The position numbers were made by a program, and so were the translations under genes. This document shows positions 1 through 64,000 of a stretch of 64,000 nt of DNA, one piece after another. The DNA is taken from positions 868,001 through 932,000 of the forward strand of contig CANLUT010000001.1 of NCBI GenBank assembly GCA_947494335.1, written 5' to 3'. The stretch comes from Oligoflexales bacterium (GTDB lineage: Bacteria; Bdellovibrionota_B; Oligoflexia; Oligoflexales; RGVZ01). How positions within the stretch are numbered: the stretch's first letter is position 1; every line of letters starts with the position of its first letter. The notes below the pieces were generated by a model. It was not told the origin of the DNA, made no database searches, and saw nothing but the letters and a program-made list of their open reading frames with translations.

Positions 1-2172
1 TCAGGTCGAGCTCCCGTGCCCCCGCGCAAGATGTTTGGCTTTTGGATGAGTGAGTACGGATACGATCATTGGGACGAAGTGCAAAGTCGTCTCGGCAGCA
101 TGCGCCGAGATGGGTTTCCCATAGACGGCTTTTTCTTGGATCTGCAGTGGTTCGGCAATGTCGCACCCGGCAGTGATCATACGCGCATGGGAACATTGCA
201 GTTTGATGAGCGCAATTTCCCAAATCCGGAAGAAACCATTCAGCGTCTCAAAACAGCCGAAGATATTGGCCTTGTGACAATTGAAGAATCCTATATTGGT
301 CGCGCTCTGCCGGAGCATGACGATCTTGAGTCCAAAGGATTTTTGGCTCACGAATGCGGTCATCCGCGAACAGCATCTTATCTCACTGGAGATGTTACAG
401 GTAACTCCAGCGAATGGTGGGGACGTGGCGGCATGATTGATTGGTCTAACCCAGAGGCTGGCCGCTATTGGCACAACACCAAGCGTCAGGCCTTGGTGCG
501 CATGGGTGTCTTTGCTCATTGGCTCGATTTGGGTGAACCGGAAATGTTTGATCCGTCGTCTTGTTACTTTGGATCGGGAGAGTCGGGGCTGACGAAGCAT
601 CAAGACATTCACAACATTTTTTCTCTGCTTTGGACCAAGAGTCTATGGGACGGGTTCGCAGAAAATAACGTCAGGCATCGTCCGTTCTCAATGTTAAGAA
701 GTGGCAATATCGGTCTTCAGCGTTATGGTGCCGGCATGTGGTCAGGCGATATTGGCGGGAACCTTCCGTCACTGGCTGCTCACATCGCTAGCCACAATCA
801 GGTCAGCTGGTCTGGGATTGACTACTATAGTTCTGACATTGGAGGGTTTCATCGTAACCGTGCTGACGGGAAACCTCTCTCGCACAATGAGACCCAGGAG
901 AACTTTACGCAGTGGTTTGCCAATGCGACGTGGTTTGACATTCCAGTTCGCAGTCATGTCATGAACCTGGACAACAATCGCGACACTGCTCCCAATACCA
1001 TTGGGCACGTAGAATCAAACCGTGTGAACCTTCTGACTCGTTACAGCTTGACCCCTTACTATTATTCGTTGGCGCACAGGGCCGCAAACGATGGATTGCC
1101 GCTTATGGAGCCCATGGCCATGCGGTTTCCTTCAGACATGAATGTGCGCACCATGGGCAGTCAGCGCATGCTGGGACAGCTCATGATGGCAGCGGCTGCA
1201 GAGACTGGCGTTTATCAGCGCGAGGTCTACTTACCTAAGGGTCTTTGGTATGATTTCTTTGATGGAGACCACAAGAAGTCGACGGGACAGAGCTTGAACG
1301 GTTATCCGCTGTATCGCGACGGCCTATTCCGACTGCCAGTGTTTGCTCAGGGCGGAGCGATTATTCCGCGTTATGCAGGGCACATGGGTCGTCATGGTCT
1401 CGGCGGCGGAAAGATTGAAACTGTTGCGAAAACAATGCTTCTTGATGTTTTTGTCAACGACGCGCCGACAGCATCTGAATTTGTGATGACAGAAGACGAT
1501 GGTTACTCTCGTCAAACTGGTAGCGAAGCAACGCGCGTGACTCGTTTTGAACAAAAAACAGAATCTATGCTGACGACGTTGACGATCCAAGGTGCGGTTG
1601 GTCGTTATGACGGGGCCGTTGATGACAGAGCGTGGACTGCCCGCGTTTGGTCTCCGGGTTGGCAGGTGGCACAGGTGAGTGTTGACGGCTCGTCGGTTAA
1701 CAAATGCCAAGACGGATTTACCAATCGATCCACGGCTTGCTTTAAATTACATGGCTCGTCTGCGGTTTTGGTGGAACTTCCCGCGGAAGATATACGTCGC
1801 AACCGTCAGGTGACCGTGCGTTGGGAAATCGGGTCGGCACGCAACGCTACCGTAAATTTTATTTGTGACGAGGGTCGCGACGCTCCGCGTGGTCATGGGA
1901 TGTTTATTTCCGGTGATCATTCGGCATTAGGATCTTGGGATCCTAATAAGGCTATTCCTTTAAAACCAAGTGAGTTTGCGCGCGGAATTTGGACTCGCGT
2001 GATTAATGGTCTTACGCCAGGGCAAACGGTGTCATGGAAGTGCTTACGTAAATTGCCGGGTGGGGGAGATTCCAACCTTGAGTGGCAGCGCGGTCCAAAT
2101 AATCAGTTTGATGTCAATTCAGACGGTGGATTTTCGGGCATGGCACGTGTTCGCTGGCAGGATTTGCAATAA
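1..2172 (+). CDS. GH31 alpha-glucosidase/glucosyltransferase-like enzyme with C-terminal CBM20 starch-binding domain (5' partial)
   Basis: The frame is open to the left edge, so the N-terminus lies outside the window. Residues are counted from the GTG at 16. The TIM-barrel start (PRKMFGFWMSEYGY) is typical of glycoside hydrolase family 31. HWLDLGEPEMF carries the expected nucleophile (D171) and MWSGDIGG the expected acid/base (D245). SSDIGGFHRNR is a further GH31 hallmark. After the barrel and beta domains, roughly residues 600-718 form a CBM20 starch-binding module (GHGMFISGDHSALGSWDP, then EWQRGPNN). The enzyme should act on alpha-glucans such as starch or maltodextrin, by hydrolysis or transglycosylation. 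Family and CBM are clear; exact specificity is not. Any signal peptide would be outside the window. Confidence 0.93.
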   Translation, partial: SGRAPVPPRKMFGFWMSEYGYDHWDEVQSRLGSMRRDGFPIDGFFLDLQWFGNVAPGSDHTRMGTLQFDERNFPNPEETIQRLKTAEDIGLVTIEESYIGRALPEHDDLESKGFLAHECGHPRTASYLTGDVTGNSSEWWGRGGMIDWSNPEAGRYWHNTKRQALVRMGVFAHWLDLGEPEMFDPSSCYFGSGESGLTKHQDIHNIFSLLWTKSLWDGFAENNVRHRPFSMLRSGNIGLQRYGAGMWSGDIGGNLPSLAAHIASHNQVSWSGIDYYSSDIGGFHRNRADGKPLSHNETQENFTQWFANATWFDIPVRSHVMNLDNNRDTAPNTIGHVESNRVNLLTRYSLTPYYYSLAHRAANDGLPLMEPMAMRFPSDMNVRTMGSQRMLGQLMMAAAAETGVYQREVYLPKGLWYDFFDGDHKKSTGQSLNGYPLYRDGLFRLPVFAQGGAIIPRYAGHMGRHGLGGGKIETVAKTMLLDVFVNDAPTASEFVMTEDDGYSRQTGSEATRVTRFEQKTESMLTTLTIQGAVGRYDGAVDDRAWTARVWSPGWQVAQVSVDGSSVNKCQDGFTNRSTACFKLHGSSAVLVELPAEDIRRNRQVTVRWEIGSARNATVNFICDEGRDAPRGHGMFISGDHSALGSWDPNKAIPLKPSEFARGIWTRVINGLTPGQTVSWKCLRKLPGGGDSNLEWQRGPNNQFDVNSDGGFSGMARVRWQDLQ

Positions 2173-2206
2173 GTTTTGGCAAAATCGTAATTCTTGAAGT
2201 GCGAAG

Positions 2207-2227
2207 TGACGCCAATAGGCGTCATTT
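2207..2227 (+). terminator. Weak hairpin after the GH31 gene
   Basis: A 7-bp stem tgacgcc/ggcgtca with an aata loop sits 35 bp after the GH31 stop. It is followed by only three T, so it is a weak candidate intrinsic terminator. Confidence 0.4.
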
Positions 2228-2336
2228 CAGCCAGTCTTTTTGCGTCTGTAGTGTTTGCGGCATCTTCATGCTAGGGTTCCTTGCGGGCCATGGGTGCCCG
2301 TGAGACATTATATATAGACAAGGAAGGAAAACTGTT

Positions 2337-2603
2337 ATGCGTTTACTGACGATCTCATTGTTTGCCTTATTCAGTGTTGCGGCTTATGCCTCTGATCCAG
2401 AGTGCACAAAAGAGCCCAAAGACAAATGGAAAGACAAGACAGCCTTTGAAAAGGATCTGAAAGATCAAGGCTACAAAATCAAGAAGTTTAAAGTCACCAA
2501 GTCCAACTGCTACGAAATCTACGGCCACGACAAGGACGGCAAGAAAGTAGAGATCTACTTCAACCCCGTGACCGGTGAAAAAGTTAAAGAGGACATTGAT
2601 TGA
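2337..2603 (+). CDS. Periplasmic PepSY-domain protein
   Basis: This 88-aa protein has a signal peptide (residues 1-18, cleavage near AYA-SD). The remainder is a single small Lys-rich PepSY-like domain with a pair of cysteines, ending in the beta hairpin KKVEIYFNPVTGEKV typical of the family. A strong Shine-Dalgarno (aaggaagga) precedes the ATG. It overlaps the cytochrome b561 gene by 4 bases (TTGA), so the two are translationally coupled. PepSY proteins are often encoded beside b-type cytochromes and are thought to act at the periplasmic face. The exact role here is inferred from context. Confidence 0.8.
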   Translation: MRLLTISLFALFSVAAYASDPECTKEPKDKWKDKTAFEKDLKDQGYKIKKFKVTKSNCYEIYGHDKDGKKVEIYFNPVTGEKVKEDID

Positions 2604-3136
2604 TACCTGGCAAAGCCCCCATTGTGTGGTCGAAACTGACAAGGTTCCTGCACTGGGGGCTTGTTTTATGTGTTGCTGCGAACTTCATTAATGATGGTGA
2701 TGGTGTCAAAGACATCCACCGCAAGGTAGGCCTTCTCGCCGCCGCATTGGTGGGATCACGACTCGCCTACGGTTTCTTTGGTAAAGATTCAACCTTCAAA
2801 CATCATCTCTTCAAGTACTGGCCTTTGCGGCCAGCGCTGCTTATTCAGTTTCTAAAACAAGAATTGGCTGGATTTAGCACAACGGACTACGAGGGTCATA
2901 ATCCGGCAGCTTGTTGGACCTATGTGGGCATATGGCTTCTCGTGCTTTCGCTAGCACTCACAGGTTTCATGATGGGACTTGACGCCTTTTGGGGTGAGGA
3001 GTGGCTCGAGGATCTGCACGGGGGACTCACCAAGGTCTTGATCGTCTTTTTGATCATCCATGGCGTAGGGCTAATTAAAGATACGTTGAAACATAAACGT
3101 CCAGCATGGAAACGGATGATTACGGGTGGTTACTAG
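2600..3136 (+). CDS. Cytochrome b561-family di-haem membrane protein
   Basis: The 178-aa protein has about four membrane helices and the residues expected for two b haems: H18 in RFLHWGLV, H40 in DIHRKVG, H140 in EDLHGGL and H154 in IIHGVG. The GHNPA motif (H100) between helices two and three is common in this family. The start is TTG, overlapping the PepSY stop. Such proteins pass electrons between the quinone pool and periplasmic redox partners. The partner is not evident, although the PepSY protein and the following barrel are probably co-transcribed with it. Confidence 0.85.
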   Translation: MIPGKAPIVWSKLTRFLHWGLVLCVAANFINDGDGVKDIHRKVGLLAAALVGSRLAYGFFGKDSTFKHHLFKYWPLRPALLIQFLKQELAGFSTTDYEGHNPAACWTYVGIWLLVLSLALTGFMMGLDAFWGEEWLEDLHGGLTKVLIVFLIIHGVGLIKDTLKHKRPAWKRMITGGY

Positions 3137-3163
3137 CAAGCTTTGACAGGGAGTGCATGGAGC

Positions 3164-4285
3164 ATGAAAGATTTCAGGGACTGGAAAATCTTGTGTGGTC
3201 TCATTTTGGTTGGCACGTTGACACTGGAGACGTGCGGTTTTGCGGAGGACGTCGCCCCCACTGACCCGGCAACTGCGGCGAAACCCCTCGAGGGCATTGT
3301 CCCGATACCGGCCTTTTATTATACGCCTGAAACGGCGGTCGCCGCCGGAGGGGTTTTGATCTATTACTGGCGCGATCGGCATGATGATCCCGACACCAAG
3401 CCTTCGCAAATTAAGCCGATCGTCATCGGCACGACCAAAAAACAACTCATCACATCACTATTGATTAGTAAAAGACGAGATAACGGACGTGAGCATTTGT
3501 CCGTCTTTTTGCGCTATCGTCGTTATCCCGACAAGATTTGGGCCTTGGGTCCGCGCTCTGAAGCTACCTCGGAGGAAGATTACAGCTGTAATATCCAGTT
3601 TGCTGAAGCACTGTGGGAACACGCTATTGGCAAAGACTGGATGTTCGGTCCTTTGGCAACTCTAGGTTCCTACAAGGTTACTGAGCGTAATGAGCTGGGA
3701 ATGCTTACTGGATCTGACATTGTCGGTGGCAAAGGTTCTAAAACCTACAGCGCAGGTGTGCAACTGGCTCAAGACACGCGTAACAATCTGTTTTCTCCTG
3801 ATAAGGGAAATCTTTTCGTTCTTCGATCAAGCCGCTTTGAGCACATTGGAGAATCACTTAGTCCCTACAACGAAACATCGATCGACATGAGAACCTACAT
3901 CCCTGTCGTCAAAGATCACGCTTTAGCACTTCGCGTATTTGCGCAGTGGCAAAACGGTGACGTACCGTTTCGGGAACTAGCGAGCCTGGGCGGACCAGAT
4001 CGCATGCGCGGTTACTATGAGGGACGCTTTCGCGATAAGAGTGCAGCCATTGCAGAGGGTGAATACCGATTTCCTCTCGGTAACAATTTTCGCGGAGCGC
4101 TCTTCGGCTCAGCTGGAAATGTAGGGAAGGATTTGGGCGCCATGAACAGGTCGCCAGTGAAACAATCTTATGGGGGCGGCGTGCGTTATGTGGTGGATCC
4201 AGCCGAAAAAATAGCTATCCGCGTGGACTACGGCAAAACCTCGGAGTCAGAGGGTTTCTATATTCAGTTGAATGAGGCTTTTTAA
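3164..4285 (+). CDS. BamA/TamA-family outer-membrane beta-barrel protein (no POTRA domains)
   Basis: I chose the ATG at 3164 because it is directly followed by a signal peptide (about residues 1-30). An in-frame TTG at 3143 is possible. The mature protein is almost entirely beta strand and carries the bacterial surface antigen signature near the C-terminus: GGPDRMRGYYEGRF, then AIAEGEYRFPL. It ends in Phe, as outer-membrane barrels do. At about 370 aa it is far shorter than BamA and has no visible POTRA repeats, so it resembles the small Omp85-like proteins of unknown cargo. It lies 27 bp after the cytochrome gene and is probably in the same operon. Confidence 0.8.
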   Translation: MKDFRDWKILCGLILVGTLTLETCGFAEDVAPTDPATAAKPLEGIVPIPAFYYTPETAVAAGGVLIYYWRDRHDDPDTKPSQIKPIVIGTTKKQLITSLLISKRRDNGREHLSVFLRYRRYPDKIWALGPRSEATSEEDYSCNIQFAEALWEHAIGKDWMFGPLATLGSYKVTERNELGMLTGSDIVGGKGSKTYSAGVQLAQDTRNNLFSPDKGNLFVLRSSRFEHIGESLSPYNETSIDMRTYIPVVKDHALALRVFAQWQNGDVPFRELASLGGPDRMRGYYEGRFRDKSAAIAEGEYRFPLGNNFRGALFGSAGNVGKDLGAMNRSPVKQSYGGGVRYVVDPAEKIAIRVDYGKTSESEGFYIQLNEAF

Positions 4286-4350
4286 GCTTTTCTAAAATAA
4301 CCAATAAAATCAGACTCTTGAACGGGGGTTAAAAACCTGTATTTTATTTC

Positions 4351-4382
4351 ATTTTATTAAAATCTTGATTTTTTAATAAAAT
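4351..4382. repeat. AT-rich inverted repeat in the leader upstream of the 4474 lipoprotein
   Basis: attttatta (4351-4359) pairs with taataaaat (4374-4382). A second small hairpin with a GAAA loop, acggg/cccgt, follows at 4401-4414. Both lie between the barrel gene and the next lipoprotein. They could be a terminator or leader structure; function is unknown. Confidence 0.35.
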
Positions 4383-4473
4383 AGGCTTATCTAGATTATA
4401 ACGGGGAAACCCGTACACGGGATCCTCAGTTGATGTTGATGCTGAAACTTGTTGCTTTGAAAAGGACCTTGCT

Positions 4474-5055
4474 ATGAAACCCGTTAAACCCATTGTGCCT
4501 TTGGCGCTCTACTTCGTCATGCTTTTTACAGGTTGTGGCGGTGGAGCTGAGTTCAAGGGGGACTCTCCCCAAAAATCTGCGGAAGCACCTCCCACACCTC
4601 CGCCCGTGGTTCAACCCACGGATAAAGAAATCCGCTTTGGTGTCGACCGCGTTTTCCGAATTGGCGATGACAATTATCCAAACTCATCTTGCAAAGAGCA
4701 GGTTGCGTCTTACCAGCTATCTGGTACCCGCTACTTCTTTGAATTTGAAGTGACCGAGCCGCAGACGTTGATAGATATTAGTATCAACCGTGTTTGCGGG
4801 GTCGACTACATGCTAACGAACACCACCCGTTTGATGAAAAACAACATGATTTACCAGGTTCTACCTTTGGTCAAAGGAAGTGACAAAATCCAGTATCAGG
4901 CTTTGACACTTGATCCAGGTAAATACGCGGTGATTGTTGAGTCGATGGTAAACTACACCCAAGTCCGCAAAGGTGACTTTGATGACTTTGTGGTGGGTGA
5001 CATTGCCGTTAAAGCTAACAAGAAGATTGCTGGCGGTAACGTTCGTACGGAATAA
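4474..5055 (+). CDS. Lipoprotein of unknown function
   Basis: This 193-aa protein starts with a type II signal peptide ending in the lipobox LFTGC, followed by Gly/Pro-rich linker sequence (residues 22-50, with consecutive prolines). The remainder looks like one beta-sandwich domain containing two cysteines. Its phrasing (RYFFEFEVTEPQTLIDISI, LDPGKYAVIVES) resembles pre-peptidase C-terminal or other beta-sandwich domains, but I do not recognise a specific family. The Shine-Dalgarno is aaggacc. It appears monocistronic and ends at a strong terminator. The mature protein should be anchored in the envelope. Confidence 0.75.
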   Translation: MKPVKPIVPLALYFVMLFTGCGGGAEFKGDSPQKSAEAPPTPPPVVQPTDKEIRFGVDRVFRIGDDNYPNSSCKEQVASYQLSGTRYFFEFEVTEPQTLIDISINRVCGVDYMLTNTTRLMKNNMIYQVLPLVKGSDKIQYQALTLDPGKYAVIVESMVNYTQVRKGDFDDFVVGDIAVKANKKIAGGNVRTE

Positions 5056-5071
5056 GCTATCCTAGAACACA

Positions 5072-5114
5072 AAACGCTCTGCTCCGAAAACAAGGAGCAG
5101 AGCGTTTGTTTTTC
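5072..5114 (+). terminator. Strong intrinsic terminator
   Basis: A perfect 14-bp stem aaacgctctgctcc/ggagcagagcgttt with an 8-nt A-rich loop is followed by gtttttc. It lies 16 bp after the lipoprotein stop. The A-run on the other side could let it also serve the convergent membrane protein gene. Confidence 0.9.
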
Positions 5115-5213
5115 TGGCCTATCAGAGGCCTTTCCAATACTACTAAACTCTTCGGTGATATCGATTTTTTTTACACGTTGGACATTACGGGGCTGACCTG
5201 TGCACGATATAAT

Positions 5214-6149
5214 CTACTTTTCCATGAACCTGACTTCGGGGGTTTTGATTTTGCTAACCGAACTAAACCAACAGAATACCGCCAGGATTGCTGTGCCGTA
5301 AATCATTGCGAGCAAGCCTAATCCAACATCATATGGTTTAGGTGTTGAAAGCGACACACGAAGAAGCAGCGTAGAAATGATGAATCCAGCGTTTCTAAAG
5401 AAGTGCTCATATTTATCGTAGTAGGCTAATGAAATAATTAAAATAAAAACATCCGTAAAAATCATGAATTCGAAGAACAGAGGGAAAAAGAACAAGTCGG
5501 CGTTTTTCATCACCTCCGGTAATCCTAGAGCAGATGACGGCACTAATCCCAACCACACAGCCACGTTCAAGATTGCAAGACAAGAGAGTATAATTAGTAA
5601 CAGAACTGCAATTGATTTTTTCAGCTCAACAAACCCCTTCAGATCTTTCTTAATAGGGACTTTCGGTGCCGAGCGCTGAAGAAATGTAAAACCCGTAACA
5701 AGGACAAACATCAATACTGCCCCGCACATGTCCAGCAGCACTGCTTTAACCGCTTCTGTCTCTGAGAGCCAGTGATCGAAGCTTTCAAAGCTCCCAATAT
5801 CTTTAAACACTCGGCGGACCACAATGAGAGACACAATCTGGTACTGTTTTGCAACCTCCGCCGTATGGGATTCAGCTAACGAAAATACTAACTGAATCAC
5901 TTCATAAAAAAGAATAATGCTAAAAGGCGTATAAACGGCATGTAATAGGCTCTCATCAAGTCCTGTAAACACGGTCTTTGGAATGTCAGGAAATGTTCTG
6001 ACTATAACGATGAGCATAAGGTGACCAAGGAAGCCCAAGGCCGCTAACGTCAAGACGAACTTTTCGAGAGACGCCTTTTTAGGCGAGTTCATAATAGCGT
6101 CAAAGGTCCCGGCCATAGCCTGGCGCAATTTAATGACCATCTGTCTCAT
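5214..6149 (-). CDS. Multi-pass membrane protein of unknown function
   Basis: The 311-aa protein has about seven hydrophobic segments (near residues 30-52, 70-92, 140-160, 182-205, 220-245, 250-268 and 280-297) and no signal peptide. The start at 6149 is supported by aaaggacag just upstream. I do not recognise a family or catalytic motif. Base composition is AT-rich relative to the flanking housekeeping genes, and the gene is isolated, convergent with the preceding lipoprotein. Together with the next 4 kb this suggests accessory DNA. Confidence 0.65.
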   Translation of the reverse strand: MRQMVIKLRQAMAGTFDAIMNSPKKASLEKFVLTLAALGFLGHLMLIVIVRTFPDIPKTVFTGLDESLLHAVYTPFSIILFYEVIQLVFSLAESHTAEVAKQYQIVSLIVVRRVFKDIGSFESFDHWLSETEAVKAVLLDMCGAVLMFVLVTGFTFLQRSAPKVPIKKDLKGFVELKKSIAVLLLIILSCLAILNVAVWLGLVPSSALGLPEVMKNADLFFFPLFFEFMIFTDVFILIISLAYYDKYEHFFRNAGFIISTLLLRVSLSTPKPYDVGLGLLAMIYGTAILAVFCWFSSVSKIKTPEVRFMEK

Positions 6150-6449
6150 TCTGTCCTTTAACTTTAACGCTATCTGCTGTTGTCCATCTGAGATCTACCT
6201 GATTATAGTAATAATTGTCATATTTATTTTTCAGTAATTTTAATGCACGTCTCGGAATTTTCTATCCAATCGAAGAAAGCGCGGACACAGAACTGGTGGA
6301 TTTCCGATTTCCTATCCTCGAGTTTCCATGCCCGTGGGTGTGAATTTTTGCGCGACAGCTCTAGGCCTGTGCTAGCGTTATTTGGCTTTAAACTGATTTT
6401 TATGCGATTATTGTAGTCAGTAGATAAGATTTTTTTGGAGATTTGGGAC

Positions 6450-8069
6450 ATGCATAAGATACGATCGCTAATAATGCTACCTTTTTTGTGTCTGTCGTTG
6501 TCGACAGGGTGTAGATCGTTTTCTTCAACTAATCATAGTCCCAAAAGTGATGGAGCTAATCAAGCTAAACCAAAATCGAATGAATTTTTAAACACAAATG
6601 AAGATGCGGATCTTAATCTGTATCAAGGTACCGAGACATTTAAGCCAGGCGTCGGAGTTCTATCGCCTGTAGGTTGTACTGCATTCGAGGTTAAAGATCG
6701 ATGCGTAGTGACTTCGGCTCATTGCCATGGCTTTGCCGGTCGAAAATATCATCAAGATCTCGCTCATGGACGTACGTCGATTTCTGCAATTAGAGGTAAA
6801 TTATTAGATGCGTTTGCCCACGAAGTTCAGGTTTCTGAACGTGATCTTCAAGTTATTTGGCTCTCTGATAAGAATGACGACGGTACAACCGCGGGATTTT
6901 TTCCATGGAACCTCGCGCTTCCGCCTAATGTCGGCTCTATAGTCACCATTTATGGCTATGGCCCAGATAATGTTGCAAACGGAGTGAATGTGGGAGCTGG
7001 GATTCTTCGCTTCGGACAAATGAAAATATTGGAATTCTCAAAAAAAGTTATCGATCCCGCCTCAGGACAAAAACCAGGCGAATATTTTTCGCTGACTCCC
7101 GGCAGTCAAACAGGTTCTCCTCCCCCAACTGCAGTTTGCCCAGGGGATAGTGGTAGTCCAAACGTTGGTTCGAATGGCAGTGTTGTTGGAGTGACTTCCA
7201 GGGGGGAAATCGATTGCATTGGGCGAGGCCCCTCCTACTCGACGTCAATGGGAGGAGGTAATCTGGAATGGATCAAAGATCAGATGGCGAATTTTTGTAT
7301 ACCTGTTCGCGATATTCAGGTGAGTGTCACGGGGGCTCCGGGAATAGTTGATCTGTTCAACTCCACTGGAAGTACAAGAATTTTTAGTTGTAGTAATCAG
7401 CCTCTCAGTGGGCAATGTTCACAAAAAGGTTTAAAAGGTTCACTTAGATTGGTAGCCACTCCAGGGCGGGGTGCAAGGTTTGTGATATGGGCGGGTGGAG
7501 CTGCATGTCCTTGCTCCAGAAGTAATGTCGCAACCTGCACGGTTGCCGAGTCATTTTTGAATTACAATGCGTCTGATGCAAGCAACATGGAGCTAGCCTC
7601 GTGTGAAGCACAATTTCAAGCGAATGGCAACTCTGTCGGTCAATATGAGCCTAATCAGAAGGATAGTTCACAATTCGATGAATTCAAAGGTTCAGTCGAT
7701 AACGCGATGTTGGAATTTGGTGTCGATTACGAGAGTAAAATGAGAGCATGGGTCGGTTTCAGCAGCGGGAAGTCGACCTCTCAAACTTTTAAATTCAGTA
7801 AGTTGGTCGTTGGGCGCGCTTATAGACTGATTATTTACCCCTCGGCTTCATCAGATGATAAAACCCAATACCAGGCCACCGCGGTTGCTCCTGGCGCTAA
7901 AATTACTTCTGGCGGTACTTGGACGCCCGCAACCGCTGGTTATTTCATGACAACAAGTCCATGGGTGATAAACTTTACGGCTACGCAGACCACAACGCAG
8001 ATTAAGATCAGCAACAAGGCGACAAGTGGCAATGCTTTTGTTTACATTGACTACGTCGCATATCAGTAG
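6450..8069 (+). CDS. Lipoprotein with trypsin-like (S1-type) serine protease domain and C-terminal beta domain
   Basis: I chose the ATG at 6450 (Shine-Dalgarno ttggag). A type II signal peptide ends at the lipobox LSTGC (Cys21). The chymotrypsin-fold triad is visible: H91 in VVTSAHC, D132 in RDLQVIWL and S234 in CPGDSGSP. Many further cysteines are present. A middle Cys-rich segment is followed by a C-terminal domain of about 130 residues that looks like a beta-sandwich (FKFSKLVVGRAYRLIIYP), perhaps substrate-binding. The product is probably an envelope-anchored endopeptidase. No activating partner is adjacent and the substrate is unknown. Confidence 0.82.
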   Translation: MHKIRSLIMLPFLCLSLSTGCRSFSSTNHSPKSDGANQAKPKSNEFLNTNEDADLNLYQGTETFKPGVGVLSPVGCTAFEVKDRCVVTSAHCHGFAGRKYHQDLAHGRTSISAIRGKLLDAFAHEVQVSERDLQVIWLSDKNDDGTTAGFFPWNLALPPNVGSIVTIYGYGPDNVANGVNVGAGILRFGQMKILEFSKKVIDPASGQKPGEYFSLTPGSQTGSPPPTAVCPGDSGSPNVGSNGSVVGVTSRGEIDCIGRGPSYSTSMGGGNLEWIKDQMANFCIPVRDIQVSVTGAPGIVDLFNSTGSTRIFSCSNQPLSGQCSQKGLKGSLRLVATPGRGARFVIWAGGAACPCSRSNVATCTVAESFLNYNASDASNMELASCEAQFQANGNSVGQYEPNQKDSSQFDEFKGSVDNAMLEFGVDYESKMRAWVGFSSGKSTSQTFKFSKLVVGRAYRLIIYPSASSDDKTQYQATAVAPGAKITSGGTWTPATAGYFMTTSPWVINFTATQTTTQIKISNKATSGNAFVYIDYVAYQ

Positions 8070-8430
8070 ACTATTCAGATAGGTGTATTTCTTTCGGTAT
8101 TAGACTTCAATTTTGACCACTACACACCAGTTAAAAACAGGTCTTGTCTTCTGAAAAATTCGGGACACATAACTGCTTTCTTTTGGTATTGCGGGTTGAT
8201 CAGTCCCCAATCAGTTACGCTATCCAATTTAGTGCTCCTGGGTTGATTACGGATTTATGCCTCTCAAGATATTTTTAAAAAGGATCAAATAACTTGCAGT
8301 GAGATCGGTTAGTTAAAACAGATTTTTTACTTCTAAAAAGAAATGATTTAAGTTTTTTCCAATTACTCCGTTAGATCTAGGCGAGGCGAGGCGAGTACGA
8401 CTCGACCTGGATCTTTAAAAGGGGGCGATT
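8070..8430. other. 361-bp intergenic region, no gene seen
   Basis: This is AT-rich spacer between the protease and the next lipoprotein. It contains one copy of the word gggacacataactg (8162-8175) and a short tandem gaggc repeat near 8380-8395. I see no convincing ORF, tRNA or terminator. Confidence 0.5.
8162..8175 (+). repeat. REP-like word gggacacataactg, copy 1
   Basis: The 14 bases recur exactly in inverted orientation at 9922-9935. They share the ggga-cac-a start with the long perfect palindrome at 27058-27122. The pair flanks the Cys-rich lipoprotein and the broken outer-membrane gene. Confidence 0.5.
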
Positions 8431-9063
8431 GTGATTTCGAAATTGTCAGGAATTTTCGTGCTGTCTCTTGGCTTAGTATCCTGCGCCGTGAAGAATTCAG
8501 AGGATTCGAATAAGAGGCCAGGAAATTCAGATAGCACAGGTGGGTATGAGGCGACCGCTGACTCCAACGCTGCCGAGTCGACTTTAAATCTTGTTCCGGA
8601 AGAACCCGGAACTCCAATCGTTTCTCCCTTCAGCCCTAAGCCTTGGCTCACCATTCAATTCGGCTATCCCACTTCACCTTACAATCCGTTACCCACACCG
8701 CCAAAGGGCTCCGGAGGTATAGTTCGGTATAGGGATTACTTAAATTCACCTGAGCGTCGTCAAAGCGAAAACGTTATCGATGCGCGCCCGCGTCCTTGCG
8801 CTAATCCCAAAGCCTGTCCCGCGAAATGGGTTGACACAAGCTGTCAATTTGCGGCTCCACTTATCAGAAAATATCCAGCGAATTCTCCCGAGCAATGTAA
8901 ATTCGTTGGTCAGTATCAGACGGGGCTTTGTACGTGTGACGCAGAGGGCGTATTAACAACTAACTGTGAAGTCAGTGAGAGAGTTTGTGTAGACCCTTCG
9001 CAAACGGCTTCAGAATGTTTGAATGTACGAGGTCCGGTGCCACCGAAAATTACTGGTCCTTAG
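8431..9063 (+). CDS. Cys-rich lipoprotein of unknown function
   Basis: The start is GTG with a purine-rich aaaagggggc ribosome site. The type II signal peptide ends in the lipobox LVSC. After a low-complexity Ser/Asn/Glu/Pro-rich stretch (residues 20-90), the C-terminal 90 residues hold eight cysteines in a compact arrangement (PRPCANPKACPAKW, then TSCQF, then LCTC), suggesting a disulfide-stabilised extracytoplasmic domain. I do not recognise the family. It is isolated and lies inside the segment bounded by the inverted 14-nt words. Confidence 0.65.
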   Translation: MISKLSGIFVLSLGLVSCAVKNSEDSNKRPGNSDSTGGYEATADSNAAESTLNLVPEEPGTPIVSPFSPKPWLTIQFGYPTSPYNPLPTPPKGSGGIVRYRDYLNSPERRQSENVIDARPRPCANPKACPAKWVDTSCQFAAPLIRKYPANSPEQCKFVGQYQTGLCTCDAEGVLTTNCEVSERVCVDPSQTASECLNVRGPVPPKITGP

Positions 9064-9192
9064 CGGACATCATTCCTTCCAAAGAGTCTGATCAGACGAT
9101 GATTACGCAAAAATCAGCCTTTTCGTGCGATGTTTTTCGAACGCTGCGCTACGTGACAGTTTTTTGGACGTAACGCTTAAGGATCGGTAGCT

Positions 9193-9870
9193 TTAAAAAC
9201 TTATTCCTGTGTGAGGCCATATAAGTGAAACGGAAGGATACAGGTTTCTTCCTGGCTTGAGCTCACTCTCCCGTCTCTCTTTGCATCCATCTATATAAGA
9301 GACGTCTTGCACGAGTTTATTTTCAACAGTTTTCAAAGGGTGGTAGTACCGCACCCAATCAATTCCAATAGTCATGTATTTCCATTGCCATTGATTACCC
9401 AGGAACACTTGGATGCCATAGTCCGTGAACGTAATGTGATTTTTTATTCCCGTGATTGTTGTCAGATGATCTTTCAATCGCATTGTCAAAGACACTCATC
9501 AAATAATCCGTAAGAAATCCGTTTCTTCTCTACGCTTATTGATTCCCATGGCGATGTTGAAGCTGTTTCCTAAAAACGATCGAATCATTACGGCTTGGTT
9601 TATCTCAGTAGATGAAGCTAAATCAGTAGCTGTATTGGTCGAATACTCTAGCACATGATTCGTTGTGAGAAAGTATCCAAACCTAAATCCAACCCCTATG
9701 CCATCAGTTAAACCAACGCCTGGAGTCAAATAAAATACTTGTTCTTTGCGCGCAGCGCGACTGTCATCGTTGGATGGCCTATCCGCTTGTGATTCACTTG
9801 CCAAACAGGTTTCAGATCCATAGATAAACAGCGCTAGAAAAATCGCCTTATTTATCTCAAAAATTTTCAT
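9193..9870 (-). pseudogene. Outer-membrane beta-barrel protein gene interrupted by two consecutive in-frame TGA codons
   Basis: Reading from 9870, a signal peptide is followed by barrel strands (FYLTPGVGLTDGIGVGFRFG). The frame then meets TGA TGA at 9496-9501. The same frame continues as VSLTMRLKDHL and goes on to GIQVFLGNQWQWKYMTIGID, ending VSLIWPHTGISF. The GNQWQW segment and terminal Phe are typical of small porin-like barrels in this group. Both halves together give about 225 residues, a normal length. Upstream aaaggt supports the start. The simplest reading is a gene inactivated by nonsense mutation; TGA ends many other genes here, so general recoding is unlikely. Confidence 0.7.
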
Positions 9871-9921
9871 GGGCTGACCTTTCTTAGAAATCTTTTTTGA
9901 CTCTATGAAAACCTGCTCATT

Positions 9922-9935
9922 CAGTTATGTGTCCC
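9922..9935 (-). repeat. REP-like word gggacacataactg, copy 2 (inverted)
   Basis: This is an exact reverse complement of the word at 8162-8175, about 1.75 kb away, between the broken barrel gene and the M20 peptidase. The flanking base extends it to cggggacacataactg. Confidence 0.5.
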
Positions 9936-9954
9936 CGATTTCTGATTTACATAC

Positions 9955-11184
9955 CTAGCGCACAAGAAGGGATTCCAAGAGCAACGTCAGCCATCTCGAC
10001 CGTTCAGCAAATGAGGAAGGAATTAGCACCTCGTTGTCGGTGTGCATACCGCCCCCGTGAGGCCCAACTCCCACGATTAATTTTTTTTTGAGGGCTGCAA
10101 TCTGATTGCCGTCGCTCAGGTAACCAACCGGCTTTGCGGTTAGTGTTATCCCTAATGACTTTGCGATGCTAAAAGCCTTTTCATTAAGCTCTTTAGTCAA
10201 TTCTGGAGGCATGGGATCAGTGCTCACGTCGTAGCTTATGGTTGACGTGAATTCTGACGCTCGCTCTTTAGTCGCTGTGAATACATGGTTTTTGATGAGT
10301 TCTAGTTTTTTTCGCACCTGATTTCGATCTTTGACAGAAGGATACCTAGCGTCGATACGTACACTTGCTTCTTCGCAAATCGTATTGGGGGTTGTCCCTC
10401 CTTGAATGACATCTGGGCTGACACTTAGACGTGCGTGGTATCGGTTTAACTTCTGAATTTCAAGAATCTTGGCTGCTAGCTCGACGCAGGCGTTTAGACC
10501 TTTTTCGGGTTCGAGGCCAGCATGAGCAGCTTTCCCCTTCACGGTCATTCGAATCCAATCCAGCCCTGGGTGTGAAGCTACGAGTGAACCGTCTGGCAGA
10601 CCAGGTTCAAAAATAAGAATCGATTCGACATTAACTGCAAGGCTTTTTAAAATTTCCTTACTTCCGCTAGATCCAGTTTCCTCGTCGTCGTTGAGCACGA
10701 CGATAATATCATTGAGAGCTTTTCCCGTGTTCTTTGACTTCAGATTTTTCAAAAGGTGGACCATCAAGACGATACCGCCTTTCATGTCAATAACGCCTGG
10801 TCCCCTGATTTCTTTCTCTGTTATTTTCAACTCGGGCGAGGGGTTTTTGTCTGGAAAAACCGTGTCGACATGTCCTAAAAACATCACCCGAGGTTGGTCG
10901 CTCTTGCGAAAGCTTAGGACTTTTCTTCCATTAATTCCATTGATGATGGTGGTGCGAAAACCAAGGTTTTCAAACTCCGGAATCAGCCTTTGTCGCATGC
11001 GTTCTTGTCCTTCAATAGATGCAGTCCCCGAATTAATAGCGACGAGATCGCGCAAAAGTTGGGCGCTATCCTTGTCAATGCCAGGACTGAGCAAGCTCGT
11101 TTGAGCGAATATGCTCTTCGGAACGCAAATCATTAACACAAGCGAAAAAAAGTAAAAATTGAATTGAGAGAAGAAATTTTTCAT
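9955..11184 (-). CDS. Secreted M20 family metallopeptidase (glutamate carboxypeptidase-like)
   Basis: The 409-aa protein has an N-terminal signal peptide (cleavage near IFA-QT). The two-zinc site is intact: H105 and D107 in LGHVDTVF, the bridging D133 in GVIDMKGG, the catalytic pair E168-E169 in NDDEETGSSGS, and the late His in GGGMHTDNEV. The dimerisation-domain motif GKAAHAGLEP is also present. This matches carboxypeptidase G2/ArgE-DapE relatives. It probably removes C-terminal residues such as glutamate from peptides or folates in the periplasm. It appears monocistronic. Confidence 0.9.
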   Translation of the reverse strand: MKNFFSQFNFYFFSLVLMICVPKSIFAQTSLLSPGIDKDSAQLLRDLVAINSGTASIEGQERMRQRLIPEFENLGFRTTIINGINGRKVLSFRKSDQPRVMFLGHVDTVFPDKNPSPELKITEKEIRGPGVIDMKGGIVLMVHLLKNLKSKNTGKALNDIIVVLNDDEETGSSGSKEILKSLAVNVESILIFEPGLPDGSLVASHPGLDWIRMTVKGKAAHAGLEPEKGLNACVELAAKILEIQKLNRYHARLSVSPDVIQGGTTPNTICEEASVRIDARYPSVKDRNQVRKKLELIKNHVFTATKERASEFTSTISYDVSTDPMPPELTKELNEKAFSIAKSLGITLTAKPVGYLSDGNQIAALKKKLIVGVGPHGGGMHTDNEVLIPSSFAERSRWLTLLLESLLVR

Positions 11185-11397
11185 AATTAGCCCGCGTTAA
11201 AATATGAATTTTTGCTTCATAATACCTTATCTCAGTTCAAGGAATGTAGCGGTAAAAAGTTTTATAAGAGAAGATGGTGTGCTTGGGGCCTTTTTTTCGG
11301 ATTTCATATTAGGCTAAAATTAATTGCCAAGGGAACCTCATGGGCTTAAACGGCCCCGCCATTTAAGGTGGCATAATTTTACTTCCAAAACTCTAAA

Positions 11398-12054
11398 TTA
11401 ACGCGCCTCTCGCCACAGGGACCAGAATGGTATCTCATTAGATTTTTGTTGTTTAGTGATCTTGTATCCAAGTCGCTGCATGATGGGGATATTGCCGGGG
11501 TTGAATGTCTCGGCATAAACACCACAGCCTGCGAGATCTGCTTGATTGAATATGTGTTGAGCCATTTTTCTGCCAAGGCCTCTGTGCTTTTGTTCCTTTG
11601 CCACACATCCAAGTTCAATGTAGTAGTGCGCTTTTGATGGGCGTGCGACTTTAATGGATTTTGTGAGATTGATTAATCGCTTTAGGCCGTTGATACCTAT
11701 CAATCTAATGAATGTTACGGATTGCAACAGCGACCATAGCGACGGAAGCCGAATACGTTTGGTGTTTAGCGGCGGAAAATAGATCATGATTGCGGCGAGG
11801 TGCTTGTTAATCTTCATAGCGTCGACGCGACCATATTGCATGCCTTCCCGTATAAGATATTCGACGTATTTTTTTAAGATGACCCTGATTTGGCTTCGGG
11901 TCGTGCCTGCAAGAATCGCTTGAACTGACGGATCGTCTGCGAAAGAATTGCTGACGAGATCGACGGCTGGCGCGAGCTCCTCAATTCGTAAAGCCTGTAT
12001 CTTTTTGACCTGTTCCCTTACCGAAGGGGAATGCTTGGGAATAGTTCTGCCCAT
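11398..12054 (-). CDS. GNAT-family N-acetyltransferase
   Basis: The 218-aa protein shows the GNAT core in its C-terminal half: a beta strand (YYIELGCVAKEQ) followed by the acetyl-CoA pyrophosphate loop QKHRGLGRKM and helix, then the usual late NPGNIPIMQRLGYK segment. The substrate is unknown. The ATG at 12054 lies within the 3' end of the upstream gene, overlapping by 37 bp, so the two are probably co-expressed. A shorter start is possible but less well supported. Confidence 0.8.
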   Translation of the reverse strand: MGRTIPKHSPSVREQVKKIQALRIEELAPAVDLVSNSFADDPSVQAILAGTTRSQIRVILKKYVEYLIREGMQYGRVDAMKINKHLAAIMIYFPPLNTKRIRLPSLWSLLQSVTFIRLIGINGLKRLINLTKSIKVARPSKAHYYIELGCVAKEQKHRGLGRKMAQHIFNQADLAGCGVYAETFNPGNIPIMQRLGYKITKQQKSNEIPFWSLWREAR

Positions 12055-12686
12055 AAATTCCTCGTGTTTTTTGTTAAGCTCTTTTCCGAGGGTACATAGA
12101 GGCTATTTTCCGGAACGAGAAGTTTTGCATAAATGGCCTCAAACACTCTTTTAGTGACGCCAGGACTAACCATGTCACGGTCGTTTCCAGGGATAATTCC
12201 CACGAGCTTGTATCCAGTTTTTTCAGCGATGACTTGATTGGAGGGAGCTCTGAGTGTCGATATATAGAATGCTAGCTCTAGGCCCATCATACGTCCTACT
12301 TCTGCAATCAATACGGACGGCAGACAAGAAATTCCACTTCGTGTGTGACGATGGTTTGTGGCGATGACGCCTAACGGGGAGGTGATAGTCAGTGCTGACT
12401 CGTTTTTTTCAAGAAAAATACAGCCTGCTAACTCTCCAGAGCTTTCGTGTCTGAATACAATTGGAAGAAAAAATCGCTTTCTCGGTGGCAGATCACCGGG
12501 AAGCAGAGTGGTCTTGTAAAAGTCTGTCCTAAGAAATCGGCTTTCGCATCCAGCCTGTATGTCAGGGTACCACTCAGTGAGTAATTTTATAAAATGAGTG
12601 ACATCGTCCGGATTTAACAGTTCTAGCCTGTAGCCTCGCGGCATCCGGACGATTGACTCTATTTCTTCGATCGCTGGCCAATCCAT
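12018..12686 (-). CDS. Probable GNAT-like protein
   Basis: This 222-aa protein has no signal peptide. It has GNAT-like features: a strand ELAGCIFLEKN, then a helix-rich segment, and a C-terminal piece (SNQVIAEKTGYKLVGIIPG) matching the end of acetyltransferase domains. The canonical Q/RxxGxG/A loop is not clear, so enzymatic activity is uncertain. It overlaps the next GNAT gene by 37 bp, making a tandem GNAT pair. The ribosome site upstream of 12686 is weak. Confidence 0.6.
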   Translation of the reverse strand: MDWPAIEEIESIVRMPRGYRLELLNPDDVTHFIKLLTEWYPDIQAGCESRFLRTDFYKTTLLPGDLPPRKRFFLPIVFRHESSGELAGCIFLEKNESALTITSPLGVIATNHRHTRSGISCLPSVLIAEVGRMMGLELAFYISTLRAPSNQVIAEKTGYKLVGIIPGNDRDMVSPGVTKRVFEAIYAKLLVPENSLYVPSEKSLTKNTRNLWAELFPSIPLR

Positions 12687-12702
12687 ATGAGCTTTCGTAA
12701 AT

Positions 12703-13098
12703 CTAATTTACGCGGCTGATGGTTGTTGTGCAAAAATCGCCACTCTTGGTCGTGTGATCAGTGAGGTTGTGATAGAGTATGTAAACGAGATTTCTGCTTG
12801 GATTTAAGCCAATTTCTGTTAATGGCTCACCACTCGTACCGATTGGGTTGCCTGTTAGAGGGCCCCGAATGGCGCTGCCGTTGTCAAAGATGATTTTACC
12901 GGTCCCCATCTGGAAAATGCCGGCACTGGTTTTGAAATATAATATGTAGCTCTTCGCATCCCGATCAAAATTGAATTGTAAATTATTACAGCGAGCAATC
13001 CAGGTCTCGGCGTGTAGTGCTGTGGCTGTTAGGCTTAAAATGACTGCTGCGGTGGCTTTTAACCTAAAATTTTTCATCCAATTTGATCGATTTTTCAT
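12703..13098 (-). CDS. Small secreted protein of unknown function
   Basis: This 131-aa protein has a signal peptide ending near ALHA-ET. The mature part (about 100 residues) is predicted mostly beta, with two cysteines (ARCNN near the N-terminus and GDFCTT near the C-terminus) that could form a disulfide. The start is supported by aaagga 9 bp upstream. An internal ATG seven codons later is an alternative. It lies 16 bp upstream of the GNAT pair on the same strand, so co-transcription is possible. I do not recognise the family. Confidence 0.6.
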   Translation of the reverse strand: MKNRSNWMKNFRLKATAAVILSLTATALHAETWIARCNNLQFNFDRDAKSYILYFKTSAGIFQMGTGKIIFDNGSAIRGPLTGNPIGTSGEPLTEIGLNPSRNLVYILYHNLTDHTTKSGDFCTTTISRVN

Positions 13099-13273
13099 GA
13101 TTGTGTTTCCTTTGTGCGTTGATAACTAGTTCCGCTACGCGCCCAAGACAAAGCCTAATGATGCACAGCTTGTGCCAGCACCTGTATGGCTTGTGAAGAT
13201 TACATTGCAACCGCTTGTATGGTTGCTGCAAATGAAGCAAGCTGAGCGTTTAAATCAGGGTAGAGCAGGAAGA

Positions 13274-13298
13274 ATTAATTAGTGCCACCCGACTGATT
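13274..13298 (+). repeat. 25-bp direct repeat, copy A
   Basis: The repeat attaattagtgccacccgac followed by tgatt recurs exactly at 13323-13347, 49 bp downstream. The inner word ccgactgattcgc (13289-13301) is repeated inverted at 13385-13397. Confidence 0.7.
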
Positions 13299-13322
13299 CG
13301 CTAATTCATTAGTTAGTGCATC

Positions 13323-13347
13323 ATTAATTAGTGCCACCCGACTGATT
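13323..13347 (+). repeat. 25-bp direct repeat, copy B, with hairpin
   Basis: This is an identical copy of 13274-13298. Within and after it gccaccc (13333-13339) can pair with gggtggc (13357-13363), a 7-bp stem. No transposase lies nearby. Confidence 0.7.
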
Positions 13348-13618
13348 TTCAATTTGGGGTGGCCTCAATTGATAGATGCCAAATGCGAATCAGTCGGCCC
13401 CTTGGCTCAGACGGACAGTGTCCACAAGGGACGTATGATGCTGGCGGTGCTGTGGGATATCTGCCGCTGAGTTGCACCAATGCAAGCCATACTGCATGCG
13501 TACGATAAGTGGATGCTGTTTTATCAAAGGATGCGGCAATGATTGGGGCGAAGACTTGCCACTAGAACTCTCTCAAGTAGAGTCCGCTTTTCGTTTAGTG
13601 ATCTACGCCTACAAGCAT

Positions 13619-14506
13619 TTAAAACGGTATAAATAAGTGCGTTGCATACATCGTTGTGTTTCCACCGTCTTTACCGCTGTAAAGGCCCATAAGATTACTT
13701 GAAACACTCCAAGTAAACCAAGGTAGTTTCACCAACTCGAGGCCTATTGTTCCGCCGATTGCGAACAGAGAGCGACTGAAGAGTCGTGAGTATCCGTATG
13801 TGAGGCCTGCATAGGGATTGGCAAAGGAGCGGTAACCACCGCCAAAAATTGATGAGTAGAAGTTGTGTCCGATCAGAACGATCGATGAGCCTGAAGAGTT
13901 TGGCTCTTTGGCTGTGGCGGATGCACTGGTTTCGTTTCCAGACTCCTTTTTCGTTTCCTTCAGCAAAATGATGGATAGCTGTGCCCACTGACCTCTCGGA
14001 CTAAGAGTGATTCCAGCTCCTGACATGCTGCGACTTTTATCGTTGCTGAGGTTGAGGTTCAAGTTTGCTGCAGCAACGCCGGCAAAAAGACGTCCTTGGC
14101 TTCGTGAATCGGCGAAGTTTTCGTTTCGTTGATCAGCCATAGAAAGCTTAATTCGGACAGATGTGAGATCTGCATTAACTTCAGAGTTCTCGCCGCGCAC
14201 GCTACCGAGTTGGCGAAATTTCTCCATCATGTCATCCACAGCATTTGGAGCGACGACGATTATATAAGTTGCCGTTTGATTGTTGTATTGGTCTCTCCAA
14301 ATCTGACGTTTTTCAATTTTCCCACCATTATTTTTGACAATTTTATCAGCGCTGACCGACGCTTTTTCAGCATTGTCTACGACTAAGTCAATCGTTATGT
14401 CAGGTGTAATGTCTCGTTTTGCTGCAGGTTGAGCGGAGGACATTGCAGAAGGGGAAACTAGAGCCACTGCGATCAGGTTTCGCACGCACCACTTTTTGAT
14501 AGACAT
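13619..14506 (-). CDS. Secreted protein: DUF4349-like domain joined to a C-terminal beta-barrel-like region
   Basis: A signal peptide (about residues 1-25) precedes residues 35-130, which follow the DUF4349 pattern: a strand DITIDLVVDN, a helix, NNGGKIEKRQIW, a second alternation ending FRQLGSVRGENS, then NADLTSVRIKLS. The second half (residues 140-295) alternates hydrophobic residues like membrane beta strands, with many Gly/Tyr, and ends in THLFIPF, an outer-membrane-type C-terminus. DUF4349 proteins usually continue into a membrane helix instead, so this architecture is unusual. The Shine-Dalgarno agagga supports the start. Function is unknown. Confidence 0.65.
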   Translation of the reverse strand: MSIKKWCVRNLIAVALVSPSAMSSAQPAAKRDITPDITIDLVVDNAEKASVSADKIVKNNGGKIEKRQIWRDQYNNQTATYIIVVAPNAVDDMMEKFRQLGSVRGENSEVNADLTSVRIKLSMADQRNENFADSRSQGRLFAGVAAANLNLNLSNDKSRSMSGAGITLSPRGQWAQLSIILLKETKKESGNETSASATAKEPNSSGSSIVLIGHNFYSSIFGGGYRSFANPYAGLTYGYSRLFSRSLFAIGGTIGLELVKLPWFTWSVSSNLMGLYSGKDGGNTTMYATHLFIPF

Positions 14507-14600
14507 AGGTAAAATCCTCTTTTGGTTGCAGAGTTCACCTATATTTTAACTTATGTGCGGGCGGTAGTCATGATCCCGGCATATTTTTATGTATGAAAGA

Positions 14601-15995
14601 TCAAACCGTACTAGATGATCCAAGCTGTTCCAGGGTCTTTCTCCTGAAGGCAAATATGGTCTTCACGTCGTTTTTGACCATCGGTAACGCGACATCTCCA
14701 AGAGGCCAGACATACATTTTGTATATCACGCGGTCGGTCATGAGAGTGCCGCCTGCCAGGGGTTCAAATGAATGTGTATGATGCCAGATGCGGTAGGGAC
14801 CTTTGAGCTGGGTGTCTACAAATTTTCGCGGCGGGTCCCAGTCTTCAATTCGTGTGCGCCAAGAGACGGGCATACCCTTGATCTTTAGCCGGTAGTCGAT
14901 CAGCAACCCTGACTTCATTTCATCTGAGGACTTCCTGGTTATGCGAAAGTTCAGCCAAGGTGGCGTAATTTTTTCCAGGTTTTCGGCGGCGGAGAAGAAC
15001 GGAAAATTATCTTCAGGTGTTCCTGGAAGCCATTGTCGGGCTGTAAATACGCGCGCTCCACGCGGAATTTTCTGGTCAATTAAATCCAGCAAGGCATTTG
15101 CGGGGTCAGTGAATTGAAACTTAAATCCACTTTCAATAAGTTTCTGTGGGATAACGGCAGAACTTGCGGTCAGTATGCTGCTCATTTCTCCAAAGGCAAG
15201 CTTCAAAGCCAAAGGCGGCACGGGCATGGCTGACGGCATCTTCATAGCCTTTCCAAGATGCTTGCTGAATGTTGCGTTGGTGACTGGTTCAGAAGCCACT
15301 AGGTTAACAGGGCCCTGCATGCCTGGCGTATCGATGCAGTGAATGATGGCGCGCACAGCGTCTTTGATGTGGATCCAACTCATCATTTGCTTGCCGCTAC
15401 CGATGGGGCCGCCGACGCCATAATAAAAAGGATTCATCATCTCCGGGAGCGCTCCACTGTCACCTGACAAGACAACACCGAATCGGGCGAACACTTTACG
15501 GATACCTGGATCATTAGCACTGGCTGCGGCCTCCCAATCCCGGCAGACGTCTGCTAGAAATCCAGTGCCCGCTGGTGATGACTCGTTAAATCCTGTTTTA
15601 GCCGATACGTTGTCAGGCGATGGACCGTAAATACCTATTGCCGATGCGTTAATCCAAAGACTTGGTTTTTTCGACAAGCTCTGCACAGATGAGATCAGTT
15701 GCTTTGTCGAGTTGACGCGGGAATCGTAGATGCGTTGCTTTGATTTCCTGGTCCAACGCTGGGCCACGGGTTCTCCAGCGAGGTGGATCACGACATCAAA
15801 CCCCTCAGACTTGGGGTCTAATGTGTCTTTAGCGATTGGCGTCTTGTGATTCCAAGCAATACACCGAGCTGGAAATGACAACTCAACGGAGCGTCCAGAG
15901 CGTGTCAAGGCTGTAAGGGCGTGACCTGATCTTGCCAACTCAATGCCCAAATGATTGCCAATTAAACCAGTGGCTCCTGTGATCAAGATTTTCAT
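14601..15995 (-). CDS. TIGR01777-family epimerase fused to a C-terminal SRPBCC (START-like) domain
   Basis: The start at 15995 (MKILITGATGLIG) is preceded by aaaggat. It is preferred over an upstream in-frame start at 16037 because the Rossmann fold begins right there. Residues 1-300 are a short-chain-dehydrogenase-like epimerase of the YfcH/TIGR01777 type: GATGLIG nucleotide loop, VIHLAGEPVAQRW, INASAIGIYG and SWIHIKDAV. Residues about 315-465 look like an SRPBCC ligand-binding domain (FTARQWLPGTPEDNFPFFS, then WKTRIEDW-type strands and SFEPLAGGTLMTDRV). Both parts occur linked in other bacteria. The ligand and reaction are unknown. Confidence 0.85.
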   Translation of the reverse strand: MKILITGATGLIGNHLGIELARSGHALTALTRSGRSVELSFPARCIAWNHKTPIAKDTLDPKSEGFDVVIHLAGEPVAQRWTRKSKQRIYDSRVNSTKQLISSVQSLSKKPSLWINASAIGIYGPSPDNVSAKTGFNESSPAGTGFLADVCRDWEAAASANDPGIRKVFARFGVVLSGDSGALPEMMNPFYYGVGGPIGSGKQMMSWIHIKDAVRAIIHCIDTPGMQGPVNLVASEPVTNATFSKHLGKAMKMPSAMPVPPLALKLAFGEMSSILTASSAVIPQKLIESGFKFQFTDPANALLDLIDQKIPRGARVFTARQWLPGTPEDNFPFFSAAENLEKITPPWLNFRITRKSSDEMKSGLLIDYRLKIKGMPVSWRTRIEDWDPPRKFVDTQLKGPYRIWHHTHSFEPLAGGTLMTDRVIYKMYVWPLGDVALPMVKNDVKTIFAFRRKTLEQLGSSSTV

Positions 15996-16079
15996 GGGCG
16001 GTATCCTTTTTGCGTGGGGTTGGCGTAGACGGTTCAATGATGCGGGTTTATCATGGTGCGAGTTAAGCTCGAGGGTTTT

Positions 16080-17864
16080 ATGTCAGATGTTATGGTGAAA
16101 CACGATCAAGCTCACGCCGCGTCCCCGCTCAGCCGGCTCTTTAGTTATAGCAAAAATTATCGCGCTATGGCCATACGTGCCAGCTTGTACAGTGTGTTGA
16201 ACAAGTTTTTTGATGTGATGCCAGAGATTTTGATCGGCGTGGCGATCGACGTTGTGGTTCGCCGGGAAACCTCATTTTTGGCACATTTGGGCGTACAAAG
16301 CCCGATTGTTCAAATTGTCGCGTTGGCTGGCTTGACGCTTGTGATTTGGATCTGTGAATCCCTCTTTGAGTACCTCTACGGGGTGCATTGGCAAAACTTG
16401 GCGCAAATGGTGCAACATGATTTACGCCTCGATGCATACCGTCATATGCAGTCTCTAGATATGGACTGGTTTGATGAACGGCACTCTGGACAGCTAGTTT
16501 CGATTCTTAACGATGATATCAATCAGCTCGAACGTTTTCTAAATGTCGGTGCAAATAGCATATTGCAGGTAGCATCTGCAGTGATCTTTATCGGCGCTGT
16601 TTTCTTTTATATTGCTCCCGATGTTGCCTGTGTCGCAATACTTCCCATTCCCGTAATTATTTGGGGTGCTAGCCGTTATAAAAAATTAGCCGAGCCACTC
16701 TATGCCGATGTTCGTGAGAAGGCTGCCAAGATTGGCGCTCGCCTGACGAGTAATATTTCTGGAATTGCGACAATTAAAGCCTTTGCAGCCGAGACAGCAG
16801 AAGCAAAAACGGTCGCAGGCCTATCCAATGACTACGTTGGCGCGAACAAAGCAGCCATCAAGCTAAACTCGGCATTTACGCCCATTATTCGCATGGCGGT
16901 CTTATCAGGATTTGTTGCAACCCTAATATTAGCGGGCATTAAAGCCATTCGTGGCGAGCTTCCGGTGGGAAGTTTCGGTATTCTCGTGTTTTTGACGCAA
17001 CGTCTGCTATGGCCCTTCACAAGCCTCGGGCAAACCGTTGACCTTTATCAACGGGCAATGGCCTCCTGTGACCGAGTCATGGATTTATTGCGGGTTCCCG
17101 TTCGTGTCGAGAGAGGGGATTCGTCACTCGATATGGCATCCGTAAGAGGGGAGATAGCCTTCCGCCAGGTCCAATTTTCCTACAAAGATCGGGATATGTT
17201 GTTTGATGGGCTTTCCTTTGAGATCCCGTCTGGCAGTACCGTGGCCTTAGTAGGGACAACCGGCTCCGGCAAAAGTTCCGTGGCAAAGCTTTTGCTTCGG
17301 TTTCATGAGCCAAGTGGTGGGTCTATTTTGCTCGATGGTCGGGATATAGCGGATCTAAGAGTGGCGGATCTTCGTCGGGCTATCGGATTTGTGAGTCAGG
17401 ACGTTTTCCTGTTCAGCGATACAATTGCTGCAAATATCTCTTACGGACTGGATGGCGTTTCTGACTCAGAAATCCGTCGAGCGGCAAAGCTTGCCGCGGC
17501 AGCTGAATTTATTGAAGCGTTGCCTCAAGGCTATCAGACCGTGGTCGGGGAGCGTGGTCAGCGTCTATCCGGTGGCCAAAAGCAGAGGATTGGTCTGGCG
17601 CGAGCCTTGATTAAAAATCCACCAGTTCTTATTCTTGATGAGGCCACGTCGGCCGTGGACAATGAAACCGAGCGTCTTATTCAGGAGTCTATGGAGACGA
17701 TTCGCAAGGGGCGAACGGTACTTATCATCGCACACCGGCTGTCGACCATTCGTAACGCAGATCTGATTTTGGTCATGAATCAGGGGGTTATTGTTGAGTC
17801 CGGGACTTATGAGCAGTTGATCGGTAGAGATAGTGTTTTTGCCGCGCTATCAAAACTGACTTAA
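16080..17864 (+). CDS. ABC exporter, fused membrane and ATPase domains (MsbA/MDR type)
   Basis: I chose the ATG at 16080, with gaggg five bases upstream, over one 27 bp earlier. Residues about 25-310 form a six-helix type-1 exporter membrane domain. The ATPase follows with every motif intact: Walker A GTTGSGKSS, Q-loop FVSQDVFLF, signature LSGGQKQR, Walker B VLILDEAT with the catalytic Glu, and H-loop IIAHRLST. The protein should work as a homodimer exporting a lipid, peptide or drug. No cargo gene is adjacent. It is divergent from the epimerase gene. Confidence 0.93.
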   Translation: MSDVMVKHDQAHAASPLSRLFSYSKNYRAMAIRASLYSVLNKFFDVMPEILIGVAIDVVVRRETSFLAHLGVQSPIVQIVALAGLTLVIWICESLFEYLYGVHWQNLAQMVQHDLRLDAYRHMQSLDMDWFDERHSGQLVSILNDDINQLERFLNVGANSILQVASAVIFIGAVFFYIAPDVACVAILPIPVIIWGASRYKKLAEPLYADVREKAAKIGARLTSNISGIATIKAFAAETAEAKTVAGLSNDYVGANKAAIKLNSAFTPIIRMAVLSGFVATLILAGIKAIRGELPVGSFGILVFLTQRLLWPFTSLGQTVDLYQRAMASCDRVMDLLRVPVRVERGDSSLDMASVRGEIAFRQVQFSYKDRDMLFDGLSFEIPSGSTVALVGTTGSGKSSVAKLLLRFHEPSGGSILLDGRDIADLRVADLRRAIGFVSQDVFLFSDTIAANISYGLDGVSDSEIRRAAKLAAAAEFIEALPQGYQTVVGERGQRLSGGQKQRIGLARALIKNPPVLILDEATSAVDNETERLIQESMETIRKGRTVLIIAHRLSTIRNADLILVMNQGVIVESGTYEQLIGRDSVFAALSKLT

Positions 17865-18001
17865 GCCGTAGTGTTTGGCGATCCTTTTCGATTTGCGGTC
17901 AGTTTGACGGGGGCATTGGGTTGTTTGGTCGCTCCTTTCTGTTGGTCTGCCAAGGCAGACTTCGCAACGTCGCTAAATTTGTTACGTGTAGCCAACCTTT
18001 T

Positions 18002-18025
18002 ACCCCTGTGATATCAGGGGTGCTT
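18002..18025 (+). terminator. Probable terminator after the ABC exporter
   Basis: A 7-bp stem acccctg/caggggt with loop tgatat is followed by gctttt. It lies between the exporter and the POT transporter and suggests separate transcripts. Confidence 0.5.
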
Positions 18026-18068
18026 TTGTGGCAGTGTAAGTCTTTTTAAATTAATCGGGGGTAGCACC

Positions 18069-19439
18069 TTGCTTCGTGACGCACTAACTAACCGACTTAG
18101 AGAGAAAAATTTTCTAGGACATCCAGCGGGACTTTTTGTTTTGTTCTTTACTGAAATGTGGGAGCGTTTTTCGTTTTACGGGATGCGTGCACTTCTAGTT
18201 TTGTACATGACTCAATACTTACTAACGGATCCGACCAGGGCTGCAGAAGTTTTCGGTTACTCGGCACTGGAAGCGCAGATCACCGCCATTTTCGGAGTGC
18301 AGACCGTTCAGCAAATGAGCTCGCATATCTACGGTCTTTATACGGGTTTGGTTTATTTCACTCCGTTTTTTGGTGGATTACTTGCTGATCGCCTTTGGGG
18401 GCAATACAGGACTGTTTATTTAGGTGGACTACTAATGGCTATAGGCCACTTCTTGATGGCTAGTGAGCAGTGTTTTCTGCTCGCTTTAGCGTTTTTGATT
18501 TTTGGTAACGGTGCGTTCAAGCCAAATATCTCAACTCAAGTCGGAAACCTTTACCCAGAGGGTGATCCGCGTCGGGATTCGGCGTTTACGATCTTCTATA
18601 TGGGAATCAATCTTGGGGCGTTTTTATCACCGCTCGTATGCGGCACCCTGGGGCAGAAGTGGGGCTGGCATTGGGGATTCGGAGCAGCGGGCGTCGGGAT
18701 GCTATTAGGTCTTGTGATCTACTGGTTGGGATCAGGATTGCTGCCGCGGGACACGCGTCACAGCCTTGAGTCTGTCGATTCGGGTCCGTTAACTAGACAA
18801 GAATGGTCGGCTGTTGCCGCTTTGGCAGTACTTTGTGCGCTCAATATCATGTTCTGGGCTATCTATGAGCAACAGGGCAACACACTGCAGATTTGGGCGG
18901 ACACTAAGATAAACTGGAACATTGCTGGTTTCGACATGCCATCAACCTGGTTTCAATCATTTAACCCCGCGATGATTTTCATGTTGGCGCCTGTACTCAA
19001 CATATTCTGGGCATGGCAAAACAAATCTGGAAGAGAGCCATCAAGTGTGACGAAGATGGGTATCGGCTGCATTCTTTGCGGTAGTGCTTATATTCTGATG
19101 ATTCTTGCATCGATGATGATGCCTGGAGATGAGCGAGGCTCAGTTTTGTGGCTGCTAGCTACGGTGCTTGTCTTTACAATTGGAGAACTCTACTTATCAC
19201 CAATAGGTTTGTCTCTTGTTACCAAAGTTGCTCCAAAGTCAATCTTAAGTATGATGATGGGGATGTGGTTTTTATCTAGCTTCTTTGGAAACTATGCAAC
19301 AGGCTTGATCGGAACACTGTACGACAAGATGCCCAAAGAAAACTTTTTTGGGATCCTGACTGTGATGGGAGTGGCGACTGGAATTGTCTTCATGATCATA
19401 AGACGACCAATCCAGAGAGCGATTGGAAAGCATGTTTGA
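18069..19439 (+). CDS. POT/PTR2-family proton-dependent oligopeptide transporter
   Basis: The TTG start has gggggt upstream. The 456-aa protein begins with the POT signature MWERFSFYGMRALLVLYMT, including the ExxER-like WERF proton site region. It continues with GLYTGLVYFTPFFGGLLADR and FIFGNGAFKPNIS, the PTR2 family motifs, and has about 12-14 helices. It imports di- and tripeptides, driven by the proton gradient, in the inner membrane. This fits an organism that secretes several peptidases, as this window shows. The gene is single and ends at a strong terminator. Confidence 0.93.
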   Translation: MLRDALTNRLREKNFLGHPAGLFVLFFTEMWERFSFYGMRALLVLYMTQYLLTDPTRAAEVFGYSALEAQITAIFGVQTVQQMSSHIYGLYTGLVYFTPFFGGLLADRLWGQYRTVYLGGLLMAIGHFLMASEQCFLLALAFLIFGNGAFKPNISTQVGNLYPEGDPRRDSAFTIFYMGINLGAFLSPLVCGTLGQKWGWHWGFGAAGVGMLLGLVIYWLGSGLLPRDTRHSLESVDSGPLTRQEWSAVAALAVLCALNIMFWAIYEQQGNTLQIWADTKINWNIAGFDMPSTWFQSFNPAMIFMLAPVLNIFWAWQNKSGREPSSVTKMGIGCILCGSAYILMILASMMMPGDERGSVLWLLATVLVFTIGELYLSPIGLSLVTKVAPKSILSMMMGMWFLSSFFGNYATGLIGTLYDKMPKENFFGILTVMGVATGIVFMIIRRPIQRAIGKHV

Positions 19440-19486
19440 CGGGTCGCTTTTCACACGAAAATAAAACCCTGACTTCTTGTAAAATT

Positions 19487-19514
19487 AAACGCCCCTTAAC
19501 GGGGCGTTTTTTTA
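19487..19514. terminator. Bidirectional intrinsic terminator
   Basis: A 9-bp stem aaacgcccc/ggggcgttt with loop ttaac and T-runs on both strands sits between the convergent POT transporter and small lipoprotein genes. Confidence 0.92.
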
Positions 19515-19775
19515 TTTTGATTTTTTTGCAGGAGCTTTTTTGGCCGAGCTTTTCTTTTTGGCTTTGGCGGGCTTTTTGGGAACGTCGGAGTCTAACGTTG
19601 TTTCCTCTATGGGCCGATCTGTCATGATCTCAGGGTCTACTAACGGATTCTGATCCTGTGGTGCTACCGCTTCTGGAGGTGCAGCGCTTGCAGGGCGATC
19701 TGTTGTTTCAGTCTTTGTGACGCATGATGTCACGACAAGTAAGCTGAGCGCCATAACCGCTGATTTAATCACCAT
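19512..19775 (-). CDS. Small lipoprotein with Lys/Ala-rich C-terminal tail
   Basis: I chose the start at 19775 (MVIKSAVMALSL), preceded by gggagga five bases upstream. An in-frame codon ten residues earlier lacks this. A type II signal peptide ends in the lipobox VTSC. The middle is acidic and Pro-rich. The last 25 residues are almost purely Lys/Ala/Ser/Pro (PAKAKKKSSAKKAPAKKSK), resembling a histone-H1-like tail and able to bind polyanions such as LPS, peptidoglycan or nucleic acid. I infer an envelope location; function is unknown. Confidence 0.7.
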   Translation of the reverse strand: MVIKSAVMALSLLVVTSCVTKTETTDRPASAAPPEAVAPQDQNPLVDPEIMTDRPIEETTLDSDVPKKPAKAKKKSSAKKAPAKKSK

Positions 19776-19808
19776 AAGATCCTCCCGAATGATTGATCTA
19801 AGCATAGT

Positions 19809-21452
19809 TTAATCGATAATTTTTTTCAGTTCAGCTGCAAAATTCATCTTGGCCATTTCATCATCGGCGATTGTTCGTTGTTCTTCCAGAACGTCGATGA
19901 ATACTTGACGCGTGGTGAGGGGGTTGGCCAAGACAACCCGGAACACGGTCAGTGCTTGATCGTTATGGGACGCAATCTCAAACGTAGTACGGGATACAAA
20001 TGTTTGACCGCGGTCACGCTGCGTTTTTTGGATATTAACAGTTAACTCACTTAACAGATCATTGACCTTGGATTTTTCATCTGAAGGCATTGTTTTAAGC
20101 TGTTGTCGCAGCGATTGAGGCACATAGCGGTAAGTTAAAATATTCAGTTCTGGTTCGGTCGTGAGCTCGAAATCTGGAGTATTTTGAATCATGCGAGCAA
20201 ATTGCGCCGCCTTGCCAATACCCACGTCAATCAGAAGTTCGTAGCCTTTCCGGCCAAGAATCCTCAGTCCTGAGTGCACCAGCATGGCCATCCCTGGACG
20301 TGAGCCTTCTAGCGTATGTTTACCGATGTCTCGAGAACCGCGGCGAATAATGTACTGCGCATTCGTCTCAATGGCATCAAGTGCCGTTTCTGACCTAAAC
20401 AAGCAAAGACCTGCGCCCATAGGGACATAGAGCTGCTTGTGAGCGTCGATCGTTACACTATCGGCTCTTTCGATGCCTTTGAGTAAATGCCGGTGGCGAT
20501 CGGAGAACAGTGTTGGAGCGCCCCAGGCGCCGTCAACGTGGAAATGGATGTTGTGGCTTTCGCAGATGTTTGCCACTTCCTCGAGAGGGTCAACGTTACC
20601 GGTCTCGGTGGTTCCCGCTACGCCTACAACAGCAAGAATACCAACGTTGCGTGACTGGAGTTCTTTGATGCGTGCTTCAAGTTTTGTGGGAATGATCTTG
20701 TTGTGCTCATCAGTCTCGATAGCGATCAAATTGGCTCGACCAATGCCGAGTAAATCTGCGGCTTTCTTCAGGGAGTAGTGCCCACGACGTGAGACTAATA
20801 TAGCTAAGCCATTGAGGCCATGAGCGGTCAATCCTGCAGCTAATCCATGCTCGAAGACGCTTTTGAAATCCCCTTTTGGAGCTAGCAGTTTATTGCGCGC
20901 AACCCAGAGTGCTGTGATATTGGCAATCGTGCCACCAGAACAAAAGACTCCCAGAGCATGCCGGCGGTCATGTGTCCACTTGTCGTAGTAGGCCTCATCG
21001 CGGTGATATACCAGTTTGTGCAGCATGCCAACGACTTGGCTTTCAAGTGGAGTGAAGGCCTTCGATGTTTCAATTTTGACAGTGTTTTGATTGAGCGCAA
21101 TCATGATCTTGGCAAGTGGAAGCATGAAGTAAGGCATGCTTGAGGTCATGTGACCAATAAAACTTGGTGCCGCAGTGTGTACGGACTGGCTAACCACTTT
21201 ATCCATCAGAAACTTTGCTTGTTCGTGGACGAACATCGGCTCTTCAGGGATGTTAATGTTTTTGAAATCGCGTTCGATTTCGGCCGGCTCCATCTCGCCT
21301 GCCACGATATGATCCCGCAAAAATCCAAGTAGGTTTTGGCTAATCTCCCGCTCGATGCGCATGAGCGTAGAGTCTTCATTCTCCGGAATGGAGAAGACTT
21401 TGCGCATGCTATCGAGTGTGGCCTCTGCTTTTTTGGTTGGTCTATTGGGCAT
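19809..21452 (-). CDS. panP: PLP-dependent decarboxylase, PanP type (probable aspartate 1-decarboxylase)
   Basis: At 547 aa the length and sequence match the PanP family rather than the shorter glutamate decarboxylases. The PLP site is clear: GVFCSGGTIANITALW phosphate-binding region, the HVDGAWGAP aspartate region and the Schiff-base Lys in TIDAHKQLYVPMGAG. PanP enzymes convert aspartate to beta-alanine for pantothenate and CoA synthesis, replacing pyruvoyl PanD in some proteobacteria. No other pantothenate gene is adjacent, so specificity is by homology only and glutamate or an aromatic amino acid remains possible. A small lipoprotein gene follows 33 bp downstream. Confidence 0.82.
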   Translation of the reverse strand: MPNRPTKKAEATLDSMRKVFSIPENEDSTLMRIEREISQNLLGFLRDHIVAGEMEPAEIERDFKNINIPEEPMFVHEQAKFLMDKVVSQSVHTAAPSFIGHMTSSMPYFMLPLAKIMIALNQNTVKIETSKAFTPLESQVVGMLHKLVYHRDEAYYDKWTHDRRHALGVFCSGGTIANITALWVARNKLLAPKGDFKSVFEHGLAAGLTAHGLNGLAILVSRRGHYSLKKAADLLGIGRANLIAIETDEHNKIIPTKLEARIKELQSRNVGILAVVGVAGTTETGNVDPLEEVANICESHNIHFHVDGAWGAPTLFSDRHRHLLKGIERADSVTIDAHKQLYVPMGAGLCLFRSETALDAIETNAQYIIRRGSRDIGKHTLEGSRPGMAMLVHSGLRILGRKGYELLIDVGIGKAAQFARMIQNTPDFELTTEPELNILTYRYVPQSLRQQLKTMPSDEKSKVNDLLSELTVNIQKTQRDRGQTFVSRTTFEIASHNDQALTVFRVVLANPLTTRQVFIDVLEEQRTIADDEMAKMNFAAELKKIID

Positions 21453-21512
21453 GCACCAGGTGTCTCCATGGCTGCGAGCATCAAAACTCGCTCATGATTA
21501 TAGAGTCAGATT

Positions 21513-21938
21513 TTAATTCGGACGCCGTGGCCGAATGCTGCCACTTTCTAGGCTTGCGACAAGGTGTGCAAGGTGTTCGTTCTCCTGAGTGAACTGAAAG
21601 GCCACCTCAAGTCCCCAAGGCTTTTTTGTTTTACGAGTCATGCGCGCTTCGATCGCAGGAGCGCAGAAATCATCGCTGGCGGCATCAATTTGAATCATGA
21701 CTTCTGGCTGTGCGTCGAGCAATGTGTCCAGATCCATGGCCTTCTGACCGGTTTCAGGATTATGAACATCAAATGCTGCCAGTGCACCCGTGTTGGAGAT
21801 GTTGACGGACCTGAGGGTCCAAAGTAATTGCCAGGACTCGAAAGAAATGGTGACGCAAACGCGCATGTCAGCTTCGTAGCGCGGCGCGCGCCCTTCAGTC
21901 TGGGCTCCTGGATGAGAAAATGTCCAGTGATGGAACAT
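21513..21938 (-). CDS. PilZ-domain protein (putative c-di-GMP binder)
   Basis: The start at 21938 (MFHHWTF) is supported by aaaggt upstream. The 141-residue protein is a single domain with a PilZ-like arrangement: basic RAPRYEADMRV segment, then SVNISNTGALAAF, which fits the [DN]xSxxG motif, followed by a six-strand barrel. The N-terminal arginine cluster is RxxR rather than the ideal RxxxR, so c-di-GMP binding is plausible but not assured. It lies close after rlmN on the same strand (gap 48 bp). Confidence 0.6.
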   Translation of the reverse strand: MFHHWTFSHPGAQTEGRAPRYEADMRVCVTISFESWQLLWTLRSVNISNTGALAAFDVHNPETGQKAMDLDTLLDAQPEVMIQIDAASDDFCAPAIEARMTRKTKKPWGLEVAFQFTQENEHLAHLVASLESGSIRPRRPN

Positions 21939-21986
21939 GGTAAACCTTTGTGATGATTCACTAAGTTGTACCAAATAATAGGAAGT

Positions 21987-23126
21987 TTAGGCAAGAAGGT
22001 TCAAGTTTTTTGGCGCCACGACGTTTTTACGCTGAGGAGCCATGTGCAAACTTTCTTGGGTCTTGGCAGCCAGCTGCCCGCAGGCTCCGCTGACATCAAG
22101 GCCTTTACTGTAGCGCACTGGGGCTGCTATGGAGCGTTCCGCAAGGTAAACCTGGAAGGCGCGAATTTCATCATCCGACGGGCGATCATAAGGCATGCCG
22201 GGATGTGCATTAAAAGGAATCAGATTCACCTTGGCCTTAAATCCATGCAAAAACTTCATAAGATCTTTTGCTTCACGAAGGCCACAATTTTTTTCGCGGA
22301 TCAAAATATATTCAAATGTAATTTTGTCACCGGTCTCGCGTTGGTAGTCCAACAGAGCTGATTTTAGGTCAGCAAGAGGCCACCGGCGATTAATCGGCAT
22401 GATTTCCTGGCGCAAGTCGTCACGGGCTGCATGCAAAGATACTGCTAACGCGCAGCGTGCATCACGCGCGAGATCACGAATGCGGGGTACGATGCCAGAT
22501 GTTGAGACGGTGACGTGGCGCGCAGATAGGCCAAACCCATCTGGGGATACCAGAATGTTAACGGCTTTGACGACGTTGTCGTAGTTGTCGAGCGGTTCTC
22601 CCATGCCCATAAAGACAACGTGTGAGAGGCGGCGTCCTTCCTTACGAACGATCTGCGCGGCGATCATGTATTGCGAAAGGATTTCGTGAGTTGTCAGATG
22701 GCGGAAAAATCCTAGTTTACCGGTTTGGCAAAAACTACAAGCCATTTTGCAGCCAACCTGACTGGATACACAGAGGCTTACGCGTCCTTCGTAACGCAGA
22801 ATAACGGATTCGATGTATTGGCCATTGGGAGTCTTAAGTAAAAGTTTAGTGGACCCATCTTGTGAGTCCAGCGCGCTAACAATCTCTGGCAGAGACCAGT
22901 CAAAGTTATCCGCAATACGGCTGCGAATGTCCTTTGAAACGTTTGTCATTTGTTCGGGGTTTGACACCAGGTGTTTAAAGACCCAATCAGCAGTTTGCGT
23001 CGCACGAAACCCCGGCATTTTTTCTTGGGAAAAATAAGTGAGCCAATCCATGCGCGAAAGGTTGAGAGCACCAACCTTGCTCGTGGGTTTCTGCATCGAA
23101 GTTTCGGGTGAAACACCGGTACTCAT
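21987..23126 (-). CDS. rlmN: 23S rRNA (adenine-2503-C2)-methyltransferase RlmN
   Basis: This radical-SAM enzyme methylates A2503 of 23S rRNA and A37 of some tRNAs. The [4Fe-4S] motif CKMACSFCQTG is present, with VVFMGMGEPLDNYDNV, the STSGIVPRI strand, VSLHAARDDLRQEIMPINR, and the C-terminal resolving cysteine in SGACGQLA. Length is normal. Three starts are possible (TTG at 23153, ATG at 23126, ATG at 23096) and none has a strong ribosome site; I take 23126. It probably shares a transcript with the PilZ gene downstream. Confidence 0.93.
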   Translation of the reverse strand: MSTGVSPETSMQKPTSKVGALNLSRMDWLTYFSQEKMPGFRATQTADWVFKHLVSNPEQMTNVSKDIRSRIADNFDWSLPEIVSALDSQDGSTKLLLKTPNGQYIESVILRYEGRVSLCVSSQVGCKMACSFCQTGKLGFFRHLTTHEILSQYMIAAQIVRKEGRRLSHVVFMGMGEPLDNYDNVVKAVNILVSPDGFGLSARHVTVSTSGIVPRIRDLARDARCALAVSLHAARDDLRQEIMPINRRWPLADLKSALLDYQRETGDKITFEYILIREKNCGLREAKDLMKFLHGFKAKVNLIPFNAHPGMPYDRPSDDEIRAFQVYLAERSIAAPVRYSKGLDVSGACGQLAAKTQESLHMAPQRKNVVAPKNLNLLA

Positions 23127-23367
23127 GTTCTGTTTGTCGTCTCTTAGATCCAAGATTTTGCGGCCCCATTCATCGTTTGGAAGACTTAGTTACCTTAGAA
23201 TGGATAAAATTTCAATAGAATTATAGAATCCTCGTTTTGATTAAATGTTATAAAAACAGTGAGTTACATGGCCATCGCAGAATGGGCTACCTCAATGCGC
23301 GCCGGTGGGCTTTACGGACCAAAGGAGTGACCGAAAAGGGGAGGGTCTTGGAGGTGGGGGGACGTGG

Positions 23368-24639
23368 GTGGATTCTCAAGTTAAACATGACTCTAAAAAC
23401 CTAGAGCAGCAGTTTATCGACGACTACAATCAGTCGGCATCTAGCTTGCTGATGAGAGCCGGCATTACGGGGTTGGTCTGTTACAATTTGTTCATTATTT
23501 TCGATTACTTTAGCTACCCCGAAACTGTTTGGACGCATGCCGCCATTCGCCTAGGCTTTGTCACTCCAACCCTAATGATTATCTTGTTTGCTTTACGTCA
23601 GCAACGATTCAAACCGTACACGAGGAGTCTCATTTTACTCGGGGCTCTGATCTTTGCCCTGCCGGTAGTCTATTTTGAATGGAGCAACCGGCCGTCAATG
23701 ATAGGCGGCTCTTTATGGGGTGTTATCTTTGTCGCGATGTTTGGATTAACGACTCTCCGCATGCTTCAGCGTGAGGCCGTAATTTATACGGCGGTTTTGC
23801 TTGCGTCAGTGTCAGCTTGTTTAGTGATCGCTGATGCACCGCCTGCTGCATGGTTTAATCGACTGTTTCCCCTCTCCGTCATATGTTTTTTCGGCATTTT
23901 CGCGACTTACATCATGGAATCAGGCTGGCGAAAAATACATACGCAGAAAAAAATTATTGAGCGGCAAGAGCGCCAGGCAGCCGGTCTGCTTGAGGTGGTT
24001 TTCCCGGCTCCTGTCGCGCAGCGTTTAAAGTCTGAGCGCTCCACAATCGCGGAATATGCGGGAAGTGTATCCGTACTTTTTGCAGATATTGAAGGGTTTA
24101 CGGCGGCATCTCAGGTTTTAACTCCAGGGCAGTTGGTATCAGATCTAGACGCAATTTTTTCCAGAATCGATGCTCTTTGTATCGAACACGGGTGCGAAAA
24201 AATAAAAACAGTCGGTGACGCCTACATGGCAGTCTGCGGATTACCGTTGCCGGCGGAGGATCATGCAAAAAAGATACTAGGACTAGCGCTTGCGATGCAG
24301 CGTGCGGCGTCCGAGCTTACATTGGGAGGCAAGCCCATCAGATTTCGCATAGGAGTGCACTCCGGGCCAGTAGTGGCTGGTGTTATTGGTAAATCGCGCT
24401 TTTCCTACGATTTGTGGGGTGACACGGTTAATACGGCTAGCCGCATGGAGTCGACCGCGCCTGTTGGCGGGATTCAAATCAGTGATGAGACGGCAAAAGC
24501 CGTTGATGGGGCCTTTATAGTGGAACCACGCGGCGAGATTCAGGTTAAGGGCAAGGGACTTTTGCATACCTGGCTTGTGACCGGGACAAAAGCAGTTGAG
24601 CAAGATCAATCTCAAACATCAGATCGCATCTCAGCTTAA
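23368..24639 (+). CDS. Membrane-bound class III adenylate cyclase
   Basis: I chose a GTG at 23368 with ggaggtgg upstream; an in-frame GTG at 23305 is also open. About six membrane helices occupy residues 28-185, followed by a short coiled linker. The class III cyclase domain follows: metal aspartates D240 (LFADIEGF) and D284 (TVGDAYMAV), substrate-specifying K280 and D348 (YDLWGDTVN) that predict ATP, plus transition-state N355 and R359. It should make cAMP at the inner membrane as a homodimer, regulated through the membrane domain. It is monocistronic. Confidence 0.88.
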   Translation: MDSQVKHDSKNLEQQFIDDYNQSASSLLMRAGITGLVCYNLFIIFDYFSYPETVWTHAAIRLGFVTPTLMIILFALRQQRFKPYTRSLILLGALIFALPVVYFEWSNRPSMIGGSLWGVIFVAMFGLTTLRMLQREAVIYTAVLLASVSACLVIADAPPAAWFNRLFPLSVICFFGIFATYIMESGWRKIHTQKKIIERQERQAAGLLEVVFPAPVAQRLKSERSTIAEYAGSVSVLFADIEGFTAASQVLTPGQLVSDLDAIFSRIDALCIEHGCEKIKTVGDAYMAVCGLPLPAEDHAKKILGLALAMQRAASELTLGGKPIRFRIGVHSGPVVAGVIGKSRFSYDLWGDTVNTASRMESTAPVGGIQISDETAKAVDGAFIVEPRGEIQVKGKGLLHTWLVTGTKAVEQDQSQTSDRISA

Positions 24640-24815
24640 GCTACCAGCATTGCAATTCACAAATTTGACTCATTTAGGCAATAGATCCAGTGTTCTATAA
24701 TTCCCATTGGGTACCTGTCGCAAAGCTTTGAATTACGTGATGGGGCTACTTAGTTGGTCTGTGTAAACATTATGCAGTAAAATATGAGGAGCACACAGCA
24801 ACACGGGGAGTTTCT

Positions 24816-26213
24816 ATGAAGTCACAAGGACGGACTTTGGGAATTGGTCTTTTGTTCTTGATCTCAAATCAAGGATTGGTGTTGGCCGGAGATCTTGAAA
24901 AAGCTCCTCCAGGGTTTTCTCATCAGGGCGGGAAAGCTGTTTTTGCTGATTTTTCTCACGTTGGTTTAAGCTTACGGTTTGATGCTTTGAATGGAAAAGC
25001 ACAAGCAAGAGCCGTCATTGAGTTTGAAGTCGGTGAGGAAGGGATGCCTCTTTTTGATATGATCCCTGATGCGCAGACCGTGATTCTTGATGGCAACACA
25101 TTAGATCCAGCATCTGTTACATCTGTGAAAGATCCACATAAGCAGTCAACTCTGCGATTACTTGGCGTTAATGTGGAGCCCCAGCGTCGGCACACACTTG
25201 AAATGACGTACGACTTGTCCAGTCAGGTATCCTTCTCCCAAGGCACTGTGTCCGCCGGTTTTTTCATGAGCGACCTTTCGGATCGCGAATACTTTGAGCA
25301 ATTTGCACCCACCAACTATGAATACGACCAATATTCACAGTCAATCGGAGTAGAGATCACGGGAACGGATAAACGTCACGAGATTTTTGCCAACGGACAG
25401 GTGGAAGAGTTGGCATTTAATAAGTGGACCGTGAATTTTCCAGCGTACTACACGTCATCGTCGTTTTACTTTCATCTCGTGAAAGAGGGCCGATTTGTCG
25501 TTAGTCGCTCATCTTATGCAGGGCTGGAAGGGGAGATTCCGCTTACGGTCTACAGCATTTCCCAGTCAAACGTAGCTAATGGCATGCAGCGTCTAAAGCG
25601 CTACATGGCTGAGCTTGAAGGCACCTACGGTGCCTTTGCTCACCCGTCATTTACGGCCTACATCACCGATGGTGGCGGTGGTATGGAATATTGTGGAGCC
25701 ACCGTTACGTCGCTCAGCGCTCTTGGACATGAAACGACTCACAGCTGGTTTGCGCGCGGCGTGATGCCAGCGAACGGCAACGCAGGCTGGATTGACGAAG
25801 CCATCGCTAGCTGGCGAGACAACAATTACCCTCGCGGCAGTGGCCCTTCACGAACACTGCGTATGCTTGGCGGATTTTCTCCTTATAAGCGCTATACGAC
25901 GATGGACGCATACGGGTATGGTGCCGACCTGATCAGTGATTTTGATGGTTGGGTGGCTCGCAGCAACGATGCCGGCATGAAGGGTGTTCTAAGAGATTTG
26001 TTTGCACAATTTAAACGTCAAACAATCACCGTGCCGATGTTTCAAAGCCATATGGAGCGGGCATTAGGCCAGTCTTTGCAAGCGTTTTTTGATAAATACA
26101 TCTATGGGCGATCATCAAGTGCGCCTGTTAGCTCTGCATCGCCTGGATGGGATGTTAACTGGAGCCGTCATCCAAGGCCATTTACAAAAGAGGAACTGAA
26201 AAAAATCATTTAG
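24816..26213 (+). CDS. Secreted M1-like gluzincin metallopeptidase
   Basis: The 465-aa protein has a signal peptide (cleavage near LAG-DL) and a strong ribosome site (ggggag). The zinc site is HETTH (H305, E306, H309), with the third ligand E328 exactly 18 residues later in WIDEAIAS, the HEXXH-x18-E arrangement of M1 aminopeptidases. The upstream GGGMEYCG (287-294) sits where M1 enzymes have GAMEN. An N-terminal beta domain (residues 35-230) precedes the catalytic domain. It is shorter than classical M1 enzymes. An exported peptidase, substrate unknown. Confidence 0.82.
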   Translation: MKSQGRTLGIGLLFLISNQGLVLAGDLEKAPPGFSHQGGKAVFADFSHVGLSLRFDALNGKAQARAVIEFEVGEEGMPLFDMIPDAQTVILDGNTLDPASVTSVKDPHKQSTLRLLGVNVEPQRRHTLEMTYDLSSQVSFSQGTVSAGFFMSDLSDREYFEQFAPTNYEYDQYSQSIGVEITGTDKRHEIFANGQVEELAFNKWTVNFPAYYTSSSFYFHLVKEGRFVVSRSSYAGLEGEIPLTVYSISQSNVANGMQRLKRYMAELEGTYGAFAHPSFTAYITDGGGGMEYCGATVTSLSALGHETTHSWFARGVMPANGNAGWIDEAIASWRDNNYPRGSGPSRTLRMLGGFSPYKRYTTMDAYGYGADLISDFDGWVARSNDAGMKGVLRDLFAQFKRQTITVPMFQSHMERALGQSLQAFFDKYIYGRSSSAPVSSASPGWDVNWSRHPRPFTKEELKKII

Positions 26214-26265
26214 TTTTTAACGTTACAGAGGATTTTCAACCGCGTTGAGGTAAGGAGTTTTCACG

Positions 26266-27051
26266 ATGAACTTTAGATTAAATCTTGTGTTGTCGAGTGC
26301 GATGTTTTTAATGTTGTCGGCATGCAAGACCACTCAATTGCCAGAGTCTAGTCTTCAAGGCGATACCAAAAATCCGGAGGTCGGCGATGAAATTATTGGC
26401 TGCTTCAAAGTCATGAAGGTTGACTCCCCTTCGACACTGTCAATTGTCACGAAGCTCAAGGAGAATGCCTCCCAGCTTTGTATTCGTAAAAAGCCAATTG
26501 ATATTTCAATTCGGGATGCGTCGAAGCAGGATTTGCTGACATGGCAGTTTACAGAGATAGCTCAGCTTCGTTGCCCAGGTTGTTTCGCATTTAAAGGTGG
26601 ACAGGAGTACGCGGCTACGATTACCGGGACGGCTGTGCCACTGATCTTTAATATGTCGCTTGAATCACGAGGCCTCGGGGGACCCGTCCGTCTCTCTCTC
26701 CAGCAGATCCTTGAAAAATCAAACGCTCAAGCGGCATCTCCTGCTCCATTTCGTCATATCACCTGTGGTGACCATTGGAATAAGGTTCGTGGCGTGATGC
26801 CGACAGAGTCGAAGCCAGCTGTGATTGAGCTCTATGGAGATTCTCGGTCAAATGTTGAACGCATTCCGGCTAAAGTTTTGCGTAAAACCGATGAGCTGGT
26901 TTTCGAAGCCACCAACGGCACCGGCGTATATCTTCGGATTGTTAACTCATCTGGAGACTTGTACGGCGTATTCCGCAGCTCCAAGCTCAATGACGAATCC
27001 GATCTAGGCCTCTGCCATGCGGACATCAAAGCGGAAAATCCCCTCAACTAA
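26266..27051 (+). CDS. Lipoprotein of unknown function
   Basis: A type II signal peptide ends in the lipobox LSAC and is followed by a short Ser/Thr linker. The 240-residue mature part has seven further cysteines (for example LRCPGC, HITCGDHW, LGLCHAD) and an alternating strand pattern; I do not recognise the family. The ribosome site is taaggag. It follows the gluzincin gene by 52 bp, so the two may be co-transcribed, and it ends at the palindrome at 27058. Confidence 0.7.
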   Translation: MNFRLNLVLSSAMFLMLSACKTTQLPESSLQGDTKNPEVGDEIIGCFKVMKVDSPSTLSIVTKLKENASQLCIRKKPIDISIRDASKQDLLTWQFTEIAQLRCPGCFAFKGGQEYAATITGTAVPLIFNMSLESRGLGGPVRLSLQQILEKSNAQAASPAPFRHITCGDHWNKVRGVMPTESKPAVIELYGDSRSNVERIPAKVLRKTDELVFEATNGTGVYLRIVNSSGDLYGVFRSSKLNDESDLGLCHADIKAENPLN

Positions 27052-27057
27052 CAGTTT

Positions 27058-27122
27058 GGGGACACACGACCAAACCCAAATTGATTAATTCACGATCAAT
27101 TTGGGTTTGGTCGTGTGTCCCC
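27058..27122. repeat. REP-like perfect inverted repeat (28-bp arms, 9-nt loop)
   Basis: Arms 27058-27085 and 27095-27122 are perfect reverse complements, starting ggggacacacgaccaaaccc, with the loop taattcacg. It lies between two convergent genes and is followed by attttg, so it could also stop transcription from either side. The ggggacaca end resembles palindromes mobilised by REP-associated (RAYT, Y1-type) transposases and is shared with the words at 8162 and 9922. Confidence 0.85.
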
Positions 27123-27131
27123 ATTTTGTTC

Positions 27132-28001
27132 TTATTGTTGGCGGACTTTTAGGGCCCAGCTTCGCAGATCTGCCGCAAGTTTTGCGGTTTCTTTTTTTAA
27201 GTGTTCGCGTTGATCTGGATCCATCAGTGAGAAGATAGACTCCAAAGTTCGTTTACGTGATGCTGCCAAGGCAGATTTGTGTTTTTTGGACTCTAGGCTG
27301 AGAACAGAATCAGGGTCTTTCACAAGCTTTTTGCAGGTTTCGCGTATTGTCTCTGGGGAGCGACTTTCATTTGCAAGTAACTCAATCACCTTTGACTGAG
27401 CTTCATTGGAATATGCAAGATAATCGCGTTCCCAATGTCCATGGATATCCTTCTCCTTTTCAATTTGCTCGATAGCGTCGCGTTGAGGGTTGTTTATCCG
27501 TCCGAGCCATTGGGTGACGTTCTCGAAAGAACGTTTTATGACCGATTTTCTGTACTTTTCAAGACCACCATTTTTTTCAGGGGCAAACTTACGATTTCTT
27601 TCCTGGAGCTTTTCCTTCAGGTGTAACACCTGGTCAGGTCGTAGGCTAGCGAGGAGCGGGGCTGCTGCATCGCAACCATCCACACTTAAATCAGAGGTCA
27701 GCTGGCTTAGCTTCTCCATTTGGAGCTCGGGTGACGTCGTCTGTCCTAAAGCTTCAATATGATTTGAAATCTCGTCAACTTTGGAGTTTGCGACTTTTAA
27801 AGAAAATTTTCGCCACATGTCTCTGAAATCGTTTTTTTGGTTGTGATCCAAATCAAAGAATCTCGCCGCCGTTTGAGTGGCAAAAAACTCGTGATGTTCG
27901 AAAACGACTCGGCGCATCGAGCATCCCGAGAAACAAATCCCGGTCAAAAAAATTCTCACAATGAGATTCAGTGTGGAGCTTTGTTGTGTCCTGGGTCGCA
28001 T
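27132..28001 (-). CDS. DUF6279-family lipoprotein
   Basis: The start at 28001 has ggag six bases upstream. A type II signal peptide ends in the lipobox CFSGC. The mature protein is almost all helical: FFDLDHNQKNDFRDMWRKF, a central LASLRPDQVLHLKEKLQERN and TQWLGRINNPQRDAIEQI, which are the conserved blocks of DUF6279 lipoproteins. The function of that family is not established; it is periplasmic and membrane-anchored. Convergent with the preceding lipoprotein across the palindrome. Confidence 0.75.
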   Translation of the reverse strand: MRPRTQQSSTLNLIVRIFLTGICFSGCSMRRVVFEHHEFFATQTAARFFDLDHNQKNDFRDMWRKFSLKVANSKVDEISNHIEALGQTTSPELQMEKLSQLTSDLSVDGCDAAAPLLASLRPDQVLHLKEKLQERNRKFAPEKNGGLEKYRKSVIKRSFENVTQWLGRINNPQRDAIEQIEKEKDIHGHWERDYLAYSNEAQSKVIELLANESRSPETIRETCKKLVKDPDSVLSLESKKHKSALAASRKRTLESIFSLMDPDQREHLKKETAKLAADLRSWALKVRQQ

Positions 28002-28145
28002 CAGGTCTCCGAAACCGCTTTTTGAAAACTCGAATTATGATACTCTTTTAACAAAAACAGGCGCAATAGTCGGTGATGACGTCTTCTCATCTTTCCGGCA
28101 GGTGAGCCTTTCGGCAGTTCTTATGTGATTTGAACTGGGGCTATT

Positions 28146-29108
28146 ATGAAAACTCGCGGTTATTTTTTAGCTTTAGTAAGTGGGGCGTGCACGGGGCTGA
28201 CCGTTGCCGTTGGTAAGGTCGCAGCGAGTCATCTGTCGGCTGCAATGTACGTGTTTCTAATGTCAAGCATCTCCCTTTTGATGATGTATTCATGGCGTGC
28301 GCTCACGGTTGGGTTTCGCGTGCGTTGGATGACTTGGAGTGTACTTAATCTTGTTGTTTTACAGGTTATTTTCTCTGCCGCAGCTCTATGGATGTTCTGG
28401 GAGGGCACTCGGCAAATCCACACCGGCATTGCATCCTTTGCTGCGCGGACCGAACTGATATTTGTTTTAATTGCCAGTCACCTCATTTTCCGTGAGAGGG
28501 TTGGATGGGTTGGGTTATTTGGCGCGTCTCTCATTGCTGGTGGCGCGCTGATCATGACAAGTAAGCTGAGCGGTTCATTTGGTGCGGATCTAGCCCTTCC
28601 TGCGGATACGAGTGCCTATGGTCTGACCCTCGTAATTTGCAGTGGTTTTGGATTTGCCGCCTCCGAGTGTTTTTCCAAGACGCTGGCGCATCGGATAGAC
28701 GCCTCTGCTCTGGTTATTTGGCGCAGTCTCTTTTTGGCGATGATATTCGGCTTCATCGTGGTTTCGGCGGAGGGAATAGCCAGCTTTGGAGCCTTAAAGA
28801 CGGAAGATTTGGCCGTGATAAGTTTTGCGTCTCTATTAGGGCCCATTCTCGCCCGACTTACATTTATGTGGTCATTGCGATGTATTGAGCTTGGGACATC
28901 TTATTTACTGTGCCAGGTCGAACCGGTAGTTACGGCTCTGTTTGCGTGGCTGATGCTGGGAGAATCTCTGTCGGAGTCCGAGCTATTTGGCGCGTTGTTA
29001 ATCCTGGTTGGATGTTTGGCCGTTACATCTCCGACAGTTCGTTCACCTGGGAAATTGCTCAGTAAATTCAGAGCCATGAAAGGAAGGGTTGTGTCACAAG
29101 GTGAATGA
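28146..29108 (+). CDS. EamA/DMT-superfamily transporter
   Basis: The 320-aa protein has ten predicted membrane helices arranged as two EamA repeats (residues about 5-140 and 155-300). The repeat ends are typical: GLFGASLIAGGALIMTS and LFGALLILVGCLAVTS, each preceded by a conserved acidic residue in LIFRERVGWVG and MLGESLSE. Members export metabolites or amino acids. Substrate cannot be read from sequence. The ribosome site is ctgggg. A desaturase gene follows 57 bp downstream on the same strand. Confidence 0.88.
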   Translation: MKTRGYFLALVSGACTGLTVAVGKVAASHLSAAMYVFLMSSISLLMMYSWRALTVGFRVRWMTWSVLNLVVLQVIFSAAALWMFWEGTRQIHTGIASFAARTELIFVLIASHLIFRERVGWVGLFGASLIAGGALIMTSKLSGSFGADLALPADTSAYGLTLVICSGFGFAASECFSKTLAHRIDASALVIWRSLFLAMIFGFIVVSAEGIASFGALKTEDLAVISFASLLGPILARLTFMWSLRCIELGTSYLLCQVEPVVTALFAWLMLGESLSESELFGALLILVGCLAVTSPTVRSPGKLLSKFRAMKGRVVSQGE

Positions 29109-29165
29109 ATGTAGACTCGTTCGACTAACATCCGGTAAGCATTAATATTTTCAGGATTTTTACAA

Positions 29166-30227
29166 ATGCCCCCTCATGACTTGATCGACTCCCTTCCCAA
29201 AATTATTAAATCGATTCCCAGACACTGCCTAAGACCTAACACTTGGCGATCAGCTATGTATCTTCTGCGCGACATCTCCCTCGTGATATTGACCGCAGGT
29301 TTAATTTTGAAGGCTAACAATTGGATGTTGGCTTTGCCTCTAAGTCTGCTCTTAGGGCTCGTTTTAACAGGGCTTTTTGTCGTTGCTCATGACGCTGGTC
29401 ATCGTAGTTTTTCAACGAGTCTTCTCGTTAACAACATTGTGGGTGAGATTTTATCAGCACTCTTGATCTGGCCGTTTCATGTCTGGAGGCTAAGTCACGA
29501 TACTCATCACCGATACACCCATCATATTAGTAAGGAAATTGCCTGGCGGCCATTCTCACAGGCTAAGTTAGATCGATTGGGAACTAGCACAAGGCTGATG
29601 TACTTGTGGACAAGAACGTGGGCCTATTTTGTCGGCTCGATTTTCTTTGCGATTTATTTTGTGCGTGATGGCCTTCGAGGTTTGCAATCGAGACATTTTC
29701 GTCGCGATGACCTGAAACTTATTTTCGGATCAATCGGGTTTACAACCCTTGTCACAGGGGTGGTCGTTTACACTATTTGGCGTTCGGCTGGTTGGTATGG
29801 AATAACGTTCCTATTTGTGATCCCGCAATTAACATTTCAGTTTTGGATGAGCTCTTTTACATTCTTCCATCACACGCACCCAGAGTCTCCATTTATGGAC
29901 GAGAGCACCTGGGATCCAGGCAAAGCTCAGCTAGGGTCGACCATTCACATGCGCTATCCAGCGTGGATCGACTGGCTGACTCATGATATCTCCTGGCATG
30001 TTCCCCATCATGTGTGTGTAGGTATTCCGCATTATCATTTGCGTGAGGCTCATAGGGCTCTGAAACAGGCCTACCCCGTGATTGTTAAAGAGGAGACTTT
30101 CTCCATAGCCTACATAAAGCGCGTCATCGCAGAGTGCCAGGTTGCGGGCGAAGTTAGAGAAGGATATGTCCAATGGGATCGCTATCAGACCTCGAGCGAG
30201 CGAATGACTTTGTTGCAAGAATCCTGA
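29166..30227 (+). CDS. Membrane fatty acid desaturase (delta-12/omega-6-like)
   Basis: All three histidine boxes of the di-iron membrane desaturases are present: HDAGH, HDTHHRYTHH and HVPHHV, separated by paired membrane helices, in a normal 353-residue length. They bind a non-haem di-iron centre that introduces a double bond into acyl chains of membrane lipids using oxygen and a reductant. The box spacing fits acyl-lipid delta-12/omega-6 desaturases better than delta-9 acyl-CoA enzymes; regiospecificity is inferred. Expression could respond to temperature, but no regulatory element is visible. Confidence 0.88.
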   Translation: MPPHDLIDSLPKIIKSIPRHCLRPNTWRSAMYLLRDISLVILTAGLILKANNWMLALPLSLLLGLVLTGLFVVAHDAGHRSFSTSLLVNNIVGEILSALLIWPFHVWRLSHDTHHRYTHHISKEIAWRPFSQAKLDRLGTSTRLMYLWTRTWAYFVGSIFFAIYFVRDGLRGLQSRHFRRDDLKLIFGSIGFTTLVTGVVVYTIWRSAGWYGITFLFVIPQLTFQFWMSSFTFFHHTHPESPFMDESTWDPGKAQLGSTIHMRYPAWIDWLTHDISWHVPHHVCVGIPHYHLREAHRALKQAYPVIVKEETFSIAYIKRVIAECQVAGEVREGYVQWDRYQTSSERMTLLQES

Positions 30228-30424
30228 GCGCGTTGAGCCTTTGAAGTTCTTGCAAAAGTTGCAGCCTAATTCAATCAAGGCCGGTGTTTATAACGCCGTC
30301 CTCTGAGTTGATCCCGCCAAAATAAATTATTGGAAAAAATCCTTAGTCCAGTCCTTGGTGTGGTATAATTTTGGGAAGAGTCATCTCAAAATTAGATTCA
30401 CAAGATCCCCTTCAAGGAGGCGAC

Positions 30425-31750
30425 ATGCGGGTTTTCTTTTTGCTAGGTATGCTAGGACTAGGACTTGCGTCCTGTAAAAGCACAGGACCAACGTCTTCCA
30501 CTAAAGGTCTGGATGCTTTCACCGGTCAGAAAGGTGAAGCAGTGTGTTCAGCGGCTGTGTCCTCACAGTTTACGGACCGCTACGATACATTCTGGAATCA
30601 AGGTGGTATTCAGGGGCCAAAAGGGTACCAAAATAATTTGAAAAGCATTTTTGCCGCTGTTCCTTTGGAACTACAGTCTTGGTTTTTCCTTAAAGGCGGT
30701 AAGCTTCAACTGATTGGTAATGCCAAAGAATTCTGTGGTTCGGTTGACGCTACAAATCTTTATCGCGCTGACGGCTCAGTGGGCGGCTGTCTTAATATTC
30801 CAAAAGTTGATGGCTTGTCGGGTATGCCGTCTATCTACGTTGGCGTTGACGCTGCTGACTTTAAATCGCAAATGGAACAAGCTAGTCTGATCGTGCAAGG
30901 GTTTGCAGCGATGACGAGCTCATTCCTGACCGAGATCGCTCTGGCTGAGAAGTTGTCAGAGGGCAATGACCTTCTTTTTGAATTTGGCGCTTACGATGTT
31001 GATATGCGCAATCTAAAAGCAAGCTTGGCCTTTATGGTCATCGAAGATTTAATTAACAACAAAAACTCAGACGGTAAGTCTTATGCAGAGAATCTACCAG
31101 ATGACATGAAGGCTCTCGTCGCTTCATCGAAGGTGCTTGACGCGTCCCTTGATCGTGATACCCGCTGGAAGGCTTTCTGGGGTGCTTATGGTGATCAAGG
31201 ACATCGTGAATTTACCAATTTCGCTGTTGCCCAGGTTTTGGACTCTGCGTGGTGCAATGACTCTACACGAAATGCCATGCTTGCAACCGGCGCAATTTTT
31301 AACAAGACGGGCGCATACTTCAGAGCGGAAGTTGAGCCCGTGATGGCTGAAGCTTTCAATGGAACTCCCGGTCAAACATCTGCAAGTTTGGCTGACAACT
31401 CGTCAAGCGAATATGCAGAAGAAGTAATGGCAGCTGCACCGGTGGCTGGCGCCTCATTCAGTTTGGCTAGAGGTCGTGCTTTCCCGGTCTTAGGATCAGT
31501 TGTCAGAGCGCCTTTCGCGATTGGTAACTACTTTGTTCAAAACAAGCCTGTTCGTAGCTGGTTTGCTAATCATCAGCCGGTTCGTCGCACTCTGTGGGGA
31601 GCGGCAAGATTTGTTGGTGGCGCAGCTCGCGGCGTTGCAATCGTATCGGGACGAGTGGTTGGTGGTGTTGCCCGCGTTGCTGGTAATGGATTCTCAAGAA
31701 TGGGTTATCGGGTAAGGAATGGTTGTTTTATTCGCAGATGGCGTTGCTGA
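30425..31750 (+). CDS. Lipoprotein of unknown function with Arg/Gly-rich C-terminus
   Basis: I chose the ATG at 30425 because of the strong caaggaggc just upstream. A type II signal peptide ends in the lipobox LASC. Residues about 60-320 appear globular and mostly helical with a few cysteines. The last 80 residues change character, becoming Arg/Gly/Val-rich (GAARFVGGAARGVAIVSGR) and ending in a basic Cys-containing tail (RNGCFIRRWRC), possibly membrane- or nucleic-acid-interacting. I recognise no family. It ends at a strong terminator. Confidence 0.7.
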   Translation: MRVFFLLGMLGLGLASCKSTGPTSSTKGLDAFTGQKGEAVCSAAVSSQFTDRYDTFWNQGGIQGPKGYQNNLKSIFAAVPLELQSWFFLKGGKLQLIGNAKEFCGSVDATNLYRADGSVGGCLNIPKVDGLSGMPSIYVGVDAADFKSQMEQASLIVQGFAAMTSSFLTEIALAEKLSEGNDLLFEFGAYDVDMRNLKASLAFMVIEDLINNKNSDGKSYAENLPDDMKALVASSKVLDASLDRDTRWKAFWGAYGDQGHREFTNFAVAQVLDSAWCNDSTRNAMLATGAIFNKTGAYFRAEVEPVMAEAFNGTPGQTSASLADNSSSEYAEEVMAAAPVAGASFSLARGRAFPVLGSVVRAPFAIGNYFVQNKPVRSWFANHQPVRRTLWGAARFVGGAARGVAIVSGRVVGGVARVAGNGFSRMGYRVRNGCFIRRWRC

Positions 31751-31788
31751 AGTGCCCTCGCGAATGGTTTGGAAATAAATAGTCTTAG

Positions 31789-31826
31789 AAATCCCCTCGC
31801 AATAATCACTGCGAGGGGATTTTTTA
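31789..31826 (+). terminator. Strong intrinsic terminator
   Basis: A 12-bp perfect stem aaatcccctcgc/gcgaggggattt with a 10-nt loop is followed by a T-run, 38 bp after the lipoprotein stop. Confidence 0.92.
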
Positions 31827-31949
31827 TTCGCTTTGGTACTACTCAAACGATCTCGTTGGGCTGAAAAGCGGCATGCCCCGGCTCTTCAGTTGTTTTCTTT
31901 GCACGTCTTATCACTATTCTTAGAGTTACATAGGAGGGCCGGTCCCTCA

Positions 31950-32090
31950 TCAAACCTCGGTCCGCAAAGAAGATTCCAAGAAAGTAGCGACTCGAGCCAG
32001 TTCTAGAGATAGATCATCCCGCAGACTTTTGAGTGATTTGGTTAGTTGGCCCGATAACGTCATTTGACTCTCAAACCACTCAATTAACAT
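31950..32090 (-). CDS. Possible 46-residue helical peptide
   Basis: The minus-strand ATG at 32090 has ttagga just upstream and opens 46 codons reading MLIEWFESQMTLSGQLTKSL, then an amphipathic stretch rich in Leu, Ser, Arg and Asp ending LRTEV. Codon use looks protein-like and hydrophobic residues recur every three to four positions. It begins 14 bp beyond the subtilase terminator on the same strand, so it may be expressed by read-through or its own promoter. No family is recognised; it could be a chance frame. Confidence 0.3.
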   Translation of the reverse strand: MLIEWFESQMTLSGQLTKSLKSLRDDLSLELARVATFLESSLRTEV

Positions 32091-32103
32091 TTTTCCTAAA
32101 GAG

Positions 32104-32134
32104 TCATAAAAAAAGAGCCAGTAACCCGGCTCTT
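32104..32134 (-). terminator. Intrinsic terminator of the subtilase gene
   Basis: On the minus strand aagagcc/ggctctt (7 bp, 8-nt loop) is followed by a run of seven T, 43 bp after the subtilase stop. Confidence 0.88.
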
Positions 32135-32176
32135 CGTTAATTCAGACTGTAAAGTTTAGCGAGTTCTCAGAAGTTG

Positions 32177-33799
32177 TTACTTCTGACACCAAGGTAGAGT
32201 TGGATCGAACTGGCACAACATTTCGCACATTTGTGGATCGAGTGGGCATTCCTCAGGGCTACCGCCGCCTCCACCACCGCCGCCGCCGCCGCCAGAACCT
32301 GGCTCGACAACGCGGATGCGAAGTGATTGGTTCGTCTTATTGTCGGCATCAGTAACTGTGACGTTGACTTCCCCAGTGCCTTTAGCAGTCAAGACACCGT
32401 TGGCATCAATGCTTGCAATGGTATCAGCTGACGATGCAAAGCGGTAAGGGGCTTTGCCACCAAAAGCAGAGAACTGAAGGGTTGCATTTGGATTCATCGT
32501 TGCAGCTTGAGGCACGACTGTAAGATCTTCTGCTTTCACGCGCTCGATAACGGCTGCAGCGTCAACACGACATTCACATGCAGTTTCGATAGCGACTTTT
32601 GACCCAGACGCCTGAAGAAGTGCCTTCACTTCCGTTGGCTTCAGGTTAGGGTTATGGGAGAGCATGAGGCCTACAAGGCCGGAGACAAGTGGAGTTGCCA
32701 TCGACGTACCGCTCAGGTTGCCATACTTTTCGCCTGGTAGCGTACTGTAGATTGCGTCGCCAGGAGCTGAAAGGGAAACTTTGCCAATACCGTAGTTTGA
32801 CCAGCTTGGTTTGCCGTCACTGCTGTTAGATGCTGCAACCGTAATCACGTTCGGCAGTGGAGTATTCGCAGGATAGACCTCGTAGCCGTCATTGTTTTTG
32901 CCGTCATTGGAAGCTGCAGCCACAAAGATAACGCCTTTATCGTTGGCTCTCGAAATAGCTTCGGTGATTGGTTGAGCGTCGGATGCGCTTACGCCTGCGC
33001 CCCAGCTTGCACTGATTACGTGAGCGCCATTATTAGTTGCGTAATCAATTGACTTGACTGCGCCCATCAGGTCGCCCGAGCCATCAGCTCCAAGAAACCG
33101 TGATGCCATGATGGAGATCCTCTGGCTCATGCCGCTGATGCCCTTGCCGTTATCACCAACAGCTCCCAAAATGCCGGCACAGTGTGTACCGTGGCCAGGG
33201 TTTTGTGAGCCTGTTTCGTCTTTTGGGTCAGCATCATTACCGTTGAAATCGTAGCCATAAATGTCGTCAACGTAACCGTTGTTATCGTCATCGATGTTGT
33301 TTCCAGCGATCTCTTTCTTGTTGGTCCACATGTTTTCTTTGATGTCGCCATGAGTGTAGTCAACGCCAGTATCGGTTACGGCAATGACGATATCTCGACT
33401 GCCTACGCCACTCGTCCATGCATCGGCCGCACGGACCTTTGCGATTGACCATTGCTTCGCAGTCTCAGGATCGTTAGGCATCTGGAAAGCCTGAACTTTT
33501 TTATTTTCAACAACATACTGCACGTCAGGATTTTTCATGAGCTCAGCAAGACGTTTAGCTGTTTCGCGTTTGGAGGATTTTCCAAGATCGACAACAACCA
33601 AATTGCCTGATTCATGCTGATCAACAACGTTAACGCCATTTAAGCTCTTCGAATAAAGGGCTTGTTGAAAACCTGCCGTGCCTTGCTTGAATTTAACAAT
33701 GTAACCGGCAGCCAGCACAGGATGTGCAGACATGAGGGCCGAAACGCAGAAAGCTGATGCCAACGCGAAACGACGGTTCAAAAGGTTGCGCACTACCAT
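32177..33799 (-). CDS. Secreted subtilisin-family (S8) serine protease with Ig-like domain and Cys-rich tail
   Basis: I chose the start at 33799, preceded by gaaggagga, which begins the signal peptide. An I9-like propeptide (residues 32-105) precedes the catalytic domain. The triad is intact: D143 (VTDTGVDYTHGD), H203 (GHGTHCAGI) and S366 (GTSMATP), with oxyanion N298. After residue 410 comes a BID_2-like Ig domain (TMNPNATLQFSAFGGKAPY), then 11 consecutive glycines and a short tail with four cysteines (ECPLDPQMCEMLCQFDP). The enzyme is exported and self-processed; the tail may anchor or target it. Monocistronic with its own terminator. Confidence 0.93.
   Translation of the reverse strand: MVVRNLLNRRFALASAFCVSALMSAHPVLAAGYIVKFKQGTAGFQQALYSKSLNGVNVVDQHESGNLVVVDLGKSSKRETAKRLAELMKNPDVQYVVENKKVQAFQMPNDPETAKQWSIAKVRAADAWTSGVGSRDIVIAVTDTGVDYTHGDIKENMWTNKKEIAGNNIDDDNNGYVDDIYGYDFNGNDADPKDETGSQNPGHGTHCAGILGAVGDNGKGISGMSQRISIMASRFLGADGSGDLMGAVKSIDYATNNGAHVISASWGAGVSASDAQPITEAISRANDKGVIFVAAASNDGKNNDGYEVYPANTPLPNVITVAASNSSDGKPSWSNYGIGKVSLSAPGDAIYSTLPGEKYGNLSGTSMATPLVSGLVGLMLSHNPNLKPTEVKALLQASGSKVAIETACECRVDAAAVIERVKAEDLTVVPQAATMNPNATLQFSAFGGKAPYRFASSADTIASIDANGVLTAKGTGEVNVTVTDADNKTNQSLRIRVVEPGSGGGGGGGGGGGSPEECPLDPQMCEMLCQFDPTLPWCQK
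32261..32293 (-). repeat. Poly-glycine codon tract in the subtilase gene
   Basis: Eleven consecutive Gly codons include five identical GGC triplets in a row. Triplet tracts of this kind can change length by slippage without breaking the frame, altering the linker before the Cys-rich tail. Confidence 0.8.
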
Positions 33800-34020
33800 A
33801 AATCCTCCTTCACTGGATTGAGGACAAAGGAATAATGATCCCAGTCCCGTGCAACAGAGGAGCCCCTCCCTGGGAATCCTCTTTAGAACCACTTCGAAAA
33901 CAGAAAAACGATATAAATGCTTGATTAAGAGAAAAGGTTAGCGGGAAATTTCTACCTAGTAAAGAGGCAAAGTTGGATGACGGGCCAAAATGTACAAATG
34001 GTGTTCAGATCGCCATTTGG

Positions 34021-34695
34021 CTAGCGTGCGAAGCCTTTGAGTAGGGTTCCCTGGAAATGTACGCACGGCAAGACTGCCGTGTCAGGCATGAGAATGGATC
34101 CCGGTGATAGCACGCTGTTGCAGCCGGTTTGAGCTCTGTCGCCCATGACAGCGCTCATTTTACGTAGGCCAGTCGAGATCAAGTCTGCAGTTATTGGGTG
34201 TTTGACCTTAACTTCAGTGCCCTTGAGCTTGAGATTTGCCAGTTTTGTGCCGGCGCCTAGGTTGACGGACCGTCCCAGGAAGCCGTCGCCCACGTAGGCA
34301 AAGTGTCCTGCTTTTGCTTCATCGAGAAAAACAGCCCCTTTTACTTCTGATGTATGCCCCACAACCGCTTTCGCCCCGATCCATGCGTTGCCGCGAATGT
34401 ACGCCGCATGTCGGATTTCTGCATCCGGTCCAATGATGCACGGCCCCTGGATATACGCAGTTGGCTCAATAGTTGCGCCAGCAGCAATATAGACCCGACC
34501 AGATATAAAAGCCGCAGGATGGACATTGCCCAGTATTTTCGGAGTGTCCTTTACGCCAAGTTCGTCTAGCACTTGGTTCAACCAGTTCTCTAAGTTCTTG
34601 CCCATATAGCCTAAAATCGATTGCTCCGTAAATTTGTCAGATAGCCAAATCGAAGTAGCATCCGTAAAAAGATCAAGAGGTAACAGGTTTGACAT
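34021..34695 (-). CDS. Left-handed beta-helix (hexapeptide) acyltransferase-like protein, GlmU-related
   Basis: Most of the 224-residue protein is a left-handed parallel beta-helix of hexapeptide repeats (for example AAFISGRVYIAAGATIEPTA, IIGPDAEIRHAAYIRG, VNLGAGTKLANLKL). The C-terminal segment SVLSPGSILMPDTAVLPC resembles the acetyltransferase half of GlmU-type nucleotidyltransferases, but no nucleotidyltransferase domain is present. It probably transfers an acyl group to a sugar nucleotide or similar acceptor. The substrate is unknown. The ribosome site is weak. Confidence 0.75.
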   Translation of the reverse strand: MSNLLPLDLFTDATSIWLSDKFTEQSILGYMGKNLENWLNQVLDELGVKDTPKILGNVHPAAFISGRVYIAAGATIEPTAYIQGPCIIGPDAEIRHAAYIRGNAWIGAKAVVGHTSEVKGAVFLDEAKAGHFAYVGDGFLGRSVNLGAGTKLANLKLKGTEVKVKHPITADLISTGLRKMSAVMGDRAQTGCNSVLSPGSILMPDTAVLPCVHFQGTLLKGFAR

Positions 34696-34825
34696 AACTA
34701 TAAATCCGACTTCAAAAAGGGTTGCCTGCTAAAGAGCCGGTAAAACTTGCCGACTCTCATGTCTAGGGTCGTAATGCGAAGACTCATTTCTTTCGCTGAA
34801 ACGAAATCCTGAAAGGACGATCTTA

Positions 34826-35053
34826 ATGTTTGATACGAATAAATTCAAACGATCAGTGAAAGAGTGGTCACGCGAAAATCCAAATGGAACTCTTGAAGAG
34901 CTGGTCGACTTCTGCGAGGAGTTAATACCGCCTGCGCAATATAATAACTACGGATGGCTGGTGGAGCAAAGCGCAGGATGGTATCAACATGTATTGAATA
35001 CGCGTCGAGCGAATACATCAATGGACTGCAGTGATCAGGATGAGGTTGCGTAA
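34826..35053 (+). CDS. Small hypothetical cytoplasmic protein
   Basis: This 75-aa protein has a good ribosome site (gaaaggac) and a protein-like sequence (LEELVDFCEELIPPAQY, then WLVEQSAGWYQHVL), mainly helical and acidic, with no signal peptide. I recognise no family. It stands alone between minus-strand genes. Confidence 0.6.
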   Translation: MFDTNKFKRSVKEWSRENPNGTLEELVDFCEELIPPAQYNNYGWLVEQSAGWYQHVLNTRRANTSMDCSDQDEVA

Positions 35054-35070
35054 ATCGATACTTTAAATTC

Positions 35071-35469
35071 TCAAGGTGTTTCGATTCCGTGTGCGATACC
35101 CTTGATTCTCGAGAATTCCGTTTCCTTAATCATGTCTAATGCTTCAAAATCCTCAAATCCAAGATCATCAATCCAATTGACATTCAGCATTTCCGGAAGC
35201 GGATTTGCGCACTCCCGCCCGTCATCCAGTTCGTAACATTCATACGCCTCAAGAATTTTTCCTGATTTGGTCATGCGATAGTAATGATAACCGTCACCAT
35301 TCACAAGTGCGCCGTCTCGGCTGTCACCGGTCCAGTATTCACGAGCAAAAACCAACTCTTCTTGTCCCGCGCTTTTAATGTCGATGATCTTTCGATCGAT
35401 TGATTTTTTCGGGCTAGACGTGCTTGTTAGCTTGTCAGATTTTCCCGCTGGTTTCTTTGGAGAACTCAT
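35071..35469 (-). CDS. Hypothetical protein
   Basis: The start at 35469 (MSSPKKPAG) has ggag 11 bases upstream; an ATG at 35487 is the alternative. The first 35 residues are Lys/Ser-rich and disordered. The rest is a compact acidic domain with GDGYHYYRMTKSGKILEAYECYE and a Trp/Asp-rich end (NVNWIDDLGFEDFEALDMI). There is no signal peptide. The family is unknown and the gene is convergent with the 75-residue gene. Confidence 0.55.
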   Translation of the reverse strand: MSSPKKPAGKSDKLTSTSSPKKSIDRKIIDIKSAGQEELVFAREYWTGDSRDGALVNGDGYHYYRMTKSGKILEAYECYELDDGRECANPLPEMLNVNWIDDLGFEDFEALDMIKETEFSRIKGIAHGIETP

Positions 35470-35608
35470 TCGGTTTTTTAACTCCATTTCAGATCGAGCT
35501 TCTATTATCTAATCAATTGTGACAGCGGTCAATTTTCAGCTGAAATCACTGGTACTTTCGGCAAGGTCCAGAAATCAAATAAAATTAATCGTGTTTTGAG
35601 TGATTGTT

Positions 35609-36391
35609 CTATGAGTCTAGCCATTTGCCGAAGCGGTCAAATCGTAGTCGGGGAAAAAATTCCCCCTTTGGTGTCCATATGCTCCAGACTACAAACAGTG
35701 CTTTTCCGCGAACATAGGAGAGAGGCACTTCACCCCAAACTCTCGAGTCACTGGAGTTGTCACGATTATCCCCTACACAAAAGACACTGCCTTCTGGCAC
35801 TATCGCGGGCTTGCCGTCGACGTCCGGCCACCATGCCCTCGTTGCTCGACGGAAGTCAGGTTTATTTTGCATGACCCAGTGGTCAAGCCCTTCAAGGTTT
35901 TCGCGGTACAAAAGCTTATATTCCTGTTCGTCAACAATATCGTCCAGAATCGATCGATCCTGATTGTGATCAATACGGTTTTGAGCAACTCCGTTAATGT
36001 AAAGGACGTCATCTTTTAGCTGGATCTGATCGCCGGCAACTGCAACCACTCGTTTTACGTAGTCGATATCGGGATCTCGCGGGTATTTGAATACAATAAT
36101 ATCGCCGCGCTTGGGCGTTCCCCATGAGACAACAGCCGTGTCTGTGAAGGGGATTTTAAAATCATAAGCCAGCTTCCATGCGAGCAGCCGGTCGCCAACC
36201 TTGATTGTCGGCTCCATAGATGATGTTGGAACATAATAGGGTGAAGCCACACTCCAGCGAACGCAAAACACAATTAAAATCAGGATACCGAAGCTTTTCA
36301 AGCTCTCAAAACTAAACATCCCTGGCTTTTCATCAGGAACTGGGCTTTGTGTCGCGGTCGTACTGGTCGGTGATTCTGATTCAGTCTTCAT
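35609..36391 (-). CDS. lepB: Signal peptidase I
   Basis: This inner-membrane leader peptidase cleaves Sec and Tat signal peptides from exported proteins. I chose the start at 36391 (gaaag upstream). One membrane segment lies at residues 33-50 and the catalytic dyad is intact: S58 in PTSSMEPT and K113 in YVKRVVA. GDNRDNSSDSR is the conserved C-terminal box E. An insertion between the two halves (about residues 130-190) is longer than the minimal family core. It fits the many signal-peptide-bearing proteins encoded nearby. Confidence 0.95.
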   Translation of the reverse strand: MKTESESPTSTTATQSPVPDEKPGMFSFESLKSFGILILIVFCVRWSVASPYYVPTSSMEPTIKVGDRLLAWKLAYDFKIPFTDTAVVSWGTPKRGDIIVFKYPRDPDIDYVKRVVAVAGDQIQLKDDVLYINGVAQNRIDHNQDRSILDDIVDEQEYKLLYRENLEGLDHWVMQNKPDFRRATRAWWPDVDGKPAIVPEGSVFCVGDNRDNSSDSRVWGEVPLSYVRGKALFVVWSIWTPKGEFFPRLRFDRFGKWLDS

Positions 36392-36579
36392 GGGACTTTC
36401 TTTCCAGATGATCAAGAGGGTGAAAAGATCGGGTAGAGACTAACACAACAAAGAATCTTTTTACCATTAATCTTTGGGGGCTGCGCGGATGGGTGGCGAA
36501 GTGTTTTTTTTGAGGGCTCATGAGTCGGTCCCCAATGACCGATAATTAAAAGGATGGTTGGATAGGGGATGGGCTCAGT

Positions 36580-36882
36580 ATGATGATGAAAGTTTATTCA
36601 GCTTTGCTAATCGTATTTTTATCCCTCATGGGAGCCGGTCAAGCTCAGGCATTGACGGCTAATCAGGTTACATTTCAGTTCCTCAGTAGCGGTAAATATC
36701 GGGTCAACCTGTATTATACGGTGCCAGCCCTCAAGGAGTTCCGGGAGTCTTACGTTGAATTTGATGATAGGAAACGCGCAGAAGCTTTTTATTTCGACGT
36801 GCTGCGCGGTGCTGATTTTTACTTGCAAGACGAGCCGCAAACCAGATTCGTCAATGAGCCCATGGCTCCAAGTCCTTGGTGA
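36580..36882 (+). CDS. Small secreted protein of unknown function
   Basis: This 100-aa protein has a signal peptide (cleavage near AQA-LT). Three ATG codons start it; the first is used here. The mature part is about 75 residues, beta-rich then helical (FDDRKRAEAFYFDVLRGAD), with no cysteine. I do not recognise the family. It lies between divergent and convergent minus-strand genes. Confidence 0.55.
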   Translation: MMMKVYSALLIVFLSLMGAGQAQALTANQVTFQFLSSGKYRVNLYYTVPALKEFRESYVEFDDRKRAEAFYFDVLRGADFYLQDEPQTRFVNEPMAPSPW

Positions 36883-36904
36883 TACGACCTTCTGGTTTTA
36901 ACGC

Positions 36905-37882
36905 TCACGAGTTTTTAACGTGAGTCAGGGCCCGATCACTAACGACAGCTCCAACTCTCGAAATGACATCACTGGCAAGCGTTGCAGCGATTTTTCCGCA
37001 TGTAGCAAGGTCGCGGCCTTTCAAGAACCCATGCAAAAATCCAGCGGCAAACATATCGCCAGCAGCTGTTGTATCAACAACTTTTGTGGGAACAGGGCTG
37101 ATTTGGAATTCTTCTTTGCCTTTTACGACCAAAGCACCATCCGCACCGAGCTTCACAACTGCTATCGAACCCGTTGCAGCGATGCGTCTCGCAGTTTCTT
37201 CAGGCGAGGTTTGAAATAGCAGCTTTGCCTCCTCGCGGTTTGCAAAAACAATATCAGCCTCGGCCTCAATCAGAGCGATGAAGTCGCTGCGGTTACGGTC
37301 AACAACAAAAGGGTCAGCCAAATCAAAAGAGATGATAGTGTTATGCTTATGCGCTGTTTCGATAGAGCTTTTTAATGCGCGTTTCTGATCCTCAGTATCC
37401 CACTGGTATCCGCAGAAGTGAAAAACATGTGACTCGGCGATCTCTTTGTGAGGTATATGGGTCGCGTCGTAAAGCCGGCTTGCTCCCAAGTTCGTATTCA
37501 TGGTTCGTTCGCCGTCTGGGGTGATCAATATCAGGCATGTCCCTGTGCTTTCCGCGCCATGGCCGCCTAGCAAGGATTTTATACCCAGGGATTCCATTCG
37601 CTCGCGAATGCGGCGACCATACTCGTCATCATTGACCATCCCAGCAAAAACGGTTTTGTGCCCGAGGCTCGCTAAGGTTCTGATGGCATTCATGGAGCTA
37701 CCGCCAAGCTCGGTCACTTTCTTCTTTGTGCCGAATTGGGCAAGGACTTCGCGCTGACGCTGACTGTCAACTAGATGCATCACGCCTTTGGTGAGTCCAA
37801 GTCGTTTAATGTCAGCATCTTCAATTTCAATCAAAACGTCCATCAATGCATTACAAACGCTGGTAATATCATAGGTCTTCAT
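36905..37882 (-). CDS. PfkB-family carbohydrate/nucleoside kinase
   Basis: The 325-aa protein has both PfkB signatures: GGSSMNAIRTLASLG near residue 60 and the C-terminal anion hole DTTAAGDMFAAGFLHG with the catalytic Asp. The substrate region (NALMDVLIEI, GDxxxA-like) most resembles adenosine/nucleoside or sugar kinases, but the exact substrate cannot be read. It phosphorylates a hydroxyl with ATP in the cytoplasm. It is the last gene of a minus-strand run from pgsA, 32 bp after the previous gene. Confidence 0.88.
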   Translation of the reverse strand: MKTYDITSVCNALMDVLIEIEDADIKRLGLTKGVMHLVDSQRQREVLAQFGTKKKVTELGGSSMNAIRTLASLGHKTVFAGMVNDDEYGRRIRERMESLGIKSLLGGHGAESTGTCLILITPDGERTMNTNLGASRLYDATHIPHKEIAESHVFHFCGYQWDTEDQKRALKSSIETAHKHNTIISFDLADPFVVDRNRSDFIALIEAEADIVFANREEAKLLFQTSPEETARRIAATGSIAVVKLGADGALVVKGKEEFQISPVPTKVVDTTAAGDMFAAGFLHGFLKGRDLATCGKIAATLASDVISRVGAVVSDRALTHVKNS

Positions 37883-37914
37883 AGTGCTAGTCTCCGGAGC
37901 ATGAGGCGTAAAGA

Positions 37915-38457
37915 TTAGCTCGCCTCACGAGAATTGTCACGGAGTTCTGAAGGGTGTTTTGACATGAGTTGTGAATGGCTTATTTGTTCTGCGTAAAGGC
38001 TAGCCAGTCGCGTCTTGAGTTGAAAAAATTCTTCTGTTATTTCAGCGTTTTCTTTCTTTAAAAGCCACGCATTCCAGAATGCACAGATTATCGCGAGAAT
38101 TGTCCAGGATTGAGGCCTAGAAAGGCTGACGAAGGCCCACAAAAACGCGATCGTCAGCATGCCAAGACGAGTAAAGCCGATAAACCGTATCCCACACCAG
38201 CGGCTTCCGGATTGACGCAAATGGCGCAGATAAAGTGCACCGACGATCAAGGCAACGGGAAGGTTTGCAGCCCGCCAGGCAAACACTGATCCGTAGATTT
38301 CCCCTAGAATGGATGCTGACGTAAGCAGGCACATTAGAATCAGAGCGCGTTGACGTCTTTGGCGCTGCACCCAAGAAAGGATGGAAGCCGGGCTATAGGA
38401 GTGCAGTATAAGCGTGGCAATTAGGCTACACACCGCAACCCAATAGATCTTGGTCAT
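37915..38457 (-). CDS. Small multi-pass membrane protein of unknown function
   Basis: The 180-aa protein has about four to five helices (residues 5-22, 40-58, 65-80, 100-118, 120-135) and a cytoplasmic helical tail of 45 residues (EEFFQLKTRLASLYAEQIS). I recognise no family. Its start at 38457 is one base from the stop of the preceding MBL-like gene, so translational coupling is very likely. Confidence 0.65.
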   Translation of the reverse strand: MTKIYWVAVCSLIATLILHSYSPASILSWVQRQRRQRALILMCLLTSASILGEIYGSVFAWRAANLPVALIVGALYLRHLRQSGSRWCGIRFIGFTRLGMLTIAFLWAFVSLSRPQSWTILAIICAFWNAWLLKKENAEITEEFFQLKTRLASLYAEQISHSQLMSKHPSELRDNSREAS

Positions 38458-38458
38458 T

Positions 38459-39349
38459 TTATCCTGCCTTTGCTCGCGCCTGCGTGCTTAAGGATATAAA
38501 GCTCTCAACTTCAGATGCCAGGTGAATAGAAATTCTAGAGGGGTCCCCACATAGTTTTGGCAACTTTTCGCTTAGCTTCCTAAGCTCAGACTGTAGATGT
38601 ATGTCGGTCATTTCAGGATGAAACTGGCTAAGATATAAGTCATTGGCTCCCACTAATAAACCAAGCTTCAGCGCGTCATCGAATGTGGTTCTGTCCTGAC
38701 TCCAAACATCTTGGTGAGGGCCGTTGGAGGCGGCGCATACAAGAGTCTTTGCTCCCTCCAGGAAGGTCGCTATTAATGCGAGAGCGTGCTCATCAGGTGA
38801 GCTAATCATAACAAATCCCAGGTCAATTCCCGAGGTGTGAGTCAGGCGCCAAGCGGCCAACGGGTAGGGCGCTAATGGGTGAAGGAGTGGCAACGCCATA
38901 ATGGTCCATTGACCCCATTGCTTTTTAGTGGTGCTTCCGTGGATTGATAGCTTGGACGGAAAGCTCTCTATCCCATTAAAAGGGGTTAGGAGATTGGAAC
39001 TCATGTCATTGAGGGCGTCTTCGATTTGGGATTTGCTAGCGCTTGTAAAAAGCTCCAAATGGCTTGATTTGAAGTGAATTGGTGCAAAGAACGGCAAGCC
39101 AAGAATCGAGTCCCAAAACAGGTCAGAAAAAAGTATCGCGCAATGAAAGCGATCTTTTCTGGATTTGTGATCATTCAGCCAATTTGGAAGGGCCTGGTTT
39201 AGGCCAAATCCAGCATTTATAAAGATGTGACTGCTATCGTCACAAATCTCGATGCAAGAGGTATTGCCGCCAAAAGCGATATTCCTTCGACCTGGCACCG
39301 AGTGAAATGCCCTGACACCATGAAACTTCATGCGGCAGTTAGTGGCCAT
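38459..39349 (-). CDS. MBL-fold paralogue lacking the metal-binding motif
   Basis: The 296-aa protein matches the neighbouring MBL hydrolase in its opening (FHGVRAFHSVPGRRNIAFGG against FHGVRGSRPVHDPHNLIYGG) and layout. Where that protein has ITHTHWDHVLMLPFL, this one reads LFSDLFWDSILGLPFF, so every His of HxHxDH is lost. Other ligand positions are also replaced. It is probably an inactive partner or binding protein. Start 39349 has a strong gaggagga ribosome site and overlaps the MBL gene by 22 bp. Confidence 0.7.
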   Translation of the reverse strand: MATNCRMKFHGVRAFHSVPGRRNIAFGGNTSCIEICDDSSHIFINAGFGLNQALPNWLNDHKSRKDRFHCAILFSDLFWDSILGLPFFAPIHFKSSHLELFTSASKSQIEDALNDMSSNLLTPFNGIESFPSKLSIHGSTTKKQWGQWTIMALPLLHPLAPYPLAAWRLTHTSGIDLGFVMISSPDEHALALIATFLEGAKTLVCAASNGPHQDVWSQDRTTFDDALKLGLLVGANDLYLSQFHPEMTDIHLQSELRKLSEKLPKLCGDPSRISIHLASEVESFISLSTQARAKAG

Positions 39350-40245
39350 TCGTCCTCCTCTCGGGCGTTGATAACGTCCATTCCTAGTTGGACTGCCAAT
39401 CGTTGCGCTACCATTTGTTTTTTTGCGATGTCATGATCCAGATCCTCGGGTGCATGGTGGAACATGAATAAGCGCTTAACGTTGGCTTTGGAGCAAATAT
39501 CCATGGCAAATTCTGGTGTCGCATGGCCCCAGTCGGCTTTCAGATTTTCCTGGTTGAAATGCGTGTCAAAGACAACATTTGGAACGTCTTCTAGAAATTT
39601 GATCAACTGACGCTGATAGTTTTTCTCGAACTTTTTAACGCCTATCGAAATTGCCTGTTCGGTGAATGATTCACCTAGTAGGTTTCCACCCTCGATCGAG
39701 GCAATATCCGGTATTATGGCGGCGACGGAGCTCTCGTAACTTATCTTGTAACCCAGCGTAATATGTTGATGGTTTACCTGAAAGCCAACAACTTTTACTT
39801 TTCCTTCGATGATAAACGTTTTTCCGGGGGTTACTTTGTTAAAGCTCAAGTTGGCTTTGATTGAGGGCTTGGGGATCGGTAGTCGTCCTGGTTTCATCAA
39901 ATCATGAAATATGTCTTTGAACGGGACGCCGGCCACATCAGGCGCATAAAAGTGTATTTCGAAGTCGCTACTTTCTAGTTGTCGCAAAAATGGAAGCATC
40001 AATACGTGGTCCCAGTGCGTGTGTGTAATAAGAATATGCAGCTTTTTACGTTGTGGGTTTACTGATTTTAATGCTGATAGGTTTTGTAAACCGCTACCGC
40101 CATCCACGACGATTGAATAGTTCGAGCCGGTATCGAATTCAATACAAGTCGAATTTCCGCCATAAATCAGATTGTGTGGGTCGTGCACCGGACGAGACCC
40201 GCGGACGCCATGGAACCTCAGAATCGCAGCAGGCGATTTTTTCAT
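39328..40245 (-). CDS. Metallo-beta-lactamase-fold hydrolase
   Basis: The 305-aa protein carries an intact di-metal site: HTHWDH, NHQH, a later DTHF and HHAP. The layout is closest to cyclic-nucleotide phosphodiesterase-like and RNase Z-like MBL proteins (FHGVRGS start, GGNSTCIEF). I infer a phosphodiester substrate but cannot identify it. The ATG at 40245 overlaps the stop of the upstream gene (ATGA) and its 3' end overlaps the metal-less paralogue, so the three genes are tightly coupled. Confidence 0.82.
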   Translation of the reverse strand: MKKSPAAILRFHGVRGSRPVHDPHNLIYGGNSTCIEFDTGSNYSIVVDGGSGLQNLSALKSVNPQRKKLHILITHTHWDHVLMLPFLRQLESSDFEIHFYAPDVAGVPFKDIFHDLMKPGRLPIPKPSIKANLSFNKVTPGKTFIIEGKVKVVGFQVNHQHITLGYKISYESSVAAIIPDIASIEGGNLLGESFTEQAISIGVKKFEKNYQRQLIKFLEDVPNVVFDTHFNQENLKADWGHATPEFAMDICSKANVKRLFMFHHAPEDLDHDIAKKQMVAQRLAVQLGMDVINAREEDEWPLTAA

Positions 40246-41060
40246 GACGCCTCCCGCTCTGACGAGTGTTCTGTGTCTGAATTCATGTTTTCAGTATTGG
40301 TAACTATTCTTATGAGACGGGATTGCACACCGTTCAGTTCAATAATGATTCGTAAAGAGATCTGGGTTTGACTTCGGTGAATCACAACCACAGAGGCCGC
40401 TGCTGGTGTCAAGAGGTCGCAAATTAGCAGCTGCTCATCTTCTGATTTGGTGTCGGACGTGATTTTGAAGTCTAATGTAAGACCATCTGTTGACAGTTCG
40501 TAGGTCGTGAGGCGATCGGCCAATTTTTCTGAGAGAAGCGCTAGTCCTTTGGCTATGGCTGTAAAGGAAGGATAGTTTACAATCCGGTACTGTTTTGCCC
40601 ATGGAATCAAATTCGTATGAGATTCAGCGATTCCACTGGAAAAAGATATTGACGATGCATACCAGGATGACTGGGGATGAATTCCATAAGTATGCATCAA
40701 AGCTTGTAGCAAGGTCAGATCAAGCGTCAGGCCAACTTGGTTTGATGGGAGAATGATTTTGGAGTTTCCAGATAATTTTTTTGGCGATTGGTTTGATAAA
40801 ATATAAATCTGAGCCCAGGAAGATTCATGGTCATCGCTATGTGGGAGCTTCATCCCTTCGGGCAATAAAAGAACGGAGTTTGGCTCTGGAATTGACGGCA
40901 GTGACTTGATTTGGTCGACAACTTTAACGCATTGTCCCAAAGCAAGAGCAGTTCCCTTGAGTTTACGCATTGCGGCGCTGTTACCCTCGGGGCTGATGAT
41001 GTAGAAAATTGGAGCGGGACCTTTCAACTGGTTCTCCCGAAGCCGTTCGATATCAAACAT
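40242..41060 (-). CDS. Protein of unknown function in the MBL operon
   Basis: I chose the ATG at 41060; a TTG at 41114 is the open alternative and neither has a strong ribosome site. The 272-aa protein is soluble. Its first 110 residues have an alternating strand/helix pattern (IFYIISPEGNSAAMRK, SVLLLPEGM) that could be a degenerate receiver-like fold without the usual Asp pocket. The C-terminal part is unassigned. It is coupled to the MBL gene by a 4-bp overlap. Confidence 0.55.
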   Translation of the reverse strand: MFDIERLRENQLKGPAPIFYIISPEGNSAAMRKLKGTALALGQCVKVVDQIKSLPSIPEPNSVLLLPEGMKLPHSDDHESSWAQIYILSNQSPKKLSGNSKIILPSNQVGLTLDLTLLQALMHTYGIHPQSSWYASSISFSSGIAESHTNLIPWAKQYRIVNYPSFTAIAKGLALLSEKLADRLTTYELSTDGLTLDFKITSDTKSEDEQLLICDLLTPAAASVVVIHRSQTQISLRIIIELNGVQSRLIRIVTNTENMNSDTEHSSEREAS

Positions 41061-41162
41061 GAAGATTCTGTAAGGTAATCGGATATTTCCGGGGAAAGTT
41101 AACCAGAACTCCAAATGGTTTGTCCGCTGGCGGATATTCTGCGACAGGCCTATGCTTCAGAT

Positions 41163-41753
41163 TTAGCTGCGTTCAGTCGGGTGATTTTGGGAATTACCAA
41201 GAAACTCCCGAAAGTACAAATACCCCGAGTAGAGGCTAACAACCAGAGCAAGCCAAATGGCCGACATTCCGATTGTCCTAAATGGTATGTCAAACCATGA
41301 GATATCGCGCATAAGCAAACAGAAGATGCCGAGGTCCTGAAAGATTGTTTTTATCTTTCCGAATGAACTAACTTGGATCGTGTATCCGTCTTCTAATGCC
41401 ATCAGGCGCATGCCGCTGACTGCGATATCGCGACAAAGCAAAAATCCGCAAATCCAAGGTGGAAGAATATCTCCGTCTGCTAGTAAGAGAAGCGATGCGG
41501 CCGATAGCATTTTGTCTGCAATCGGATCGAGCAAAGCTCCGAGGCGACTCTCCTGGTTGTAGAGGCGGGCCAAATAGCCATCAAGAATATCCGTAAGACC
41601 CGCGAGTCCGAAGATCAAGGCACAAAGAACGTCAGTAAATTGGGTTTTAGTGGGGTAGATAAATAAAAGAACTGGGATCGCCAAAATTCTCGTTAAGGTC
41701 AGTTGGTTGGGGAGCTGACTTAGCCATGCAGCCTTGCTTGTTGGACGAGGCAT
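41163..41753 (-). CDS. pgsA: CDP-diacylglycerol-glycerol-3-phosphate 3-phosphatidyltransferase
   Basis: This inner-membrane enzyme makes phosphatidylglycerophosphate for acidic phospholipid synthesis. The CDP-alcohol phosphotransferase signature is exact: DGYLARLYNQESRLGALLDP followed by IAD, fitting DGx2ARx8Gx3Dx3D. The protein has about five to six helices and a normal 196-residue length. It opens the minus-strand run that continues through the MBL genes to PfkB, with a gap of about 100 bp to the next start. Confidence 0.92.
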   Translation of the reverse strand: MPRPTSKAAWLSQLPNQLTLTRILAIPVLLFIYPTKTQFTDVLCALIFGLAGLTDILDGYLARLYNQESRLGALLDPIADKMLSAASLLLLADGDILPPWICGFLLCRDIAVSGMRLMALEDGYTIQVSSFGKIKTIFQDLGIFCLLMRDISWFDIPFRTIGMSAIWLALVVSLYSGYLYFREFLGNSQNHPTERS

Positions 41754-41876
41754 TAAACTGATCTTTCCTCTAAAGTTGGCATGGGGCGAACGGTATCGTA
41801 AATCATAGAACTGTGCAAGTCCTCGAAATGGTGTTACAAACCATGGTGTGGATACTTTTTGTTAGGGTTGTGACTG

Positions 41877-43460
41877 TTGAGTACTGGAAATTTCAATACT
41901 GATTATTTGGTGGTCGGCGGTGGTATCGCGGGACTGTCTCTTGCTTTGAAGCTGGCAAGTAAGGGCCAGGTTACTGTCGTTGTGAAGAATGGGCTCGAAG
42001 AGAGTAATACCTGGTATGCTCAGGGCGGTATTGCATCGGTCCTTGATCCAACTGATAGCTTTGAAAATCACGTCCATGACACGATGATTGCAGGTGCTGG
42101 TTTATGCCACGAGGAGGTAGTGCGACTCGTTGTCTCGGAAGGGCCAAGACTGGTCAAGGAATTGGCGGAAATCGGCGCCAGATTCGATTCAGACAAGGAC
42201 GGAGCGTGGCATTTGACGCGAGAAGGTGGTCACAGCCATCGCAGAATCATTCATTCGCAAGATGTTACCGGAAAAGTTGTTGCTGAGGCTTTGATTGCCA
42301 AGGCTAAAGCGGATCCAAAAATTGAAATTTTAGAGCAGTTTACGGCAATAGATCTGATTACGACCGATAAGGTCGCGCCAGACTTTTCCAAGAACAGCTG
42401 CCTGGGTGGTTGGTTTTTTGATCGCCGTGCAAAACGCGTTGTCAGAATCACGAGTGGATTGACATTTCTTTGTACTGGCGGACACGGAAAGCTCTATTTA
42501 TACACATCGAATCCCGACAGCGCTACAGGTGATGGTCTGGCAATTGGCTGGCGTGCGGGGTGTCGTGTCGCAAATCTTGAATTTATGCAGTTTCATCCGA
42601 CCTGTTTATTTCATCCCAAAGCTAAGAATTTTTTAATCAGTGAAGCTGTCCGGGGGGAGGGTGGAGTGCTCAAAGACATGCGAGGACGATCCTTTATGGA
42701 GGATTATCACCCCATGGGATCTCTGGCGCCACGGGATATCGTCGCACGAGCTATTGATACTGAATTGAAAAAGTCAGGTGATCAGCATGTATGGCTAGAC
42801 GTTCGGGCGTTGGGTGGGGAGCGGATTAAAAAGTCGTTTCCGAATATCTATGAAATGTGTCTCAAACATGGAATTGATATGGCTGTAGATATGGTTCCAG
42901 TGGTGCCAGCTGCGCATTATAGCTGCGGTGGACTGGTTACAGATAACTATGCTCGAACAAATGTCGAGCGTTTATACGCGGTGGGTGAGGTCTCCTGCAC
43001 GGGTCTGCATGGAGCCAATCGATTAGCGTCAAACAGCCTTCTTGAAGCCATGGTGTTTGCGGACCGGGCCGCAAGTGATGCGATCACTAGAACGGATTTG
43101 GCTACTCCGTCATTGGTTGATGCTTCATGGACGAACGTGGATCAACCCGGACCAGATGAGCAGGTCGTACTGACCCATTCCTGGGATGAGATCAGACGGG
43201 TTATGTGGAACTATGTCGGAATCGTGCGAAGCGAACATCGTCTAAAACGAGCCTTGTCGCGAATTGAAAATATTCGTCAGGAAGTTGATGAGTATTGGTG
43301 GCGTAATCGGGTCTCAAACGAGGTGCTTGAAGTGCGAAATTTAGCAGCAGTAGCCTGGCTAACAGTCCGATCTGCGATGGCTAGAAAAGAATCCCGCGGA
43401 ATCCACTTCATGCTTGATTGGCCGGAAGCGTCTTCTGCGGGTAAGGACACCATTCTTTAA
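41877..43460 (+). CDS. nadB: L-aspartate oxidase
   Basis: This flavoenzyme oxidises aspartate to iminoaspartate, the first step of de novo NAD synthesis. The start is TTG. The FAD motif VVGGGIAGLSLALKLA, substrate loop TWYAQGGIASVLDPTDS, HTREGGHSHRRIIHS-type region and catalytic segment MQFHPTCLF are present, and the C-terminal helical domain is complete at 527 residues. NadA and NadC are not in the window. It is divergent from pgsA. Confidence 0.93.
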   Translation: MSTGNFNTDYLVVGGGIAGLSLALKLASKGQVTVVVKNGLEESNTWYAQGGIASVLDPTDSFENHVHDTMIAGAGLCHEEVVRLVVSEGPRLVKELAEIGARFDSDKDGAWHLTREGGHSHRRIIHSQDVTGKVVAEALIAKAKADPKIEILEQFTAIDLITTDKVAPDFSKNSCLGGWFFDRRAKRVVRITSGLTFLCTGGHGKLYLYTSNPDSATGDGLAIGWRAGCRVANLEFMQFHPTCLFHPKAKNFLISEAVRGEGGVLKDMRGRSFMEDYHPMGSLAPRDIVARAIDTELKKSGDQHVWLDVRALGGERIKKSFPNIYEMCLKHGIDMAVDMVPVVPAAHYSCGGLVTDNYARTNVERLYAVGEVSCTGLHGANRLASNSLLEAMVFADRAASDAITRTDLATPSLVDASWTNVDQPGPDEQVVLTHSWDEIRRVMWNYVGIVRSEHRLKRALSRIENIRQEVDEYWWRNRVSNEVLEVRNLAAVAWLTVRSAMARKESRGIHFMLDWPEASSAGKDTIL

Positions 43461-43467
43461 TAGCAGC

Positions 43468-43986
43468 TTAGAACGACTCTGCACCAATGCGGTGTGTGAC
43501 TGATCCCCCGGTGGGAAGCAGAGTTGACGGAGTTGGACGGCTTGGATCGACCGGTGGAACGAATACATTGACGCCCTTAATCTGCTCGGGGGTGCAAAGA
43601 CGGACCGATTCAAAAACAAGAGCAACGATATCGTCGCGAGCATCTGCGGGCGACTCAATCAGAATGGATCCATCAACGGTACGTGCACGGCGAATTCCCA
43701 CCTGAAGTGTTTGGCCATCCTTCTCAACGGTCACTGGGTGGGTTTTGGACTTAATCTGAAATCCTTTTTCCATCAGCTGTTGAAAAATCATTTCGCGATC
43801 AAAGCTGTCGTGTCTTACTGCTGCCGCAACGCGACTCTTCTCGCAAATTGGGCAACGGCGACCAGCCCAACGGTGTCCATTTTCGTCCGTGTAGACTTTG
43901 GAGCCGTCCTTCATTTTTTGGCCGGTCCAATTCCAGACGCGTTCAGCGAAACAATAGCCACAGGTGCGTGTTTTTAGTCCTTCCAT
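43468..43986 (-). CDS. Zinc-ribbon protein of unknown function
   Basis: I chose the start at 43986 (MEGLKTRTC), with taggag 11 bases upstream. Two CxxC pairs, CGYC near residue 9 and CPIC near 47, form a likely zinc ribbon; the intervening and following sequence is basic. A C-terminal region has VNVFVPPVDPSRPTPSTLL. No known catalytic motif is seen. It is convergent with nadB, 7 bp apart. Confidence 0.65.
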   Translation of the reverse strand: MEGLKTRTCGYCFAERVWNWTGQKMKDGSKVYTDENGHRWAGRRCPICEKSRVAAAVRHDSFDREMIFQQLMEKGFQIKSKTHPVTVEKDGQTLQVGIRRARTVDGSILIESPADARDDIVALVFESVRLCTPEQIKGVNVFVPPVDPSRPTPSTLLPTGGSVTHRIGAESF

Positions 43987-44139
43987 GAGACTTAAACTCC
44001 TAGCCGACAAATTGAAAGTTGGGTTTCAAGTGAGTAGTCTACATGACAAAACCGGGAATTTCAAAGAATGCCTATAAAAAAATAAAAGTCTAAAGTAATC
44101 AGCTATTTAGAATGACTGGTCTGTGTTGTTTGAGGCGAA

Positions 44140-44895
44140 TCAAAGGTCGTACTGCTTTTTCAGTGATTGCCAGCGTCCCGACAGCTTCATGGCTTTAACA
44201 CAGGTGTCCAAGCGACGAATGATGCTCGGATCACGCTTGTAGAATGGACTGTTTTTCGACATGACGAAAAAGTAGTCCTGAGTCTGCAATGAAAAATTTG
44301 TATTCCTAATTTTATCTTGGAGCTGAAGCTTCTTACTGCGCCAACGAATTTCGGGGCTCGACACAATGGTGGCGTCGATCCTTTTCTTAGCCAGCATTTT
44401 GACCACCTGGTCAGGATCGTTAAGCTCGAGGGACTCAACGGTACCACCTTTTCTTTTTCGCTGTTCAAAATAATCTCGAAATTGATCTGAGGGTCGAAGT
44501 CCGACCAGCTGGCCTACTGAAAGCCCATCCAAATCAGAGATACGTCGTATTGTTTTTTTTACGTGTACGCCCGTCCAAACCGCGTACGTGTTGGAGAAAA
44601 CCACTTCTTTGCCGTATTCCAGGATTTTTGCACGATCGTTTTTATAGCTCATAATGTTAATATCTAAATCACCTTGTTCCATCTGTTTAAACATGCGTCG
44701 AATGGGGTACATATCAAATGAAACATTCGAATCAATTTTCTCGCCACATTGAGATAAAATTTCCCATCCCATGCCCCGCGCGGTTTTTGACTCCTGAATA
44801 AAAAATGGAGGCCAATCTGGGGCGCTAGCCGTCAGCGATCGTCCCGATGCAGATGTAGTGGCGACAAAACATATGATGCTAAGCAACAGCTTCAT
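44140..44895 (-). CDS. Periplasmic solute-binding protein (SBP family 3-like)
   Basis: The 251-aa protein has a signal peptide and the two-lobe family 3 pattern: APDWPPFFIQ opening, GMGWEILSQCGEKI, ISDLDGLSVGQLVGLRP hinge region and DQVVKMLAKKRIDATIVSS. Relatives bind amino acids or polar organics. No ABC permease is adjacent. Instead it overlaps the upstream phosphatase gene by 17 bp, suggesting it acts as a sensor subunit rather than for uptake. Confidence 0.82.
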   Translation of the reverse strand: MKLLLSIICFVATTSASGRSLTASAPDWPPFFIQESKTARGMGWEILSQCGEKIDSNVSFDMYPIRRMFKQMEQGDLDINIMSYKNDRAKILEYGKEVVFSNTYAVWTGVHVKKTIRRISDLDGLSVGQLVGLRPSDQFRDYFEQRKRKGGTVESLELNDPDQVVKMLAKKRIDATIVSSPEIRWRSKKLQLQDKIRNTNFSLQTQDYFFVMSKNSPFYKRDPSIIRRLDTCVKAMKLSGRWQSLKKQYDL

Positions 44896-46414
44896 GTTCG
44901 TCGTCCTTTCTCGTGTCGATCACCATTAAACAAATATCATCACTCGCTGAAGCTCCCGACATGTGTATTTGCAGCCTTTGCAGTATTCGGTCTAGGAGCA
45001 CGGATGGGGGATATCTACGATCGAGTGTGCGCAACATTTTGATAAAATCACGTTGGAACGTGGTGTTGGTTTTATTTCTAGCCTCGCTCAGGCCGTCGCT
45101 GAATAGGCAAATAATATCGTCATCGCCTAAGCGATGCGCTGTATCTTTATAGGGCGGTGGCGCAGTGGCCTTTGTCAGGAACTCAAAGCCAAGTGGCGAT
45201 TGAGCTGGTGCTGCGAGTGGAGATACAATCATTTTTTCTGAATCGGTCTTTAAAATGAGCGGTAGAGGGTGACCAGCACTCGATATCAAAACTTTTCGGG
45301 AGGCCACATCAATCTTTATAATGGATACGGTCATGGCCAGCTGACATTCATGTAAGATGGTGACCAGGGCGCTACGTAATATATTGAGAACGGTTGCAGG
45401 CGTGAATGACTTACTATTCTGTTGAATCAGTGGAGTTAAGGTTTGGATCGCGCCAAACGCTGCCATAGTGACGAGACCTTGGGGGATGCCATGACCTGTG
45501 ACGTCACCAACCATCGCATAGATGGTACGGCCCTTATCACACTCAAAAACGGTAAGCCAATCACCAGAGAGGTTTGACATGGGCTGATAGTATTGTGCTA
45601 CCCGTCGCGCAGTGTTAAAGCCCCTTGTAGCATTCATCGATCTCTGGAGGGTCTCGGCGATGCCCAGCTCAGTTTTCAGAATGGTGGCAGCTTGCATGGT
45701 TTCGATAATTTGCCTCTCTCTGGAGGCAATTTTTTCAGCCATATAATTCACTTCATCAGTAATTTTAAGAAGCTCACGCTGAGGGACCTGCGGGAGTTTC
45801 TCTTTATATTGGCCACTGGCAATATTTTGAATGCCTTTGATCAGCTTATTGATCGGCAAGACGAGAAAGCGTTCAACAAGCGGGACAACGAGAAAGAAGA
45901 CAACGATGACAATCGAAATGACCGTTAGCAAAATTGTGATTAAGAAATTTCGTAAGGCGGTTGCGTAGAGTGAAGCGGTCGATGCGCCAACGGAAACAAC
46001 GCCAATTTTTTTACCCTTATAAATAATATCCTTTGACGAACGTATATCAACCGATCGCCCAGACTTTTTGAATTCCGTGATGAGGCTACCAGCATCGTCG
46101 AAAACCTTGACGCTTGAAATTCCGTTGTCCAAGCCGTGGGTTCCGGCAAGAGCTTTGATTTCGGTTTCGTTGTATGTCCAAACCGGAAGAGCAAGTAGGT
46201 TAGCCAGATTATTTGCACTACTGATCACGCTACTTCTTAACTCTGACCGGTCGGATCGAGTTTGGTAGATGAATGAGATAAGGCCTGCTATGAGAAGGGA
46301 TGCTGAAAGTGCGATAACAAGTCGAGACGCCAGATCGCGCGCAATGGTGCGCTGCTGGTACATCAATGGCAACCGTGCGGAGCTGCGTAAAAAATTTGCG
46401 AACATTTTGTTCAA
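44879..46414 (-). CDS. Transmembrane sensor with HAMP and SpoIIE-type PP2C phosphatase domain
   Basis: Residues 27-52 and 158-182 are membrane helices flanking a periplasmic region of about 105 residues. A HAMP segment follows (LPINKLIKGIQNIASGQYKE), then the SpoIIE/PP2C domain from about 265 with SGDWLTVFE, VGDVTGHGIPQG, SSAGHPLPLIL, CLFSDGLSEA and ASDDICLMV, retaining the metal aspartates. It should dephosphorylate an anti-sigma-factor antagonist or similar. It is upstream of, and overlaps, the binding-protein gene, which may report ligand to its periplasmic domain. Confidence 0.87.
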   Translation of the reverse strand: MNKMFANFLRSSARLPLMYQQRTIARDLASRLVIALSASLLIAGLISFIYQTRSDRSELRSSVISSANNLANLLALPVWTYNETEIKALAGTHGLDNGISSVKVFDDAGSLITEFKKSGRSVDIRSSKDIIYKGKKIGVVSVGASTASLYATALRNFLITILLTVISIVIVVFFLVVPLVERFLVLPINKLIKGIQNIASGQYKEKLPQVPQRELLKITDEVNYMAEKIASRERQIIETMQAATILKTELGIAETLQRSMNATRGFNTARRVAQYYQPMSNLSGDWLTVFECDKGRTIYAMVGDVTGHGIPQGLVTMAAFGAIQTLTPLIQQNSKSFTPATVLNILRSALVTILHECQLAMTVSIIKIDVASRKVLISSAGHPLPLILKTDSEKMIVSPLAAPAQSPLGFEFLTKATAPPPYKDTAHRLGDDDIICLFSDGLSEARNKTNTTFQRDFIKMLRTLDRRYPPSVLLDRILQRLQIHMSGASASDDICLMVIDTRKDDEHEAVA

Positions 46415-46664
46415 AATTTTTTAATCCTTGGGGGTATAAAAATATCAATACAACATAGCTCAGGGAAGCTATCGGAAATATTCTGTAAATGTTCACGCAT
46501 TGAGATTGAAAAAAGTACAAAAAAAACCTAGTCAGGCAATGGGATCAGAGGGTTTTCTGCGTGTATAGACTTTGCCTGCCAAGGTTTACGCTGGTTGGAT
46601 GCTAGACTATAGTTGTGTTTCCGTGACGTAACATCTTGTATTTCGTTGCCGAGGGAATGATTTT

Positions 46665-47804
46665 GTGAGTTTCTTTCGAAAGTTATTTCGTATAACGGCT
46701 AATCATTATGAGCTCAAAGCTTTGGTTAGCTCGCGTATTTTGGAATCCGTCGACAGATTTAAGGGTGGATACCACGTTTTCTGTGATTTGGATAAAACCT
46801 ATCTTGAAACCGAATTTGAATCTTGGATAAAGATGGCTAAAATTCCTTTCGAAAGTCCCCATGACAAAATCACAGTGCCAGGGGCTAGTGAGGTTTTAGA
46901 ATTAATTCGTTGGGGTGGCGACCCAAGGTCTTGCGTTGCACCAAGGTCTGCGATTCATTTCGTCAGTTCGTCGCCGCCGCAGCTAAGAATCGCTCTGGAT
47001 GGAAAGTTGACGCTTGATAATCTTGAGTGGTCGTCTGACACGTTCAAAAACCAGACGTATAACTTACGGATGGCCCGCATCGATTTGTTGCGGCATCACA
47101 TTGCCTACAAAACAAAAGCTTTGCTTGATATCGCTGCCAGATTGCCGGCCGAGAGTCGGCTATTGATGTTTGGGGATAACGCGGAGTTTGACGCCTTTAT
47201 TTACACAGGTGTTAAATTATTCCTTGAACGACGAATTGATAAGTCTGGTCTCAAGGATTGGTTACGTGGCGCCAAAGTTGAAGATGCAGTCATTGCACAA
47301 GTTGTGAGAGATGATTTGACTTTGCCTGCTGATCTTTCTGTCGCTGCCATTTACATTCGAAATGTGCCTGGCTACTCGTCCACAGCCATTTCTAGATTCG
47401 ATGGAACTTGGTACCAATTTGATAGCTGGCTACAAGTGGCTTGGTCCCTTATGGGTCTGGGTGTGATAGATCCTGCAGCTTTACCGTCAATTATTCGAGA
47501 TTTTCACAATTATCACGGATTGCCCATGGCGCATCTGAGGTGGTGTTTGTATCGCGCGTCGTCAGCCAGCGGTTTGGATCCAAAGCTCAAGGAGGCGACA
47601 GAGGCAGCGGTCGAATTTGTTGGGACTATAGGGGCCTCAGGGCCCTCACGGAGGATGTGTAGCTGGGATTTCGACTGTGGGAAAATAAGGTCGATGGATA
47701 TGCTTGGAGGGTTTGATTCCCGGATCGATTCCAGTCAATGGTACCAATCTATCGAAGCCGCGCGAATTGAGCGAAAGCGTGGAAAGTCGCGTTCTTTTAG
47801 ATAG
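46665..47804 (+). CDS. App1/DUF2183-like HAD phosphatase
   Basis: The start is GTG with gaggga upstream. The 379-aa protein contains the HAD-type nucleophile segment VFCDLDKTYLETEFESW (near residue 39) and MFGDNAEFDAFIYTGV (near 168), the pattern of the phosphatidate-phosphatase App1 family. It is cytoplasmic, with no signal peptide. Substrate could be phosphatidic acid or another phosphate ester. The C-terminal 150 residues are not assigned. Confidence 0.7.
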   Translation: MSFFRKLFRITANHYELKALVSSRILESVDRFKGGYHVFCDLDKTYLETEFESWIKMAKIPFESPHDKITVPGASEVLELIRWGGDPRSCVAPRSAIHFVSSSPPQLRIALDGKLTLDNLEWSSDTFKNQTYNLRMARIDLLRHHIAYKTKALLDIAARLPAESRLLMFGDNAEFDAFIYTGVKLFLERRIDKSGLKDWLRGAKVEDAVIAQVVRDDLTLPADLSVAAIYIRNVPGYSSTAISRFDGTWYQFDSWLQVAWSLMGLGVIDPAALPSIIRDFHNYHGLPMAHLRWCLYRASSASGLDPKLKEATEAAVEFVGTIGASGPSRRMCSWDFDCGKIRSMDMLGGFDSRIDSSQWYQSIEAARIERKRGKSRSFR

Positions 47805-47816
47805 CGCTCATCAATA

Positions 47817-48749
47817 CTAATTGAATAAACTGTTAAGCAGGGTCACGCTCAGGCTGCTTGTGAATCCTGATTGAGCTAAAACCGCTGTTCCCGCTTGCAT
47901 CAGCACTCGGCTAGATGCCAGTCTTGCGACCTCGCTGGCATAGTCTGTATCGGCAATGGTACTTCGCGCTGCAGAAAGGTTCTCTGAAAGAACGTCTGTA
48001 TAGTCCAACGCTCGTTGCATTCTCGCTTGCATTCCCCCATAGACAGCCCGCATGGTCGAAAGGGTGCCGAGGGCCTGGTCGTATGCAGTTGCAAAATTTT
48101 CATCAGTGGCTGCCATCAGGTCTTTGGCATCATTTACAGAAATGCCTTCTTCCATCGACTGACCTGAAAGAAAGTCAGCAGCGCTTTGCAATCCTAATCC
48201 GTTCGGCGTCGCGACCACGTCGCGTAGGCCCTCGAATACGATTGTGTTGATGTCGTCTTCATTGTTGGATGAGTCATCCAGAACTGGGTCACCAACTCTG
48301 AATATAAGCCGTTCTGGCGCATCCTCCGAGTCCCCGTTGAGAATCGGTACGCCGTTAAAAACAGTTGTTTCGGCAACTCGCTGGATTTCGTCATGTAAGG
48401 CCTGATACTCGATAAATAAGAAGTTTCTCTCGTGATCATTTATAGTCGTGTTGGTTGCGGCGACGTTGATCTCCTTCATCCGCATGATCATGTCATTGAT
48501 TTGCTGCATGCTGGAGTCTGCCGTCTGGAGAAGCGAAACTGCATCATTGATGTTGCGCTTCGCAGCTGATAACCCGCGAATCTTTTGCGAAAGTCCCTCG
48601 GCTAGCGCGCGTTCAGATGGCCTAGGGTCAAGTCGTGTGAAAACCGAGCCGCTGGACAGTTTTTCCATGGCGTCAGAGTTTTCGCGAGAGCTGCGTTCTA
48701 AGGCTTTCTCTAATCGTTGCTGTAATGATTTGTCACCAATAGATACCAC
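47817..48749 (-). CDS. Divergent flagellin
   Basis: The start is GTG with agaggg eight bases upstream. The conserved flagellin ends are present: an N-terminal MEKLSSGSVFTRLDPRPSER, then IRGLSAAKRNINDAVSLLQT, and the C-terminal ADTDYASEVARLASSRVLMQ, ending in VTLLNSLFN. The usual DDAAGLAI segment reads DPRPSERALAEG, so it is a divergent or minor flagellin. It assembles in the extracellular filament. It lies 13 bp after the MCP gene, so it is probably transcribed with it. Confidence 0.85.
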   Translation of the reverse strand: MVSIGDKSLQQRLEKALERSSRENSDAMEKLSSGSVFTRLDPRPSERALAEGLSQKIRGLSAAKRNINDAVSLLQTADSSMQQINDMIMRMKEINVAATNTTINDHERNFLFIEYQALHDEIQRVAETTVFNGVPILNGDSEDAPERLIFRVGDPVLDDSSNNEDDINTIVFEGLRDVVATPNGLGLQSAADFLSGQSMEEGISVNDAKDLMAATDENFATAYDQALGTLSTMRAVYGGMQARMQRALDYTDVLSENLSAARSTIADTDYASEVARLASSRVLMQAGTAVLAQSGFTSSLSVTLLNSLFN

Positions 48750-48762
48750 GTTGTAGCCCTCT

Positions 48763-50556
48763 TCAGCTTGCCTGTTTTATGATGATATCAAAATTATTCG
48801 ATGGTTTTACGCTCTTGATTCCATACTCAGATAATGTTTCTGCAGATAATTTTAGCTCCCGTGCAGCGCGAAGGATTGAATCGTTATCGTTGTCCTCGTC
48901 AAAAGAATGCAGTACGTGCGTGTCTTCCCTTTCTGGTGGCCGATTCTTGAAGCTGGAATAAATATTTTGTGCTGCCTTAGCAGTGTTCATTGCGTTAAGC
49001 TTTGATGGTTCAAGTGTTGCTTTTAGCTTATCAATGCCGATGGATTGCTGTTGGAGTGAGCGGTGTAGGCGATCAGCATGAACGGTAATGTCTGTAAACT
49101 TGTCGAGTAATGGAAGATCTAGCTGCACGAAGGAACTGAGTCGGCTAGAGATGTCTGTGGCTAATTTAAGTGCGCTAGATGAGTTGCTTCGTGAGGAGTT
49201 TAGACCCTCTTCGAGGGATGAGCAAATGTTGGTCAACTTGTTCGTCACCTGAGACGAGGCATCAGTCTGGTTGTGAAGAGCTGTAAAGTTAGCTGCTAAA
49301 TTATTGATGTTATCGCCAGCGGTTTCCACTGAGTTCGCGGCTAGGTTCAGCTGTGTCTCGACTTGGTGTGCGCCGGTCTGGATTGCAATTAGAAGTTCGG
49401 CGATGTTTCTTGTCGCATGGGATGATTTCAAGGCTAATTTGCGTATTTCTTCGGCTACAATGGCGAATCCTTGTCCTTCGTCTCCAGCACGTGACGCCTC
49501 GATTGATGCATTGATTGCAAGAAGATTTGTTTGCTCAGTGATGTCGTCTATGGTTTCTATGACCATTTCAACGTCCTTGGCACGCTGCGAGAGCGAGGCG
49601 ATTGGGATAACGGTATCCTTCATCTCGGTTCGGCATGATTCTAGTTTGTTCTGTGCTTCTCGGAACTGGCTTTGAAACATATGTAGCCTGCTTGAGTGCT
49701 CCACGAGATTGGTTTTGAATTTTAAGACTCCTTCACTTAACGCATCGCTGGATTTAAGACTGTCATTTGTTGTCTCGGAAAATTGGGTTACTCGTTTGAC
49801 CAAGTCTTGGGAATGACTGCCTAGATCTGCGAGGCTAAATTTTACTGTTCGCAATTGATTGGTGAGCAGGTGCAGTTCAATCTTTGTTTGCTGGCTTGAT
49901 TGGCCCTCCCGCGTAAGATTCGTGGAAAGCTCGTCCAGCATGTTTTGAGCCTCTGCAATGCTCTCGGTCAAGTCTTGAGCTGATGTAAAAATGAGATGCG
50001 TCTGCGCCTCAAGAGAAGAGTCTTCTCCTATTACGTCTTTGCTTTTTGGATGATAGCGATCATTCTCATGGTGTGCCGATTTAAGTCGCTGTATTTTCTC
50101 CAAGTGGCTGGCCGCTCTATGAATTTCATCGATGAGCTCTTTTGCTATTGGGTCAAGCTTTGTCGGGACGTCTTCCGGGGAGCCATTATCGATCTGATCT
50201 AGATCTGATTCTTTGACTCGTGTTGACATATGTCGGCGCAGAGTTACAACCCAGGAAGCGATGACAGCGAAAGTTAGTATCTGAAGAAGTAATGACAGAT
50301 GAAACCAGTCCCGCTTTACCAGTATATGGTTGCCTTGAAGTGACTCGATCTCATCGGCAGTTTTGTAAAGACTGTCGATACCAACCACCTTATATGAGGC
50401 TGGTACTGACTTTAGGCGTTCTTCCAGATTTTTTAATTCCTGTGTCGCGTTCATGGCTGATTTGCTTCTGCTTATAACATCAATGTTGATCCACATTGCT
50501 GCTGCCGTGATCAAAACACTTAGAATAATGAGAAGATGGTGTCGCAAATCTTTCAT
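48763..50556 (-). CDS. Methyl-accepting chemotaxis protein
   Basis: I chose the start at 50556 ([10 protein letters not shown]), with agagga six bases upstream. Two helices (about residues 6-28 and 85-105) enclose a short periplasmic loop of about 60 residues, too small for a large ligand domain. A clear HAMP is not seen. The cytoplasmic coiled-coil contains the invariant tip [20 protein letters not shown] near residue 340. No C-terminal CheR-binding pentapeptide is visible. It signals to CheA/CheW and shares an operon with a flagellin gene. Confidence 0.88.
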
Positions 50557-50623
50557 ATTGGTCCTCTGAATGGCTGCATTCCGATTAAGGATTTTCCATT
50601 TTTCGCCACATCTGGTGAGGGAG

Positions 50624-50651
50624 GAATCGGAAGGGCGTGATGAAAAGTTTA
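50624..50651 (-). promoter_or_regulatory. Candidate sigma-28 (FliA-type) promoter for the MCP-flagellin operon
   Basis: On the minus strand taaacttt, 12 bases, then tccgattc compares with the flagellar consensus taaagttt-N11-gccgataa. It lies about 70 bp upstream of the MCP start. The match is partial and the site is inferred. Confidence 0.35.
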
Positions 50652-50756
50652 GATTCAGTGCGTCAACGTCGGTGCTTCTAGTTTGTAATCCTCTGAAATC
50701 TAGATTTGATTTCCCGTTTGTTGTGGTTAGCTCAATAACAATGAGCTTTTGGGAAA

Positions 50757-50790
50757 TAAAAACCCCCGCGGCCTTTGCCACGAGGGTTTT
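50757..50790 (-). terminator. Minus-strand intrinsic terminator with no annotated gene feeding it
   Basis: The minus-strand RNA forms a 14-bp stem aaaaccctcgtggc/gccgcgggggtttt with aaag loop, then a U-run. The two non-Watson-Crick positions are G-U in this strand but A-C mismatches in the other, so it works on minus-strand transcripts. It sits 200 bp upstream of the MCP start. Confidence 0.85.
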
Positions 50791-51090
50791 GTTAGGAGGT
50801 GCATACGTCAGCCGGAACAAGGAATAGTTGCAGCGACGGTCATGCAAAATTGTATAGGTTCCAAACGCGAGTGGTTAAAAAATAAACACCTGCGCGCTAT
50901 ATAGTACAAAGGGCAAACAGCGGTGTCCGCTAATTTTTTGTTAAGATTGAACCGATTTGGGTCTAAATACCCGTAAGAACAGACTAGTTTATGGTTATTT
51001 TTTTGGCGACTCTTGCCTTTGAATAGGCTAATACAGGGCGCTGTGCGAGGCACAATTTAAACTTTTTGGGCGTCGGGAGAGCTCTTAACC
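50791..51090 (-). ncRNA. Candidate short transcript (ncRNA or leader peptide) ending at 50757
   Basis: The terminator at 50757-50790 needs a transcript that begins in this 300-bp gap, which is otherwise the hflX leader on the plus strand. On the minus strand it contains an 11-codon frame [11 protein letters not shown] (50808-50843) that ends just before the terminator, preceded by cctataca, a possible -10 box. A longer frame open to 51053 looks less protein-like. Whether the product is an RNA or a short peptide is not decidable here. Confidence 0.35.
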
Positions 51091-52461
51091 ATGAAGAAAA
51101 ATGCCCAAGCAAAACGCCCAACGGCGGTGTTAGTGGCTGTTCAGCTACCTGACGTCAGTGATCATACCGTCCAGGAGTCGACTGCGGAGTTAAAGCGACT
51201 AGTGGAGACTTTGGGCTTTGATGTTGTTGCTCGCGTTATTCAAAAACGCAAGTCTGTCGCCGGTGCCACGATCATTGGAGAAGGAAAGCTTCTGGAAATT
51301 GCCAAACTGACCGGCGGTGATGGCATTGTTAAGGGTTTTTCAAAACACACGAGTGCCATTGGGGTCAACGAAGATGTCGACTGGACTGAGGATGATGAGC
51401 CGATTCAGTCAGATCGCACTGATTTGAATACGAAGGCATCTTTGGTTGTGTTTGATCATGAGTTAACCCCCACTCAGGCAAAAAACTTGGAGGAGGCGCT
51501 GGGCGTCCAGATTATGGATAGAACTGGCGTGATTGTAGAGATTTTTCATAGGCATGCAAAAACTCCAGCCGCTAAGGCACAAGTTGAAATTGCGAGGCTG
51601 ACATACATGACGCCACGAATACGAGCTTCTACAGGAGGCGACCGGCAAGGTGGCGGAATCGGTGCAAAAGGAGCCGGAGAGACACAGCATGAGTTGGACA
51701 GACGGCGAATCAGAGATCGAATTGCCGAGTTGAAGCAGGAACTCGAGTTAATTCACCGAGAAGAGGCTCTACGGCGTGAGCGTCGTAGGTCCCATATGAA
51801 GGTTGCCCTGGTTGGGTATACAAATGCAGGCAAATCCTCGCTCATGAGGTCGCTAACAGGTAGCCAAGTTCTCGTTGCAGATAAGTTATTCGCTACACTT
51901 GATACCACAGTACGGTCGATTTACCCCGAGACCAAGCCAAAAATTCTGATTACGGACACAGTCGGGTTTATTAATAAGCTCCCTCATGATCTTGTTGCAT
52001 CATTTCGATCAACACTTGATGAGGCCATGGACGCCACGCTTTTACTCTTAATCGCTGATGCGTCAGATCCTTCTGTGAGATCGCAAATAGATACCACGCG
52101 AAGGGTTTTAACGGAGATCGATGCAGCCGATCACGATTTAATTCTTGTCTTGAATAAGGTTGATTTGTTGTCCGAGCTTGATAAAGCAATGATGCGCAAA
52201 GAGTTTCCCGATGCCGTTTTCTTATCGACTAGAGATGAGTCCTCCGTTGAAGGATTAAAGAGCATTTGCATATCGTTTTTTGAACGCGCAATGATCGATG
52301 CGACTATTGAAATTCCATATTCAAGCGGTGCAGCCCTTGCGGAGGCCCACAAAAGCCTCAGAGTTCTTGAGGAGAACCATACCGAGTCTGGTATTACTCT
52401 CAAAGTGCGTGGATTTCCGCAGGATGTACAGAGATTGAAAAAGAGCCATGGCATTAAATAA
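51091..52461 (+). CDS. hflX: GTPase HflX
   Basis: This ribosome-associated GTPase splits stalled or hibernating 70S ribosomes. Residues 1-220 form the HflX N-terminal domain, including TGGDRQGGGIGAKGAGETQH. The G domain has GYTNAGKSS (G1), DTVGF (G3) and NKVD (G4). The ribosome site is gggaga. The length of 456 is normal. A small membrane protein gene follows 69 bp downstream on the same strand. Confidence 0.94.
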   Translation: MKKNAQAKRPTAVLVAVQLPDVSDHTVQESTAELKRLVETLGFDVVARVIQKRKSVAGATIIGEGKLLEIAKLTGGDGIVKGFSKHTSAIGVNEDVDWTEDDEPIQSDRTDLNTKASLVVFDHELTPTQAKNLEEALGVQIMDRTGVIVEIFHRHAKTPAAKAQVEIARLTYMTPRIRASTGGDRQGGGIGAKGAGETQHELDRRRIRDRIAELKQELELIHREEALRRERRRSHMKVALVGYTNAGKSSLMRSLTGSQVLVADKLFATLDTTVRSIYPETKPKILITDTVGFINKLPHDLVASFRSTLDEAMDATLLLLIADASDPSVRSQIDTTRRVLTEIDAADHDLILVLNKVDLLSELDKAMMRKEFPDAVFLSTRDESSVEGLKSICISFFERAMIDATIEIPYSSGAALAEAHKSLRVLEENHTESGITLKVRGFPQDVQRLKKSHGIK

Positions 52462-52530
52462 GGTGTGTGGTAGAAGGTTTTAGGTTCGCGGATCGCGAGG
52501 GGTAAACGTTTTCGGTGGGGAGTGGTGAGT

Positions 52531-52896
52531 ATGTGGCCTTATTTGGTCCATTGGTTTATAGCAAGTTTAGCGCTAATTATGACGGCATACTTCGTTCCCG
52601 GCTTTAAAGTACATGGTTTTATATCCGCTTTAATTGCCGCTGCAGTCGTTGGATTTGTGAATATTTTTATTTGGCCAATTCTAGCAATCCTGACGCTGCC
52701 CTTAACTTTGCTGACGTTTGGTCTGTTTCTTTTTGTGGTCAACGGAATATCGCTTAAAATAGCTGCTGCATTGTCCCCTGGTTTTGAAATTAAAGGGCTC
52801 TGGCCGGCAGTGGTTGGGTCCATTGTTTTAACGATTATTGGCTGGCTTATGCGGTATGTTATTTTCACTCATCCCAGCGACGCTGTGATGGGCTGA
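52531..52896 (+). CDS. Phage-holin-4-2-like small membrane protein
   Basis: I chose the ATG at 52531, with gggg eight bases upstream; GTG codons at 52522 and 52525 are alternatives. The 121-residue protein has four membrane helices and the family pattern FVNIFIWPILAILTLPLTLL followed by FLFVVNGISLKIAAAL. Members of this family are widespread in bacterial chromosomes and are not phage holins in function as far as known. Its last 28 bp overlap the 3' end of the opposite ATPase gene. Confidence 0.8.
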   Translation: MWPYLVHWFIASLALIMTAYFVPGFKVHGFISALIAAAVVGFVNIFIWPILAILTLPLTLLTFGLFLFVVNGISLKIAAALSPGFEIKGLWPAVVGSIVLTIIGWLMRYVIFTHPSDAVMG

Positions 52897-55541
52897 CGTT
52901 TTCCGACCAAATGTTGGAATAGTCTCTCTGCTTCCGTAAATATCAAGATACATGCTGCAAGGCCGATGCAAAGTGCCATTTGCTCTGGTGTTAAAGGGCG
53001 TGTGCCAAAAAGCGTGTTTAGCTTGGGGTTGTATACCGCAAAAACCTGAATGCCAAACGTCAGGAACACGGCCCCTGTCAATTGTTTGTTGCTAAAAATA
53101 TCTCGTCTGAAAATGGATTTGCTCTCGGATCGAATTGCTAAAATATGAATCAATTGGCCTGATGTTAGAACCATGAATGCCATGGTGTGTCCGTTAGTTA
53201 TGGATACGACTGAGCCAAGCTTAAAGGCAAAAAGTGTCAAAGCACCGAGAGCCATGCCAATGATAAGAGAGTGCTGCCATAGTCCTCGCGCAAAAACAGA
53301 CTCTGAAGGTGGGCGCGGTGGTCGGGTCATAGTGCCTTTTTCTGAAGGCTCTGCCGCTAGTGCAATTCCTGGCAATCCGTCTGTGAGCAAGTTTACAAAC
53401 AGAATTTGAATTGGAAGGAGTGGAAGAGGAAGGCCAATGATCTGGGCAATTAATAGTGTCCAAATTTCCCCTGAGTTTCCGGTTAAGACATAGCGAATGA
53501 ATTTTCGAATGTTATCAAAAATCCTTCGTCCCTCCGTAACAGCCTGAACAATCGTGGAAAAATTGTCGTCCAGAAGTATCATTTGCGCCGACTCACGTGC
53601 CACGTCGGTGCCTCCTTTGCCCATGGCAACTCCGATGTCCGCTCGCTTCAAGGCGGGTGCGTCGTTAACCCCGTCTCCAGTCATGGCAACGAACTCTCCG
53701 GCAGCCTGCAAGGCGGTGACGATTTGTATTTTATCCTCCGGTGCAACTCTGGCGTAAATTCGGATGTTTTTGACAATTTTCTGCAAATCAAGATCAGATA
53801 ATCCGCGTAGTTGTTTGCCAGTTAGGAGGAGCGTGTTGAGTGACTCATCTGTTTGATTGCTTGCAATGAGGCCGATCTTTTTTGCTATTGAAACTGCCGT
53901 GATGGGGTGATCTCCAGTGATCATCACAACTTGTATGCTTGCGGTGTGACAGGCCTCAATAGATTCCTTAACTTGGGCTCGCGGTGAATCTTCCAGTCCA
54001 ATAAGGCCAAGAAAAGTTAGTTCGGTTTCATCATTTGGATCTATGGTTGCCTTGTCTGCCGGTAGGTTTTCTTTGATAGCGCAAGCAATAACCCGTTTCC
54101 CTTGCGATGCAAGATCGCTAGCAAGCTTAAGTGCTTGCGGTTGGTCTATTGGCTGCCTTTGCTCACCTGTCAGTTGATCAACACATCGATTAATTATGAC
54201 CTCGGGGGCGCCCTTCAAAAACAATTTTGTACCAGTGTCGTTTGCGTGCAAGGTCGACATCATCATTCGCTCAGATGAGAAAGGTATTTCCGCCTTTCTA
54301 GCAAATTTCTCAATTAGTTTTACTCGTTCAACACCCAGAGCGGATGCTCCCTCGAGTAAGGCCACTTCCAAGGGGTCTCCTGATGAGGGTGTGCCGTCCT
54401 CAACGGCCGCATCATTATTCAAGGCGATAACTTGTAGCAGTGTTTCAAATCGAGCAGGGTTTTTCTTTACATCTTCAATTGAGCTAGAAGAATGCTCGAC
54501 TGCGATTGATGTCAGCCGAAGTTTATTTTCAGTTAGGGTGCCAGTTTTATCAGTGCAGATGAATGTTACGGATCCCAGAGTCTCAACTGCATGGAGCTTT
54601 CTTGTTAGTGCTTGATGCTTCGCCATGGATTTGGCACCCAAAGACAACAATACGGTTGTGACTGCCGGCAATGCCTCGGGGATGGCTGCTACTGCTAAGC
54701 TCAATGAGATCATAAAAATCGAAAGTGGATTGGCCCCTCTAATTAGGCCTGAAATAAATATAATTATGCATAGTCCGACGACTGCTAAGGCTAATTTTTG
54801 ACTGAATTTTGCAAGACGGGCTTGTAGTGGAGTGGGGCGTGTGTTTTGGTTGTTAAGGAGGCCAGCAATCCTGCCAACTTCGGTGCTCATACCTGTCGAA
54901 AATACGAGCCCAGTGCCCCGTCCTCGTGTGACAGTTGTTCCGTTGAAAGCAATATTTGACATCTGCGAGACATCGGAGGACTGATCAAAGTGAGTGTTGT
55001 GGCTTTTCCTATTAGGAAACGATTCTCCAGTCAGCATAGATTCATCAATTTCAAGGTCAACGATATCGAGTAAGCGAACATCAGCTGGTATCTTGTCACC
55101 GGCTTGAAACGAAACGATATCTCCTGGTACCAAATCCTCGGCGGGGACGGTTATCCATGTGCCGTCGCGCAGAACCCTCGACTGGACGATAGTTAGTTTT
55201 CGCAGGGCTGCCATAGCGCGTTCGGCTCGGTATTCCTGTGAAAAACCTAGCCCACCATTGATGGCGATAATTGCAAGGATGACGAGAGAGTCCTCCATCT
55301 CTCCAATAACGCCGGAGATGGTTGCGGCAATTAATAGCACGATAATTGGCAACGTGCTGAACTGATGGAGTAAAATCCTGTAAATGCTTGGTTTCCCAAA
55401 GTCGGTGAGGCAATTGATCCCATGTGCCTTACGAAGCTCAGTGACCTCAGACAAGAGCAAGCCTCTATCTGGCCTGGTATTCAAGGACTTAAATGCCTCT
55501 TCAATTGAAAGTTGGCAGAATTGTTGAGCGTTAAAGGGCAT
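52869..55541 (-). CDS. Calcium-type P-type ATPase (P2A, PacL/PMR1-like)
   Basis: The start is uncertain: ATG at 55541 or TTG at 55550, neither with a good ribosome site. The protein (about 890 residues) has all P-type motifs: MLTGES in the actuator domain, DKTGTLTENK with the phosphorylated Asp, MITGDHPITA and AMTGDGVNDAPALK. Helix M4 has IPEALPAVTTVLL, as in calcium/manganese pumps. It exports calcium or manganese from the cytoplasm. It is monocistronic and convergent with the holin-like gene. Confidence 0.92.
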   Translation of the reverse strand: MPFNAQQFCQLSIEEAFKSLNTRPDRGLLLSEVTELRKAHGINCLTDFGKPSIYRILLHQFSTLPIIVLLIAATISGVIGEMEDSLVILAIIAINGGLGFSQEYRAERAMAALRKLTIVQSRVLRDGTWITVPAEDLVPGDIVSFQAGDKIPADVRLLDIVDLEIDESMLTGESFPNRKSHNTHFDQSSDVSQMSNIAFNGTTVTRGRGTGLVFSTGMSTEVGRIAGLLNNQNTRPTPLQARLAKFSQKLALAVVGLCIIIFISGLIRGANPLSIFMISLSLAVAAIPEALPAVTTVLLSLGAKSMAKHQALTRKLHAVETLGSVTFICTDKTGTLTENKLRLTSIAVEHSSSSIEDVKKNPARFETLLQVIALNNDAAVEDGTPSSGDPLEVALLEGASALGVERVKLIEKFARKAEIPFSSERMMMSTLHANDTGTKLFLKGAPEVIINRCVDQLTGEQRQPIDQPQALKLASDLASQGKRVIACAIKENLPADKATIDPNDETELTFLGLIGLEDSPRAQVKESIEACHTASIQVVMITGDHPITAVSIAKKIGLIASNQTDESLNTLLLTGKQLRGLSDLDLQKIVKNIRIYARVAPEDKIQIVTALQAAGEFVAMTGDGVNDAPALKRADIGVAMGKGGTDVARESAQMILLDDNFSTIVQAVTEGRRIFDNIRKFIRYVLTGNSGEIWTLLIAQIIGLPLPLLPIQILFVNLLTDGLPGIALAAEPSEKGTMTRPPRPPSESVFARGLWQHSLIIGMALGALTLFAFKLGSVVSITNGHTMAFMVLTSGQLIHILAIRSESKSIFRRDIFSNKQLTGAVFLTFGIQVFAVYNPKLNTLFGTRPLTPEQMALCIGLAACILIFTEAERLFQHLVGKRQPITASLG

Positions 55542-55725
55542 GGGGTTCAAATAGGCTTAAGGGAGGCATGAATCCGCGAAATCGCCGGACTCTATCACCT
55601 AACAAACGCTATGTCCCTAAGGCTTTTCGTCTGCATAGGGCGGAGGGTTGTTTTTGCCCATCTTTTGGCGATGGGTTCCGGGGGTATAATATGGGAGGTG
55701 GTAATTGTCTGATCAGGGAGGGGTT

Positions 55726-56574
55726 ATGCGTTGTTTGCTTGGTGCAGTCATTGGGCTTTCATTAGTCGTAGGCTGTAAAACGTCGACTGATGGGTCTAAT
55801 TTAACCGAAACACCTGATCCAAATATTGAAGCAAATCAGGCTGCCCGTATAAAACAGACTGTATCCGAAGCTACTAATGCTCTGAACGGCGTATTAAAAG
55901 TTTTGGGCCCTAACAATTTACCAGTTATTTCCCCGGAGGCTCTTACTCAGACGAGATGCGTTATATCAATGCAGGTTGATCGTGGTGCAATTTTGATTGG
56001 TGGAAGCGGTGGCGAGGGCCTCATGTCTTGCCGTTTACAAGCTGGTGGTTGGAGTGCCCCTTCGTTTTTGAAAACAGGTGGTTTTGATTTGGGAGCATCC
56101 ATTGGTTTTGAGAGGATGCAGTCAGTTATTTTTGTTTCAGACGAAAGATTGGCCAAGGCTTGGCAATCGGATGGTTCGTTTGAAGTCGGCACTTACATGA
56201 AGGCTATTGCCGGGGATGCATCCGCAGCAATCCAGTCGATGAGCCAAAATGGAATGGCAGTCGTTCAAGTTGCAAATGGTGGGCTCTACGCCGGTGTAGG
56301 AGTGAGGTTTTCCTCTTTGGCGCATGCTCAGGAGACCAGAAATCAACCCGTTTACGGAGAAGTTCTTGGCAGCGGGGTTCCTGCTGATGCAGGTGGACGT
56401 CTTTGTTCAACCTATTTGTTGCCAGGACGGCGTAACGGATGTATCGCAGATTGGGAACGACGTTCAGGCAAAAAACTTCGTCCAGTTCTATCCTCAATGA
56501 TTTTCGAGCTTTCTGCTGATACAGCTCCCATGCTGACTAAGCCATTTAACGATATTTTGCGTCAAGTCCCTTAA
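55726..56574 (+). CDS. Lipoprotein of unknown function
   Basis: The ATG at 55726 has gggaggggt upstream. A type II signal peptide ends in the lipobox VVGC. After a Thr/Asn-rich linker, the remainder is a single domain with DRGAILIGGSGGEGLMSC, MKAIAGDASAAIQSMSQNG and a Cys pair later (RLCSTYLLPGRRNGC). The GGS/GGEG and YAGVGVRFS phrases resemble DUF1134/Ysc84-like lipid-binding proteins, but I would not assign it firmly. It is 34 bp upstream of the SIMPL gene. Confidence 0.65.
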   Translation: MRCLLGAVIGLSLVVGCKTSTDGSNLTETPDPNIEANQAARIKQTVSEATNALNGVLKVLGPNNLPVISPEALTQTRCVISMQVDRGAILIGGSGGEGLMSCRLQAGGWSAPSFLKTGGFDLGASIGFERMQSVIFVSDERLAKAWQSDGSFEVGTYMKAIAGDASAAIQSMSQNGMAVVQVANGGLYAGVGVRFSSLAHAQETRNQPVYGEVLGSGVPADAGGRLCSTYLLPGRRNGCIADWERRSGKKLRPVLSSMIFELSADTAPMLTKPFNDILRQVP

Positions 56575-56608
56575 GTCATTGGAATAGGTTAGGAGACACT
56601 GCGTCGTG

Positions 56609-57325
56609 ATGAATTATGCTTTGATCATTTTAATTGGCCTATCGGCTAGCGCTGCGTTAGCTGATGATAAAGTTTCAGGTATTTCTGCAACGGGAACTTG
56701 TGTTCGAAAAATTAGCGTGGACCGCGCCTCGATATCTCTCGCAACCACGTCGCTACAGCCAAGTCCGGGCCGGGCTATGCAGGAAGCAACTCGTGAGCAT
56801 GAAAAGTTACGCGCAGCTTTAAAAAACTTGAATTTGCCAGGCGCGGCTTTTGAGACAGATAACGTGCGGGTTCGAGAGGATCGAGAGTGGGTTGGAAAAA
56901 AAATGGTTTCTCGTGGGTACTTGGCCCGTATCGGAATATCCGTTGAAACGTCTGATATCGCAAAAATTGGAGACGTGATTGCCGTTGCTGGTAAACATAG
57001 CGTCAAAGATATTGGGGATTTGACGACCTTTGTTTCAAAGGAGAAATACAAGGCTGAATACGAGGAATGCCTGGAAAGCGCAGCTCGTAACGCTAAAGAT
57101 AAAGCTCAGAAATTGGCTAAGGGTGCGGGAGTTAAAATTGGAAAAGTCATCGATATTACCGAGGGTCGGAGTGGCCAATCGTATGATATGGGTGTGCGAT
57201 TTAAGGGGGTAAAAGCCCTCGGAGCGGGTTTTGAGGAAGCTGCCGCTGCAGAGCCATCGCCAACGATTGAAGCAAAGCAAACGGAGATTAATGTTTCTGC
57301 TACGGTGTTATACAAGGTCGACTAA
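56609..57325 (+). CDS. SIMPL (DUF541) domain periplasmic protein
   Basis: The protein has a signal peptide (cleavage near ALA-DD). It starts the mature domain with VSGISATGTCVRKISVDRA, then a helix REHEKLRAALKNL, and the C-terminal ETSDIAKIGDVI, ESAARNAKDKAQKLAKGAGV and the final strand TEINVSATVLYKVD, all standard for SIMPL. Family members occur in the periplasm and may associate with other envelope proteins. Start ATG 56609; a GTG directly before it is possible. Probably in an operon with the MoxR series. Confidence 0.85.
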   Translation: MNYALIILIGLSASAALADDKVSGISATGTCVRKISVDRASISLATTSLQPSPGRAMQEATREHEKLRAALKNLNLPGAAFETDNVRVREDREWVGKKMVSRGYLARIGISVETSDIAKIGDVIAVAGKHSVKDIGDLTTFVSKEKYKAEYEECLESAARNAKDKAQKLAKGAGVKIGKVIDITEGRSGQSYDMGVRFKGVKALGAGFEEAAAAEPSPTIEAKQTEINVSATVLYKVD

Positions 57326-57343
57326 AGCCCGGGGTCCATCTGC

Positions 57344-58309
57344 ATGATAAAGATTTCTGCATTGTCGCAAAAAATTCAAGGCGTGAGACAGGAAGAGCTT
57401 GCGCCGGAATTGAGGCGTTTCCTGGATGCGGCCTCGCGAGTTCTAGTTGAGAAGGAATCATCGCTGCGATTGTCTTGGTGCTGCATCATGGCAGGCGGAC
57501 ATCTGCTCATTGAAGATGTTCCAGGTGTTGGTAAAACGACAATGGTAAAATTGATCGCAAAACTACTTAATCTGCCCTGGAAGAGAATTCAATGTACGAG
57601 CGATATTCTTCCTGCGGACATCACCGGTGGAAGTGTTTTTGATCAAAAGAGCGGTGAGTTTTCCTTCATCAAAGGGCCGATTTTCGCTAATTTGGTGATG
57701 GCAGACGAGTTAAATCGTGCGTCACCAAAGTCTCAGAGCGCATTCCTTCAGGCTATGGAGGAAGGGGCTGTGACCGTCGACGGGACTATGCATGCACTTC
57801 CCTCTCCGTTTATCGTCGTAGCCACGCAAAACCCAATGGATAGTGCAGGTACCAACCCACTTCCAGAATCACAGTTGGACCGGTTTATGATGGCTATTAG
57901 TTTAGGTTTCCCGGCTAGATCCGGTGAGCGTAAGCTGCTTACCGAGCCGTCGCGAGCCGATTTAATTGAAGCCACATCACCGCTATTTGATCTCGCAGAG
58001 TTGTCAAAACTTCGAATGCAGATAAATTCGATTTACGTTGGCGATGCCGTTGCAGACTACATTTTAAATTTAGCTGAGTGGATTCGTGCTCGAGCGGAGG
58101 GGTGTAGTCCTCGCTCTCTCCTTGCTCTGACAGCCTGTGCCAAAGCATGGTCTTTTGGTTGTCAGCGGGACTTCATTCAGCCGTCAGACGTGCAGGCGGT
58201 AGCGCCCTTCGTGTTAGGCCATCGTTTAACCCCAAAAAATGTCGGCCTGTCAGAATCTGGTTCTGATATCGTTGCAGCGGCACTTCGGTCAGTTCAGGTG
58301 GACTCTTAA
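57344..58309 (+). CDS. MoxR-family AAA+ ATPase
   Basis: The 321-residue ATPase has Walker A GVGKTTMVK in DVPGVGKTT, Walker B LVMADELNRASPKSQSA, sensor 1 VVATQNPMDSAGTNPLPESQ and the C-terminal lid. MoxR proteins act as chaperones for the maturation of metal- or VWA/DUF58-containing partners. The stop codon abuts the ATG of the DUF58 gene directly, so the products are expected to work together. It is 18 bp after the SIMPL stop. Confidence 0.93.
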   Translation: MIKISALSQKIQGVRQEELAPELRRFLDAASRVLVEKESSLRLSWCCIMAGGHLLIEDVPGVGKTTMVKLIAKLLNLPWKRIQCTSDILPADITGGSVFDQKSGEFSFIKGPIFANLVMADELNRASPKSQSAFLQAMEEGAVTVDGTMHALPSPFIVVATQNPMDSAGTNPLPESQLDRFMMAISLGFPARSGERKLLTEPSRADLIEATSPLFDLAELSKLRMQINSIYVGDAVADYILNLAEWIRARAEGCSPRSLLALTACAKAWSFGCQRDFIQPSDVQAVAPFVLGHRLTPKNVGLSESGSDIVAAALRSVQVDS

Positions 58310-59407
58310 ATGAAGGCGCCAGTGCTGCTCAAGTCACTTGTGAATCGGACAAGATTCTTTCTTAGCTATTTTCGTAGATCCAATCAGGTGCGGATATATA
58401 TCGTTCCGACGTGGTTTTGTTTTGCCTTTAATTCCCTGGTGATCTTGACCGTGGTGATCGGTGTCTCGCTACAGCTTTATTCTGTTTTGGCTGCGTGCCT
58501 GCTCATCGTCTTTGTCGAATTGTTGTCAATGATTGAGGCTCACGTGAATCTACGTGATCTGAATATTTTGAAGGCTGAGGTGCAGTCAGCGCAAGCGTGT
58601 GCGCCGACAAGTATGACGATCATCTTAGAATCTAGTAGTCAGACGCTTGGCGTTAGTTTTAGGTGCGTGAGTCAGGAAGATGTGTTTCACACAAGAAAAA
58701 TGTCTCTCTTACCTCGTCATTTAGGTGCTTATGCGAAAGAGGAGATCCTAAATGCTTTTCTTAGCTTTAGGGATAGGTACCGTAAGACAAAAGTCGAGGA
58801 GGCGAACATATCGGCCGCTGGCAAGAACATGGATCTTAGCTTTGAGGCGGGGAAAAGATCGATACATCGTTTGCCTAAAGTGATCGCCAGCTCTTTATTC
58901 CCGTTTGGTATGTTTCGAGTCTGGAGGGAGTTTTCTTTTGTTGGTCTATACGCTGCTTTTCCAATTCCATCGGGCGTCAGTCGAATAAACAAGGTCGGAT
59001 CTGCGACGATTGACAACGATTTGCCAGAAAATTTGACAAAGTTGAGCTCGCAATCTGAATTGGACTACTCGCATCATCGTGAGTATCTGCCAGGGGATCA
59101 TTTATCCCGTATTGATTGGCGAGCCTCCTCCAAATCATCTAAAGCGCAGGTTCGAGTATACTCAGGTCAATCGGGTGATTCGAATACGGTTTTAAAATGG
59201 TCAGATACGAGTGGCAATAATGGGGAAGCTAGACTTTCTCAGCTAGCTCTTTGGCTCTATGAGGCGTTTGAAGAAAAACAAGCTTTTTCTCTAGAGATGC
59301 CTGGGCTAGAGGTTCCATCAGGCGTAGGTGAAAGGCATTTGAAACGATGTCTAACTGTATTGGCTGATTTTGACTTAGACCGTGGCCTTCCTGGAGGTCA
59401 ATTGTGA
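58310..59407 (+). CDS. DUF58-domain protein
   Basis: Two membrane helices (residues 32-75) precede a long cytoplasmic or envelope domain. The DUF58 signature YLPGDHLSRIDWRASSKSS is at about residue 260. The family commonly occurs next to MoxR and a transglutaminase, as here. Stop and start are adjacent to MoxR, and it overlaps the transglutaminase by 4 bases (GTGA), showing tight coupling. The molecular function is not established. Confidence 0.88.
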   Translation: MKAPVLLKSLVNRTRFFLSYFRRSNQVRIYIVPTWFCFAFNSLVILTVVIGVSLQLYSVLAACLLIVFVELLSMIEAHVNLRDLNILKAEVQSAQACAPTSMTIILESSSQTLGVSFRCVSQEDVFHTRKMSLLPRHLGAYAKEEILNAFLSFRDRYRKTKVEEANISAAGKNMDLSFEAGKRSIHRLPKVIASSLFPFGMFRVWREFSFVGLYAAFPIPSGVSRINKVGSATIDNDLPENLTKLSSQSELDYSHHREYLPGDHLSRIDWRASSKSSKAQVRVYSGQSGDSNTVLKWSDTSGNNGEARLSQLALWLYEAFEEKQAFSLEMPGLEVPSGVGERHLKRCLTVLADFDLDRGLPGGQL

Positions 59408-61389
59408 AGGGGCGATTTAAAACGGTAAACATCGACTCGTTAGCATCAACCTTGATGATGCTCTTAGCGTTGGTTTTTGTTGACCGATTACGCTATTCGC
59501 CAATGTTTTTAGTGCCTGCGTCCATGCTGGCGGTTGGTTTTTATCTTGCGTACTCGACTCGCAAAGGTTTCATCATACGGCTGCCATGGAGAATGTTAAT
59601 AACAGTCGTTGGTTTATGGCTAGCTTGGGTTTGCGGTGTTTTTAAGCAGAGCCGAGCCTCGGCGCTTGTGTTTTTCTATTTATTGGTATTATTTTTTTCT
59701 ACGGCTCCGGACCGCTGGGGGCAGTGCTTGCGAATCCTCTGTGGTTTGTTTGCTGGCATGGTGCTTGTAGGATTTCTTCCTCCGGTTTGGGGTCTTCCGC
59801 TTTCACTTTTGATCATTATGCTCGCAATATCGTCATTGATTAGCGCATGGTCCGGGATGAGGCTTGTCCCATCCCTTGTATGGTTTTCGAAAAGGTCTAT
59901 ACGTAAGGAGACGATCTTTCTGATCGTCTTTCTTGCTGGTATTACCGCTATTGGTTTGCGACAAGCGCAAGAGTATGCGAGTCGCCAAAGTGGTCTATCA
60001 GGACTCTCCCGATTTATAACACCCGGCAGTATGCAACATCTTCGTCTTTCCTCTGCCTTGGCAATGCGTATTCAGTTCCCCACTAAACCGGCTCTTTCCC
60101 AGTCTGAACTGTATCTGCGCGGTGAAGTCATGGATCAAGTCAAGGGATTCAATTGGAATCCCGGGCCAAGTCGTTTGGTGAAGGGTCGTGAACCTTTGGT
60201 TTCGGACCTGGTCTACGATGTTTCCTTAAATGCGCGCTATTCAGATTTTGTACCGCTCCTTGAGTATGGTGTTGCCGCCGAAACTGGGGTGAGCAACAAA
60301 CAAAGATTTAGCGTACGAGATAATGGAGTTTTCCAGGCGATGAGCCATGAGAATGGTTGGGCTTACTTTAGAGCTTATAGTCGCTTAACACCTGTTGATT
60401 CCTTGGCAGATGAGGATATCCCCCGACTCCTTCAGGTGTCAGAGCGTATTGATCCAAGGGTTGCTCGATTGGCAAAAGATTTGGCTCATGAAGGTGACGT
60501 TGATTATTTTGTCTCAGAGATAGCAAAATTTTTCAAACGGGAAGGTTTCGAATACACCTTGCAGCCTCGTTATTCAGGACCAGACGTTGCAGATTTTCTT
60601 TTCAATTCGAAACAGGGATACTGTGAACACTATGCTGCGGCAAGCGCTCTTCTTGCGAGGCATGGTGGTATTCCATCGCGAGTTATCGCAGGGTTTTTAG
60701 GTGGTCAGTGGGACTCATCGGGAGCTACACTGTATGTTCGTGATTTTGACGCGCATGCGTGGGTCGAGCTTTGGGATAAGTCGCGTGGGGTGTGGAGGCG
60801 AGTCGATCCAGTGTCGTTTGTCGCGCCAGCCAGGGTTCAGGAGGGTGCCGAGATGTATCTGAGGTCTCAGGGTGTTCGCATTCCAGACTTCGGTTCAATT
60901 AAAAGTAGTATTTTATTTGCGAACATTTTAATGGGGCTTGACCAGTTGCTCGCATTTTTAGGAGGCCAATCAATCGTTACCGCAGGCGGCGTAATGATTG
61001 ACTATGGAGAGGAGCTTTCTTTACTAGGCGCTACTGGACTTCTGTTTTCCTATTTGACTCTGCGAATCAGGCGCTATCGACGTGAGCGTCAAACCGCCGA
61101 ACTGATGATGCTACGAAACTTGAATGATGCGTTGAGCGTGATAGATCAAGCAAGGGGTTCAGGGGAGGCCGTTGATTTGTGGCTTAGACGGGTCGCCGCT
61201 AGGTTCCATTTGTTGGAGAAATCTGCAAAAAAGTTTTCAGATTCCTACGGACGTTATCGTTATAGTCGTAATCGTTCTGCGCAAGAGCTGCTCGTGATGG
61301 AAAAGGCGATCGGTGAAATGAGGGGATTGATACGTCTACTCCAAAGAGATCCCACCTTTAGTGTTAATAGGTACGGAGCAGAATATTGA
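59404..61389 (+). CDS. TgpA-like membrane protein with periplasmic transglutaminase domain
   Basis: The GTG start overlaps the DUF58 stop. About six helices occupy residues 15-185. A periplasmic transglutaminase-like domain carries the triad C407 (GYCEHYAAAS), H451 (DAHAWVELW) and D468 (RRVDPVS). A last helix near residue 545 is followed by a cytoplasmic C-terminal domain. This layout matches TgpA of Pseudomonas, which sits in the same MoxR-DUF58 context. The acyl substrate, perhaps a wall- or protein-bound group, is unknown. Confidence 0.9.
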   Translation: MKGRFKTVNIDSLASTLMMLLALVFVDRLRYSPMFLVPASMLAVGFYLAYSTRKGFIIRLPWRMLITVVGLWLAWVCGVFKQSRASALVFFYLLVLFFSTAPDRWGQCLRILCGLFAGMVLVGFLPPVWGLPLSLLIIMLAISSLISAWSGMRLVPSLVWFSKRSIRKETIFLIVFLAGITAIGLRQAQEYASRQSGLSGLSRFITPGSMQHLRLSSALAMRIQFPTKPALSQSELYLRGEVMDQVKGFNWNPGPSRLVKGREPLVSDLVYDVSLNARYSDFVPLLEYGVAAETGVSNKQRFSVRDNGVFQAMSHENGWAYFRAYSRLTPVDSLADEDIPRLLQVSERIDPRVARLAKDLAHEGDVDYFVSEIAKFFKREGFEYTLQPRYSGPDVADFLFNSKQGYCEHYAAASALLARHGGIPSRVIAGFLGGQWDSSGATLYVRDFDAHAWVELWDKSRGVWRRVDPVSFVAPARVQEGAEMYLRSQGVRIPDFGSIKSSILFANILMGLDQLLAFLGGQSIVTAGGVMIDYGEELSLLGATGLLFSYLTLRIRRYRRERQTAELMMLRNLNDALSVIDQARGSGEAVDLWLRRVAARFHLLEKSAKKFSDSYGRYRYSRNRSAQELLVMEKAIGEMRGLIRLLQRDPTFSVNRYGAEY

Positions 61390-62444
61390 TGAGTGAGAGC
61401 ATGACAGTAGATGTACTAATTATAGGCGCTGGAATTTGCGGAGTTACGATCGCTAGCGGATTGGAACAGGTAATACCTGGTCAGTGGGTTTTAATGGATA
61501 AGGGGCGAAGTGTTGGCGGGCGGTTAGCGACGAGGCGCATTGGCATGCAGACGTTCGACCATGGAGCCCAGTTTTTCACTGTGCGCAGCCATCAATTTAC
61601 GGGTCTTTTGAGGGAGTTATTATCTGCAAACGTTGTCAAAGAATGGTGTCGCGGATTTCAATCGGCGGATCTTTCCGGACCATCTGATGGCTATCCACGA
61701 TATGCAGCCATAGGTGGTATGAACAAACTCGTGAAATTTATGGCAAGGGATTTGCCGGAGCAACAGGTTATTTGTGGACGACGCGTAGTTAGGCTTGAAG
61801 ACATCGGGTCTGCCCTTCGGGCTTTTGATCAGGACGGGGGATTTATCGATGCTCGTTATGTGGTTTTGACTGCTCCTGTGCCCCAATCGTTAGATATTGC
61901 ACGTGACGTACTTCTGACTGCGTCGTGTGACGACGTTGTAGCATCGCTTTCCTCGGTTCACTATGAGCCTTGTTTGGCTGTCTTAGGAACGTTTGAAACG
62001 GAGTATCTGCCGAATTTTAATACTCCTGTTCAATGCGCTAGTGGACCCTTAGCGTTTGTGAGTGATAACGGGCTTAAAGGGGTTTCTAGCTCTGCAGGCG
62101 CGCTGACCATCCATCTGTCTCACGATTTAAGTCGCACTTATTTCGGCCAGTCAGATGCAGATGTTTTTACAGCAACGTTAAAGGCTCTCGACGAGGTGTT
62201 TCCGGTATACAAGTTTCGTCCGGTAGGAGATCTTGCAGTGCAGCGCTGGCGGTATGCGACACCTAAGACCGTGTTTAACTCAGCGTTTCTTGAAGTTCCT
62301 ATTGGTAAGAAATCTGAAAGCCGTCCGTCAAGGTTGTTTTTTGCGGGGGAAGCTTTTGGTGGACCTAAGATTGAGGGTGCATTTCTTTCCGGACTGGCAG
62401 TTCGAGACCGTATTTCAGAATTTGGTCTCGCTCTCGAAGAGTGA
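61389..62444 (+). CDS. FAD-dependent oxidoreductase (renalase-like)
   Basis: The ATG at 61389 overlaps the preceding stop by one base. The FAD motif VLIIGAGICGVTIASGL is followed by MDKGRSVGGRLATRRI and TFDHGAQFFTVRS, the renalase/NAD(P)-binding amine-oxidase-like pattern, and the late FAD contact LFFAGEAFGGPKIEGAFLSG. A 351-residue single-domain flavoprotein, probably acting on a small reduced nucleotide or amine. It is the last gene of the plus-strand series; why it is linked to the transglutaminase module is unclear. Confidence 0.85.
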   Translation: MSESMTVDVLIIGAGICGVTIASGLEQVIPGQWVLMDKGRSVGGRLATRRIGMQTFDHGAQFFTVRSHQFTGLLRELLSANVVKEWCRGFQSADLSGPSDGYPRYAAIGGMNKLVKFMARDLPEQQVICGRRVVRLEDIGSALRAFDQDGGFIDARYVVLTAPVPQSLDIARDVLLTASCDDVVASLSSVHYEPCLAVLGTFETEYLPNFNTPVQCASGPLAFVSDNGLKGVSSSAGALTIHLSHDLSRTYFGQSDADVFTATLKALDEVFPVYKFRPVGDLAVQRWRYATPKTVFNSAFLEVPIGKKSESRPSRLFFAGEAFGGPKIEGAFLSGLAVRDRISEFGLALEE

Positions 62445-62480
62445 GAGCAGATTGGACTCGAGATGAACTGTTTTTTTTGA

Positions 62481-62942
62481 TTAACGCTGTATTGCAGGTC
62501 CGCAGCAGAAAAACTCTTGGGAAAATGAAATTTGGCAACTGGGAGTATAGGCGCTGCATTCGCAAGGCGTGGACTCTTGGCGAGAGGCTTCCTGGAATGT
62601 ATAATTGTCACCACCAAGTTCGCATTCCATTTTCGCTCTCTGTTTGCGATCATCGAATTCACTAAGTGCCTCTGTGCGTGCTAACGCACAGAGCATGGCG
62701 TCGCCAGCTCCATGCACAACGATTGTTGAATAGAGTGGGGACGTGCCTCCGGGACAGCGAAGGCCATTTGCGAGGTTCAAGCCCAGCCCCGAGTTATCAA
62801 AGTTTGAGTGATTAAAAATAGAATTTGTCTTGAACTGCTGATGCTGATTTTGTGCTTCGATGGCAAGTAATGACGTGGTTCGTGCGAAAAGCAGGCTGAA
62901 GGAGATCATGATGAATTTCAATCTGAGTGCTTCTGATGTCAT
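62481..62942 (-). CDS. Small secreted Cys-rich protein of unknown function
   Basis: The start is uncertain: ATG 62942 or ATG 62909, the latter directly opening the signal peptide (MISFSLLFARTTSLL). Eight cysteines lie in the second half (LRCPGG, LCALA, MECELGG, PCECSAY, SCQIS, FFCCGP), suggesting a disulfide-rich extracellular domain. No family is recognised. It is convergent with the flavoprotein gene. Confidence 0.55.
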   Translation of the reverse strand: MTSEALRLKFIMISFSLLFARTTSLLAIEAQNQHQQFKTNSIFNHSNFDNSGLGLNLANGLRCPGGTSPLYSTIVVHGAGDAMLCALARTEALSEFDDRKQRAKMECELGGDNYTFQEASRQESTPCECSAYTPSCQISFSQEFFCCGPAIQR

Positions 62943-63162
62943 GCTTTATCAAGGCTTTTCAGCCCCCTCCTCAGACCCGTTAGCGGCATTTTTTGGCTGA
63001 AACTGAAGAAAAAAAAGTGCAAAGCCCCGAGATGCAGGATAAATCACGATAATTACGGCAGTTTGTCTTTAAGTTAATGGGGTTGTTCAATCTTCTTCGG
63101 CTGTTGAAGAGCCTAGGCGAGTCGGTTGGCTAAAAATGGGATTTTTGCTGAAATAACTTAAA

Positions 63163-63194
63163 CCCCCCGGCGCCTAGAAGCGGCGACCGGGGGG
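63163..63194 (-). terminator. GC-rich terminator hairpin
   Basis: The hairpin ccccccgg-cgcc/ggcg-ccgggggg has one bulged base and a 7-nt loop, a 12-bp stem. It lies 12 bp beyond the stop of the edge protein gene on the minus strand. Its tail has only three T, but the other strand has a T-run a few bases out, so it may work both ways. Confidence 0.75.
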
Positions 63195-63206
63195 CCAAAT
63201 TTTTGC

Positions 63207-64000
63207 TTATTTTACCTGAGCATCGATCAGATGGCCGTGCATCCATCCGGAACTTACGCCACGCTTAAGGCGCATAACACGACTGTTGTAGTTTCCTTCG
63301 ACTGTCCAAATGGACTTGAGAGCATGGTCGTAGGCAACGATCATCAGGGTGTGCGTTCCCAGATTAGTACCTTCGTACCGAATCAAGTCACCCATGACTG
63401 ATTTTGTTTTAGCCAAGGTTGGTATGCGCGATGCGTTACCCAGGGTTCTATATTGGCTAAAGAATGTTTTCGCCGAGTATTGGTAAGCGAGTTTAAAGTC
63501 TTTCGCCACAGCCCAAGTGTAAAAACGGTCACACCAGCTACCGGAAGCATACCCTTTGCTTGATTGGTAGTTCCCATGATCCCAATCATAGGACTCAGCC
63601 AAAGCTCGAAGCACTAAACGTCGGCGTGCTTGGGAAAGTTTATTCTCCTCTGCAGTGGCCACGTGGAATGGATGACGCATGGTGACCGATGGCGGAGGTG
63701 TCGTGATCCCAGTTGACGCATTCGTGATTTTGACCCCTTCCAGCCGGTATACGGTGTTAGGTGATAACTGATCGACCGTAAAGTCGAGGGTGTTACCATT
63801 TGACACAGGAACGACGCGAGACAGAGGCAACTTGATTTTTGAGTTGCTTAAGTTCACGAGGGTTCCCGTTACGTATACCTGCTTCGCATTCTTCAGTGTA
63901 CCACTTTGCACAACCATGCGAATAACGGCTGCACTTGGATGAGAGCGCGAGAGCGTTCCATGATAGTCGTAAGCGACCTGAGTATTTGGAACTGGCCTCA
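63207..64000 (-). CDS. Protein with NlpC/P60- or CHAP-like C-terminal domain (5' partial)
   Basis: The frame stays open to the right edge: 27 codons upstream of the ATG at 63917 read on without a stop (PNTQVAYDYHGTLSRSHPSA), so the true start is outside. A beta-rich N-terminal region (about residues 1-110 as seen) precedes a papain-fold-like domain with GSWCDRFYTWAVAKDFKLAY, GDLIRYEGTNLGTHTLMIVA and WTVEGNYNSRVMRL, giving a candidate Cys and His. It resembles CHAP/NlpC or DUF2272 cysteine hydrolases that cut peptidoglycan or isopeptide bonds. Confidence 0.7.
   Translation of the reverse strand, partial: RPVPNTQVAYDYHGTLSRSHPSAAVIRMVVQSGTLKNAKQVYVTGTLVNLSNSKIKLPLSRVVPVSNGNTLDFTVDQLSPNTVYRLEGVKITNASTGITTPPPSVTMRHPFHVATAEENKLSQARRRLVLRALAESYDWDHGNYQSSKGYASGSWCDRFYTWAVAKDFKLAYQYSAKTFFSQYRTLGNASRIPTLAKTKSVMGDLIRYEGTNLGTHTLMIVAYDHALKSIWTVEGNYNSRVMRLKRGVSSGWMHGHLIDAQVK

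Follow-up and report, generated by a model that had tools for sequence, protein, structure and literature searches.

An Oligoflexales tandem of metallo-β-lactamase-fold paralogues with a degenerate second member

Introduction

Eukaryotic RNA processing offers familiar examples of metallo-β-lactamase (MBL)-fold hydrolases with pseudo-enzyme partners. CPSF100 and INTS9 are the inactive partners of the active CPSF73 and INTS11 (PMC4819959), and long-form tRNase Z (tRNase ZL; ELAC2/Trz1) is a fused duplicate whose amino half lacks the catalytic residues, while the interface between its halves still resembles that of the short-form homodimer (PMC5646807). In the RNase Z homodimer, an arm of one subunit delivers the substrate to its partner's active site (PMC5646807); class II phosphodiesterases are likewise homodimers, with E74 and Y112 of Apyc1 acting in catalysis from the opposing protomer (PMC9117128). 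In these eukaryotic cases the passage from working subunit to pseudo-subunit is obscured by the great age of the events.

Here we analysed a 64,000-nt stretch of DNA (the window; C1:868001-932000) from a 3.34-Mb Oligoflexales genome, in which an intact MBL-fold gene, A, overlaps a degenerate paralogue, B. The A–B pair is a variant of this known theme and offers an unusually good natural series on the origin of pseudo-subunits: depending on the family, the same tandem either has two intact subunits or has a degenerate second one, which makes the transition directly testable, with intact pairs of the G010 or G035 type set against those of the window's genus as an informative comparison. With only two genes, the pair also gives access to a branch of MBL phosphodiesterases that is widespread but uncharacterised.

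Each described system resembles the pair in part. Like long-form tRNase Z, it derives from a tandemly duplicated RNase Z-type MBL protein, one copy of which has lost catalytic His/Asp residues that the other kept; the long form, however, is a single eukaryotic chain that begins with its inactive half, whereas here two bacterial genes overlap with the active one first, in a genome that holds a better RNase Z candidate elsewhere. CPSF73/CPSF100 and INTS11/INTS9 also combine an active MBL protein with a paralogue devoid of metal ligands, in heterodimers that are known there and inferred here, but these are eukaryotic RNA-processing proteins, CPSF73/100 carrying a β-CASP domain, and are cited here as analogues. 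YhfI (6kns) and Apyc1 (7u2r/7u2s) have the same fold (YhfI Z ~24; Apyc1 Foldseek E 3e-9) and the HxHxDH motif seen in A, yet sequence identity is only ~11-17%, and both are homodimeric whereas A and B are two different proteins. RNase J1/J2 is a bacterial pair of MBL-fold paralogues acting together and is to that extent alike; its members, in contrast, are β-CASP ribonucleases, and we know of no overlapping tandem with a ligand-less partner among them.

Locus architecture and the intact hydrolase

On the minus strand the locus reads pgsA – X – A – B – M – pfkB (Table 1). Genes, strands, the 4-bp ATGA overlap at the X/A junction (40242-40245), the 22-bp A/B overlap and the 1-bp gap between B and M (38458) are all as the original prediction described them. 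The layout it gave is real. The range assigned to it, 37915-41753, contains five genes, from M to pgsA, with pfkB as a sixth. The A/B overlap likely reflects translational coupling. Three start codons are conceivable for X, namely TTG 41114, ATG 41060 or a TTG near 41027, the last of which matches its closest relative. PgsA scores 151.6 bits against TIGR00560 (cut-off 109.1) and thus belongs to the PgsA family, and the PfkB protein is similar to adenosine kinases of solved structure (3ubo, E 3e-54). Divergently beside pgsA, as in most relatives read, lies a nadB-like gene (41877-43460; L-aspartate oxidase by sequence). Elsewhere in the window, at 24058-24582, a class III nucleotide cyclase domain is encoded, one of 12 in the genome and not linked to the operon.

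Table 1. Coordinates of the locus features, in window positions
Feature	Position	Strand	Assignment and basis
pgsA	41163..41753	-	CDP-diacylglycerol--glycerol-3-phosphate 3-phosphatidyltransferase, host locus; TIGR00560
gene X	40242..41060	-	fast-evolving protein, start codon uncertain; low-confidence model suggests pseudo-receiver + GHKL/RsbW-like domain
gene A	39328..40245	-	intact MBL-fold hydrolase, 305 aa; RNase Z/YhfI/PhnP-like phosphodiesterase superfamily; Lactamase_B_2 and ligands
A metal motif HTHWDH, residues 75-80	40006..40023	-	
A 3' end / B 5' end overlap, 22 bp	39328..39349	-	
gene B	38459..39349	-	degenerate MBL paralogue, 296 aa, 2/7 metal ligands kept; BLASTP, AlphaFold, ligand table
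B residues 76-81, D-L-F-W-D-S in place of HxHxDH	39107..39124	-	
gene M	37915..38457	-	small membrane protein, ~4 hydrophobic segments and polar C-terminus; hydropathy
pfkB-family kinase	36905..37882	-	adenosine-kinase-like, host locus; Pfam PfkB, E 6.5e-52

Protein A, predicted from its HTHWDH motif to be an intact MBL protein, proved to be one. It matches Pfam Lactamase_B_2 (E 6.6e-14; 52.4 bits, cut-off 27) and carries all seven metal ligands (H75, H77, D79, H80, H159, D180 and H263), HxHxDH included, which are invariant in the 15 A proteins collected. Against the tRNase Z equivalog model TIGR02651 (NCBIfam) it reaches 48.6 bits, far from the cut-off of 292.95. We rejected A as the tRNase Z of this genome on account of that low score and of a better candidate gene elsewhere, C2, the best of the genome at 100 bits, itself still below the curated cut-off. 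Against the NCBIfam model of cyclic nucleotide-degrading phosphodiesterases (NF041851), A scores 17.3 bits (cut-off 400); activity of that kind is still possible.

A second MBL-fold protein with a remodelled pocket

Protein B has no family match in Pfam or NCBIfam and is paralogous to A (BLASTP E 4e-11 over the N-terminal third). Its AlphaFold model, built from a 39-sequence alignment, has a pLDDT of 90.1 and superposes over ~240 residues on RNase Z (Z 25), E. coli ZiPD and B. subtilis YhfI (Z 24), from which we conclude that B has the MBL fold throughout, in agreement with the shared fold that had been proposed for the two proteins. By its model, B is thus a fold member of the RNase Z/class II phosphodiesterase-like MBL proteins, without being a predicted enzyme of that family.

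At the seven ligand positions of A, the window's B reads D76, F78, D80, S81, H157, S184 and Q242. Three histidines of the HxHxDH motif have become D76, F78 and S81, an aspartate and a histidine outside that motif have become S184 and Q242, and D80 and H157 are kept, so the earlier statement that B had lost every ligand was wrong. In the RNase Z-like GHS motif, B has R220 in place of the histidine. The four closest genomes share D76, S81, R220, Q242 and F243, as well as D80, and D76, R220 and F243 recur in the more distant G004. With the replacement residues themselves fixed among close genomes, the former active site was evidently rebuilt and then maintained, not left to decay.

B is under continued constraint and evolves nearly as slowly as A. 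Between the window's genome and G002, dN is 0.22 for A, 0.29 for B, 0.67 for X and 0.59 for M (with dS saturated, no reliable dN/dS can be given), and identity is 65% for B against 71% for A. The pocket fixed in the four closest genomes, together with a rate nearly as slow as that of A, argues that B is not a dying gene.

The tandem across genomes and its history

Profiles of A and B run against 43 genomes of the order Oligoflexales recovered the tandem in 14, adjacent every time, and none of the 43 contained A without B or B without A. The neighbourhood search that had been proposed as a check on the degenerate paralogue thus never found it alone. In all 14 cassettes the two genes overlap by 16-37 bp, with start codons taken mechanically and the overlap probably inherited from one ancestor, so that the genomes do not count as 14 independent events; its conservation takes the coupled arrangement beyond chance.

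Two genomes separate the pair from its usual surroundings. In G024, pgsA and pfkB sit on other contigs than the stretch with A and B, and G013 has a second A–B pair elsewhere in its genome; from these we conclude that A–B is a unit of its own. The second tandem of G013 (L032 6271-7991; G013:C829) is divergent, retains all ligands in both members and has no neighbours in common with the cassette; the estimated contamination of G013 is 8%. Outside the order, a Myxococcales metagenome-assembled genome has a similar tandem in an unrelated neighbourhood. There (L136 5959-7715), an intact and a degenerate MBL gene overlap on a contig that also carries rpsB-like and bacterioferritin-like genes; the second gene reads DTHLDH, with the first His replaced by Asp, and its motif IV Asp is Ala. 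When 195 Myxococcota genomes were searched with the A profile, none of the ten best-scoring loci with retrieved DNA had a second MBL gene within that DNA. The A-like gene thus looks, from sequence, to be generally single in Myxococcota, and tandems of the L136 type to be rare.

In a tree of 61 proteins, A forms one clade (bootstrap/SH-aLRT 96/90) and B another (98/96), which makes the duplication old and means that the tandem either arose before the families in which it occurs or was transmitted as a unit. Ligand loss is confined to the second gene of pairs: among 98 proteins, 6 of the 15 B proteins show it, and the remaining 83, made up of the 15 A proteins, 18 single-copy relatives from the searched genomes and 50 further relatives, are all intact. 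The nine intact B proteins are those of eight cassettes and of the second pair in G013. The losses fall in five genomes of the window's genus g1 (G000, G002, G003, G004 and G005) and in G022, of another family, whose pattern R-H-D-H-E-Q-R is unlike that of the genus. The second gene lost ligands on the stem of the window's genus, separately in G022, and in the Myxococcales tandem of L136; the three losses differ in pattern and belong to separate lineages. In the tree a long branch leads to B of the genus; B of G004 sits on a very long branch of its own, and its exact place is uncertain.

A probable two-subunit hydrolase

On the whole evidence, A and B are probably two subunits of one phosphodiester hydrolase of the RNase Z/class II phosphodiesterase branch, with B a pseudo-enzyme in the window's genus. 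An old duplication yielded two genes whose products would have been co-translated subunits, both catalytic at first; in the genus B then lost its di-metal site and would now serve catalytic A as a structural, regulatory or substrate-positioning partner. Given homodimeric relatives and the precedents of tRNase ZL, CPSF100 and INTS9, a heterodimer in which A is catalytic and B supports or senses is the simplest reading; by this analogy the two would associate physically, with catalysis falling to A. The prediction of an active/inactive pair, comparable to CPSF73/100, holds in that the ligand-depleted paralogue is maintained with its intact partner, is genetically inseparable from it, is under selection and has the same fold. 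The B segment after the metal motif (residues 84-126) is retained no better than other conserved columns (P 0.46) and so offers no trace, at the sequence level, of an interface kept for action in trans, and adjacent co-expression could serve dosage instead of complex formation.

Candidate substrates would be a cyclic mononucleotide, an RNA 3' end, an AMPylated protein or another phosphodiester. The genome encodes 12 class III cyclase domains, so a cyclic nucleotide would be available and is plausible as substrate; the cyclic-nucleotide signalling that was proposed at the outset is, on such sequence grounds, possible. The nearest solved relatives include class II phosphodiesterases. RNA is a possible substrate too, and RNase Z is also able to remove AMP from proteins (PMC12663964).

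The broader proposition is that the pair represents a bacterial, unfused counterpart of the eukaryotic active/pseudo-enzyme MBL complexes: an obligate heterodimeric phosphodiesterase whose second subunit has repeatedly lost its metal site (in g1, G022 and the Myxococcales tandem) and which, in the window's genus, has perhaps gained a new ligand-sensing pocket in B. We give this slightly less than even credence; if true, it would supply a natural series of enzymes running from two active sites down to one.

The fixed pocket invites another reading, in which B has been neofunctionalised around D76, D80, H157 and R220, with a ligand or chemistry of its own, and is co-expressed in the pathway of A without being its subunit. 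The conservation of D76, S81, R220, Q242 and F243 in four of four close genomes, with three of these residues reaching G004, would fit such a role, as would the intact fold and a long branch of the kind that a shift in function could leave. However, intact counterparts of B are always tied to A, and the second genes of G022 and L136 lost their ligands differently, which fits a relaxed need for catalysis within a complex; we therefore regard neofunctionalisation as fairly unlikely.

The surrounding genes

The pgsA–pfkB interval is itself variable. In six genomes without A and B, pgsA and pfkB are adjacent, as direct neighbours with nothing between them in G012, G028 and G040 and likewise by coordinates in G019, G020 and G034. 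The Oligoflexus-like family f6 and some of f8/g9 have X and M between them without A and B, whereas in f1/g2 and the rest of f8/g9 a gene in the X position stands alone; conversely, G022 and G031 have A and B without X and M. Profile comparison shows X of f8/g9, of f6 and of three cassette genomes to be homologous (E 3e-38 and 6e-8), and likewise M of several families, but gives no sequence link from these to X and M of the window's genus. The latter are positional counterparts and may be fast-evolving homologues.

X itself has no match in Pfam or NCBIfam; its relatives gave nothing in Pfam and nothing useful in a sequence profile search against solved structures. A model from seven sequences has low confidence (mean pLDDT 63.5) and falls into two parts, each matching a single fold class consistently: residues 15-127 resemble receivers (FixJ, Z 9.3 over 105 residues), and residues 134-243 resemble GHKL domains of the RsbW/SpoIIAB type (Z 10.3). 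Where a receiver carries its phospho-acceptor, X of other families has an IVLHD segment, whereas the window's X reads LLLPEGM and lacks the Asp after strand 3. X may thus be a pseudo-receiver/pseudo-kinase-like protein, a lead that rests on this model; the degenerate receiver fold suggested earlier for one operon member fits X, though weakly supported (model pLDDT 63, receivers Z ~9). A few kb from X, the window encodes a membrane protein that reads as HAMP plus a SpoIIE/RsbU-type phosphatase (44879-46414), and from sequence a link between it and X, with its RsbW-like model, is possible.

These features could make X, A, B and M a four-protein signalling system, in which a pseudo-receiver/GHKL protein and a membrane anchor control the hydrolase. 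Their tight spacing, the receiver- and RsbW-like model of X and the conserved Asp at the expected place in other families' X speak for it. Against it, the model is of low confidence, profile comparison does not tie the window's X and M to their namesakes in other families, and X and M, patchy in occurrence, are found without A and B in several families as A and B are found without them. We consider such a system unlikely. Because the two sets of genes are distributed separately, the presumed four-gene system is better described as an A–B pair in a host operon; the four-gene unit as stated was rejected, and the fixed proportion expected of its four products is not supported.

That the genes serve phospholipid metabolism because pgsA adjoins most cassettes is very improbable, since pgsA and pfkB are adjacent without A and B in six genomes and the G024 pair is not beside pgsA; with A and B inside a variable locus, proximity to pgsA tells little about function and is a weak clue to the lipid-linked turnover once proposed from that neighbour. 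It is just as improbable that B, for all its lost ligands and the long branch to its genus, is a decaying duplicate heading for loss: its frame is open in all five pair-bearing members of the genus, its overlap with A is retained, and its dN and the fixed replacements in its pocket led us to reject a pseudogene.

M, with positional counterparts in the f6 and f8/g9 loci, has only one family match, which is insignificant. A conserved RNA hairpin around its stop codon was considered and dropped, as the hairpin is present in the window and is not conserved; neither such a hairpin nor the Shine-Dalgarno sequence of pfkB accounts for the shared tail of the protein. Across families, in sequences otherwise hardly alignable, M nearly always ends in (K/R/E)-(A/T/V/I/S)-(S/G/A), as in REAS, NKAS, PKAG, SKAS and QKTS (seen at window 37915-37990 and in L021-L025, L030, L036 and L175-L182).
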